Below, piece by piece: positions 1 to 64,000 of a stretch of DNA of 64,000 nucleotides. The position numbers were made by a program, and so were the translations under genes. The first letter of the stretch is position 1; the number at the start of each line of letters is the position of its first letter. Source of the stretch: Straminergon stramineum (taxonomy: Eukaryota > Streptophyta > Bryopsida > Hypnales > Calliergonaceae). The stretch is taken from assembly GCA_963920665.1 (NCBI GenBank), contig OY987272.1:11475001-11539000 (forward strand), in the 5' to 3' direction. The notes beneath the pieces are model-generated. The model was given only the letters and a program-made list of their open reading frames with translations, searched no databases and was not told the DNA's origin.

Positions 1-1229
1 TTCACTTTGAACATGTTCGTGGTTGGTGATTGCTAGTCTGGTTGTTATTAATTACAATCTTGCATTCAATAATTGACCTTTAAATAGACTTTCCTATGTT
101 ACTAAAGGAACAATAATATAAGATGTTTAATATTGAAACCTAAGACAAGAGATGGAGAATACAAATATCATCTTAGTTTTTTAGTGTATGTGAAGTATAA
201 AAGAACTCTAGGTCAAATCATACTCTGAAGTACCACAACCATTACTTTCCAAACAAAGGATTCTAGTCCTTAAGTTTTTGACAATTTCTTGAACCTTTGA
301 ATTTATTAAATACATAAATGTTGTCATTTTTATAATAAATTTATGGATGGATGATATAAAAATGCATGCATTTGGTAGTTTGGTGACAAAAGTCCATTGG
401 AAATATCCTATAAGGACATAAATCACTTGTTGCAAGGTTGAATTCAATATCTACATTAATTACAATAAAACTATTGAAAGTGGTTTTATCTAAATTTTTC
501 ATACTCCTTAAGTATACACTTGTCCACAAGGATTTTTACACTCAAAATGTAATTTCTTCAATGAAATAATTAATTATTGGCAGTTTAATGATTTTTTCAA
601 ATAAAAAATGGAAATATTGAATTTCTAAAGTAGTCCATATTGTGACTTCTACATGAATAATATATACATTTTCTGTTTTGACATGATCAGCATTTAAGCT
701 GATCTTTATAGTGAAAAAGACATTCAAATGTTTTGACTTTTGAATATTATACCAAATATGAAAGTGTTCAAATTGTAGTAGAAAAGGGTTTTCTACTCTA
801 TCATATGATTATGTAAATGCATAATTTTTTTGGAATCAATCACATTGATATTTATTAGGTGATAGACACATTTTTCTACATTTGTAAAAGTTGACAAGAT
901 GCTTTTCAACTTCAATTGGAACTTTAGTTAAAAAATCAACTTTTTTTTATGAAAGAAATCATTCCAATCTTAACCTATGGTGAAATACTAATAGAAAAGG
1001 ACTAAATTAACTATAAATAGTGGATTAAGCTTAGTTAAAAAGAAATTAAAGACAAGTTATATATTTTCTCACTCCTTTTGGGGTCCATTTGAGTGTGATT
1101 TGACCCCTCTACAAAGAAAAATGAAATGTCTCATGTATAAAACTTCTAGTGCATTAAAATAATAAAAGGTTCTCATGTGCTTTCATTTCTAAACTTTTTA
1201 TGGAGATTCTTGATTTCTAATGAATTATT

Positions 1230-3110
1230 TTAAAAATTGATTTTTTTTGCATTCTTTGAATATTTTTCATTATTTTTAACAATTTAAACATCAAAATATC
1301 CGAATTCTTGAAATTTTCATGTACCTTGTTCTATCCAAAACTTGTGGAGAGATTCTTTACTTGGCCTAATTTTTTGAGACAATAACAATAGTTTTATTGT
1401 ATTAATTTTTTGTTTTGAGATTGTATTTCTAAAATATCATAATAATATTAGTATTATCCTTAAATATAACAAATAGGATAAATGTTTTATACTCTTGATA
1501 TGTCAATATAATAAAGTCCAAATTATATTATAATTAATTCCATTTTGGCCAATTATTCTATTCTATTTTCTTTATTCAAAATTATAATGGTTTGAAATTA
1601 AATATACTATCATATTGTGGCTTATTGACTAAAATTCTAATAAAAAAATACATGCATCACTTTTTAGAAAAAAAATCATAGTATAGATTGGTATTAGTAG
1701 CACTTCCATCTACTTCAAATTCTAATTTATGTCAAATTGTGCATTTTCATAAAATTTTCTTCTTTTTCCAAAAAATAGATGATCATTTATTTAAAATTGA
1801 ACATCATTTATGTAGCAATCTGGTTTTCTAGCCTCATTGATTTGAAATGAACAAAACTTCAATGTGCATAACTATCATTAAACACTTTAGCAGTTTAGAT
1901 GTTTAAAGTAGAAAAACCTTCCCTAAAATTTAGTTGTTTTTTTCTTATATTTATGTGCCTATTTTCCAAATTTGGTTGTAAAATATAGTTTCTCTTGAAA
2001 GATTCAAGAATCACTTAAGTTTGGATTACGAATGAGTTGTCAAGGCCTCAAGGGATGTGGCATTGGGTTTGACCCCATGTACGATGGATGTAGTTTGTTG
2101 AAGTACATTGGACTAAGTTATTGTACTTTAGTCTTGTTTAACAACCCTTAGACTATTTGAGACTTAACCTTAGGTGGTACTTGGTTTTTGAGCTATGTTA
2201 CAATATATAGCACTATGGTACTTGTTTTTAGGGCTATGTCACCTTATATGGCAGTGTGGCATTTACTTTTAGAGTTAAGTCACCTTATATGGTAGTGTGA
2301 CAATTATTTTTAGGCCTATGACACTTTTGGTGGCAATCGCTTTTAGGGCCATCTAGGGTTTGACTATTAGGTATTTAGTTGAAAGGATCCCTTTGACTTA
2401 GTTCTCATTGCTAGTGAATAGATACAAGATCTCAGATACACACAAGACAAGCTATCTTTCACTTCACAAATAAAGAATCAAAGATTGTAAGTGCAAGAAA
2501 AAAAATTATGCTTTACTTAGTACTAAGTACCATAGTAAGTATTACTTTGAGAGTGTCTTGTTATACATTCTTGTATGGTTTTAGCTTCCATTTTTTATAT
2601 GGATTAGGCTACTCAATCTAATGTATATTACAATTTTGATTTACATGATGAAGAAGTTATTGGTACAAAATACTTGCTCACCCTAAATATAAAATTTGTA
2701 GAGCTTAGGGATTAAAATTTCTAGATGTGTGGCCAATGGTATCAAGAATGCTTCTACTAACTTGGGCATGGCCCCTTGCTTTGGTCAAGCAAATCAAAAT
2801 TTATTCAAAAAAAAGAAATGGTAAGATAAAACTTCTTTAAAATAATATTTTGAATAAGAATTTAAAATTTCCATAAATTATTTTGAATTTTTGTTATAAT
2901 GAAAAATAATAATATGTGATTTTAAGAAAGTTTAATGAAATGATTTCATATAATATTGTAGTGGCTTCTCAATTAGATGTCGTCTTTGGAATTAATATTT
3001 AGAATTTTATACAAACTTCACCATAATTATATTAGTCGAAATTTAAACTTAGGGATAAAGGCAAATGCATGGAAATAATTATAAATTCAAAATGGTTCTA
3101 GTCTTTTGAA
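1230..3110 (+). repeat. Dispersed repeat family R, copy 1
   Basis: Diverged copy of a long repeat that recurs near 17.56-18.50 and 26.33-28.04 kb in the same orientation. Shared landmarks, in order, are a line resembling CCATTGATTTGAAATGAA, a GTCTTGTTT...TTAGACTATTTG block, a TTTTAGGGCTA block, and AAGCTATCT near ACAAATAAAGAATC. No coding capacity remains. It may be an old LTR-type or other long retroelement remnant, but I found no LTR ends, so the class is open. Confidence 0.5.
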
Positions 3111-4139
3111 CTATGTAGCTTATACATAATTTAATGTTATTAAATTATACATGGAGTATAATTTACGGTACTTTGAATTAGTCCAAAATGAAGAAATTGG
3201 CATTTTATTATAGCCTATGCATCTCTCTTCATTGGAGAGAATTTTTTTATGGTACTAAGAACACGACTAGGGGACACATAGTTCAAGAAATCTCATTGTA
3301 ATAAACAAAACAAACAAAGACCTTAATTGAAGGTATAGATGCTTATTTCATAGTTTTGTAATGTTCTTTGGTCATTTTTGAAATTTTAAATGATTAATAA
3401 AATCTCAAGATACCTTTTGATATCACATGATGCCATTCAATGGATTCTTTTTAACTTTAATGCTTATGATTCAAAGGATATTGGACAAAACTTATATGTA
3501 CAATACTCAACAACCATGTTATGGGCTTATGGGCATTCTATTGTGCCGTACTAGAAATCTTGCACAATATAGAGTACAATTGTAATTTGATTTTTCTATT
3601 TGATTCTTACACTATAATTAATTTTGTACCTTTGATCATGATGGTACAATCTATAGATATTTATTTAAAAAAATTTGGTCATACAACACCTTGGTTCACA
3701 TTGAACTCTTTATGGATTATATATTTGTTTGTTAATGGTTTATTTTAACCCTTTATAAAAGTTCTTTCATGGTTAGAGCTTCAGAGGACCAAAAACTACT
3801 TTAAAATACAAGTCTTAAAAGTGAAGCTAAAATCTTCATTTATATTTATTTTTTTAACAAATCCAAATGTAGGATTCTTTAAATCATTTATTAGAATACA
3901 CACCTCTAAAATTTCAAAATAAGAACCTAGTGAATTGCAAGATCATGATACTTGGATTTCAAAAAGAAGTATTTTCAACAGGATTTTCAACTCTTCTCAC
4001 ATGGTTAGATTTCATCTTTCAAACCTTTTATCCCAAAATGTGTAGATCCTACAACTTGCAACTCTCCATAATATGCTAGAAAAATAAATTGGGAATACAT
4101 ATAAAATATTTCAACAAAAAGAATTCATATTCATGCTTG

Positions 4140-4231
4140 AAAAAATAGTAAGTAGAAAGTAGAAAAAATAGTAAGAAGAAAGTAGAAAAAATAGTAAGTA
4201 GAAAGTAAAAAAAATAGTACGTAGAAAGTAG
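4140..4231 (+). repeat. Minisatellite, 23-bp unit, four copies
   Basis: Four head-to-tail units of roughly AAAAAATAGTAAGTAGAAAG plus TAG, with one or two changes per unit (for example GTAAG to GTACG in the last). Purine-rich on the plus strand and non-coding. Confidence 0.85.
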
Positions 4232-4234
4232 AGA

Positions 4235-4700
4235 ATGATTTTAAATACTAAATTCTTAAAAAATTAGTTATGGAATTGAACAATGTCAATTCCAATGGCT
4301 CCAATGTTGTAATAAACAATCTACATCCTATGATATTATTTTTTTTCAAAAATATTCAAAATTGAGTTAAAGACTTCAAAGTTTATATTAGAGGAGAAAT
4401 TCCATAACTGCTTGCAAACACTAACTCCTCATGACTTCCATGTCATTAATGATTAATCAAAATAGAAGGATTCAAAGCTGCTTTTTACATTTATATAAAT
4501 CTAAAAAAACAATTTTCAATTTTTACTAAGTTTCTTGCGTTGCTTGGGCTCTAAAAGAAATTGCATATCATACAATAACTTTTTAACTATGTTGTCAAAA
4601 GTTATGAAAATTGTTGTGCCTTGAACCTTCTCCTCGACTACATGTTGCTTGTAAAAATATCAAAGGAGAAAAACGAAAATTTTGTTTGTAAATGGATGAT
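4235..4700 (+). repeat. Diverged direct repeat, first copy
   Basis: Aligns by eye with 6145-6610 in the same orientation. Shared stretches include a line reading AATAAACAATCTA.ATCCTATG, then GACTTCAAAGTTTAT, then AACTCCTCAT and GATTCAAAGCT. Both copies are non-coding; the class of the parent element is unknown. Confidence 0.6.
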
Positions 4701-6144
4701 TGAAAACACTATGTTGCCCAAAAATGCTATGTTGTCCTTTAGAGGCTAACATGAAAGGAGTTTGTAGATAGATGCTTCCTACATTTCTAGGCAATCAATT
4801 TAAAAGAAATTCATTACCAATTTTTTTTCAATCAATCATCAAGTAAAACCATGAATATTTAATGAAATAATTCACCAAAAATGGATTTTGTTTTTTTTAA
4901 AACTGAAATTTGGTATGCTTAATTGGGAGTTTGTAAAAATTGAATGTTAATTATGTAAGACAAAAATGCCAACAATATTCTATATTGTGCAAAATTCTTT
5001 GAAATGGTACAATAAGATGTCCATAACTTGGATATCCAATATTTTCCTATAGAATATGTGATTTTCATTATTATTGATGTTTTCATCTAAGGAAAATATT
5101 TCATGCATCATACATATAAATTATTGTGAAGAAAAATTTGAAAAAATATATACATATAAATTTAGGTCAAGTCTAAAGCATTTGACTTTTTAAGCCCTTG
5201 AAGACCAAACATTTAAATTTCAAATAGAGTGATTGTAAGATAGATTGGTCATTTTTGTAGAGTTGGCGAAAAATTAAACTTGATGGTTAGCGGTTTGGTT
5301 TATCAATTATAATATAGATCTATTGTATTAGCAAAGAGTGTCCTTCATATTGAATTTGTACTATACAATCTTAGTTGTAACCATTTCCCACCATTATTAT
5401 GTCCCAATTCTTCACAAAAAGGATATTTCGAGTTTTTAATATGTAATCAATCTACCAAAGTAGAAAAAATCCCCTTGAAAATTGACACTATGTTAGGACT
5501 TGATGGTGATAAAATTTTAGTGAAAAAGTAAGCTTGAAACCAACTTCAATGTTCACAAGTACATGTGCCAAGTTTGCACTAACATGGAGGACATAAAATA
5601 ATCTATTTTTAATTAATCTTTGGTAGGAAAATGCCCACCTACATTGGGAGTAGACTAAAGAAAATTTAGTTCTAGATCATTAATTTTGTAGTCAATAGTC
5701 CATAAAACCTTTAAATCTAAAAGTATGACATATGAGCAAACTTGACTTTTAACCCCTAAAGGATTGTGACTATGTTTTCACCAAAAACACTCCAAAACTA
5801 CCAAGCACCAAATTTTAGAAAAGAAATATTTTATGACACATGTAACTATAGGACTTGTAGTATGATGGTTTGAAAAGATGTGAAAATTTTTTCACAAACA
5901 TTCACCGCATGAATTGCAAGAAAGAAGCTTTCAAATTCACTAAAATCCTTTGATTGGCCTTGCAAAAATCTAGGCAATTGTACTTCACAAGATCACATGT
6001 GTATGAAAAAATGTCCAAAATGGTGGTGCTTATTTGGATTCATTCTTTGAGGCAATTTGTCAACTTGCTTGAAATATTTTAGATCATTTGGAATTGTACA
6101 ACATATAGGAATGAAATAATAAGTTGAAAGAAATAGAGAAATAT

Positions 6145-6610
6145 TCAAAATACAAAATTGTTAAGAATTTATTTATGAAAATTGAAAGATGTCAATCCTG
6201 ATGATGGAAATGTTGAAATAAACAATCTAAATCCTATGATATTATTTTTTTCAAAAAATATTGAAAATTGTGTAAAACAAAGGACTTCAAAGTTTATTTT
6301 AGAGAATCCATAATTGCCCACAAACTAAAACTCCTCATAACTTTGGACTCATTGATCAAAATGGAATGATTCAAAGCTTTCCATGTAAATATTACTCTAG
6401 GAAACCAATTTCTGATTTTTGTTTATGAAAAAAGTGATTTTTTCTTATCTACCCAGATTGCTTGCCCGAGAAAAAAAGTAACATATTGGGCCATAACTTT
6501 TGACTCAAATTTCCAAATGTCATAAAATCTTGTGCATATAAAAGATATTCCTCGTCCCCACCTTCTATTAAAATTTCAGCCTAAATTATGCAAATCTATA
6601 GTCACACTTA
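6145..6610 (+). repeat. Diverged direct repeat, second copy
   Basis: Partner of 4235-4700, about 1.9 kb downstream, same orientation and same order of landmarks. The divergence suggests an old duplication or two copies of one high-copy repeat. Confidence 0.6.
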
Positions 6611-9045
6611 CTTGCCCAAAATTTCTATGTGGCCAAAAAATACATGCTAAGTGTTTAGGGGTTAAGTACAAAATGATTTTAAATTTAAAAAACACCAGAA
6701 TATGATTACAAGAAAAACATCCATCTCCAAGAAAAAAATTTCAAGTTCAATAGGTTTATGCTTCAAAAGTTATAATAGATGACAAGCTTAGCATGCTACA
6801 TGAGACAAAGAAAAGGACTAGTCGATTCCTTGCAATCACCCAATAATGGATGAACACAAAGTCACAAACATATTCCAAACACATTCCAAACATACAAAAT
6901 TGTGATCTTTTATCTATATTTTTTATGAATTTTTTTGTTGGTTCCCTAATATTTGTGCAATATAGATTCTATAGACTTTGTTTTAAAATATTCTATAAAT
7001 CAAAGGATATTGGTATGTTTTACCTCAAGAAGTTATTTTTTCTATTTTAAAAAAATGAACTCTCAAAAACCACTTTAGGAGATAAAGAAAATTAAAATCT
7101 TAAGAAATTTCCAAAAGATTGAACAAAAATTCATATGAAATTCACAAATATTCAATGTAAAAAAAATTTAGAAAAATTTGAGAATTTTTTTCTTCTAATT
7201 TTATGGATATATTAAGAAATAATTTTTAATGCAGTAATAGATTCAACTTCATTATAAATATGATCTATGGATTCTATCTTACAATGTTTGTTTAAAACAA
7301 TAAAAAGTCTTCAATAAATTACTAGGGCTTTGCTTTCAACTTCATCAGACTTTGGTGGTAGAAATTTAACCTCCACACGATGTCGGATCCTATAAAGAGT
7401 AGTCATAGGAATAGGCTGCTTTTATGTGGAGGGCAAGTGTGTGGGTCATTGCAAGAAACTTGTAGAACCTATTTCATAAAATACTATGATTGTTGGAAAT
7501 AAATTTTTATAAATAAAATGAAATCTGGATAAACTATAAATCATTAAAAATAAAATCTTTGTAAAAATTCAAAACTAGAAAATTTTATCTCTAAAAGTTA
7601 TGCACAGAGGAGAGCAATGAAAAATACTAAGAAAATGGATATTTTGATGTTTGATTTTTAAAAAATAGTAGAAAAATTCAAAACATAAAAATTCAAATTG
7701 CCCATTTTTCCTAGCTTGAAGGTATTCCTTCTCAAGCATTTGCATCTCTAGAAAAAAATTGTATTCTCTACACTTCTGCAAAGGTAGTATATTTTGAGTA
7801 CATGTGGAAGGTGGATACTTCACTATTTTGAAAAAATCTCTTCATGGGCTTGGATAACTTTAGTAGAAAAACTTTGTATTCCAATTTTGACCTTCAAATT
7901 AGCAATTTTGGATTGAAAATAGTTCTACACACCCCAATGAGGCAATGATAAAAATAGACATCCAATTGGAGATTGTTTAAAAATAAAAAGAGATTTTTTT
8001 CATTGAAAAAAATATTCAATGTCTACAACTACCACATGTACCTTTATTTCAAACTTTTTATAAAATTGATACACAATAAAAAAGTTATGACCAAAAAACC
8101 ACCCGTTCAACATCAAGGGGAAAAATAAAAAAGACAAGTGTTTCTTGCAATCATCTATGCAAAAGGAACAACAAATACAAACAAAGGACAAAATAATAGC
8201 CCGAATGGCCATGGAGGTTAGTTGATTACATGTATTGTTGGATAAAGTAGCTTCCATTGGAAGTGATTATCATTGAGAGTTAAATTTTGCTTCCTCAACA
8301 AAACGTCAAAACTTTGCATCATGTGCTTTAGTTTCTTCACAATTCTAAACAAAAGCATTCAAAAGATAATTATTGCAAAAGCCATAATAAGATTCTTTCA
8401 ATTTCCATCTCAATGTAGGCATCTTAATGAGTTTACTTTGAAAAATTCTCTAGTTTTTTATTTTGTAGAATGGATTGATGTTTGTTCAAAAACCTTTGAT
8501 TAACCCTTAAAAGATAGACAAGTGACCATGGAAATCATCCCTTTTGGAACCATGTGACATCATCTTCTTTAAAAAATATTCATTGGGAGTCAAACTATTG
8601 TAGAAGACTTTCCCTTTTCACAACAAATTCCGAGGATTAATAGTTGCACTTCTATCCTACTAGAAGGATACTTTGTCATCCATTAGACACTAAATGTCCG
8701 TGTCGACATTTATGGGTTAAATAATTTCAGAACCTCTAAAGTTTCAAAAAGTTCTCTTGGAAGATAGTTGAAGGTTCACTTGTCTTAATTCCTATGATCT
8801 CAATTTTGGCATGATTTTTTGAATTTTTTAAGATAGGAAAATATATATACTTTAGGGGAATATAATTTTTATTTAAATCAATGACCCAAAAAAAAATTTA
8901 TGTGGGTAGGCCATGTGAAGCTCAAAATATTCAAGCCCAGGCAACAATAAAATCCATATAAATTTGAAATAATTTTTTCAAAATTTATTTATATATGTAA
9001 AGATTGATTTATGTCCTTTGGATTAGTGTCATAAAAGTGGGGAGT

Positions 9046-9281
9046 GCTAGCATGTGAGCATAAAATCTATGAGTCTATGAACCTAGGAGTCTATATTATA
9101 GACACTTTTTATAGTTATAAGTGTTTAAGTCATAAGTTCTTGTATTATAGACTCTTTTTATGTTATAGTCTACTTATATTATAGGTACATATGTTATAAA
9201 CATCTTCAAATGGTTGTAGATACATACCTACAATTAGGTTCAAGGCTCATAGGCTCATGTCTTTGCACTTACATACTAGCA
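9046..9281. mobile_element. Hairpin MITE, TGCTAG family, copy 1 (236 bp)
   Basis: Imperfect inverted repeat. The left end TGCTAGCATGTGAGC is mirrored at the right by a block that ends CATACTAGCA. The interior is a run of short TATAGACAC / TATTATAG-type words. A second copy of almost the same length lies at 61119-61355 and end fragments occur near 58208 and 61034. It is non-coding. I could not define a clean target-site duplication. Confidence 0.6.
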
Positions 9282-11167
9282 TTGTTGTATAAAAGTTATA
9301 GAGCATTTGGTTTTGCGGGTAGTTATAGAATTTTCTTGAAAAAGTAAAATATTGGATCCATTTTTGAACTCGAATTTTTCATAATTTTCAAGAAAAAAAA
9401 CTTTGCACAAGGTTAAGTTTTTTTTCTTAAGCAATCATAATTACTATTTGAATTAGTGTGCTTCAAGTCCAACTTCAAATTATTATTGATTCTCATTTTC
9501 CTTCAATCTAGTACATACTTCTACTTCAAAATTTTTAATTTTTTGAAGAATAGGAACCAAATTTTTCTTTTGGGTATTTTTTTCTTAAATTCTCAGTTGA
9601 ATCAACATATTTTTTTTCAAAATTCAAAATATATAATACAAAAATTTTAAGTTAAGAAAATTCAAAGTCTAATCATGTAGTTTTGCAAGGTAAAATAATG
9701 CTTTCTTTCTTCACTTAAATACCCAAATCTTAAAAGTTACAATCGACTTGGTCCAACTTTTTGAAATTTCTTCCATATGTTTTCATAAAGTTTTTATAGA
9801 ATATCTTATAGGTGAATATTTTAAAAATCAAATGTTTAGAATTTTTTTTTATATATAAATTTTTTAAATGACAAAAATGGCAAAAGAAATGACCTTGTAC
9901 TTTAGAGGTTAAGGACATGGAAGTGCTTCATTTGAAAAGTGATAATAGGTTGAATATTTATAACATTATATGGTAATTACTAGTGTTTTCTAATTAAATT
10001 TTTTTTTGATGGAATTTTTTTAGGGAGTATTTGAAAATGAATTTTCTTAAAAGAGAATTTAATGAATTTTCAAATCCAAATTAATTATGACCATTTTTAC
10101 AATCAAATTTTGGATTGAAATTTATCAAAATCATGTTAAAATGGGAGATTTGAAATTCAAAAATCTTTAAGATGAATCAATTTTGACAAGTCAAAATCTT
10201 AATTTGTAGTTGATGTATACTTAAATGTTGACATGGTTCATTTTATTTTTCATTGTAGTAATGCTATATGTTTCTTAAGTTGATTTTTAGAATGGTGTTC
10301 TCAACAAATGTGCTCAATTTACTCAAAGTCTCAAAGTGCATTAGCTTATAGTATAGAATCTTTGATGAAGAGTTAGTTGACTATACTATGCATTTGCTCT
10401 TTGAGTCTTTGACTAAGGCACATCTGATTTTTAGATGTAGAAACCTTTAGAGGGTAAAATAAATCCAAAAGATTCAAAGAATCTAAAGCAATTATGCATG
10501 TAGGAGACAAGGACCAAGGAGTAAAATCATAAATTGTGTCTACTTTGGCATTTAGTTGTGTATGAAATTTTGAGTTACTTATTCCACATGAAAAATAAGA
10601 TTGTACTTTGGACATGTCCTATAATCTATCTTTTATACATTTTTATTTGGAATTTTAAAATAAGTGAAGAAATACAAATTCTTACTCAAGCAATACCACA
10701 ACTTATATATCTTACCTTGATAGAACACTTCAAGGTACAAAGATGATATTTCACGCACTCTTCAAAAACATTTATATCATCTATTATTCTATTAGGAACC
10801 TTTAATTCAAAAATGACATTCAGGGCTAAAAGTATTAAATGAATGGCTTTCAAGTAATTGTAGAAACAAAAAATGTTCCTATTCATCAAGGAATCTGATA
10901 ATTTTTTGCTAACTACTTTCGTTATAGTCTCATAGACTCATAGGGCCACATCCTTCTAGGAATAATATTGCATTTGTTTCATAATATAGTATGGAAATGG
11001 ATGCTTAATTTTGGCCTATATAGCCATATAGGGATTAAAGAGTTAATTAAAAATCCAAATCATACGATACATACATATAATAAATAAATCTGAAAATAAA
11101 AAGGTAAGAAATTAATAAGCTATATCATTTTCAAACAATGATGAGTCAAATATTGAAATTTACTATT

Positions 11168-11477
11168 GTGGTCAATCAGTTCATTAAAATGGCAGGCCAT
11201 TTTGCTACTTTGGCATTTTTAAGGTTTGGACTGCAAGTTTGAAATTTAAACCTGCCGTAGATTTTAGAAATCTAGATATGTTCTAGATGTTTGGAATCTT
11301 GAACATAGATAATTTAGACCACGTGTTTGGAATCTATATTCGTTCTAGATTTCTGAAACCTATAAGCGTCCTAGATGTCCGAAATCTACATCAATCCTAG
11401 ATGTCCCTTTAACAGTTTTGAGTGCGCGGTCTGGAAAATGGCACACTGAATACTGCCATTTTAACGAAATTGACCAT
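11168..11477. mobile_element. MITE with ATGGTSAA-type ends, copy 1 (310 bp)
   Basis: The terminal inverted repeats read GTGGTCAAT...TTCATTAAAATGGC at the left and GCCATTTTAACGAAATTGACC then AT at the right. The element is flanked by the 4-bp direct repeat TATT (11164-11167 and 11478-11481). It shares its ends with the element at 13923-14061. The interior is non-coding and carries several short direct repeats around the word TCTAGATGT. Confidence 0.75.
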
Positions 11478-11481
11478 TATT

Positions 11482-13922
11482 CCAATGATATATTTCAAAA
11501 CTATTATGAAGGTATTTCTAGCATATGGAAATAAGAAGTTCATGTTTAAGATAGATGAATTCATTAGTTGATTGCAAGCGGTCTTGTGCATTGTGGATTT
11601 GTGGTACCGTATCTACAAGCTGACGGACGGAGCCTGTTGGTTCTACATATCTTTTTGCCGTTTTGGGGTGGCCTGCACAGCGTACCTGAAGCCGTGACCA
11701 GGTTCACGTACACATGCATGATGTCCTCGATTAATCTGGATGGAGACGCATTCATCACCTGTACTTTCATGTGCAAAATCAAAGGATCCATACTGAATAT
11801 GTGTGAGTTAGAAGCGTCTGCCCAGCAGTTGAAGGTTGTGGGTTACAAGATGGGCGTACGTGAGCGGGTCTTGCAGTTCAAGATGAAAATATTAAGTTAG
11901 TTTTTGAGGTGGGTCGGATGCCATCAGTGTTGGGACTATTCCTGGGTGCCGTAATAAGTAGGCCAGTGGCAAATACGCCGTCGATCGCAGTTTGTGAACG
12001 TCAGATGGAACTTGGGACTTTCTCGTCAGATTACTCACGGCCGGGCACATTCATGCAATTCTGAAAGACCAAGCCTGAAATCCCAGCTTCAACATAATTC
12101 AGAATTCGAAAGCATTTCAAACCACTTTCATCGTCCATTTTATAACTCCGGTGATTGATCATGCTTAATTTCTTTCAGTCGATCACTCACTCAGGCTGTC
12201 GCATTTGAAAGCTATCACCTCAGAATTCACGGAAATAATTCACGAACGATGAACACTATTGAGCCAGATCTGAACAAGTGATCTATTTCTTGCTCAATTG
12301 AACTTATATTATGTAAGTTGCACAATTTTTTGTTCATGGTACTTAAGGTATTTTACATGTGGTTTGTTTGTGATGGGACAGAGTACTCGATCACGTTAGG
12401 GGGCACCACAGCACCTGGTTTACAATTCTGTAGGTGCAAGACAGAACTTCGTGAATAGATTGCGCAAGATCGACGAGTTTGGACTGTCACCATTTCATAC
12501 CAATAAGACAAAAAATTCACAAAAATTCAAATAAACAATCACTACAAGACCTTTCATGAGTTTCATCAAGGACAAACTCAGCATTGAAGAATTTCAAGGT
12601 AACGCACCTTCGTGGTGGTCTGCAAACTTGGTTCCACCACCGATGGCCCTTTCCGTTGATTCTTACAATGCCTACTAAAAGATAAGTCTATCAGGTCCTT
12701 GAATTGCAGCCATGCCGTACGTTTCCCAGTCCCTGATCCCGGTTCATCCTTTGCCACGATCGTCCCCTCCACCTAATGCAACCCAGTTAATGCCAGTTTT
12801 GATCATTGTGGCAATTGAGCATTTCTTGTAGCACAGTCGGTAGGTCTTATGCATCAATGTCGATTGCGAACCAGGAATTCTTTGACCGTGAAGGCTAAGA
12901 CCAATCAGAATCCCTGTCGGCGTTTATGAAGATTTGCAACACTGCTGGGTTGCGTTTAGTGACAAATGCCACCAGTTGTGAATGCAACGACGCACAGTCT
13001 AACAAATAATCACATACCGAAGTCACCAATGAATCAGAAGTTGCAGAGACTGTGAAGCATGATTTTACTCTATACATTGTTCGCTGAAGTTTTGGTTCAT
13101 TGCACATTTTGTAATTACTTGGTTTCGTCCAAAATCTAGCGAAGCTGGAAGGGACATTATCGACATGCCCGTACTGTAAAAAGTATAAGGTTAGATGCGC
13201 AGGGGCCCTTAAAAAACAGCGGGACGTAAGGAGAATTTCCCTTCTGGTGAGACGTACACCACAACTGATGGCGTTCTGCATGCTTGTTTCCACGTTTGCT
13301 GGGATGCCTTCAAACAACTCACATTAATCACAACATCCACATACCAGACCTCGAAAGCCATGAAATCGTTCCAACCAAATCTCATTTACTCTTCCTGCAT
13401 CATGCATCCGTGCAGTTTCAAATCACCAAAGAGTATTAAGTTATGTCGATGTCTTTGAGAGTAAATATCATATACCAAAAACAGAGCAATTACTGGTGTG
13501 AGTCATGACAGCTAGTGAGGGACCTGCTCTACAATTTAATGCATGATTCTAGCGGGCATAACATTCTTGAATGGGAAGCAGAGGGGTCCTTAACTGTATC
13601 ACTTTAACAAGAATATATTCTTATTACAGTGGCCCACAATGCATGGGCCAGCTTGCATTCAATATGTTCTACAGTAAAAGGCGTCTTGATTCGTGGAATT
13701 CAAAGCAAAGGGTCCCCTGCCTTGAAGTTTCAGAAGGTTGTGTTAGCACCCAGTGACTATCACAAAAATAATAGTTCACCAGCCTCCCCATCATCTGTCC
13801 TGCCTTCACCAGGTGCTCCTTGTGTCATTACATTGAAGAACTCTCTGCCGCACTGACATTGCTAGTCATCGGATCTCCAGAAGCCTTAAACCAGAAAATC
13901 TAAAGCTCATGAAACTAGTCAT
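11482..13922. other. GC-richer, unresolved sequence of the gene island
   Basis: Base composition rises clearly above the AT-rich flanks here. Several frames of 60-140 codons are open, the longest on the minus strand at 12895-13317, but none shows a domain I recognise and overlapping frames on both strands are open at the same places. It could be promoter, untranslated or intron sequence of the gene island, or a decayed gene. I do not call a CDS. Confidence 0.4.
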
Positions 13923-14061
13923 ATGGTGAATTTCATTAAAATGGCGGTATGACGGTAAAATGGCGCGGAATATGTCAGAAATTGCACGACATTCCATTAA
14001 ATTGGAAAGGAATATGTAAGAAATGGCACAATCATACAGCCATTTTAATGAAATTCACCAT
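13923..14061. mobile_element. MITE with ATGGTSAA-type ends, copy 2 (139 bp)
   Basis: Perfect 23-bp terminal inverted repeats: ATGGTGAATTTC followed by ATTAAAATGGC at 13923-13945, and the exact reverse complement at 14039-14061. It is flanked by a 4-bp direct repeat, TCAT, at 13919-13922 and 14062-14065. It is too short to code for anything and must have been mobilised in trans. Confidence 0.9.
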
Positions 14062-14640
14062 TCATGAAGAAAACAAGAGTCATTCACAGTAAGCTTATCG
14101 ACCCAGAGCCCCTCATCCCTAAACCATAAAATCCTATCTAATTCAGGCAGCAACACTCTGGCAGTACTACTGCAGTCGATCAAGCACAATTCAGCAATTC
14201 GTAAGCTCTGGTGAGCTTCAGTCTTATTGCTGGGCAGATTTCATGCAGCTGGCACAAGAACTCTCTGTCGTTGTTATCGTCCGTTATAAACAAGAATTCC
14301 CATTATATATTCAGTTGGTCTTTATGAATGGGAAGCATACATGACATCACCATGCATCACCATGTTTCCACACACACATTGGTGATCAGCACGCGCTACA
14401 TTCGTCGAACAAGTCTTCAGAATAGTACTGCTGTATGCCTGAATCAATAAACGACTTGGCGAAGAATCTAATGCGCCTTGCTTCAATCATACAACACTAG
14501 TATGGCAGCACCATAACCTCAATTCTAACAAGAATACATCGATCTCTTATTACTTAAGGCCTATCAATCCCGCTGTCACTGCACTGCTGGAAATTAAATA
14601 GCTCAACACTGCGGCGACGTACTAAGGTCAGCAATATATA

Positions 14641-16539
14641 TCAAACAACATCATGAAGGTTATGGGTCGATCTGAATCGCCGTCTGATGTCCGCAAACAA
14701 TTCGAGTACAGCCCCGTTCCAAAGCGGTGTTGCGTCCGGATTCCAGATATACAAACCTCGAAGCTGGATTGGCCACGCAGGGGGCTCCATGTTTGTCCTC
14801 CTCAGCCATTGAATGGCCCACATCAACACTTGCTCCAAACTCATCCTTCCCTCAGCGGGGAAGTAGAGGTTGTAAGCAAGAACAAAAATAGGCTGGCGAC
14901 GAAACAGCTTCTTGATGAACTGAATTGGCCATCCTTCATGGACCCCGATGCCCTCATCTAAGTCCTCTTCAATGAAGTCCTCCAGGGTGTCGTGGCAGCA
15001 CTGGAAAAGTTCCCTATCCTCCTCTCCCCATACGGCACTGATGTACGTTTCCATGTGTGGTATGTACTGATCGAGGAAAGCCCTGAGCTCCACCGGGATA
15101 TCGATCGAATCCGTTCTCTGCTGTCGGAGAGTTGAGAAGGCCAAATAGGCGACTCCGCAGCGGTATTCTTCGAGCCTATCCCAGATCTCATCACCGAGAT
15201 TGTTGCGGACTTCCACAGCTGCAGGATAGCGGGCTTCGTAGGAAACCATGTTCTGTCGCAGGTTTGACAATTCCATCACCACGTCAAGCACAGTAGTGCT
15301 GGTGTCTCCCGAGACTGGAAAGGGTCGCACCCTAAGCTGATGCACTATCCGTGCTTCCTCTTGAGCCAGGAAAATCCACAGTTCACTTGGGTCTTCAGCT
15401 TGTCCAGGAGCTTGTCCCATGTCTGCAGGATTCTCTGCACGCCCGGGACGTGACTAAGAAAAGGCCCGCCCCCGCCGCCGCCTAACTCTTACCACAGCAA
15501 GGCGGTAATCCTCCTGAGGTCGACCCTGATTTGCCTGGCGCCATTCCTCTGCAAGTCAATCAATTGAGAAGTGCAATCAGATCAAGTATAGCAAGCCTGC
15601 TTTAGATCGATGTACCCTAATCATGCATTTTCAGCAGCTCAGTTATCTAGGGTAGAGGCCTTAGCTTGGGGTCTGTAATTTACTCTACGATCGGTGATTT
15701 TTACGCCCCGATCATTCTCGCTCAACACAGCTAGGCAATCGAGACACGATCGTATGTTCAGAGTTTCGTACCGAATTAAGCTTAAACTTAATTAACAGCA
15801 AACTAAGGTGAAGCAACAGTCCCTTCTTTAAAAGCAGAGGAAAACACACTTGCACAGGAAAAAGAGATCGAAATATCAGTACTCAATGAAAGTGCGCACG
15901 TGCATCACAACGAACATCTTGTCTGCTACTGATTATTTCAATTACAAGGCAAGTCCAAAAGCAGGCAGACAGACTCTCTACCAAACAACCCCCCAGTCCG
16001 GCCAGCAATTCCCCAAGGTTCAAGCTGTAATTGTACATCTTCAGCTGCTTGCTACCGAAGAAGTAATTTTCAACCAAAACTTACTAAACACCCGAAAGCA
16101 AACTTGTCATGGTTGGCAGTGAATAACCGGGAACTTCTATCAAACATCATGCAGATGAGAAAATGTTAGTAGCGAGCGTTTTCATACATACTTTGCATCC
16201 ATACTTCGCACGCCACACAATCATTGGGTGCTAGGTTCACCAGAAGCTAGAGCGCGACTCTTCTCCTTGCCTTTAATTTGCATCAAGCAGTGATCGAAAA
16301 GCAGGGCTCGCGGAAAAATTGCAAAACGAAGAAAAGGTTCACATATACTTGCAATGGCAGTAAACACAAGCAAGATCTCATTCCACACAATTAATCCCAA
16401 GGGCATGGAGAAAGAGTACATATGTAAGCAGTCTAAAACACCCAACTAAGCACGAGAATCAGGGCTGCACGGGAGGATTAATTAGAGAACAACCAGCAAT
16501 ACCAGCGATGGCCGCCAGAATTGTCGCTATGGAATCCAT
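14641..16539 (-). CDS. Unknown-function plant gene, paralog 1 (multi-exon)
   Basis: I do not recognise this protein. The main 3' exon is 14641 to about 15422, a 259-codon open frame rich in W, E and R, with the landmarks MVSYEAR, NNLG.EIWD.LE.YR, VAYLAFST.R, LR.FLDQ and LFRRQP, all shared with the paralog at 21.6 kb. A short upstream exon near 15493-15548 encodes EWRQANQG, bounded by a CAG acceptor and a GTAAGAG donor. The first exon starts at the ATG at 16537-16539, in the context GAAGGAGATGGATT that all three paralogs share, and encodes a short hydrophobic start (MDSIATILAAIAGIAG), possibly a signal or anchor segment. A TATA box lies about 140 bp upstream. Exons between 15.55 and 16.48 kb are not resolved. 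No frameshift is visible in the 3' exon. Confidence 0.6.
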
Positions 16540-16679
16540 CTCCTTCGATCTGCGCTTGAACAGCACCAGCAACTCGAGCACCAGCAACGCGCTGCTAACC
16601 TTGCTTGGCAGATGTCCCAAACTCCAACGTAGCAAGCGATGAAGCACGAAAAATGGTGACGAGAGGACAACCGAGAAGA

Positions 16680-16687
16680 CTTTTATA
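16680..16687 (-). promoter_or_regulatory. TATA box of paralog 1
   Basis: TATAAAAG on the minus strand, about 140 bp upstream of the first-exon ATG. The same box, in the same local context (CCACGG just upstream), stands at 23347-23354 before paralog 2. Confidence 0.7.
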
Positions 16688-17559
16688 GGTAAGCCCTTTC
16701 CACGGCTATAGGACCTTGATTTGGGGAACAATACCAAAAAATTCATCCAAGATTTTTCATCAAGCTTCAAGGCTTCTTTGAGAAGTTACATGTTTGGATG
16801 TCATTAGGGTTTATTGAGAACAAGTAAGTGAAAAGTTTTGGTCTTCTGGAAAGTTTTGTATGTGACATAGTTGGCATTTTGGATAAGAGTTATGAAGTTG
16901 TCGCTTTGGTCTCTGTCAACACCCTGGTCAAACAAGGATCTCTTTGGGGATCTTCCAATCACCTTTTGGAGATTGGCTACTTGTGATTATCAAAAGTGGT
17001 CAATGGTAATTATCTCTTTTACTACAAGATGGTTTTCAAAGAACTTTTCAATAAAAATTTTAGGTACAAATGTACAATAGAAGTTTGGTTGGAACCTTTT
17101 AATAATCAATTATTAAGAGTATGTTAGGAGATTGAGTCATGTAATGATCCAAGAAAGTAGTATTCAAGTTCTTGAAACCTTCTTTTCTCAAAACAACCTT
17201 TTGAACTACATAAGGTTTTGTGAAATTGGCTTGAATGTGTAAAATCATATAAGATTTTTTTTTCTTTCTTTCTTCACTTTTTTTTCATTACCATCCAATA
17301 ATTTGGAATTTAGAACACTATGATTGATTTCTTGACTAATTATGTCAAGTTGAAATAAAAACCAAACAAAAACTTTTTATGTGGCACTTAAACTATAAAA
17401 ATTGAAAGTGTGCCAAATTAAAAAAATTGATATTGAAATAGTGAATGATTTAAAATACAAAAAAAATACAAAGTTGTTTTAGCACATACCATGATACAAT
17501 GTCTAAGTGTCTACCACAACATCTAGGACTTATAATAGACCACCTTTCTTTATAATAGT

Positions 17560-18500
17560 AGATTTTTAGAATATACCAAGAATATTTGGAAATATTTAGA
17601 AATTTTTGAAAATAATTAAAATGTTTCAAAATATTGTATGAGTATGTTAAATGTACTAGATAAATATTCAACAAGATACATTGTCACAAAAATTCAACAT
17701 CACTATATTGTAGCCCCATTGATTTGAATTGAATGAAACTCCAATCTGCACACCTTTCTTTAACATTTTCATCCCTTAAAACCTAAATCCTTTCTTGAAA
17801 TCTTGCAAAGTTTTTTTTAATCTTTATATACTTATTTAATTACATACATATTAGTGATATACTAATCTCTATTTCATAGAATTGATTTTCAAACAAAGTT
17901 TTACTTATAAAGATTCAAGAACCACTTTGGGTTATGAATGACATGTCTCATGATGTGGCATCATGTGCAATAACACTTTAAATGGATGTAGTTGGCTAAA
18001 CTACATTATTTGATGTAATTTAGTCTTGTTTTGGGAGCCTTAGACTATTTGGAATTTAGTTTGGGTGGCACTTGCTTTTAGAGCTAGATAATACTAGATG
18101 TTACTTACTTTTAGGGCTACTAGAGGCATTAGATATTAAATTTTTAATTGGAAGGGTTCTCTTGACTTGTTTCCTCTACCAAATGAATAGATATAAGTTT
18201 TCAAACACACATAAGGAAAGCTATCTCTCACTCTATAACCAAAGAGTCCAAAAATATAAATGCAGAAAAGAAAATGAAGCTCTGTATATTACAAAATATT
18301 GTTACAAATATCACTTTGAGTTTGAGAATCAATCTCTTATTCTTTATTATAGCTTGGTATTTTTTTTCATTTACATTTTAGTTAGGCTATTCGATTTGTT
18401 GTATATCATGATCTTTATTTATATGATAACGAAATTATCGGGATAAAACATCATCCTAAAATACTTTGTTCATTGTCCAAAATGTAAAATTTAAAAACTT
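17560..18500 (+). repeat. Dispersed repeat family R, copy 2
   Basis: Carries the landmarks CCATTGATTTGAATTGAATG, GTCTTGTTTTGGGAGCCTTA then GACTATTTG, TTTTAGGGCTAC and AAGCTATCTCTCACTC in the same order as the copies at 1.2-3.1 and 26.3-28.0 kb. Confidence 0.6.
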
Positions 18501-18709
18501 ACATAATTACTAATATACTTGAATGCCATAATTTTCAGCACTTTGAATTAGTGTAATAATTATAACAAAATTGATGTTTATATTAGTATTCATGATAGCA
18601 TCCCAAACTAACTAAATCCCTAGTACAAATCATCAATATTTTGTAAATACTTAAATTTTATAAAATGAATTTATGTAATTCAATGTTTATTGTTATTGTA
18701 TAAAATCTT

Positions 18710-19300
18710 TTATTCTTATTTCTAATTTTTATAAATTTTAAAGAACATACAAGGCCACTAAGAGTTTTTAAAATATATAAACATTTGGAATTGTTATCAT
18801 ATATCAAGGCCAAATTTTTATATCATTATTGATCATAATATAGATTCTGAGTATGGCATTTTAATTTAGTTTTCAATAAAAGAAATAAGTAAGAGTATAT
18901 TTTGATTTCTATCATATATTTAAATTCCAAGTATATTCATCATTTTTTTTACTCATATATTTTTAATAAATTTCAATAATTTATATTGTAAATTCTTTTT
19001 AAGTACATTATAATAAATGAACATAAAATATTTGTTAGAATTTAATATTTTTTTTATTTCATAATGAATAAAATATAAAATGACTAATTAAATCTCAAGA
19101 TGCCTTTTGATATCACATGCCTCCATTTAAATGAATTCTCTCTATTCTTAACTTGTCATGATCCAATTGTTCAAAGGATAACACAAAGAAATTGTGTATA
19201 TTGTAGAATAATTATAAATCTTCATCTCATTGAGGATTTTTTCTAAAAAAGGGTTTCCTATGCATCATGAAACTTGTGTCAATTTTGAAAAGAAAACTTT
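18710..19300 (+). repeat. Dispersed repeat family S, copy 1
   Basis: Shared with 55290-56330 and 61390-62300. The landmarks are a TATTTTGATTTCTAT block, CATCATTTTTTTTACTCATA / TTTTTAATAAATTTCAATAA, and TCTCAAGATGCCTTTTGATA then TCACAT. A fragment with the last landmark also occurs near 3400. Non-coding. Confidence 0.6.
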
Positions 19301-20806
19301 ATATGCACCTATACCAAGTGTTTCTCACATTAAGCATGTATTTTTACATATAGAAGGTATGTAAGTATATTTTTCAATGTTACTTGCTTTGTATAAATTA
19401 TGAAAGCAATGTTTACTAAATCCAAAAGTCCTTGAAGTAAATCTTTTATGGGTTTTGAGGACTACATCTATAGGTCTATAGTTGCACATTTTTTGTACAT
19501 TAATGTCAACAACACTATGTACACTATTAGGAAATTCCAGATTCTTACAATACTAATGATGGATCATCAAATTTTTTTGTATACCAATAATCCAACATTT
19601 ACTAAAGATTTTTTTTGTATATTCTTGCTCTAACCATTGAAAAAACTTTGGAACTTCAAGGACACTTAATAAGTTTTCAAATCAACAATAGTAGCATGTA
19701 AATACAAAAAAGTAAGCATATAAGCCTTGAGCATAAATATATATATACCTTTGAGTATTAAAAGACACAATCTTCTTCATAATTAGAGAAAACAAGTTAA
19801 ACCTTAGAAAGGAAAAACTCGACAAGAGATCCAAAATGTTTAAAATCATGTGCTCATGAGAATCATTTACTCAATCATTTATCATTTTAAAGCATTCATA
19901 GTCTCTCGTAGAAGCTTTTTTTTCTATTTTAAGATTTTCCTTACACTTTAGATGTAGACCTACCACTGAAATGTACTCTAAGAAAATACACACTTGAAAG
20001 TCTTACAAACTATGAATACTGCAAAATTGAAAATGAGATAAAATAGCTCGCATATTCTACATTCATTTGTCATTCATTGTCTTTGAAACTTTCATAACAA
20101 AATCAATGTATTCTAATAACATCTACTTGCTTGCTAGTGAAATACAAATAGTGATTCATGTGAGTATATGAGGGCACATTGAAAGAAAGAATTCATGCAT
20201 AAAATGAGGCAATTCTTCCAAGCACTGCATGTGATATTTACATTAGCTTTTTGTGCAAGTTGATATGCAAATTAATAATTGCACAATTAAATCCATTTCC
20301 TCCTTAACATTGTGCATTGTTAAGCTAGGATTTCCATGCACACAACCCCTCTGACTCTATAAATCATTTTATTTCTAATATTGGGAGTTCCGTATCTTAC
20401 TCTCTCCATCATTCTCTCCATTTTAATGGAATTTCGCCAATTTAACGAAATTGAAGTTACTTGCTCATTTCGGAAGACTCACTCTAGTGGCTTTAGCTCT
20501 AGCAACAATAGCAAGCAACTACATTGTGTAAGCAATGTTAAGCTTTGCAAGGTTTAGGGTTCTCATGCTTCCGGCATACTGTTTACGGATATTTTATGCA
20601 TTGTTTGCTTGTTGACAGAATTCCAACTTGTAACTAGCTTGATTGCTTCAAATCAACCAATTTTCTAACCAGGTTCTTTCTCTTATTTTCATTCTAATCT
20701 CGTGAAGGTGTTAGGGTCCATTACAGCATATCTCTGTTCTAAATTGCTCAAGAGGAATTTAATATCACTCGTAAGATAATGCTAAAATTTTGTTTGCAAC
20801 TCCAGA

Positions 20807-20973
20807 AGGTCAATTTCGTTAGATTGGAGATATTCCATTACTTTGGAGCCATTCAGGCAGCTTGGCCTGAACCCCAAATCTATACCTGGCCTGGCCTGAA
20901 GTTTAGACCTTTGCAAAAATATATGGCACAATTTCTGGTTTGTGAAATATCGCCAATTTAACGAAGTTGTCGT
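20807..20973. mobile_element. Degraded MITE of the ATGGTSAA family, copy 3
   Basis: The left end AGGTCAATTTCGTTAGATTG faces a right end reading GCCAATTTAACGAAGTTG then TCGT in inverted orientation. The similarity extends inward to GATATT on both sides. Flanks TCCAGA and TCCTGA are an imperfect match, so the target-site duplication is uncertain. A single-end fragment of the same family occurs at about 20420-20455. Confidence 0.5.
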
Positions 20974-21644
20974 TCCTGAAAGTAGGGGATTACGGTCTTA
21001 GCAAGGTTGTGGGTCTTCAATTCATAAAATCTCAAAGTTGAGCGAGAGCATTTCAAGGGCGCTCTGACTCTCTGAGAATCATATGTTTGGCTGATGTCCT
21101 GGAGCATGGAACTCAATCCCCCCCAAAATAGATCGATCCCTTACTTCATACACTGTGATCAGAATCAACCAGGATGAGGGAATGCACATTCACCATGCAT
21201 CACCCACTCGAACACTCTACAAATTCTCATCGAGGTGAATTAATCATTAAGAGTTAATTAGATCAACCGATGTCATTTTTCTATTGCAAAGTTTTCCGCA
21301 ATGTGGTACCCACATCCAGAATTCCAGACATACATATGCGCATTTGTCATCAGCAGGCGCTACATTCGCCAAACAAGTGCATTCAGAAACGTACTGTGCC
21401 TGATTCAACGAACTACTTGTAGAGAATCTGAAGCGCCTTGCTTCATACGACACACGGCAGTGCTAGAACCCAAATTCTATTAAGACTATACCGATCTTTT
21501 ATTTCTTGAGAACGACTGCTTAAGGCATGCACGTCATGCATATCACATTCAATTCAGTATTACTTGAATACTCTCAACATTTGGCTCGACTATAGAGAAT
21601 ACAAAAGTTCAACCAACCTCGCTCATGAATTGAAGTCTGTGGAT

Positions 21645-23229
21645 TCAACTGAACTGTTGTTGGATGTCTACAAACACTTCGATCACAGCCGCATTCCAAA
21701 TCGCTGTTGCATCCGGGTTCGAGTTCCAGACATCCAAACCTTGAAGCCCCATTGGCAGCACAGGGGGTTCAATGCATCCTCCCCGCAGGTACCCGAGAGC
21801 CCACGTCGACACTTGATCCCAACTCATTCTCCTCTTGGCTGGGAGGTAGAAGTTGTAGAAAAGCCAAAAAACAGGCTGGCGACGAAACAACCTTCTGATT
21901 GGCCATCCTTGAAGTATTTCGGTTCCCTCGGGTCTTTCCACTCCACCGCCGCCCTCCAGGGACTCATGAATGCATTGGAAAATATCTAGGTCACCCTCTC
22001 CCCAAGAGGCTCTGATGTAAGCTTGCATGTGCGGTAAACACTGATCGAGGAAAGTCCTGAGCTGAGTCGGAAGATTGATGGCAGCCGCTCTCTGGTATCG
22101 GACAGTTGAGAAGGCCAAATACGCAACTATGCTGCGGTAGTTTTCAAGCTGATCCCAGATCTCACCGCCGAGGTTGTTGCGGACATCCACGGCTGCAGGA
22201 AAGCGGGCTTCGTAGGAAACCATGTTGCAACGCAGCTTTGCCATTTCATTCAACACGTCATCAACAGTAGTGCTGGTATCTCTCCAGACTGATGGCACCC
22301 TAAGCAGATGGGTGCGTGCTTCCTCTTGAGCGTGGAAAAAGAAAATGTGCAGTTGAGGCAAGTCAGCAAGCTCATGTAGAGGCTGAAGAAATGCTATGGG
22401 GAAGGCCCCCCGACGCACGTTAGAAAGTACTGTCACACACTGCACGACGACGGGGCGATTTTCCTGATTCGCCTGATGCCATTCCACTGCGAGACGACCA
22501 CAGTCATCAGTTAATTCATGCAAGTGAGCATCAGTCCTAATATAGAAGGTTAATTTTGCTTCAGACAGATAATTGTTCTTTTTCGGAAGCTCTGCTATCA
22601 AGATTAAAGGTGTTTCTGGCTGGCATTCTACGGTCGTTGATTGTCACTGATCATTCTCTCTCAATACAGGCAATCGAGACTCACATCGAATTTATCATAG
22701 TTAAGCTTTATTTAGCAGCAAAGATGAAGCGACAGTCTCTTTCCCAAAAGCAGACCCATAAATCTCGAAGTTATCTGACAAACCCCCAAGTCCCAAGCTT
22801 AATTCCTTCAATCTATATCTGCAGCTTCGTGCTGCTCTACCCCACGGATCTGCAGTTGAACAAATGTTAATAGCACGCATATGCAACACATCCATGCATA
22901 CATCGCAGGGCCACAGAAACACGAGGTGCCAATTTGCCAAGTTCACCAATAGCCAACAGCTTATCCTTGCCTTTCAGTAGTGATTAGCAAGAAAAGCAGG
23001 GCGGATATTTACAGAAACGGAGATTGGGCTCACGCTTGCGAAGGCAGGGGTCTTACGCAAGATCTCATTCCACACAATTAATCCCGGATCAACGACCGAA
23101 AGACTGTATGTAAGCAAGCACTCTAAAGCACACGACTGATGGAGCAAGTGAAATAGGGCTGGGGAGAATTCGAGAACAACCAGCAAGAACAGCTACGGCC
23201 ACGTCGGGAACTGTTGCTAAGAAATCCAT
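21645..23229 (-). CDS. Unknown-function plant gene, paralog 2 (multi-exon)
   Basis: Paralog of the 14.6-16.5 kb gene; function not recognised. The long 3' frame, 21645-22601, shows the same landmarks: EWHQANQ, MVSYEAR, NNLGGEIWDQLENYR, VAYLAFST, LR.FLDQ and LFRRQPVF. The spacer that follows the conserved FxQ..HE segment is shortened and has a GGGG run where paralog 1 has an acidic EEDLDEG stretch. The stretch upstream of EWHQANQ in this frame may be intron, because paralog 1 has an acceptor at the equivalent place. The first exon starts at the ATG at 23227-23229, in the context GAAGGAGATGGATTTC, and encodes a short hydrophobic start. The central exons are unresolved. Confidence 0.6.
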
Positions 23230-23346
23230 CTCCTTCGATCTGCACTTGAACAGCACCAGCAAAGTGTTGCTAAGCTTGCTTGGCCAAACTGCAACCCAGC
23301 AAGCGATGAGGCTCGGAAGATGGTGCGGAGTGGACTGAAAAGCCGA

Positions 23347-23354
23347 CTTTTATA
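23347..23354 (-). promoter_or_regulatory. TATA box of paralog 2
   Basis: TATAAAAG on the minus strand, about 120 bp upstream of the first-exon ATG, in the same sequence context as the box at 16680-16687. Confidence 0.7.
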
Positions 23355-26267
23355 GCCCTCTCCACGGCGTTAGGACCTTTTGATTTGGGGATTTTTTTAA
23401 ACTCGAACGGAGCCTATTGTAGCAAACTTGCAACACCGAAAAATTCATCCAAGATTTTTCAACAAGCTTCAAGGCTTCTTTGAGAAGTTACATGTATGGC
23501 TGGACATCATTAGGGTTTAGTGAAAAGTTCTAGAAAGTTTTCTATATGTGACATAGTTGGCATTTAGGGTAAAAATTATCCAGTTGTCGCTTTGGTCTTT
23601 GTCAACACCTTGGTCAAACACTGGTCAATGTAGGATCTCTTTCTACATCATCAAATCGCCTTTGGGGGATTGGCTTGCTTGTGATTATTAAGAGTGCTCA
23701 CTAGCGAATTTGTACAACTTCAATGTTCAAATCACCAATAAAATTATTCTACATAGCCACTAAAGTAATTGAAAGTAATTTTAAAAGTAAAAGTATATAA
23801 TTGTACTAATCCACATAAATAATCTGAAGTAAATAAAAACAAAATATAAGTAATGTGACTAATATGACTATATGAGTGCTTACAAACCCAAATGTTCAAT
23901 TTACCAATACAAATGTCAAATCCTTCTACATACTCATTAACCCTAAGTGACCAACCAACCATATATGGTTGATTTGAAATTTCATGCTTGTTTTGGTTTG
24001 GGTAGGTAAATTCCTTCACCCATCTTAAAAAAATTTATAGGCATAGAAGTACACTACACCCCCCTAAAAAGTATGTGAAAAAAATACTTTGGGGGGATGT
24101 ACTGAGGTTAGACTACTTTTGAAGATTGAAAAACAAAATCTTTTTGGTTTGAATGCAAATGCAATAGGTGAGTAATCTTATAAAGATTTGTTTTTGTTGT
24201 CCATCAAACTATAAAAATACGTTTCCCAAGCTTGAAAAAAACCTTTTAAGAATGGAAAGTTCATCAAATTTATCAAAAAAATGGAAAGTACTTTGTGGAG
24301 GAAATACAAACAATTAACTTTCAATGATTTACCAATACTTTAATATATTATTTGCTATGTGAGGGATTCCTTTTGATAGATAGGGTGTAGTTGTAGTTAT
24401 TGCTAGAATTTAAAAGCTTGTGTAGCATTCCCTTCTACAACAAAAAGTGAATAAGAAACGAAATGTTTTCATTGATCTTCCAATTGTGGAAGCATCATGA
24501 ATGTGGACTATAGGATGTCTAATGGTCTAATTCCCTGAAATACTTATATTTTTGAAGAAATACATTTTTTTGAGTTAGTAACAAAAAGTACTGAGTACAT
24601 AGAGTACATTTTTGAGGTAAACTTTGCCATTTATTCCAAAGTTCATTTAGATTTCAACCACACATTTATGGACTAGATTCTATTCTTGTGAAGTGAATCT
24701 CCTTGTCTTTGTTGTCTCTTATTTTTGTAGCCTACATACATTGTATCTTCCCATGTAGAAAATGTACACTCGATAAAGGATATACAAAATGTACACTTCA
24801 AGTACTATAAAAAAATTCTAAAAATGTACGTAGTGTAGTGTGCTTCTATCTTAGTTTTGAAGGTTAATTATTGAAAACTTTTATTTTTAATTGAAAAATG
24901 TGAATATTTGATTTTTGAGAGGTCTTCAAAGTCATATTTGTACCATTAGTGAAGAATAAAGCTTGCTAATTAATAATTATACTTCATTTTGCATCTTTGA
25001 GCAAAGCCTGCCAATTTCACTTGATTTGAGATCTAAAAATTTTTACTTATCCATTTGCTTTGAAAATAGTCCCAATAGAAAGAATAAAATATTTTCATGA
25101 TTTTCACCATTGAAAATGTAAACATGAAAGTGTTGATTTGGAGTTATTTGCAATTTCTAATTATAAATAAAAATTGTATTTCAATAATTTCAAGGTGGAT
25201 TGTGTATGAGTTTGATAGCTCTTCATTTGAACTTAAGGTTTTTGGAAGTGCATTTTATTATGCTAACATAATTTTTAGTTATTCATGTCACCTCTAATCC
25301 CATAAAAACTTTTATATGCAAATTTTTGAAACATTGTAGAGAGGGGCAACATACTAAAAATAGAAAATATACATTTTTCTTGTTATAATCTCACAATAAC
25401 ACAACTCCTATGCAATTTTGCACTCAAAATTGGTAGGCATACTAATAATTAAGATTTTTAAACATCTATGTGGTTAGATTTTGAAAAGAAAACAATTTGC
25501 TTTATTGGAGATAACTAGAAGCTCATGTTCTTTTTTCATAGTCCAAACACACTTGGAAAGGCTTGGGCATTTAGGGGTTAAAGCAACCCATTTTCTTAAA
25601 ACTAAACTAAACTAAACATGATTGATGTAAATCCCAATAAACCTAACGTTCAATTCACTAATTTAAAGGCAAAATCTTATATATACCCACTAAATTAATC
25701 CAATTTTCTTTAATAAGAAAGTGGGTTGATGTAAATCCCTATGCAATTTCAATATTGAATTCAACAATTGAAATGGCAAGTCCTTGTGTCTATCTACTAA
25801 AATAAACTACTGTTAATTTTTTAAACAATGATGAATTCACAACATTCAAACCTAATACACAAAGTCATTTTCTAACAAAGACCCTTATCATGTTATATTA
25901 CAAGTTATGACAATGGAAAATTATTACTAAACTCTTTTAAAATATGTACTAAATCAAATTTCAGATATAACACCATTGTTCTAAAGAGAGATCTAAAAAA
26001 ATGAGCTAATTTCATCTATCAATAATAGAATTTATCATTTTTTTAATTTTCAAAGAAGAATCTTGTGGCACATTGAATGAGTGAGGCCCAAAAGAAACCA
26101 AGTTCTCCCATGGTTTATATTTGTTTGATAGAGTCCATGCCCCTCTGTGAGCACCTATCTATACATTAGTGCCTACCCTCCAATAGCAATTGTCCCTACA
26201 TCAACGCCTACCCTAAATAAACTTTCAAAAATAGTCTATAGTAAGATAGTGAGATTTCATCTCCAAT

Positions 26268-26270
<3 letters not shown>

Positions 26271-26318
<48 letters not shown>
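26271..26318. repeat. (AT)24 microsatellite
   Basis: An uninterrupted run of 24 AT units, at the upstream edge of the family R copy. Confidence 0.95.
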
Positions 26319-26322
<4 letters not shown>

Positions 26323-26329
26323 TTAATTA

Positions 26330-28040
26330 AAATTCTCATTCAACTTATTTTTTCCAAAATTTTGAAGAATTTTTTCTAAGGCCTATATTTTTGAGATTAT
26401 AATAGTAGTTTTATAATATAAATTTTGTGATTTTAACTTTTTATTTTTAAAATTTTATAATATTTCTAGTATTATCTTTAAATAAAAAAATAGGAAAAAT
26501 ATTTCATTCTTGCTATTTATATCTATATACTAAAGTCCAAATTTTATTATAACCAATTTTTATTTTTGTCCAATTATTCTATTTTTTTTTTTCAAAAGTA
26601 TTATGGTTTGAAATTCAATATATTATCATGTTATGTCTTTTGGGCCAAAATATCTATATAATACAAATACTCACATTACTTCTTCAAAAAGCTTTCTCAT
26701 GGTATCAATAACTTTGATCCACCTCTTCTTCTAATTTATATCAAATCCTATTTTTTAATGAAAAAAATTATAATTTGATGAAGAAATAATGATCGTTTAT
26801 GTAAAATTCAACATTACTATGTAGCAATCTAGTATTCTAACCCCATTGATTTTGAAATGAATGAAACTCCAATATGCACACCTTTCTTTAACCCCTTAAA
26901 ACTTGGATACTTTTGTAAAATGTTTCAAATTTTTTCAATTATATGTTTGTATATAATTAGTATATTACATATATACTAGCAATATTTATTTCATGAAATT
27001 GGTTATAACAAAAAATTTCACTTGTAAAGATTGAAGAACCACTTTGGATTATGAATGAGATGTATTGTGATATTGAATCTAGTGCAATACCATGGTGACC
27101 ACGTCAAATGGATGTAGTTTATTAAATTACATTAATTGATGTAGTTTAGTCTTATTTTGGAAGCTTTAGACAATTTGGGACTTTACCTTTGGTGCCACTT
27201 CCTCTTAGAACTTGATCTCGTTAGATGTCACTTACTTTTAGGGCTACATCAAATTTGGTGGCACTTGTTTTCAGGGTCACTTGAAGTATTCAATAATCAA
27301 TATTAGGTATTTTCCCAAGATGAATTCCCTTGACTTAGCTCTCTTTCCAAGTACATAGATATAAAAGCTCAAATACACCACAAGGCAAGCTATCTCTCAC
27401 TCTACAAACAAAGAATCCAAGATTATAAACATATGAAAAAAAATGAAGCTTTACTTAGAACTAAGTACAATAGCAAGTATCACTTTGTGAGTCTCTTTTT
27501 ATGCATAGTTTGTTTGGTTTTTGCTTTCAAAATAAGGTGCAAATTTGTTGTTATTTGATTTGTTGTGTACTTGTGTCTTAAAAACATTATTTATATGACG
27601 ATTTAAAATAAACATCATCCTAAAGTACTTTATTCATCATCAAAACAATATGAAATTTGAAGATTTAGAAATTAAAGTCTTTTAGGGCATTTGATCAATG
27701 GTACTAAAGCTTGTTTTTAATTACCTTTTTTTGGTTCAAAAAATCTAAAGTTTGTTTTTAAAACAAAAAGTATGAAAATCCACATTTTTCAAATAATATT
27801 CTAAATAATCATTTCAAAAGATCCAAAAATTATTTTGAATGTTGTTGCAATGCAAAAAGATAATACATGATTAACTATTAAAGTGTAATGCAACTATTTA
27901 GAATAACAATGTAGTGACTTCTCAATCAAATGTTGTCTTTGAAATTACTACTTATAGTTTTATATATGCAAACTTTACTATGATTATATTGGTGGAAACT
28001 CTAAACTAAAGGTTCAAGGCAAATGCATTGAATTGTAAAG
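26330..28040 (+). repeat. Dispersed repeat family R, copy 3
   Basis: Carries the same ordered landmarks as copy 1, including the AATTTTTGAGAT / TAATAGTAGTTTTAT start region, the CCATTGATTTTGAAATGAAT line, the GTCTTATTTTGGAAGCTTTA line and AAGCTATCTCTCACTC. It ends in AGGCAAATGCATTG, like the end of copy 1 near 3060-3070. Confidence 0.65.
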
Positions 28041-30837
28041 TACTAGGGCTCTACTTCTCTCCAATTAATTACTAGTGACGACCCATTTAACTTAAGGTTT
28101 AAATCTTATGTTATTAAAGCAATACAAAACATTACTCCCAAAGATGATTTTTTGGGTTGCTTTTTTGAATTTTGTAAATTTTCACATAGGTATTGGAAGT
28201 TCAATAAATATTCCTGATTATCAACCTTGGGGAACAAAGTGAAAACTCCTATTTTTGAAGCACTTATGCATAATCATGCATTTTCATCAAGGAAAAAACA
28301 TAAACCAACATCTTTGATGGGATACAAAACTTGATGTCTATGGCATACGTTATCACAAAGAAGTGAAAGAACCTGTAGAAGGATCTGTTAGGTTGTTAAG
28401 TTACATGACGTTGATGTATTGATACAAGACACCCTCATAGCTTGGCAACTATACTTTGGATTTTTTTATATCCAATAAAACCTAGGACCACGAATATAGG
28501 AGTTCTTAAACATGGAAGGTTAAATAGTTTATCATTATATGACTAAAATCACTTGTTTTGTAGATTTAAATGGATTTTTGCTTTCTTTTAGGATTTAAAT
28601 GTACAATTTGCACAATCACATGTCAAAATCATTCTTACTCCTAAGGTGGTTTAATCCAATCCAAATGCTATTGAAAGATGAATGTTGTCACAATCTTGTC
28701 TAGTAGAAGATTAGTTTGTATCAAATTGTCTACAGCATAACTACAATTTGTCAATGACAATGAACTATCACCTAATCAAAATGCCAAGATATATATTGTA
28801 TACTATATATAGTATATTTGGTTCATTTAATATCTATCTTTATTTGGCTATAAGAATTTAAAGACAATTTAGATAGCCTAATTGCAATTTAGTATATCAA
28901 TTCAAATTGGTAAACTGGATTAATTTGTCCACTAGCTAAATGTAAGGCATCATATGTCAAGTTCTTCCCTAGCAATGTTACTAGCTAGATGATTCCAATC
29001 TAGTTCCTTTGTTATTGTTATTTGACTTTTTCTTCCGTAAGCTTTTGCAACTACACAACAATTTTCCTAGCTACCTCTTCCATGATCCTTAACAACAAAC
29101 AAATTGTCTTATATGACTTATCATTCAACACACAATTTGTCTAAGCCATGTTCTAGATAATAGCTTAACCTCACATTAGAGAAATTTTGGATTCTCTCAA
29201 GGGCTGCTAGGGTTTGACAAGCCAGTCTATTTCTGGAGCCTATTGAAGCTACTCAAAAAAGGGAATTTTCTGACAAAACAAAGATTCACCTTGTATGAAT
29301 ATCGAGAGTTCCAAAAGTATATTTCAATTTTCTATTCTGCAATTGTCAAAGGAAGGTGCTTTGGGGGTGCTTTCAAATATTAAAACAACACTTGTTACAA
29401 CCCTAACTAATAGTACTTGAAAGTGAATGCTTTGACTTTTGGAAGTGACGAAGTGCAGAAATAGGGGAAAAGTTCCTCAAGCAAAATAAATATAATGTAC
29501 TGAGGGTCCCTCTCAACACTTCTTGGGAGCCCTCCAAAGAGTCCAAAATTTCTCTAATGCAAGTTGAACTTCACTCCAAATATGAAATTGCACTACATAG
29601 TACTTTCTCTATGCAATTTGATTTAAACCAATACCAGAGTTGTGTTAATTCATCAATTGTTCTCAATTCAATAGTTGAATTGCATTATCCAAAAATATGG
29701 TAGTCTCTTGCTACATAATGCAATTGGCAAATTAAATATCTCTTGTGATGACACCTCTATCCTATCTACCCCCCTGGCCCTAAAAAATAGGAGCCATTCA
29801 ATCGCATTATAAAAAAAAGCCCCACCCCCCAACCTCTACTGTTGATTGGTAAACAAATTGTCAAACATCCATTGAATCCACATCTCACCCATCTACTAGT
29901 GCTTCATTTGTCTATTAGGGTTTGAGTATGTTGGCGTCAGTTCCAAGCTCCAAGTCTACTTACACCAATAGACTTGCCAAAGTCAAAGTAGCACCAAAGA
30001 TTTCTCAATTTAACTTGGTAAGTTGTTTCATTCTTGACTTCTTGTTCTTCTAATTTTCAATGATTTTCAATATGGTGATTTTGGGTGATTACTAAAGGAT
30101 AACTGATTGATGGAATCTTCCCCTCTATTGTATGCACATTCACTCTTACAAGAATGGTGACCAAAATTTTGCTAATTCCACTCACTTTTGTGAGACAAGA
30201 TTTTGAGGTTTGTGTTGAGTCCTTGTCAAAACAAAATAGAGTTTGAATTTGGGACATATTCTCTTAATATGTTTATTTTGTATCCAATTGTTCAAATGTG
30301 CTTCAATTTTATTCTTAGTTTACAAGAGATTGCAAATTTTTGAAACAAATTGATGCACTAACAAGAACCAAATTTACTATGCAAGTGATTGAGGGTCGAG
30401 TTGCTCAATTTTGGCTTCTCTTTAGGGTTAGCTTAAAGGTGATGTGAAGGTGCAAGTGCTAAATTCATCTTTTCTTTAGGAGTAGCTTTAGCGTATTGTT
30501 CTACAAGTAGGTAGTCCAACAATTTGTTTGTAGTGTATCTTTTTCATTATTGGAACCAAATCATGGATGTATTGGTTTCTTTAGGATTAACTTTAGGGTG
30601 TTGTATTGATCATTCGTGTATTGGTTGTGCTTTGGCACTACCTATTTCAAGAACGAAATGCTTCAAGAAGAAGATATGTAATTTACAGAGTATTGATTAA
30701 TCTTTGATTTTTCTAATGCTAAAAATGTGTACTCCTTTAAAGCCAATCTATCTTGATTATGTTTTTATTATTATGTGTGTGTGTCATCTCAATCATGGGA
30801 CCGCCCATGTCACAGTTAATTAAAGTACAACCCATAG

Positions 30838-31167
30838 AGGGATACACTTAGCGATGGAGACCCAGGAGTATCCCAAAGACTAGAAAGTCCTCTTGTTGTA
30901 CAAAACACTACTAGGAAGCAAACAATAGTCATGAAAGACGAAGTTCTTAAAAAACCTCTACGAATAAAACTTCTATTACCATCGAAACAATTGGATCTAA
31001 GTGTCACCATTTTCGTGGATAGCTTTGACATTGATCTGCATATCTAAAAAAAGTGGAAGAGTTTCTTCAAACAGAATGCATCAATGGACTGTATGAAACT
31101 TTTCCACCACAAGGCAAAGAAGCCTCCTAGAGTTGGCTGGCGGGGAGTGTATGGGACCTCTACCTAA
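30838..31167 (+). pseudogene. Possible coding remnant, unknown family
   Basis: A frame of about 110 codons interrupted once by TAA at 31045-31047. The translation is balanced in composition (for example VMKDEVLKKPLRIKLLLPSK, then FVDSFDIDLH and KKPPRVGWRGVYG), unlike the chance frames around it. I do not recognise the family and there is no start codon context. It may be an exon of a decayed transposon gene or pure chance. Confidence 0.25.
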
Positions 31168-31857
31168 ATTGACTTTCAAACAATGGACTCCAACATGGTG
31201 ATTTTTGGTCAATTTTTACTTAAGGGACTCTAAGTAAGAAGGGGGCAACCCATCTCACATCACCCAACACACCTCCTAATAACTTATCCTCATCCAATTA
31301 AGTACTCAAATAAAATATTACAACTTCGTATGCAAAAATCTAACTCAAATGTGCAATTTGGGGCTCAAAATGGCCTAAATGGGATTCTTAATACTAATCA
31401 CAGTACATCACATCTCACCAAAATCCCCCCGATCACATGCATTTTCCTCCATTTATACTCCAATTCAATTTTCTAAATTCAATTTTTGAAACATCCACCT
31501 CCTTTTAGGCAATTAAGGGATACCTTTTTTTTATCACTTAATTTGGCTAACCCTAATTTAGTTCAATTTGGGTAGCGCTTCTACACTTGCCTTAAAATCC
31601 TAAAAAACAAGATTCACAATTATGCACTCTTAATCACACCAACCATCCTCACTCAACAACCATTACACTTACAACATCTTTTTAGCAAGGTGCAATGAAA
31701 ATTGCATTGATTCAATTGCAATTGTCAAGGATTACACAAAAACCCTCCATTTTTGCCTCCTCCAAAGGGTAGCAAACCCTCTTCCACAAAACATCTGCCA
31801 TTGTCTTGTCCTTGCTTCACATGGTTTGAGCTTAGATTTTTTAGAAATCCAACTTCT

Positions 31858-32110
31858 AGGCGCGCCACCCCTACAAATTTCAGCTGATTCCGCCATGTCG
31901 TTCTCCCGCTATTGACCGCCAAAGTTGGTAGTCTTTCATTGTTGCGGTAGTTGACCTCTTCTCACAAAGTCGTCCACCACCGTCGCGTCATGGCTCCGAA
32001 TTGGTCGAGTCATAGCTTTTCGGGAAGCTAAGTTCAAGGCGCTCCACCCTTCTAAAATTCAGCTTCATAAAATTCTCCACGCTCCAACAATCAACCGTCA
32101 AAGTTGGAAC
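31858..32110 (+). repeat. Diverged tandem duplication, period about 177 bp
   Basis: A GGCGCGCCACCCCTACAAAT-TTCAGCT block near 31860, followed by GACCGCCAAAGTTGG, is echoed near 32037 by GGCGCTCCACCCTTCTAAAA-TTCAGCT, followed by AACCGTCAAAGTTGG. Both are non-coding. Confidence 0.5.
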
Positions 32111-32802
32111 TCCAATCTCAAATCACATTTTTACCTTCTTTCAAGCACTTTCACATTTGACCTCAAAATCTTTCATCTTTCACTCCTTTTCTTTCATGAA
32201 ATGGTGAAACCTACTCTACAAATTGCTCCTAATCTTCCCATCTCCTACTCTTTTGCAATTCATGCTCCAAATGCAAACAATTCACAACATTCCTCTCAAA
32301 ACACACACACCAAAAATTCACAAAAGAGAGAGAGGGCTCTAAACCTTAGTTTTGCCTATATCCAACTTTCTAACAGATTAGTTTTCTTAACTACTTTCAT
32401 CCTACACTAATTCACTGTAAATCCGCTAATTTAGTGTGAAATACCCTAAATTACTAAAAAAAACACTCTAAATTACTCAAAAACTCCTATTTTAGTGTTT
32501 CTAGCACTATTTAAGTGTTTTACTAACTACACTAGTGTTTTAGTCATAGTTTTAGTCTAACTAACTTCTTTCATGTTTTATTATTATTTATTATTTTTGT
32601 AGTTTTTAATTTACTTTTAGTTTCATTTCCTACTTCTCGTCTTTTGTTTTCATTTTGATTTTTCATTTTTGGTTTTCATTTTGTCATCATTTTACTGTTA
32701 GCTTAGTTTGGTTATTCTACCAAATCTTGCTTAACTTATTTTTAGTTTTAACTCCCCATTTTTTCCCTAGAATTTCCCCTAATTTCCTCCTAATTGCATT
32801 TT

Positions 32803-32833
32803 AAGGCCTTATTCGTTAAATTGAGACAAGATG
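32803..32833 (+). repeat. Left terminal inverted repeat and subterminal motifs
   Basis: Matches the reverse complement of the right end with two mismatches in about 31 bp. Immediately inside, the word TTGAGAC or its inverse recurs: GGTCTC at 32835-32840, TTAAATTGAGACAATT at 32881-32896, AAATTGAGACTT at 32901-32912 and ATTGAGAC at 33041-33048. Such subterminal clusters are usual transposase-binding sites in cut-and-paste elements. Confidence 0.85.
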
Positions 32834-33352
32834 AGGTCTCATTTTAATTCACTTCTATATTTAGAAAATAAAAGAGTTCATTAAATTGAGACAATTCAAC
32901 AAATTGAGACTTAAAAATGTCCAAGTAATTCTTTCATTAATTTAATTATTGCTAGAAATAGCAAGAAGAAGCCGCATTCATCTTTTGAACATTTTTACTT
33001 CATTAAAAATATACACTTTAAATCATGCAAGATGTCATCAATTGAGACATTTCTTGAAATTGAGAGGTGCATCTACGAAAGGACTAATCTTTAGGTTGTT
33101 GATACCAAACTTTAACATCTTAAACATCTTTATTACAAAACATTCAAATGAATAAACTTAATGTAGAACATTCAAGAGAAATAAGAAGATAAAATATACT
33201 ATTAATAGAAATCAACAATTGTAACACAATCAAACTACCCTAATAAAATGGACAAAATATATTTCTGCGAACATCTCAAAACATGTAAATGCAAAGTCCA
33301 TACCACTTCACACCCTACAACAAAAACTACTTATATACCTATACACTGTTAT

Positions 33353-36202
33353 TCATCCTTCCGCCATAGACTCATCATCGTCTGAATTAGCCTTGAAGGC
33401 TTCCACTGATGCTTTGATGATGTCAATTTGAGGCTTTGAAATTGCCACCCTTGGATCTGAAGTCCCCTCTCACATACGTGGCTTCCAAGTGGTCATGATA
33501 TAGTCTGTGCTCGACCATGTTGGGGTTATTGCTCGATCTTCACGCCACACATTCCCTTTTTTTGTGTCCCATCCATCATATGTTTCCATGTTAATGTGTC
33601 GATCTGAAGCTGGCGTCCAATTTTGGATTTGGATCATATTCATATGCCCTGGATCCGGATTTGGATTCGTAATGACTCTAGCAAGCCATAATGGCTTGGA
33701 GTCACCGTTAGCACGCCGCACTACAACAAAATAACCTGCGAACGTATCGCAATTAACACGGAAAGAAGCACGGGGACAATCACGCCTTCGTCCAACAAAG
33801 GGTGCATCCTCTGCATCCCCTTCAGGTAGTGTACCATCCCTCTCCCTGTGTTCTTCCTCATCATGGATGATCCTTGAAGTTGGCCAAAATCCATGTAGTA
33901 ATGTCTCACGCGGCTCTAGAGGTGCATTAAGAGCTGCTCGAACACCTTTCCAATACTCTTTTATAGGGCCATTTTTCCTCCTGAATTCTCTAGATTGGTC
34001 ATCGTCTGCCATTCCGCTCCAGTGTGCAATGAAACCGTTCAAACCTCTCTTGATCTCATCGAGAGAACGCATCTTCTCGGGAACTAGAGGTGGTGGATCA
34101 CCGCTTGGAACTATTGGACGCCCATCTTCAATCTCAGACCACAAGCGAATTCCTTTGCCGTGCTCTGGCAACCATTTCTTATCCATATATAGATTTTTAT
34201 ACTCCATCAAAGGCCATCCACTAGAATCCATGTAAAACTTGAACTGTTGGGACCTAGAATGACCTTCCAAAAAATCTCCTCCTGTGCCCAAATACCCATC
34301 TACATATCGCTTGAAATTAGAAACCTCCTCGATGAGATGAGGAATGACGGGATGCATTTCGCAATCCATGAAGGATTTCATGAGTTTCGGAAGTGTTGGA
34401 TAGTTGTTTGTCTTCAATTTAGTGCTCCACCGACCAAAAAGAGCGTCAATGTCTTCATGAGTGTGCCCAACAATGAGGAAATTGATGTACACTTCGCGGA
34501 AAATCCCTTTGTATATAAGTAGGGAACAAAAAGCAAAAACCCATCTATTCTTATTGTCCCCTGATGCATTATCCAACTACAAAGTCAATATTGGTGGTAA
34601 AGGTTGAGCTGGAATTGATTCTTCCGGAGGAGGAAGGAGAGAGTCCAAGCAAATATCTGCCTCTTCCAGAATAGCCTTGGTTAATGTGGATTGCGTCTCC
34701 TTTTCAGAAAATAACTTGCGCGATGAATTCTTTGGTGGTTCTTCAACATCACGCAACAACTTTGCGATGGACCCAATGGTATGATTTGAATTTGTCGGAA
34801 AAATGTCTAAACTGTAGTGTGCATATCGAACATCCCCATGCCCATGAGCAATCATACCTGTAACTGCAACAGGCATTTTCATGTAGGAATCCATTGCTTT
34901 AGTTTTGTGAGAGAAGTGTGGAGAAGCGGTCTTGGAGTGATCCATTTTATCATGGATAATGGTTAGCATCTTCTCAGGATATGTTTCAGAAACATGTCGA
35001 TTTGCATAGTATAGTTCTCTATGGGCCCTTTGGCCCACAAGGTGGGTATCCAAAGCAACAGTTCACCTCTCTTGTGCATACAAAAGGGGAGTGCACGCGC
35101 TCCTCAATTGCTTGTATTTATCACACAAGCCACATCGAGCGAAACTATCTCCACGTGCTTTTGGAGCAAATTCTGGGAAAAAAGCACGTCGAATGTTGCT
35201 CAAGCCACTCGAAGAAATTGGTTGCAAATTTAAAGTTGCATTGGCCTCATTGATTTTTGGTAATTGATCACTCAAGTGAAATGCAGACGGCAAAACCATT
35301 GTAGGGACTTTCTCCCCTGATTCCAGTGTCCTTGTTTTGTCTGGCATTTTGTCAGCTTCAAGAACCACTAGTGTCCGAAGTGTTGCAGTAGCTTGCACAG
35401 TATGTTTCCTTGGTTTTTTGGACCCCAAATTTCCATGCGCCTCTGCTTGCTTCCCATCCTTGGCCATCTCTTTGTACCTATAAAAGGTAGCCTTTGAAAT
35501 CCCATGAATGGTCCACCATGCAGTGGGACACACTTCCCTCCCTTTCAAAGTAATCCACTCTTTGCCAACAGGATCTTTGTGGATCTGCCTATACACTTCA
35601 AGAAGACACTTCTTCCGAGCATATACCCCATCGTTTACATGGAGTTCAAAATGAATGGCTTGAATTTGCCCACACGGAAAAGGCTGCAAACAATTGTTTG
35701 GACAACAAGTTTTGGTAGAGACTTCATTGATCGCTTGAGGAACCATGAGGGTCTCTTTTTCGGGATAACTAAGCTCCATTCTCTCTCGAAAACTTTCATA
35801 GGACCGAACCCCTTTACGAATTCTTCTATTAGTAGCATTCATGGCCGTGTTATAAATATGCGTTTGGTCATGGTCATACAAATTGACACCAAAGAGAAAA
35901 ACTCGCTTGATGTGCCAAGAGTGAATTGACCACATCCACTCGGTTGGGACTTCTGCCTCCCACAAGGACTGCACAATTTGAACGGAAACTCGATCATCAC
36001 CAAGAGGCTTCCCATCGCTGTCTACCACAACATCTGGATCGACACTCTGTAATACTACATTCGCAACATCGTCTCCTGCTTCATTACAAAGAGTGACCAA
36101 TTTAAAGTTCCATTTTGCTCGAGGAATCCCATCACAAGTACAAACATCAGGGTCTAACGTAGGGACCGGGTTTGCAAAATCTTGAGGTCCATGAATATCC
36201 AT
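33353..36202 (-). pseudogene. DUF7869-like DDE transposase, nonsense-mutated
   Basis: One continuous 949-codon frame, broken only by TGA at 35063-35065, TAG at 34577-34579 and TGA at 33470-33472, without a frameshift. Visible features: a CCPNNC cysteine motif (residues 166-171), a helix-turn-helix-like segment VCPTAWWTIHGISKATFYRY (224-243), HGN (256), and FARCGLC (354-360). Then come three acidic motifs in the order of an RNase H-like DDE core: HDKMDHSKT (D418/D421), LDNASGDNKNR (D544) and VGHTHEDIDALF (D584/D586). The last two are the signature I know from proteins annotated DUF7869, widespread in mosses, lycophytes and animals and presumed transposon-derived. The TAG replaces the residue just before LDN, usually Gln. 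An acceptor-like TTTCCCGCAG sits directly before the ATG, so the 5' leader is probably spliced. Confidence 0.75.
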
Positions 36203-36353
36203 TCTGCGGGAAACGATGAGCGATCAGATGGTCTCACATGAACTACAGAATGCACCTATAGATTATACACTAAATAGGTCATAAATCTATTGCAGCGAAT
36301 GATAAATATGCTTTAATACTAAGGGTCAAACTCAATCGTAGAATATGCACATT

Positions 36354-37761
36354 TATCATCGACTCGATGATATAACTCCAAGCCAGTCAGTGGACAAAAA
36401 CCTTTATCATTGAGTTCATAATATTAGTACACGATCAACTAAATGTGCCACACTCAGTTTGAAACAAAACACTATATGAAATAGACAATATACACAACCT
36501 ATACTTCAATCGTTTGATTACACAAAGAATTCTTAACCTGAAATCGATGTGAACCCCCAATTTCTGAATTTAAGAATACACACTTCCAATTCCCTGACAC
36601 ACTAATCACAAAGTAAATCTGACTATCCTCAAACCAAGGATAAAATACAGAATTGATTATAACTCAATAATTTCAAGTAAAAAATATTCCTCATTCATAC
36701 ATTCATAAAGTACAAATTTCCAAATAGAGTCACAAACATAGAGAGTCTTCAACGAACAATACTAGAACTATTCTCACCATAATGTTCGAAAGCATATGCC
36801 AATTCATCAACTCAATTCATTATTTATCCAAGATTAGAATATTATGGTCAAAGTTAAAAATCGGTATCCTCGAGTCGACGATAGTCATCAGAGAGTCCTA
36901 AAATATAGACAACATAACATATTTACAGATGGGGATTACCGATATTTACAATTTCTAGTGGATATTCCTTGTTATTATATATAACTCCTACTTTGCCTCC
37001 AGTCGTAGTTAGTATTGATATTTTCCTCAATAAAAGGATAATGTCATGAAGACATGAACGTCATCGTCCAATCGAAGAGACTCTGTCAGAGATATTCTAC
37101 GGAACATCAATCAAACCTTCTCCCAATATAGTCTGAAAATATATTACAAATTATAAACCTTGTCTACTAGACGAATATGAATCAGAATATTTTTCTTCAA
37201 GTTAATTATAAGTATCGTCGACTCGATGATAATTTTTTGTAGAATTTAGATATATCTACATTCCGTCACTGTAATATTAAATTGAGTCCAGTCAATTCAA
37301 ATCTATTATAGAGATCATTCATATAAAAAAACACTGTGACTTATCCTTGACTCAACGATAAGGCAATTGGACCAATTATGTTCTTGAATATATTTCAATT
37401 TCTAAACAGAATTTACTACTCATGTATAAGTTCAAAGATTCATGTAGAAGTTGAAAATAGGTATCGTCGAGTCGACGATAACACTCTGAGAACTAAAGAA
37501 CATCAACCTATCAGTAGTAAACCCAGAGGATGGGTAATATCCATTTAGATATGCAATCAGACAACATTATTCTTCAAAATATAAATCTGAGACTTATCCT
37601 CGAGTCGACGATAAGACCCATATATTTCTTAAGAATACAAATATCGTCGGGTCGAGGATACGATGGATATGAAGCAAGAATTCAAACCATTCCAACTTGT
37701 TAGTGACACCACGATTGTGCAGGAAATATTATGTTTAATGGATATCGTCGACTCGAGGATA
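36354..37761. repeat. Left-leader cluster of eight 19-bp palindromes
   Basis: Copies start at 36354, 36865, 37213, 37342, 37462, 37595, 37642 and 37743. The copy at 37462 is TATCGTCGAGTCGACGATA. Variants differ mainly at positions 5 and 15 (G, C, A / C, G, T). The copy at 37342, TATCCTTGACTCAACGATA, has lost both inner CpGs by transitions. The cluster lies upstream of the transposase gene, presumably in its 5' leader or leader intron. Half-site-like words also occur at 37859-37867. Confidence 0.9.
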
Positions 37762-38099
37762 AACTTTAGATCATCATAATGTTCAATTCTCCGTGATTTT
37801 CGGCGACTATTTCGGACGGCGTATACTTCACTATCTCGATGATGCACATTACGAGCACTATCGTCGAACACAATAGAGAACAAATTGCTCTGATTCAATC
37901 TTCTGCTAATGAAACTACAAATCTATAAAGAATGAGACGTAATGTATACCAGTAACGGAAGACGTGTCCACGACACAAATCACATATCAAATCACAATAC
38001 TACCTACGAGAGACTGCAATGAATGTACACACACCTCTTCTGAGAATTCCCGCTATCTGAACAAGTCTACTGCAAACAAAGGTGGATTGGAAATGCTGA

Positions 38100-38500
38100 A
38101 AACAAAATTCTGAAGCGTCCTGGAGGTCATAGATGAGCAACAAAACTCACGATGAGAACAATCAAAAGCGAGGGCTGTGCAAACACAACACAGATGCAAC
38201 CTCAAGGTGCAAGGGAGAGAAGATAGAGATTCCGCTGATCGAGGGCGGGAAAGAATTGCCGCGGGAATTCAAATTCCCCGGAAAAATGGCATCTGCCAAT
38301 ATTTATGGTCCACTTTGTGTGGCAGCGCATAAATGCCGTTTCATGTGCCGATTTCTGTCAGCTTTGCAGCGTAAAGATGCGGCTCAAGAACAATAGTAGT
38401 CCCAAAAAGGCTTCTCTAACACCAGCCCAGAAATGGATCCAATAACACCAACCAAAAAAAGGCCTTATTAATAACAACCAAAAAAAGGCTTTCAAAGTCC
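38100..38500 (-). promoter_or_regulatory. Probable promoter region of the transposase unit
   Basis: A GC-richer patch about 2 kb upstream of the transposase ATG. On the minus strand a TATA-like CATAAATATT (around 38300-38310) precedes a GC-richer stretch that could be the first exon. Just upstream, 38400-38500 has three copies of CCAAAAAAAGGC-like words, one extended to AAGGCCTTATT like the element's termini. This is positional inference only; no start site can be read from sequence. Confidence 0.3.
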
Positions 38501-38700
38501 CAACAAAAATTATTCGTTTGTTTATAGTTTATATGCTATTCATGCCGTTGTATTAGCTACTGTTCATGTGGATGTCAATTCTAGGGGATTTCTAGAAAGT
38601 GGCTTCTTTAATTACACTTTGTCCACGGTCCAGATTTCTTAAAATATCATTCCTTTAACGGTTTGGGGTCCTATGGATGTGTAGTGTAGGTTTCATGCCT

Positions 38701-38729
38701 TAGGGTTTAGGTTTAGGGTTTAGGGTTTA
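38701..38729 (+). repeat. Short interstitial telomere-like tract
   Basis: TAGGGTTTAGG then TTTAGGGTTTAGGGTTTA: three to four plant telomere units, one incomplete. Preceded by CCTTAGGGTTTAGG-like text, so probably a chance or promoter telo-box cluster rather than a chromosome end. Confidence 0.7.
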
Positions 38730-39739
38730 TGATTTCTGATTATGAACAATTCCAAATTTCTCGTATACAAATGTGCAATCTACTAAGTTTCTTAGGTAAT
38801 GCAAGTTATATGAAGTTCATCATTTGATTCTACAAAAGTATTCTTTAAAAGCTCTGCATTTGGGGGACATTTTTTACTACATTTTTTTCCATGATTCGTT
38901 TACAATCATGTGTGAACTTTTTTGTGTATTCATAAAATATGGCATTTACAATTATTGTATGCTTAAGTAATTCGTCTACAACTCACAGTACGAGTACTAC
39001 TTTACATATACAATACAGAATTTTTGGATTCTACTATAATTCTGTTTTCCTTAATATGTACTAATTCTTTATTCATTGAAATGTAAAGTGAATTCATTTT
39101 TAGTGTACTTCTTGTTAATATTTATGGATATGTATTTGTGAAGTGATCAGCATATGTCATTGCTCAATGGCAATTTACTATGCATTTGAAAGTCTACTAG
39201 TATTGGAATCATTGTTTAGTAAGAAGATTTAACTCTTCAAAAGGGTAATGATGACATCAAGCATTTGGTGCATGCCAAACAATTGTACGTGTATGATGAG
39301 ATGAAATCATGTTCCTTAGTACTTGTAGTTTTATTACTAAAAATTTTAAAATATCGGTAAACCCTAAATATTTGAACTCCAAAAAATATTCTTCACTTGG
39401 AAAAAAAATAATTTTAGACAATGTAGATAATTGCATACAGTTTTTTAGGACTTTAGGCTTCTAATAAATTAATTATTTTAGATAATTATGTTTCATATTG
39501 TTTTGTTTTAGACTAAATTTATTTGAGGGTTTACATTTTAAGATGATTTGAACTAGTTCACTATTTCTTTTGTCAAATTTTCAATTTCACCTATTTCATG
39601 CTTAGCTCAATTCATTTCAATTTTTTCTATGAAGTGCTAATGAAAACAATTGTTCCAGACTTCTACTTGAGCAATTTTCACTTATAGTTTTATGTGTACC
39701 TAGACACCCAAGTTCAAAATTAAATTTCTTTCTTATAGA

Positions 39740-40718
39740 ATGAATGTTTTATGGTACTTCATTAACAAAGTGTTTAGGTCACTCATAAAATTCAAGAAGT
39801 TGCATTAAGTTCCCATGGTTATTTTAATAAACTTGATCTTTGTAAGGTTTTAAAGAAAATTTAATTGGATTTCTTCATGAATGTAGAATTAACCAATGTT
39901 TTTCTATTACAAAGTATATACAACAGGGAACAATACTCTGAATTAGTTGTTGTATTAAAATTTCAACTATTTTGACATAAATTTCTGGCTTTATTTGAAC
40001 ACTTGCATGGTTCACTGAGAAGATGATGTTAATTTCATATAATAAATTAAAATCTAGTGCGTGTATTTGACCAAAACAATAGAACAAAATATGTATTAAA
40101 TTCTTTGAATGTGTTCAAGGTTTTATGGGCTTGTATTTGAAAGATTTATAATTATAGATATTTTGAAACTTATATATCTTTTAAATTCCTAAAATTTGGC
40201 ATATCATACATTTATTTAAACTAGAATGGAAAATTCTTCATTTAAAATTTGTTTGAAACTGTTAATGTGGAAAAATGCTATGAATTATGCTTGGGAACTA
40301 CAATTCTTCAAATAATTATACACTTCTAAATATTTTTTGAACCCCATTAATCAATAAAGAATCCATGAGTTCCAAAATAAGAATTTTTTATAACTCTATA
40401 GTAGAACCCAATGGATATTTCACTAAGTTTCCATGATTATTTTAATAAACTTGATTTCTTTACGGTTTCAAAAGAAATTTTAATTTTATCTCCCCATAAA
40501 TGTAGAATTATTGTGTTCCTTTTTTTCAAAAGTATATATAATACGAATTAATACCCTTGAATATGTGTTTTATTCAATTGGCAACGATTTAGACAAAAGC
40601 TTTGGAAATCATCCTAATACTTGTATGGTTCACTGGAAAGATGATGTTAATTTCATACAAAAAATTAAAATGTAATGTGCATATTTCACCGAAACAACAT
40701 AATAGAATATGTATTAAC
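39740..40718 (+). repeat. Diverged tandem duplication, period about 640 bp
   Basis: 39740-40100 and 40390-40718 share, in order, TTATTTTAATAAACTTGAT, AATGTAGAATTA, GGTTCACTG.GAAGATGATG then TTAATTTCATA, and ATATGTATTAA. Non-coding, and diverged by many substitutions and small indels. Confidence 0.7.
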
Positions 40719-42529
40719 CCCCCCCCACCCCACAAGCCAAAATCTAGCCTCTCTGAATTCAATTTGGGCCAAAATCACTTTGAATTGTGGTGGTATTGCC
40801 CTCCAAAATGTACAAGGGGGTAGGGTACAAGAAGGTAACATTGCACCCAGATTTTGAAGAGAATTGTTGTTGTACATTGGAGTGGGTTTAGGAATTGATA
40901 TTGTAAGTACAAGGAGATTTGCTTTATGAACATTCAAATTATTCATGAACTTTGAATGGAAATATGCATCCTATTTAATTGACTCCATCCAAAAGTTCTT
41001 GTATGTATTTTTATTATTTTTTTTATCAAACATAACCCAAAACCCTATAAATCCTTGTTGTATGGATAATTACTCACAATTTCTATATTCATAACTTCTT
41101 AATATGCGTAGTAAACTATGATGATCAATCGAACGTACTATATTTTTGTTGACTAGTAGTGTGGGCTCTTTTCAATTACAATAGAAACTATTGAATAATA
41201 CTATAATGTTGGAATGTTTCATTTTCATAAAATAATGTCCTTGTTTCATTTTATTTTGTTGATGACTGATTTCAATGACTGAGTCCAAAACTTGCTCAGT
41301 CTATTTTCGTGATAAATGTCGCGTGCAACTATGAAATACCACTTGTGCCTTCAATTTAGTTTTTTGAATTATAGACAACCATAAGTTCTAATTTTTGTTC
41401 TTCTAGTTTCTTGAAATAAAGTCCCTACTTTGTGGTCCACTTCATTGACATTCTCAATAGATGCAATACTTGTGAGTTTATAATATTAGTACAAGTATAA
41501 AATATAGGGAGGATTCATAATTCATGAAAATAGTAAAGTCATGGGTTTAAGGTTTAAATCACAATGATGGGAATGATTCATGAGAATTTGAATTGTAGTG
41601 TTGGTTAAACATCAATTATCAATATTTAAGGAATACACTTAGGGGCCTCAAGAAAAATTGGGCAACCACTATTTTTAAAGTTGGTATGAATGTTTTGACA
41701 AGAATTAAAACATTTTCTTGCTTTGAATGCTAATAATTATACTCAAACTTTGGAGTACATTCTGTTGCTATTTTTAAATATAGTATTAATGTTTAATTTT
41801 TGTACATGAAGCCTTAACTCGTGAGTGCCTTGGCATCCGTTTTTCTGGGTGATGAATAAATTGGACATGAAGTTTCATCCTCATTAATGCTTGGATGAAA
41901 ATCATCCTAATTTGTGTGGATACTTTTTGAAGATGTTGTTCTATCCGATGGTAGGATTTTAGTGCTATTATAGCACCCAATTTTCTAAAATTGAGTAAAG
42001 TACCCAAATGTCCAGTACTTGACCAAGCTAGAATTGTACTCACTTTAGTTCAAAATTTGATTAGCCCAAATGAGGTCATAGATTTTTAAAACACAAACAT
42101 TTCAAAATATCATGATGTCAACATACCCTCATTTGAAATCCATTCCAACAAATTTTACTCCAACCTTTCGTAATACTTTGCTTATAATCAAATGTAGAAA
42201 GAATTTTTGAATTTTCATTCAAAATTAATGAAAAAATAGTAGTGAGATTTTAAACATATAGATGGAATATACAACTCATACTGCACAACTTTTATTTGTA
42301 TAACAATAGTTTCAATATGCTTCCAAATAGCACTTCCTAATGATTTTTCTCAAATTGTCAACTTTGAGGTGAACATTTAATCTCTGTTGGATAACATAGA
42401 CGATTTATGTTAACGATAAAAGTGCAAGTAACTATTTATCTTTGTAATTCTTTGAGAAATTTTGAGTCAATTTTTAAAATTGAAGTCTGCAAGTCTTGGT
42501 TGAAAATGGTGGCTTGGCTTTAGGGTCGG

Positions 42530-43060
42530 CTTTGTATTTGGGTGGACATCTCTAGATTCGGGTAGTCATTTCCAGATTCGGATGCGATTGGCGGCTCGGC
42601 CTCAGCATCGAGGCGAGTTGGAGGGTCAGGTGTAGGTTTGGGTGCAGGTTCGGGAAGCAAGTTCAGGGTGCAGGTTCGGGTGCACGATCGGGTGAGATGG
42701 AGGTTCGGTTTAGGGTTGGCGTGGCCTCGGGAGGTCATCTCCCTCCTCGCGACACGCCTCTGTCTGTTTGCTTGCTGCAGTCTCTCCTTGCGCTGCTGTA
42801 TCTCCTCTTCCTCGCCGCGTTGTCTCTCCTCCTCGCGCCGCGCCGCCTCTCCTCCTCCTCGCGACGCGCCTGTGTTGCTTGCTTCTTTGAGTTGTGAGTT
42901 GTAAGTTGTGAGTTGTGAGTTGTGAGGTGTGAGTTTTGAGTTGTGAGGTGTGAGTTTTGAGGTGTGAGGTGTGAGTGATTCGTTTTTGCTGTACATTTGA
43001 GTGGTTGCATCTTCCGGAGTGCGCTTGAGATCGTCTGCTTTGTGGAGCGACTCTGCAATT
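42530..43060. promoter_or_regulatory. GC-rich island upstream of the multidomain gene
   Basis: A sharp rise in GC and CpG in an AT-rich surround. It contains repeated GCAGGTTCGGG words (42640-42690), two CCTCCTCGCGAC-RCGCC words (about 42735 and 42858) and a 7-bp tandem repeat (42890-42977). Frames are open on both strands at once, which argues for low-complexity DNA rather than a gene. By position it may be the promoter and 5' end of the plus-strand unit. Confidence 0.35.
42890..42977 (+). repeat. Tandem repeat of GTGAGTT / GTGAGGT, 7-bp unit
   Basis: About twelve units with G/T swaps (TTGTGAG, GTGTGAG, TTTTGAG). On the minus strand it would read as a TPHNSQL-like peptide repeat, but this follows from the repeat and is not taken as a gene. 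Confidence 0.85.
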
Positions 43061-43646
43061 GCAGATTTCAAATTCTTCATTCTTTTGTATTTGCGCGTGG
43101 GGAGCTGTGATCTGCAAGTTCAGCTCTTCTCCTATTTTCAATCTTTGCTTCCCTCTTGTGTTGTGCAAGTTTTCTTGTGTGCATTTTCTTTTCTTTTCTT
43201 GTGTAAGTTTTCTTCTTCTCCTATGTAAGTGCTACACACTGTGGTTTGGGTTTTGGGTTTTCTAAGTTGGATTTAGGGTACTGTTGAATTCTTGCACTCT
43301 TCTGTGTATTCCTGATTTCATATAGGTTGTTGTGTTCATGTAAAAATTTGGGTTTTAGGGTTTAGTATTACCAACTTAAAAATCAAGAATTAGAATGCTC
43401 TCTAGTCTTTCATTTAAGGCACATTCTTATATTTTTGTTCTGATCATTGAACTACACTAATACTGTTCTTGTATGACTCTAGATTTCCAGTGTGTGTTCC
43501 AAATTCACAATTTGGGTGGGCAAGTCAGTTGACAAGGATTTGCAAGAATTTGCAATTCAGGTATGCAAATCATCTCCAATACGTAGGGTTCATGCGCTAA
43601 AATTAGGGTTTCTGTTGTGAAGAAGACATTACAAGTACTTATTAGA

Positions 43647-44284
43647 TATCCTCGAGTCGATGATACTTGATTTTGATAAAATGAGATATCGTCGAGTCGA
43701 GGATAACAGAAATATCAATCGTTTCAAACTTCTAATGATAATTAGAGAAAGCTAATTAGCACTTATAGAGGTCCGGTTAGAGAACCTTGATATACTACAA
43801 TTAAAACAACACAAACAATTGTATCATCGAGTTGATGATAAAACTATCGAACTCATGCAAACTCCATAAACCATCTCCTCATAAACGAATATAATGAGGA
43901 AAGCAATCGAACGAGATAACTAAAATTTTAATCAATTCGTCACCCTATCTGTAAAGAAATTAGAAGAAATTAAAAGTAATTCAAAAGCTTTGTGATCCAG
44001 CCTATACTTTCTAAACTCAAAGAAAGTATCGTCGAGTCGATGATACTCTAAGCTACTTATATACTTTGAAATATCTAATACTACAATTGAATTTTACACT
44101 AGACTCATCTTATCGTCGAGACGACGATAAACAGAGATCATAACGACCCATAGAAACCCATCACTTAAAACCAATTAATTTAAAGAAAATTTATTATATA
44201 TGTATAATAGTAGAATTACGTATATTGAACATCATGAAAATGAAAGATATCTCGAAGCATTCTGGTATCGTCGAGTCGACGATA
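43647..44284. repeat. Right-leader cluster of six 19-bp palindromes
   Basis: Copies start at 43647, 43687, 43822, 44027, 44111 and 44266. The last is identical to TATCGTCGAGTCGACGATA at 37462. The cluster ends about 150 bp before the ATG of the multidomain gene and mirrors the cluster in front of the transposase gene, so the two divergent leaders carry the same sites. Confidence 0.9.
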
Positions 44285-44431
44285 CCCATTTCAGAATCAT
44301 ACTAGAACTTCCAATCTTCCAGACATTCAACATACTAAAGAAGTCCTCAAAAAGCTAAATCATTTACCCTTCCAATTGGTTTCGACTATAACATTTCTCA
44401 TCTAACCAATGTAATTTGATATTGAACAAAC

Positions 44432-45847
44432 ATGGAAGACAACTACAACTACTCTGTAACAAAACATCACCTCCAGCCATTCGTAAATCCTCTCAACGAT
44501 GAACCATTCATCGTTGAGATGGAAGACACATATGGGATGCTTTGGGAATTTAAGGAGCATATCCACACATGGAGTTTTGGAGTGAATCGCTGGAAGAATT
44601 ACGTCTATCTCCGCTATCGTATAGCCAGGAAGACGAATTACACGCCGTGGAATCTAAAAGAGAAAGTGACCCTCATCGAGGAACATCAAGGAAACTATGT
44701 CCTCATTGTTTTGAGAGAAGTTGACGACAGTGGCAAAAATAAAGACCACTGCCACTCCATTGTTATTAATGTAAATTCCTATCATGGGAAATTCGACCTA
44801 GAGAATCTCATGACTTTTCTCGGGGGGTCTCAAATGGAGTACCTGAATGAGGAGTTTCAAAAGAGCGGGTACGTCCCATGGAAGAATAGCACGGCAAAGT
44901 CCAACGCCTCAAGATTGCGCCTTATCTTTCAAACGCTGGATCGATATGCATTAGAGAATGTCGAGCCAGAACCTGCGATCGGTCGTAATGTCAGCCAGGG
45001 AAGAAGAGATGAATCTGATTCCCGTCTGAGACAATCTTCTGCTGCTGTTGGATCAGGGAGTAGAGGAACTAGGCCTAGTCAAACAAGATCAGAGCAGAAA
45101 CGAAAAGATACGGCCCCATCTGGAGGACTTGAATCGAGCAGAAAAAGGAAGAAAAGCCTTCCAACCGGAACCGGGGCTGCTGGTAGTTCTGGATCGGCGT
45201 TGACGATGGTCTCGGTAGGTCCTTTGTCCACCACCGAACCTCAAGAAGATTACGAGAGGTTTGCCCTTATATAGAGAAACTTTTGGGCTGAACACAAGCC
45301 ATGTTTTCTTCTAGGATCGGAGACCGTGTCCGTTGACATTAAACAATGCATCATCGCGAGTGATCAGTATGTAATTCGGACGTTGCAGAGAGACATAGTT
45401 GAGGCGGTAAAGAAAGAATTGATCCAGCTTATTGACATTAAGCAGCGACAGAAAGTCTGTCTTACGCCCGTGGACAAGAATCGTCAACTTCTAAAGAAGA
45501 AGCCAGAGAAGTGGGAAGAAATAGAACGTGGCCAATTCATGATCATAAATGGCCAGCATAGTATTACCGCCTCAAAGGAACTGCAGAAGGCAGGATGTGG
45601 AGAGGCCCGTAGAGTGGAGCTTCAGAGATGGGATGCATACATTGTTTGGTCGCTAGATCATAACAAATTGAGGAATATTTCAAAATTCTATAACTGCACT
45701 AACCACTTGGACCACGCACAACTGACTCGGGGAAACCAAATCGTCAGTTGCCGAAACATCTGGTTGGCTTACAAACGGCCAACGGATGATCGATTAGAAG
45801 ATGCGACAAGGAATAACAATTCCGTTGTCAACGTCACAAATTATAAG
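44432..45847 (+). pseudogene. Exon 1: unknown domain plus ParB/Srx-like domain
   Basis: Residues 1-180 are an aromatic-rich domain I do not recognise. Residues about 185-265 are a disordered, basic/serine-rich linker with the NLS-like SSRKRKKS. After the TAG at codon 281 comes a ParB/sulfiredoxin-like fold: a V.VD...........R segment, a helix (DIVEAVKKELIQ), a strand KVCLTPV, then MIINGQHSITASKEL with G374, Q375 and H376 at the place of the ParB box (I.G.HR..A), and a strand region up to residue 472. ParB-family domains bind nucleotide and act in DNA partition, or as nucleases or regulators on phages. Here Ser follows the His, where Arg is usual in ParB. The DGQHR proteins of bacterial phosphorothioation systems are a related alternative. 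Confidence 0.55.
44492..44518 (+). other. Perfect 12-bp-arm hairpin within exon 1
   Basis: CTCAACGATGAA, spacer CCA, TTCATCGTTGAG. It lies 60 bp after the ATG and encodes LNDEPFIVE. The arm word ATCGTTGA differs from the palindrome half-site ATCGTCGA by one transition, so it may be a related protein-binding site or a coincidence. Confidence 0.6.
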
Positions 45848-45995
45848 GTAGCATCCTATGGGCCCTTTAATTACAGAATCGTTTTATAATTCACTGAATG
45901 ATTTGCAATGTTGTTATATATTGGTCTATTCAAATTATTTTTGAATTCATTAATCCTTTCTACGCTTTCTTTGAATAAAGAAGCGAGTCGTGGGC

Positions 45996-46014
45996 TATCC
46001 TCGAGTCGAGGATA
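45996..46014. repeat. Palindrome copy in intron 1
   Basis: TATCCTCGAGTCGAGGATA, fully symmetric, 60 bp before the 3' splice site of the 230-bp intron 45848-46077. Confidence 0.9.
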
Positions 46015-46077
46015 CTGAGTCAGGAAAATCAATCGTAGGTGTAAAACATTCTCATGTTTTATATTGGCATGTTTCAG

Positions 46078-47403
46078 AAATTCACAGATGTAGTTGTCGA
46101 GTGGTTTCAAAATATCAACCCAGAGAAAGACGGCACATTGATTGGCGGGACGACAGATCTGAAGAATGAAATTCAGATAATAACATTGCTGGATGAGCTG
46201 TGGAAGCACTGGCAAGTGTTCTTAACTAAGCACGCTGCAGGCGAATTGATTGACCCGGTCACCTTTGCTCGATTTAAGGAGATCAAAGGTTTCAAGATAA
46301 AGACAATGTCACTGAAAAGAGAATTTTTCAAACATTGTGGCCATTTCACTGACAACGATTTTGGGACCTTTGCACAGCATCTCCTTGGTGAGACACCGAA
46401 ACAGCAAGCTGTTTACCCCAAAGTCTTTGTGTCAAAAACCAAAATTCTTGTTCCGGACAATCTCTCACATGGTGATTGGGTGGAGAGGAGGAAGCGGAAG
46501 AAAATTGTGCTTCAAGATCTGATGGCCATTAAGCCCGCTTTAAAGTTTACGAATAGCGGTGGGGACGTCATTGATAAAACATGGAAGTCTTGGAAGGCGA
46601 GACACAGGTTTACATCAGCAACATGGGATTTCCTCATTTCACACCCCAAGGCCGAATATTTCAAGAGGCGTCTTAGAAACGATGCATGGCTCAAGCGCGC
46701 AAAGGATCTTGAGAAGCCATTTCCGGAGGTGCTGCACATGTTTACAAGATTCATGAAGTTGAAGTACCAACTTCAGGACCAAAGCGGTGGAGTTCAAGTC
46801 AAAGGAATCGACATGTCCGCCAAGGTGCTGGTGACAAGTACCACTTATCAGTACCATAGTCAGGAGATTGATCTTGCAGTTCTGGATGTGCGGGAGGTGC
46901 AAAGAACAACACCGAGTGAAAATATAAGCGCCATCGACCTTGTCCTCGATTTCCTCCTTCAGAAATTGAGTCCGAAAATGACTGAGCCAAATGTGTAGCT
47001 CTTCATTTTGGAAGACAAGGAAGATGTGAAGGCTGCAATTAGGTTTGCAACTTCCAAGCTCGTGTAGTATGAGTATGTACTGTCTACGTACGTACCAAGA
47101 AAAGCAGAGATGCTCAATAATGTCACCAATCGAGGGACTGCTCCTAATGTTCCACTCTTATTTCTTTTTAAGAAAGGAAATACTTTTGCAAGCGCCGCTC
47201 GGGAGTTAATGAAGTCCAAGTATGACACGCCCTCAAATTGCGTGTATTACCTGGATTCTTCAAAAAATACAGAGGCAAAGTGGAGGATTGAGCCTACTGA
47301 ACTCATAATGGAGTTCTACCTAGACATCCTGCACGCTTTTGCGACGCCAGAGAAAAACATTCTCGACCTGTATTCGGGTGCGAAGTTCATGCTTGCTGCG
47401 AAG
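46078..47403 (+). pseudogene. Exon 2: degenerate N6/N4 methyltransferase-like domain
   Basis: Residues 473-914. The order of elements is that of a beta-type amino-methyltransferase: a strand ending EIDLAVLDVRE (742-745) where motif IV (DPPY-like) is expected, then a helix and strand NVxLFILEDKEDVKAAIRFATSKL, a strand with VLSTYVPRK, the LFLFKKG strand, the WRIEP.ELI..F segment, and motif I-like ILDLYSGAKFMLAA at 900-913 (D902) just before the splice. DVRE in place of DPPY and the loss of the second Gly of motif I suggest it no longer transfers methyl groups. ParB plus DNA methylase fusions are common in phages, which supports the assignment. Two TAG stops (46996, 47065). The N-terminal third (473-700) is unassigned. 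Confidence 0.5.
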
Positions 47404-47438
47404 GTAAGTATGCCCACTCTCGGAGTCTTCGAACTAGT

Positions 47439-47532
47439 TATCGTCGATTCGAGGATATAGATGGAGTTCTGTTTGATTACTTATTACTTTCCCTTGCTAG
47501 TTTAGAATTATGTTATCCTCGACTCGAGGATA
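47439..47532. repeat. Two palindrome copies in intron 2
   Basis: TATCGTCGATTCGAGGATA at 47439-47457 and TATCCTCGACTCGAGGATA at 47514-47532, both within the 206-bp intron 47404-47609. Confidence 0.9.
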
Positions 47533-47609
47533 ACATCAAATGTCCAGAACTTGTATTTTAGAATGCAACCTTCATGATAATCTCTAAATTCTCTCTTTAT
47601 TTACTGCAG

Positions 47610-49073
47610 ATGTTTGGAGCTTTTTTCTATGGTTTTGTCAACAAGGATGACGCGAAGTCGTATCTGCGAATTTCGAGTCTGGCGAAGAAAATGGATAAAA
47701 ATGATTTTATGTTCTCGAATTCGCCTTATTCGTTGTTGTATGAAAAAACAGCTGGTCGTGGACCTGTGGTTGTTCATTCAAACTCTCCCCCGTCACCGCC
47801 CATGTCATTTGACTCACCGCCTGTAGCGGCCATCCCTCTTAACAGAGAAAGAGAGACGATGGGTCCTCATGTGTGTAGTGATCCCGGCGTGGAAGGCATC
47901 GATGAGTTCGGAACCAACACGTTTCAGATTCATACGTGGATGTCGACTCCAGTCTCGCCGCCTATACTGCAAGGTGCAAACGATGAAGAGGATATGGAGA
48001 CAGATTCGGAATTTGAGCGCGAGCAACAACAGAGACCAGTGCTTCCATCCTGAGGGGCTAGAATCGAGGCCGAGCAGGATGTGATCATCAACGAAGTATT
48101 CAGGCCTGATGACATCCCCATCATGGAAGAACCACAACCTTCTCAGAGAAATAATATCCCGACGTCGCAGGAGGCTAGGGTTATCATCATTAGCGATGAT
48201 GATGACATTGATCATCCCCATTCCTCGGATGAGGAGGAGGAGGAGGAAGGCATTCTGCCGGTGACAGAGATGAAACCCGTCATTGCACCCTCCGGTGTGG
48301 TCGTCAAGGTGGAGAAGGATTGGTGGCAGAAGGACAAGGAGAAGCGAGAGAGAAGAATCGCACGCAAGGCGGAGAAAGAGGCGAAGGAGTAGGAACTGGC
48401 AGATGCAGTTGCGAAAAATGCAGAGACAAATGCCAAAATGCAGGAGGAGTCGCAGGCGCAATTCTCTCAGTTGAACAGTTAGGTCGCAATGCTTCTGCAG
48501 GCGATGAATTCGCAGAGCAGCCAATCTCAAGGCCAACTCCCCTTTGTTTTTAAGGCTCCAGCTCCTCACCCTTTGCCTTCGACAGTCCATGGTCCTGGCT
48601 TGCAGGAAATTCAAAATCCAATACCTGTAATCTCTTATCCTCGGGTCGAGGATAACCAGGACTATGTTTCCCTCGCTCATAAGGATCTGGTGAGCTCAAC
48701 ACCAGTATCCCAACTACCACGGGTTTCTTCTCCGAACCAAGGGGCATTCGAAGTCCTTGTTCCTGGAGGTGCGGATGTCTCTCATGTAGGAGAAGATAGA
48801 GAAGTTCCACAGTAGTATCATCAAGGCGATGATAAAGGTGAAGTGGAATCAGGGCTTGTTTCACAGGCAACGGAGATGGAGACACCGGTGTGCGGCACAT
48901 CGTCTCAGGTCGTGGAGGAGTTGCAATCACCTTTATCCGCAGAGGAAGAAAGGGTCGACTACGAAGCAAGTGAGGACGAGACCCAAGATAATGTGGTAGA
49001 GGAGATCCAAGGGAAGCCTCCTACTACAACGGCAGTGGGAGGGGATGAGCCTCAAGAGCATGGATCCGCTCAG
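47610..49073 (+). pseudogene. Exon 3: end of MTase fold and disordered acidic region
   Basis: The first about 45 residues (MFGAFFYGFVNKDDAKSYLR onward) complete the methyltransferase-like fold. The rest is low-complexity: SPPSPP, then VIIISDDDDID, which has the form of a SUMO-interacting motif, then EEEEEE, a charged coiled-coil-prone segment (KDKEKRERRIARKAEKEAKE onward) and a Q/S/P/E-rich tail. TGA at 48051 and TAG at 48390, 48480 and 48813 interrupt it, all in one frame. Two palindromes lie in this exon. If intron 3 is not used, the frame ends at TAA 49104-49106. Confidence 0.55.
48636..48834. repeat. Two palindrome copies in exon 3
   Basis: TATCCTCGGGTCGAGGATA at 48636-48654 and the decayed TATCATCAAGGCGATGATA at 48816-48834. 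These are the only copies inside predicted coding sequence and both fall in the disordered part, where an insertion would be tolerated. Confidence 0.85.
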
Positions 49074-49360
49074 GTACAACCCTCTGACCCATACGGTTTC
49101 GATTAAGTCAATAGAACTTGAAGTCGATCATGTTTGTGTGTATGAAGAGTAGGGACAAGGCTTTGAGTAGTCATCGAATCTCATATGTACTCCTACTGCG
49201 TGGCAGGATGGTGTGGCCACTTGTTGATTGCTTGCGCGTGGACTACATATATGTTTGCGGCTCCTTCTCGTGTAGTCTAGTGTACCATAGTTCTGTTAGA
49301 ATAGATTTTGCGACCCTATTTGAAACAGAAAATTTTCACCTGTATCATGTAATCTATGTA

Positions 49361-49366
49361 AATAAA
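49361..49366 (+). terminator. Possible poly(A) signal
   Basis: AATAAA in TGTAAATAAAATATG, 255 bp after the TAA that ends the exon 3 frame. If used, it would end a shorter ParB-MTase transcript before the FCP1 part. Confidence 0.35.
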
Positions 49367-49596
49367 ATATGCACATTTTTCAAATATCCTGTAGCCTAAT
49401 TGGATCCTCTTTTTGATGTTTTGGGTAACCAGCTCCAAAAACTTGAAAGTGTGCACCGCCCATTGCCAATGAAAGCACTTCCCACTGGGAGACCGCAGTC
49501 GATTAGTGGAATTCAATGCATCTCTCCCCTTTCTGGCTCACTCGTTTCTGCGTTTAAACAGGTAACTTCATTTCTTTGTTGTTATGCTTTGATCAG

Positions 49597-50430
49597 GTAG
49601 TAGCGGAGGGCGGAAGAGAGATCGTGCCCAGGAATGTGCCTCCTGGACTTCCTCCACCGCGGAGGAAGTGGATGAACATTGTCTTCGACTTGAACGGCAT
49701 ACTCTATCAAACAGCGATGAAGTCCTACGGGGAGAAATTCAAACCGTACAAGCTCGAAGACAATGTTCTCTGCCACAAAAATCCCACAATCATCGGACCC
49801 AAGGCGGTATTCGCTCAGCAAAATCTAGGTGAATTCCTCTGGCAGGTGTCCGCGATCGCAGATAGGGTCTTAGTGTGGACCACCATGTTGAAGCGTAATG
49901 CAGAACCCATCGTTGGACACCTGTTCAATGGTTGTAGAGCACCCTATGATATACTCAGTCAAGAACAGTGCAAAAAGATAGAGTATTCTCCGGGAAAGTT
50001 CTTTCATCTGGCTGAGCAAGTGCATTGTATGAAAGTGCTCTCCGAGACCTTGTTCTGCAATCCGAGCGGGGGCACGTCTTTCACCTTGGATAATACGCTT
50101 CTCATTAACGACTCTCCGAACAAGAGTGTCTGCAATGAGAATGGAAATGCCATATTTCTAGACTCTTGGAGGCACCATAATCGCAGAGACGACGTCCTCA
50201 TGGGGGAACTCCTGCCATGGCTCAGACGTCTAGATTCGAACTACCAACCGGGCCAAATGCGGACATACATCAAGGAAAACCACATTGGTCTGAACCCATT
50301 GGGAGCAAGGGACTACAAGGTGGACCACCTCATAGACGCGATGAGAGAGTCATCGAAGGTCATGGGTTCTAGATACGAGCTCCCTGGAATAGGCGTAATC
50401 ATAGAGCGAGGCCGACGTAGGAAGTACGCT
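49597..50430 (+). CDS. Exon 4: FCP1-like (NLI) phosphatase fold, DxN variant
   Basis: An uninterrupted HAD-type FCP1 homology domain. Motif 1 is IVFDLNGIL (D1433, N1435) where active FCP1/SCP phosphatases have DxDx(T/V). Motif 2 is VLVWTTMLKRNAEPIV, and motif 3 is NTLLINDSPNKS, followed by N..NAIFLD.W. FCP1-family enzymes dephosphorylate the RNA polymerase II C-terminal tail. A DxN form of motif 1 also occurs in some plant FCP1-like proteins, so the change may be ancestral, and it would cost the general acid/base residue. This is the one exon without a stop. The frame runs on to TAG 50437-50439 if the GTAAAG donor at 50431 is not used. Confidence 0.75.
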
Positions 50431-50661
50431 GTAAAGTAGATTCTCTCTAGGTGTGAGATAGCAATTTCTGTATAGTCCTCGATTTGTACGCTACGATCTT
50501 CTGTAAATAATATATTGAGTTTGCATTTCTCTTAAATCTTTGCCATGTGCTTGGAAGGGTCACCATTCATGTCTCCCATTCTCGATTGAAGTTGCCTTTG
50601 CATTATATTTATTCGACGGTGGATAATGTGGGTGGGCTTCTGGAATTTGCACGTATTGCAG

Positions 50662-51582
50662 GTTGGAGGAGTTGATTTTGTTGAACCGCCGAAAAGGCAA
50701 AGGCTGACCAAGAGTCTGCTCTCCGGATCAGAAAGGTCGCTCTCCAACCAGTCCGAATCCGAGGGGGGGAGTTGCGACACAATTCCGTATTCCAAGCCAT
50801 ACATGTTGCGATCTGCCACAGACACCGCATCTGCGGCCATAGACTATTCCAAGGGGGACGTGGAAGAAGGTGTCGTGGACAACCCCCCGAGTCACGGACC
50901 TGTCAGGACTCCCATCTGCTCTCCTTCGCCGCTGAAACGGGCATCCTCGACCCAAGGGGACTCGTTCTCCCCTGCTCCATGGATCGATGCTACAACCAGT
51001 CGTAAACTAGACCTACCACTTGACAAACTGGCAAGTTGTCCTTGGCTCGAGGATGCACTTCAATCATCGCTCGCGATTCAGCAGCTTCCTAATGACATTG
51101 CCGAACGTAAGGCGACGCCTGCGTTCGACCATGAGACAAAGAGTGCATTGCCCTTGCCCATGACTGTTGCTCTTGGACCTCGGCTCCAAGATAAACAGCC
51201 TCATCCCTCGCTGTCTGCTGGAGCCAGACGATCTCCTTCTGCCGACAGTCTCTTTCGGCAACGAATTTTCAGAGATCACAGGCGGTCGCTCGACTCAAAA
51301 ATAGATGGGGCTTGACTTCCATATGTGGACAATGTCAATGCATCGCTACCGAGGCTACCTCCTCGAGGGTCAAAATTGCTTTCGACTTTCGAGCTGCCGC
51401 AAGCTACTCGAAGGCCAAAGCGGAAAGACAATGGATCTCAAAGTTTGGATTTGCGCGGCACATTGGACGGTGGAAGTGGGTGACACTATCATTCCCGACG
51501 CGATGATATCTTTAAAGGTCTAGCAAAGATAAAAGCAATGGAAGCAACCAAGAGCAATAGTACAACCAATAGTGATGCCTAG
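50662..51582 (+). pseudogene. Exon 5: basic and serine-rich C-terminal tail
   Basis: Starts after a TTGCAG acceptor with VGGVDFVEPPKRQRL, which holds an NLS-like PPKRQR. Rich in S, P and charged residues with no domain I recognise. TGA at 51313-51315 and 51481-51483 interrupt one frame that ends at TAG 51580-51582. Its phase-0 acceptor fits the donor at 50431, making it the tail of the FCP1 protein; it could instead be the last exon of a separate gene. Confidence 0.4.
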
Positions 51583-52062
51583 GTGACCAACTGAAGTTTC
51601 TGAAGCGAAAGGAACTTTGGGGTCTCTTTTACTATTAATAGCGTAGAAAATAATCACAAAAAAATACCTAAAGTAGTTCAGTACTCTTACATGTACGGTA
51701 ACGCTCCTTGTTACTACTTACATTCTAGGCAATCGTTTGCCTTCATAATTCAATCACTTCAAAGGACACTATGAACAAAAAGTTACATATTCTTTGTGTA
51801 TTCAATCTCCCAAATAAGTCAAACGGATTCAATTGAAATTCATTTGCATTTCATTTTTCCAAGGGCTTTGGTACATTCTTGAATGAACGTCTTCATATGT
51901 CTTTTCATGAGTTCTTGCAATCGATGCAATTCGACTCACTTGTTTTAAGTCATTTGAACCCAACCCTTATTCAAAACTATGTGTCCTTGGTTTTTATCGT
52001 TGGGTTCAACAACTATTACCTCAATGAAGCTTCGCACTCATTTTTCAAAGTCTCAAAATAAC

Positions 52063-52093
52063 CATATTGTCTCAATTTAATGAATAAGGCCTT
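52063..52093 (-). repeat. Right terminal inverted repeat
   Basis: Reads GTCTCAATTTAATGAATAAG then GCCTT at 52069-52093, the reverse complement of the left end apart from one G/A change. A further inverted copy of the subterminal word, GTCTCAAA, lies at 52050-52057. The sequence right of 52093 is unrelated to the element. Confidence 0.85.
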
Positions 52094-52251
52094 TTTTCAA
52101 GTATCTTGCTCTAACCTCATAAAGTTTCCATTGCTATTTAGCAGAAAATTCCCTAATTGATGGTTATGGCTTAATCCAGAGTATTAACACTTCTAGATTT
52201 GTGAATTTAAGAAAATTGTTTATATTTTCGATTTTTTAAAGGTGAACCAAT

Positions 52252-52633
52252 ATGGTAGTTCACAGACTGTACCCCATTGAAAGAGGTGGAGCTCTTTCAA
52301 GACTCTATTTGCAAATGTTATGTCAAATTATAGCATTCTTGCCAGCCTTGGTTAAAAAATGGATCAAGACTTATCTTAGATGGGATAAACCCGGAGTAGC
52401 TCCAATGGGACACTACATTTTTTAATAAAACATTTCACAATACTAGCCTATTCATCTTCAATAGCATATTGGGGTACTGCATCAAAGATCGAGGCAAAGA
52501 TCACTTTGAATACATCCACCGGAATGTGACTCTTGAGTAGATCAAAAAATGCTTTGAGGAGTATGTGAAACACGATACTCTATTTGCTATGAACTGCATC
52601 ATTTTAACCCACAAGAATCTCATTGAGAATTGA
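52252..52633 (+). pseudogene. HUH-type Rep (Replitron-like) fragment, decayed
   Basis: Two adjoining frames (52252-52425, then 52421-52633 after a shift in a T-run) read ERGGALSRLYLQMLCQ...WDKPGVAPMGHY and then LGYCIKDRGKDHFEYIHRNVT...TLFAMNCIILTHKN. ERGG...LHLQ and GYC.KD.G..HF are landmarks of the algal and plant HUH Rep proteins of Replitron-like elements. The HUH motif histidine is replaced by Tyr (TAT at 52306, one C-to-T from CAT); YCIK at 52475 is the YxxK-type motif. A TAG at 52538 also interrupts it. It lies 160 bp outside the right end of the giant element and is not part of it. Confidence 0.5.
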
Positions 52634-52639
52634 AAGGGC

Positions 52640-53800
52640 CGCTACTTTTTGCGGTTGCAAATTATAAAAACAATTACAAAATACTCTTCTTGGCACCTTT
52701 TTGCCCATGCTACATCCCAAACAATATATCCCTTCAGCTTCTTGAATTTTACCTGTTCGCCAAGACAATATGGATGTTATGGAATATACTAGGGTCGCGT
52801 CTTTGTGAAAAGGCATGATGCAATTTGACAGTGCTGTAAACATGGATGATGTGACTCAAATTTTTTTTAGCATACTAATTCCAAATCATGCCTAGCAGAC
52901 TTCAGGCAACAAAAATTAGCAATGGCCTTAGATGAGGCTTGAGAAGGGATACAATGTGATTCTATGGTTCTAAATAGTCATGTTGTTTTCCTACAGTTTT
53001 TGTTTTATCAATGTTTGAAAATGTACACACATTTTTTTAATTCACACATTCCATTCCTGGCAAGTATAGTTCTAGGTGTTGCAAAACAACATGTTGACAA
53101 TGTTGTCTTGCTCAATGAAAGTCAAGATGTTGCAATACCTCCAATGTAGGTGTCCGATAGCACTACTCAAATTGCAAGAGACTCTAGAGATGATGCCAGA
53201 TTCATTCCCATTGTGTACAATGACTGTGATAATCTTATTAGTTTTCTAATCTAGTTTGGAGCATGCAAATACAACTTGTGCCTTCTATTCTATGTCTAAA
53301 GAACTATGAGATTTTCACCTACACTTCTTCAACACATTTCCTATACTCACAAATTTTTTGATGGTAATACTTCATTGGTATGTGAATTGTAACGTATTTT
53401 GAACACATAGTGAATGGCATGTTCCAATTCAAATGATTCATTTCTATTGCCAAATAGGTGTCTTCATATTCATCTCCGTATTCATCGTTACATACATCAT
53501 CATATTTATATTGTCTTGGATGTTGGGGTGTATATGGGGGAGTAATCATGAGTAATTATTAGCCGATGCATCTTGTGAGTGACTATGCATTCAAAAGACA
53601 ACACAATAACTTATGGAACTACATTCACTTGTCAGCTATTGATATTAATTTACAAATGATTTGTCATTACTTATACAATCTCATACTTACTTGGCTTCAT
53701 ACTTAATACTCTCAATTTGAGTGAATACTTTTGTCTTCTCACATTTAGTCAAATTGCCATAAACTACATATCTAATTTTCATGAAGCTTGTGAAGTTTAT
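52640..53800. other. AT-rich DNA after the Rep remnant
   Basis: May include further decayed Rep-element sequence, since short balanced stretches continue to about 52.8 kb, but I cannot define a frame. Otherwise nothing recognised. Confidence 0.4.
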
Positions 53801-53802
53801 TT

Positions 53803-53992
53803 GACTACAAGAGAAAGGGATGTTTTAAGTATAGTCCTATAAGTAACAACCTTAAAGGGGTGTTTTCAATAAAAATTTACTAAAGACACATGTAATTTAA
53901 GTAAATTTTTACTGAAAACATTCCTTTAAGGTCTTTACTTGCAGGACTATATGTCTAGGACTATACTGAAAATACCCTTTTCTCTTGTAGTG
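53803..53992. mobile_element. CACTA-type hairpin MITE, 190 bp
   Basis: Nearly the whole element is an inverted repeat. The right end, read inward, is CACTACAAGAGAAAAGGG; the left end is GACTACAAGAGAAAGGG, with the first C changed. Inside follow TATAGTCCTA and CCTTAAAG on both arms. CACTACAAG is the standard terminus of plant CACTA elements. Flanking triplets TTT and TTC are close to the 3-bp duplication that family makes. Confidence 0.85.
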
Positions 53993-55289
53993 TTCAATGG
54001 AACTCTTATGCTCATAATTTGCCCAATAGTAACTAGATTAAAGCAATTTGATTTGCCATTACAAACAATTGGTTATCAAGCCCGGCAACTAAATTATTCG
54101 TAGGTGATCAATATGTATAGATAGTTAGTGCTATAGACTTACAAAACCAAACCCTTGCATGCATAGGATTCCAAAACTTGTCTATAAGTAACTTAGCCAC
54201 TCAGCAAATGTAGAAACATTTTTTTAAAAGTCAACTACTTGCACACTTGACCCAAGTTGACCATCTATTACATAAATTAGAATTAGAATGACACACATTG
54301 TCAGATTGTCACCTAGACAATTGGTTAATACTCTCACCACAAAATCATAACAATTAATGACTCCTAGATACATTCAATAACTCAATTTATGTATATAACA
54401 CTTATACGCAAGTAGCAAGTAGCTCAATTGAATTCTATCTAGATTACCTATATACAACAATGAATACTAAAAGCCAAATCAATAATATTCTTTACAATCA
54501 AAGTACTTCCAAGAAAATAAGTACTTGAGATTCAAATTACATGTAATAAGTCTCTCTTTAATTCAATCGACACATACAATTTAATTCTTCAACCACACAC
54601 TACAAAATTCAATCACTCAATTCAACAAACACACACGAGATAAACTCAAACTGATTACTTAAATTGCTCCATGCACTTACAATTATCTCAAAGTGACTCA
54701 TCCTAATGGAAAGAGGGAGGCGATTTGACCCTAGTAATACTTAGAAAACTAAATAGACCTAGAATTAAATTGCATGTCTACAACAACAAATCCTCTAGTT
54801 AGGCCTTGACCTCAAGAGGCAATTGCCTCATGCATGAAATTGTGGATCTTGAGATAGGCACTAAAAATTGTCTAGTGAACAAAACAACCTATAATAAACC
54901 CCTTCTAAACCCCTACTACACATTCTAATATCCCTAAAGAAAAAAAATTTGAAACCACTATTACAAAGAAAGAAAAGTTTTAAGAAAATCTATTTTAGTC
55001 ATAAATTTATTTAAACATAAACATTAGAAAAATAAATCTCTCCAAAAAATTATTATTTTTTATTTATCGTTTTCTTATTTTATTTTATTTTATTTCAAAT
55101 ATTTAACTTCAAAAAACTCTTCATCAATTTTTTTTATCATATGATACTTATAATTGTAAACAATGGAAGGTAAGTGAGTAGACTAAAAAACACAAAAAAA
55201 ATTGCATTGAATATAGAAAGCCTCACAAATTATTAGTGCAATACTCAAGGCTTCTCATGATAATGTTTCTTTTGGTCATAGCTTAAATC

Positions 55290-56330
55290 ATTCCATCTTT
55301 TATTCCTAGTTTCAATAATTTTATTAAATTTGAAAGAACATCTAAGCCATCAAGGTTTTTAAAAATATATGAAAATTTGGAATTTTCAATGTATTTCAAA
55401 GGTAAGATTTGGTGTCTTTATTAATCAATTTATAGATTTTGAGTATAAGCATTTTGAATTTTTGACAATTGACATAACATAATATGCAATAAAAGATAAG
55501 TAGAAGTGTATTTTGATTTCTATTGTCTATTCAAATTTCAAGTAAATTCATCATTTTCTTTACGCACATATTTTTAATAAATTTCAATAATTCATAATTC
55601 AAATTTTGAGTGAATTTTAGTATAAGAAGATAAAATGTTCTTTAGAATTTAATAACTAGGCTTATTTCATAATTTTTGAAATCACAAATGACTCATTAAA
55701 TCTTAAGACACCTATTGATATCGCATGTGTGATGTCTCCATTCAAATTTCCATTCAAATCTTCTATGCGCTATAAAATAATTATGTGATTTTCAACTTCA
55801 TTGAGGTTTCATCTCTGTATCCATATCTATATTATTCATCATGAATCTAATTATTGTTAAAAATAAATTAGAAAATAGATACACAAATATTTGTCAAACA
55901 TGAGTATTTGACTTTAATATTTCTTTGACTATTTTCTTGTTAGTACACTTTTATTACATTCTTAGCATATGATTGATTAAAGTTTCATCTTAAATTGAGT
56001 AGCAAAAATTGCTAAGGATTTGATCACCTTAACATCACCACTTTTTTAAAATGATTATTAAATAGTATTTTAAATAGTACTTTAGTATGTCCATTATGTA
56101 TTCATTTCTTCATAAAAATATTTACATGATAAAAATTTCAAAATTTCGATACAAGGATATTAAAAGTCAATCCATTTTAGTGCATGCATGAAAAAATAAT
56201 GGAAAATTACATTTTCTTTCCACCCAAAAATGCTTTCCAAAGAGGCAAAGACTTGCAACTATAAAAGTACTACAACAACCACAAAATTGTTGTACATGTC
56301 ATTCGTTTAGGAATTAAATCTTGGGAGGTA
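55290..56330 (+). repeat. Dispersed repeat family S, copy 2
   Basis: Aligns with 61390-62300 over about 1 kb and with 18710-19300 over its first half. Landmarks are GTATTTTGATTTCTATTG, ACATATTTTTAATAAATTTC then AATAATTCATAATTC, AAATCTTAAGACACCTATTG, TCTTAAATTGAGTAGCAAAA and ACAACAACCACAAAATTG. Confidence 0.65.
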
Positions 56331-59300
56331 TTTGGACAAAAAATGACCTATTCAATACTTTGTTGACTAAAATAATCTCTAGAGGTATAAATGAAAAAAA
56401 AAAAATTCATTTCTTATTGCATCACACAATTCAACTAATTTGAAGATTGCATTGCACTTCACAAAATTTTATCAAAACCAAATGGAAAAATTTTAATCCT
56501 TAAATGCCCAAGGCTTATTTTGATCTTCTTAGAATTTGCTCTAAATTGAAAAAAAAAAAATCCAACATTTACATCCATTTTATCCATTTTATCCATTTTA
56601 TTGGAATTATAATCATACAAATCTGAACTAGACATATTAGAAATCACATGGGAAAAAATATCACTTAAGGATTGAAAGATTAAAATGTTTGATCATAAAG
56701 GCGTTAAAATTGAGAAAGGGATTTGAAGTTTTGAATCTTCCTTTCACATATAGAATCTAAAAAGTTGGTCACCAAAAATATGAAGTTAAAGGGCATAACA
56801 TGTCTAATCCCAATCAATTTACTCAAATTAACTCAAAATCTACTCTAGAATTTTTTTAATGAATTTCTAAAGTGATTTTTTCTCCAAGGTTTAGGGTATT
56901 TGAGGCTCATTTCTAAAAGCCTTCAACACTAAAAAATCAAGACTTTGCAATAGACACTCTTGCACAAAATCTTAAATAGAAAAATCATAATCATTCTTTT
57001 TCATAATTGGATTTTTGATGCTAAAACTAGACTTCAAAAAGAATATTTAAAAAAATATAAACTATTAAAATTAGTAATTCGTTAAGATTTTATTTAACTT
57101 CAAAGTTTTGTTAATACCAAAATTTGGTGCCTTAAAGTATCATAATCAATGAGTTGAGCAAAAAAAAGTAATAGATGTTTAGGCTATTTGGTTCAAAATA
57201 TTCATAAATTTTTTTTCTACAAAGAAATATATCCCTAATCTCTATCAGATTGGTTTTATTGTTAGATAGTCAATTTTTTAAGTTTTGAGCTCTAATAAGC
57301 TTTTTAAATTATCTATGAGCTCCAATATAATACTTAAGTTAAATGGAACTCTAAGTTTTCTACCAACTTGAAAATTTTCTATTATTTAAAAAAAAAATTA
57401 TGATTGAAATAATTTTTTAACTAAAAAATGACAATAAATTGCTAATTTTAACAAAAAAAAATCCAACTAATTTGAAAAAAATTCAAAAGATAAAAATAAC
57501 TCCTTGTTGACGAACTTTACTTGAATGACCACTATTAAACTACATTAAGCCTTTACAATTGACTATTAGATTTTTCATATTTCAATAAGCTTGTGCCTTT
57601 TCTATAGATGCTGTTTTTTTAAGAAAATGTGGTGAAAAATAAAATTATTGTTTTTTTTTAAGTATATAAATAATATGTACATTAAACTACATGAATTAGA
57701 ATATGAATAGGAATATTCTGTAATTCTATCCAAAAATTACAATTGGAATGATAAAGAGTATTTTGTACTTTAAAAATGGAAATCAATTTAAAAGGAGAAA
57801 ATACAGATTAAATACATAGAATATTGTGATATTTGGATTTTAATACATGGAGTATTGAGGTTTCTAATTGCAATTATAACTCATTGAATTTTAGTTTTTT
57901 GCAAAGATTTGAATTGGAATCAAATTATTATTTATTAGGCTTTATCTTTAAAATTTTAGTCAAAACAAAAATTGAATACTTTGAAAATTACAATCAAGTT
58001 GACCTAGGTTATTCTACTTTTTGGATTTGAGGATGTTTGGAGGTTGAAACAAAACCAATAGATTCAAAGAATTTAAAGCCATTATATAAAAGACATTGTC
58101 TCTTATGTAAAATTTAACTAATCTACATCTCATTGAGGACTAAAAATTAAAATCTTTCAAGAACCATAGGTCATGTCTACTTTCGTTTTAAGTTGTGCTT
58201 CAAAGGTTGCTAGTATATGAGGGATTATGAGCTTGTGAACCTATAAGCCTACAAATTCTTTGTATTTTTTTGGTCTATGATCTATGAGGTCCCTTGGATT
58301 AGGTTTTTGGAATTCATAGTCTAGTTTAGAAAAGAAAACAAAATAGTTTTGTTACATCATTCCTTACAAGAGATTCATAAAATAATAAAGGGAGAAAATG
58401 ATATATACTCATATTCATAATCGCAAACATAAATTAAATACATGAAAGGCCAATAGAAAACCCACATAAAATCATGAAGCAAATCAAAAAGTTCATTTAG
58501 AAGAGTCAAGCTTGGACTCAACACTATTATTTGACCATCCAATGTATAAATGACATTGTCAGACTTAGAGGCACATATATCCACAAAGTTTAAGACATTC
58601 AATGCATAAGTCTATCTATGTTGTTTGGGAATGCAACAACCATGACCCACATAGACTTTGAACATCTATTTAGAAAACACTAGTAACTCATAAAGCTTCT
58701 TAGGGTTTGGAAAAGTTTTCAGATTTGTAAGGAACAACCTTCTTCATGGTAGGCTCAATCGTTCAAAATTAATCTACAAAGCATCAATGACATTAATTAC
58801 ATGATATTTTGTAACATTATTCATTAGCATCACTTTCAATGAATTTTAGAGCCAAATTTACCTATTAAATTTAGACTTCTTCACAAAGCATTGTTGTGTA
58901 GTATACATCACCTCTAGATCCTACAAAGTTGCAACAACCAGTTCTAGAGCCATCGCAACAAGCAATGGAATTCAAATCATCAACTAAAAGAGTGCTTTAA
59001 ACATATCCTTCTCTCTTTCTTGCACCATAATGTAACACATAAAATTCTAGCTTGTGGTGATATAAGCTCTTTTACAAACATCATAGAAAAACAAATCTAC
59101 TAGAATGAGTGACTGTTTGAAAACAAAATGAAATCAAACCACCAATATGAGTTTAAACTACAATCACATTTATCCATTGATACAATGCAATCATGAATGA
59201 TACTACTCGGAGTGGTCGAGGCCTCTATTAACATTTGCATGAATTAAGGGTCCTTCTTTCTTCCTTTGCACCAAGGTTTGGGGCCCATCATTGCTAGATC

Positions 59301-60410
59301 CTCCTTTTTAATGAAATTTTGCAAAATGTCATTGCAGCTAACATTCACACCACAAATTTGTAGTGTCGGGGTGGCTTGAAATTGAAAGTTTGAGGGTGCA
59401 TGCCATCGTAAATTGGGCACTAGCAATGAGATACCAAATCACATGGTCTATACACAACCACTTACATACATCAAGCAAATTTTTACCTCCACATTCTCTA
59501 AAGAAAAATAATTTTGATGTGTGATAGTGGTATATTGTAAGAATCTCCCACAAGTCTATTGCAAAGTGCCATGCCCAACAATGTGGAACCCCCTAAAATG
59601 CCTTATTTGCATTGCAAAAGAACATGAGTTCCGACTCCAACACCAATCCACCTTTGACCTATCGTGGGCACTACAAAGTATATAATTCTATTAAAGTGGT
59701 CATTTCTAACTTTTGATTTTGTTCAAAAGATATAGAACATGTGATGGATCAAAGCACTTACAAATTTTAGACTAGCTAGAGGTACCAAAAGTTTGACCAA
59801 TCCTCACATATACAAATCTAAACAAGAAGACGTTTCCTCTACAACAAGAGGGCCCTTGTCTATAAGAATATAATAGAGGTTATACCTCTATGTTCTCTAT
59901 TTACCATGTCATGATTTTTTGAGCTTGCTACATTTGAACTCAACTACCTTGCAAATCCAAATTAGTATCCAACAACTCAAAATAGAAAGAATATTCAAAG
60001 AACCTCAAATGCACCAACAAATGAACATTAGAACAAGTGGAACATCATAACATCAAAATGTGAAGGAAAATATCATTGATCAGTATTATCATGCTACCAT
60101 TTCCAAAGTTTAGAGCCATAATATATTTAGAAACTAAAATTGGCACTTCAAAATTAATGCATAATGCATTTCTATTAGCATGTTTCTAGAATGCTTATAT
60201 CCTAGTTTTGTTGGCATGGTTGTGGCTACAATTGAAGGTCAACCATAGTATGTGAACTCCAAGCACCTATATTATATTTTTAAATATTTTTGCAAGATGA
60301 ATTCCACAAAAGAAGGAAGTTCATTCATGCCCCTATGCCAACTTCAATTTCAATGAATTGAAGTTGCTTCTTTCTAGGGCAATAATTCTCAAAGTACAAA
60401 ATTGAAGAGG

Positions 60411-60593
60411 CCATAGTTCCTATAATATTGTAGATGCCCTTATCATTTTTTATTAAAATATTTCTTCACATGTAGATGTGATTTGAGTATTGTATTTGGA
60501 GGCCAAAGTTCCTATAATATTGTAGATGCCCTTATCATTTTTATTAAAATATTTCTTCACATGTAGATGTGATTTGAGTATTGTATTTGGAGG
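60411..60593 (+). repeat. 92-bp tandem duplication, nearly identical
   Basis: GGCC.AAGTTCCTATAATATT-type text through TGTATTTGGA occurs twice head to tail (period 92). The copies differ only by a T/A change near the start and the length of one T-run, so the duplication is recent. Non-coding. Confidence 0.9.
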
Positions 60594-61118
60594 TTAGTAG
60601 TACAAGATATATCGTTGAGGAATGGTTTATAGAGGCCGAAAATTGCAAAAGTTTTTGTAATTTTGCATTTATTAATGAATGCAAAGTCCCTAATCCCCAA
60701 AGTAAATTTATAAAATGCCATGGATTGGTAGAGTGACCACTAACTAAGTAACATTTGTATTGTTTGAACAACTTCCTTCACATGAGATTTTTTTTCAAGT
60801 TTTATAGATTCAACATGACCCAATCATATTTCATAGTTATAGAGTATTTATATTATTTACAATCATAAGTAAATTTTTTGAAAATAATCATTTTATCAAA
60901 AAATAGACAATTTTTTAAATCTCAGAAAAGAATTGTAAAGATTTTTGCTATTTTTGCCCCAAGTTCTATGCTCACCAAAACCTAGGCTCAAATCTCATAG
61001 GCTGCCATTAATTTTCTAAGCTCACATGCTAGCATTGTTGTGTAAGAATTTTATATTTTTCATATTTTTTAAAAACAAAATAGAATTGATTATTCATTAG
61101 TTTATAAATTTGCAACGG

Positions 61119-61355
61119 TGCTAATATGTGAGCCTAAGAATGCAAGCTTGTGAGCATTGAACTTATATGAAAGGTACCTATAATATAGATACCATACACT
61201 ATAGAAGGTGTACGTATCATAAACACCTATAATATGGATATTTGTAGCATATATATCCTATAATCATAGATAGTTTCTATGGTATGTACACCTATAACAT
61301 AGGTGTGTAGTATTATGGGCTCATGGGCTCACACTCCTATGCTCATATAATAGCA
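61119..61355. mobile_element. Hairpin MITE, TGCTAG family, copy 2 (237 bp)
   Basis: Left end TGCTAATATGTGAGCC, right end GGGCTCACAC...CATATAATAGCA in inverted orientation, with TATAATATAGATACC-type words inside. One base longer than the copy at 9046-9281. A right-end fragment (GAGC-type words ending CATGCTAGCA) lies just upstream, ending at 61034. Confidence 0.65.
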
Positions 61356-61389
61356 ACCCTCATAAATTTGAAATACAAACTAGTATTTG

Positions 61390-62300
61390 AGCATAACATG
61401 TAAAGAAAGATAAATGAAAATGTATTTTGATTTATGTTGTTTATTCATCATAAATTTTGTTTTATTCATATAATTTCAAGAATTCCTTGTAGTTCATAAT
61501 TATTTCATTTTGTAAGCATAAGTACTACATTATATTAAAATAGTTTGTCTTTTAGAATTTAATAATTATTGATTATTTCATAATTTTTATAATAATCTTA
61601 TAGTAATTTCTGAGAAAAAAATCTAAAATCAAAGTGATTCTTTAAATCTCAAGATGCCTTTTGATATCACATATATCCATTTTAATGGATTTTATGTAGC
61701 CTTAATCCTTAATAAAACAAAGGATTTTTGGAAAAGCTTTTGTGAGAAAATACGTGCCATTCATCTTTATTGAGATTTTCATTTAAAAAGAATTTATCAT
61801 GCATCATGAATAAAAAATTGTCGACTGTGTGAAATTTGAAAAATCACATAATTATGGATATTTGCCAAATCTATTCCAAAGCATTTCACTTTTATTGCTT
61901 ACCAATATTTGCACCAATAACAAAACTTATATACTTAGAATATAAATTTCTTCTAATCAACTAAGATTTGTCTTAAATTGATTTGCAAAAATAACCAAAG
62001 ACTTTATATTGATAATCACCATCATTTGTACTTTATCTTAAGTAATTATTTCATACTACAATAATATTGCATATTTTTATGAATTTATTTTTTCATTAAA
62101 ATAATATTAGACAATAAAAATAAAAATTATACACCCATATGAAGTCAATTTATTTTACTATGCATTAAAAAAATTGAAATTTTTTTGTATCTAAAAATTG
62201 CTCTGTAAAGACGAGCAACAACCACAAATTGGTTGTATGGCCATACAAGGCATTTTTTTAGGGCCTTAGGAGCCTTAAGGTATTTGTCAATTTTAATTGT
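61390..62300 (+). repeat. Dispersed repeat family S, copy 3
   Basis: Matches 55290-56330 from AATGTATTTTGATTTATGTT to AGCAACAACCACAAATTGGT. Includes the TCTCAAGATGCCTTTTGATA then TCACAT landmark near 61650. Confidence 0.65.
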
Positions 62301-63446
62301 GGACAAAACTAAACCAAATAAGTGTAGACAAAAATTTAAGAAAATCTTAATGTAGAGTAAATTAACAATTTGTTCACCACTTCAAAAAATTTCATCATGA
62401 TTTTGAAATTGTTGAATTTGTCGGTTATAATGATTGAAGTTGACATAAATTCCTATAATGAGTTATGCAAAAGGGAATAGAACTCTTAGGCCCAAATTTT
62501 GCCACAAACAAGTATTCAAAATATCTATAAACTTTTGTATAAGAAATACACGTCCTTAAAACAAATCCCAAAATTTCAAGAATCTACAACTATTGTGTAG
62601 GAGTTAGTTTTTCTTAGCAATCCTATGTGAAAGTGATCTAATCCAAAAACGATCAAGGAACAATGAAGAAAAGTTTTCAAGAATATTTTGATCAAAGGAT
62701 CATAATTCTAAAAATTGAAGAAAAAAATGGAAAAATTAAATACTACTCTCAGTACTCTGTACATTTCAATCAAGTTCTTTTTTAATAAAATTTCTCAAAA
62801 AATAATAAAAATAATAATCATGTTTTGAAAAAAGTTTTCAATCACTTCTGTCACTACTTGTTACTACTTGCTTGGTTTGTTGTTTGAATCTGATAGACTT
62901 CCAAATACACTTTTTATATACTACCAAAAATTTCAACCAATGCTTCATTGTGGCTACCATCATGAAATCATAACTTAGAAAATTTCCTTAACCTTCGGGT
63001 ACAAAAAGAGATAATCACAAGCTAGAAAAATACGAAAACATGATTTAAAGATTCAAAAAGATTTTGATTTGACCAATATGTTTGATTGTTGATAGAGACA
63101 AAAGTTGAATATATCTCTTATATTAAATGCAAATTGTGTCACCATTCATCCATCACGTACATTCTCATCCACACATTTTTTCATTGATTTGACCTTCCTA
63201 AACCCTAATAAATATCTTTCTCAACTAATAAATATCTTCTCAATGAAGCCTTCCCCCCCTTTTTTTGGTGTTGTTGCATTGCAAGAGGCTCCGTTCCAAA
63301 TGTTCTAATAGTTCAGACACACCGAGTTGTGGGAGAGGGCAGTAACTTATAACTTCATTGCTGCAAACGCCGGCTGCTGTCTTCTCTTCAAGCTCTCCGA
63401 GCAGCACGTTGCTGGTGCTGTCCGCGCCAAGAGCAAATCGAAGGAG

Positions 63447-64000
63447 ATGGATTTCTTGGCAACAATTCTCCTGGCCATCGCTGCTATTACTGGTTGGTCT
63501 CTACTCCTCCCCAGCCCTAATTCTCTTACTTGTGATGTCTTAGATTAATAACATACAGTCAGTCTTTGTGTCTCGGGGGATGTTTGGATCGGAGTGTAAC
63601 CTTGCGTCTCCGATCCGGCCATAGCAATTGTGAACCTTTTAGTTTTTTCTTTAATTTCCGATTCCAGCTCTCTTTTCTTGTGAATCACTGCTTGAAGGCA
63701 AGAACAAGCCTGGCGCGGTGGTTTTCCATGTTCGATTTGGTCCTGGAACTGTAGTTTTGCATGTGCTACATTGCTTACTGATCGACATGCAGCTGATTTC
63801 AGAAGTTTGCGATCATTCTCTACTGTGAAAAAATAAGTTGTAGACAGTCGATCACGACTGGCTTGCTTTTTAGAGTGTTAAGTAAGTTCCGGTTGAGAGT
63901 TACTTCGAGGAGTTAGTAGCATCTAGCTGAAGATGCACAAGTCTGGTGCATGGGGACTTGGGGTTTGCTAGACAGAAATTTGTGGATCCATCTGCTTTTG
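63447..64000 (+). CDS. Unknown-function plant gene, paralog 3 (first exon, partial)
   Basis: The text TCGAAGGAGATGGATTTCTT, with the ATG at 63447-63449, matches the first exons of the 14.6 and 21.6 kb genes. The peptide MDFLATILLAIAAITGWS is hydrophobic like theirs. Shared upstream words (TTGCTGGTGCTGT) support true paralogy. The donor is probably at CTG/GTTGG, where the three copies stop being similar. The rest of the gene lies beyond the window's right edge; 63.5-64.0 kb would be intron 1. The direction is opposite to the other two copies. Confidence 0.55.

Follow-up and report, generated by a model that had tools for sequence, protein, structure and literature searches.

A family-specific palindromic word in moss transposons and its candidate element-encoded reader

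Introduction

A 64,000-nucleotide stretch of the Straminergon stramineum genome, referred to here as the window, contains a transposon in which a 19-bp palindrome recurs many times. The locus raises the question of what reads this word, and to what effect. The first-pass annotation suggested either an operator or a partition-site-like element for a dimeric DNA-binding protein. The analysis described here points, with moderate confidence, to a family-specific word that is likely bound by a dimer of an element-encoded protein, most probably the product of a gene with a predicted ParB fold (gene 2), and that would keep both divergent genes of the element expressed. Sequence-specific binding and the direction of the effect are what we infer from the arrangement and evolution of the sites.

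The transposon and its palindromes

The element is a TIR transposon of 19,291 bp (32803-52093). Its 31-nt TIRs are 94% complementary, and a 4-bp TSD flanks all three copies examined: TTTT in the window, and ATTC/ATTC and CTTC/CTTC in two others. The named relatives of the transposase belong to two moss genera, Ceratodon and Physcomitrium. The termini and coding parts are as follows.

32803..32833, + strand: left TIR, 31 nt, beginning AAGGCCTTATTC, with TTTT before it (32799-32802)
33470..36202, - strand: DUF7869 transposase gene (PF25273), one frame, with two in-frame stops in the window copy
44432..45889, + strand: gene 2, first exon, with bounds taken from the ORF and an in-frame TAG at 45272
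46045..46998, + strand: gene 2, c2 exon, helical, present in 18/18 loci
47068..47460, + strand: gene 2, further open frame
47562..48053, + strand: gene 2, further open frame
49558..50439, + strand: NIF/FCP1-like frame (PF03031)
52063..52093, - strand: right TIR, 31 nt, followed by TTTT (52094-52097)

The NIF/FCP1-like frame is matched in the four distant loci of sufficient length (L039-L042), and similar frames occur in E1 and E2. The motif of the NIF/FCP1 family is DxDx(T/V), and the frame carries DLNG at that place.

All 19 annotated palindromes were found at their listed starts in a scan of the window. Eight precede the leftward transposase gene and six the rightward gene 2; a further three fall within predicted introns of gene 2, and the last two are inside or next to open frames on the 3' side. 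Two decayed sites, both aligned with sites in a consensus of 29 copies, extend the list.

36354..36372: palindrome 1, transposase-side cluster
36624..36642: decayed palindrome, 3 mismatches; the 29-copy consensus has a 1-mismatch site here
36865..36883: palindrome 2
37062..37080: strongly decayed palindrome, aligned to a 2-mismatch consensus site
37213..37231: palindrome 3
37342..37360: palindrome 4
37462..37480: palindrome 5, exact consensus
37595..37613: palindrome 6
37642..37660: palindrome 7
37743..37761: palindrome 8
43647..43665: palindrome 9, gene-2-side cluster
43687..43705: palindrome 10
43822..43840: palindrome 11
44027..44045: palindrome 12
44111..44129: palindrome 13
44266..44284: palindrome 14, exact consensus
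45996..46014: palindrome 15, predicted intron 3' of the ParB-like exon, a gap with a site in 17/18 loci
47439..47457: palindrome 16, start of the predicted intron 3' of the c2 exon, overlapping the end of frame 47068-47460
47514..47532: palindrome 17, sharing its predicted intron with palindrome 16
48636..48654: palindrome 18, within an open frame (YPRVED)
48816..48834: palindrome 19, directly past an open frame

Thirteen of the 19 sites match the consensus TATCNTCGANTCGANGATA without a mismatch; four differ at one position (37642, 43822, 44111, 48636) and two at two positions (37342, 48816). The number expected from shuffled sequence at up to three mismatches is 0.00. The central base, annotated as G or C, is G at 13 sites, C at 5 and T at one. 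The variation noted at positions 5 and 15 is present, and the two positions vary independently, being complementary in only 9/19 sites. Independent variation of the arms is expected of two half-sites on duplex DNA and not of an RNA hairpin. Spacing of 40-511 bp within clusters was also reported correctly, and this irregularity, together with a total spread of 12.5 kb, rules out a CRISPR or a satellite.

A scan with the words of five related families, described below, found no site in the 44.7 kb of the window outside the element at up to three mismatches to any word. Inside the element, the same scan returned 19 sites, consisting of 18 from the annotated list plus 36624, with 48816 falling under the threshold. 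A single isolated site with four mismatches lies outside the element at 61254.

Genome-wide distribution

The search covered 326 Mb in 59 contigs. A strict pattern for the word of the window element (family 1) occurs at 356 places, versus 0 for a reversed control. Each of the 59 exact matches to the consensus has a family-1 transposase or gene-2 match no more than 20 kb away, compared with a mean of 3.2 and a maximum of 10 in 500 random draws that assumed a guessed length for contig C6; the match lists for this test were trimmed by eye to family 1 on the basis of identity (93/108 and 93/150 rows). The transposase alone accounts for 54/59 exact sites at the same distance, and none of the 59 is near a transposase of family 4 or families 3/5.

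The strict-pattern places listed are the first ones on contigs C1 and C2. Of four places inspected, two are family-1 elements and two are copies of a 254-bp MITE, whose terminus, AAGGCCATATTC, is similar to that of the element and which holds one palindrome 42 bp inside its terminus. The palindrome together with the MITE flank occurs at 273 places genome-wide at up to two mismatches (control 0), and an internal MITE pattern at 292; scoring of the MITE used 40 copies out of 809 candidates. The word marks the family-1 element and a MITE relative, and the outcome that the first-pass annotation named as refuting, equal abundance outside the element family, did not appear. Confinement to the transposon, as first described, thus stands within the window, while genome-wide the word is also present as single copies in the MITE. 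A viral origin was considered separately: a general form of the pattern is found in 8 IMG/VR stretches, with one palindromic place each and no relative of the transposase, and is probably there by chance.

Conservation of the sites

Conservation was measured in an alignment of the region upstream of the transposase in 29 of 30 family-1 copies (L031 was dropped after failing an orientation check), scored on ten sites found in the copies' own consensus. Conservation of A/T columns is 0.960 inside sites versus 0.888 outside (p 3e-10; the p-values of this comparison overstate significance, since the copies share descent and their own consensus supplied the sites). Non-CpG C/G columns score 0.983 versus 0.835, and CpG columns 0.894 versus 0.747. 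Six of the ten consensus sites are in register with listed sites of the window, two with the decayed sites at 36624 and 37062, while the remaining two are missing or gapped in the window; three of the ten are poorly kept across copies.

Family-specific words

Related elements in the same genome carry related but different words. The copy at L035 and L036 (family 2), whose transposase is 64% identical to that of family 1 over the N-terminal 379 residues, has the word TATCTTCGANTCGAAGATA and the same site layout as the window element. Fifteen distant loci, where the ParB-like domains are 30-37% identical, carry other words: three have T[TC]AGCTCGANTCGAGCT[AG]A, seven have T[TC]AGGTCGANTCGACCT[AG]A and five have TCAGGTCGRNYCGACCTGA, a looser word. 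In the half-site consensus of all five families, positions 6-8 read T-C-G, and the outer positions vary.

When 18 loci were scored against the five words, the table was block-diagonal for families 1, 3 and 4. Family 2 was blurred (15 sites of its own word, 3 of family 1, 7 ties), as was family 5, where its own word was mixed with that of family 4 and with ties. The words were drawn from the scored loci themselves, and the genome-wide co-location counts serve as the independent check. A Markov control with two draws for each of the 18 loci gave its sole match in the window's locus (mean 0.5). Among 100 listed of the 172 places with the family-4 word, 69 have a family-4 transposase nearby and none is near a family-1 transposase or gene-2 match. 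For the family-3 words, 16/42 places are near family-3/5 transposases among the matches listed, and 2/42 are near family-1 matches (random mean 2.9).

The positions of the sites are shared even where the spelling is not. Both upstream regions hold sites in the window element and in families 2 and 4. In the one family-4 element that was read end to end, 8 sites precede a divergent transposase that is 46% identical to that of family 1, and 5 precede gene 2. At least 9 of the 15 distant loci, with families 3, 4 and 5 included, have a transposase in divergent orientation, at a distance of 9.6-11.0 kb from the ParB-like match; one of these was confirmed on sequence. Among the matches listed, L059 has its transposase in the same orientation, and L039, L040, L051, L052 and L057 have none within 20 kb. 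A site is present upstream of gene 2 in 18/18 loci, between the ParB-like and c2 exons in 17/18, and within 1.1 kb 3' of c2 in 18/18. The intron sites of family 5 score closest to the word of family 4, and those of family 2 to the word of family 1. Word arrays in tandem occur at L053 (765-1007) and L036 (884-1044).

Because families 1, 3 and 4 have different words at the same positions, the words have changed in step. In a tree of the ParB-like domain, clades coincide with word classes, in a topology where 3/16 branches are starred, several forks are moderately supported, the family-1 fork carries 80/43 and one family-2 sequence sits on a long branch. The proposal of an operator for a dimer is supported by these comparisons: clusters precede both divergent genes, the same predicted introns hold sites in the 18 loci, the sites are more conserved than their surroundings, and the family spellings follow the element's own proteins.

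The gene 2 protein

The first exon of gene 2 encodes, in order, a PH/PTB-like N-terminal domain (a weak match), a disordered linker and a ParB-like domain. The ParB-like assignment holds as a fold prediction, which recovers the N-terminal ParB fold, but no Pfam ParB model matches the domain in a Pfam scan. Where ParB proteins have the P-motif GxxR, gene 2 reads GQHS; among 45 aligned sequences, window included, the arginine position is serine in 43, asparagine in one and a gap in one, so that arginine is absent from 44/44 sequences with a residue there. In the available part of a survey of ParB-fold proteins, R-to-A mutants of GxxR are the non-binding control (PMC12704722). The absence of this arginine makes a CTP sliding clamp doubtful for gene 2. 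The strings "plant", "moss" and "transpos" occur nowhere in the main text of that survey, as available (PMC12704722). Pfam scans of a subset of element frames, plus a fold search with c2, found no ParA-like or HTH family, and Pfam at E up to 1 found neither DUF1985 nor DUF287 in ten element frames and 45 gene-2 sequences.

Who reads the word

Core, symmetry and position are constant, but spelling differs by family within one nucleus, which argues for a co-diverging, element-encoded reader rather than a host factor. Gene 2 is preferred as this reader on two grounds: apart from the transposase-side sites, most palindromes fall in its upstream region or introns, and in VANDAL transposons the corresponding part is played by an accessory protein. 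In such a mechanism, each 9-bp half-site would be contacted by one subunit, with the 1-bp centre between them; a constant protein surface would face TCG and a family-variable surface the outer bases. By analogy with VANC, the bound protein may counter silencing by the host, and do so just for copies that belong to its family, and a single palindrome might let a MITE share in this protection. A broader and more tentative proposal is that moss transposons domesticated a bacterial-type ParB fold without its nucleotide switch as a code for self-recognition, and that family-wise pairs of protein and word, with the words placed in lockstep at matching upstream regions and introns, shield own copies and word-copying MITEs from silencing.

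The same dimer could instead hold down both genes and so limit copy number, as KorB does for RK2. We consider such autorepression unlikely, but it is the strongest of the alternatives. Sites in introns and a MITE site near the TIR are explained no less well by an epigenetic label, KorB uses CTP whereas gene 2 has no P-motif arginine, and plant transposons are usually silenced already by the host. What favours anti-silencing over autorepression is a likeness to VANC targets, seen in the intron sites, the tandem arrays and the MITE that carries the word.

It is doubtful that the DUF7869 transposase reads the palindromes, for autoregulation or for assembly of a transposition complex. While its co-divergence with the word (46% identity between families 1 and 4, and 64% N-terminally between families 1 and 2) and the position of the MITE's lone palindrome, 42 bp inside the terminus, are consistent with this model, the nearest sites in the full element are 3.55 kb and 3.26 kb from its ends. 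Subterminal transposase sites are therefore rejected for the full element, and sites in predicted gene-2 introns also fit this reader poorly.

A host transcription factor whose binding site was borrowed by the element would account for the TCG shared by the half-sites of all five families. This is improbable given that families sharing one genome have different outer arms, which track their element proteins, that every exact family-1 word is near family-1 genes, and that the four strict-pattern places inspected are two elements and two MITE copies with similar termini.

Partition sites resembling parS, tethering or segregating the element, are suggested by multiple palindromes beside a predicted ParB N-domain fold. 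This part of the first-pass annotation found no support, and we regard it as very improbable: no ParA-like family was found in the subset of frames scanned, the P-motif arginine is missing, the sites occupy predicted introns and the regions that precede genes, and the transposon is integrated in chromosomes, where a need for segregation is not evident. RNA hairpins in untranslated regions and introns are the least credible reading, since positions 5 and 15 pair in fewer than half of the sites (9/19), although the palindromes are able to fold and several are in predicted introns.

Comparison with known systems

The Sola superfamily has TIRs, a 4-bp TSD and sizes possibly >15 kb, and is present in the moss Physcomitrella, according to the available part of PMC10741241. 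The element resembles Sola in its TSD, TIRs, large size and moss host, with a transposase known here only as DUF7869 (PF25273); the available text of PMC10741241 mentions neither gene 2 nor the palindromes. KorB of plasmid RK2, as described in the accessible portion of PMC11790492, is a ParB-fold protein and CTP-dependent DNA clamp with a 16-bp operator near promoters. On that description, the parallel is a ParB-fold protein paired with operators close to a mobile element's promoters; the differences are the bacterial plasmid, the CTP-dependent clamp and the 16-bp operator. We know of no family-by-family re-spelling of KorB operators. En/Spm encodes TnpA, which has many short subterminal cognate sites and a link to methylation. 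An element-encoded reader, as proposed here, many short cognate sites and a link to methylation would be shared features, but TnpA sites are subterminal, whereas the palindromes lie at least about 3.3 kb from the ends.

The closest parallels are with VANC of the Arabidopsis VANDAL transposons. VANDALs are Mutator-like, and VANC proteins have DUF1985/DUF287. In both systems, a DNA transposon has its own accessory gene and short words in noncoding regions and introns, the words differ between related families, and word-bearing units are tandemly duplicated. The concentration of family-specific words in noncoding regions is seen here as well, cleanly for families 1, 3 and 4 and blurred for families 2 and 5. 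In the moss system, unlike VANC, the word is an odd-length 19-bp palindrome, the accessory protein has a predicted ParB fold and the transposase is of the DUF7869 type. In the available text of PMC5735166, VANC binds in introns and intergenic regions, at motifs that differ between related families and spread by tandem duplication; the VANC21 motif, the 9-mer YAGTATTAY, occurs in arrays of a single orientation (available parts of PMC5735166 and PMC10398659).

The literature searched contains no description of this palindrome/ParB-like transposon system. VANC already exemplifies the kind, a transposon-encoded regulator with dispersed family-specific words; the moss case differs in its palindrome, its ParB-like protein, its transposase type and its lineage. 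One genome here holds several natural pairs of protein and word, three of them cleanly separated, in which the outer letters changed and core, position and symmetry stayed, so that the evolution of DNA-recognition specificity and transposon self-addressing become directly testable by swaps of word and protein. The model also offers a possible role for a ParB-like fold in a eukaryotic transposon. If anti-silencing is correct, the parts would be candidate tools for directing epigenome editing to particular sequences in plants. The strategy of VANC would then have arisen twice, from unrelated proteins, with transposons arriving independently at a second system of sequence-addressed anti-silencing.

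Palindromes inside and outside the element

Two decayed palindromes, absent from the list in the first-pass annotation, each align with a site in the consensus of 29 family-1 copies (the family of the window element) aligned upstream of the transposase:

36624-36642, decayed palindrome
37062-37080, decayed palindrome

Words of this kind stand in tandem at two extracted genome loci, with a period of about 60 bp at L053:765-1007 and of about 32 bp at L036:884-1044 (part of a family-2 copy), which suggests that site number expanded through local duplication. A single family-1-type palindrome also lies in a 254-bp MITE (L003:1459-1712), 42 bp inward of the terminus AAGGCCATATTC; together with its flank, this palindrome has 273 matching places across the genome.

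Family-1 copies on contig C11

Contig C11, at 17.4 Mb, makes up 5.4% of the genome but has 45 of the 93 family-1 transposase hits. In-frame stops are present in almost every one of these 45. C11 looks like a poorly recombining chromosome that has served as a graveyard for the family-1 element, and is possibly a sex chromosome.

Other features of the element

38700-38729, short telomere-like repeat of TTTAGGG type, in the central region
42520-43080, stretch between the two palindrome clusters, rich in GC and containing tandem repeats of low complexity
42888-42976, TGAGTTG tandem repeat within that stretch
49558-50439, NIF/FCP1-like frame, also present in other element families

P0140, a relative of gene 2, is labelled as coming from an uncultured Synechococcales cyanobacterium; it is perhaps moss DNA placed in a cyanobacterium bin.

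The catalytic motif of the NIF/FCP1 family is DxDx(T/V). The NIF/FCP1-like frame has DLNG in its place, and, judging from this sequence, may encode an inactive phosphatase.
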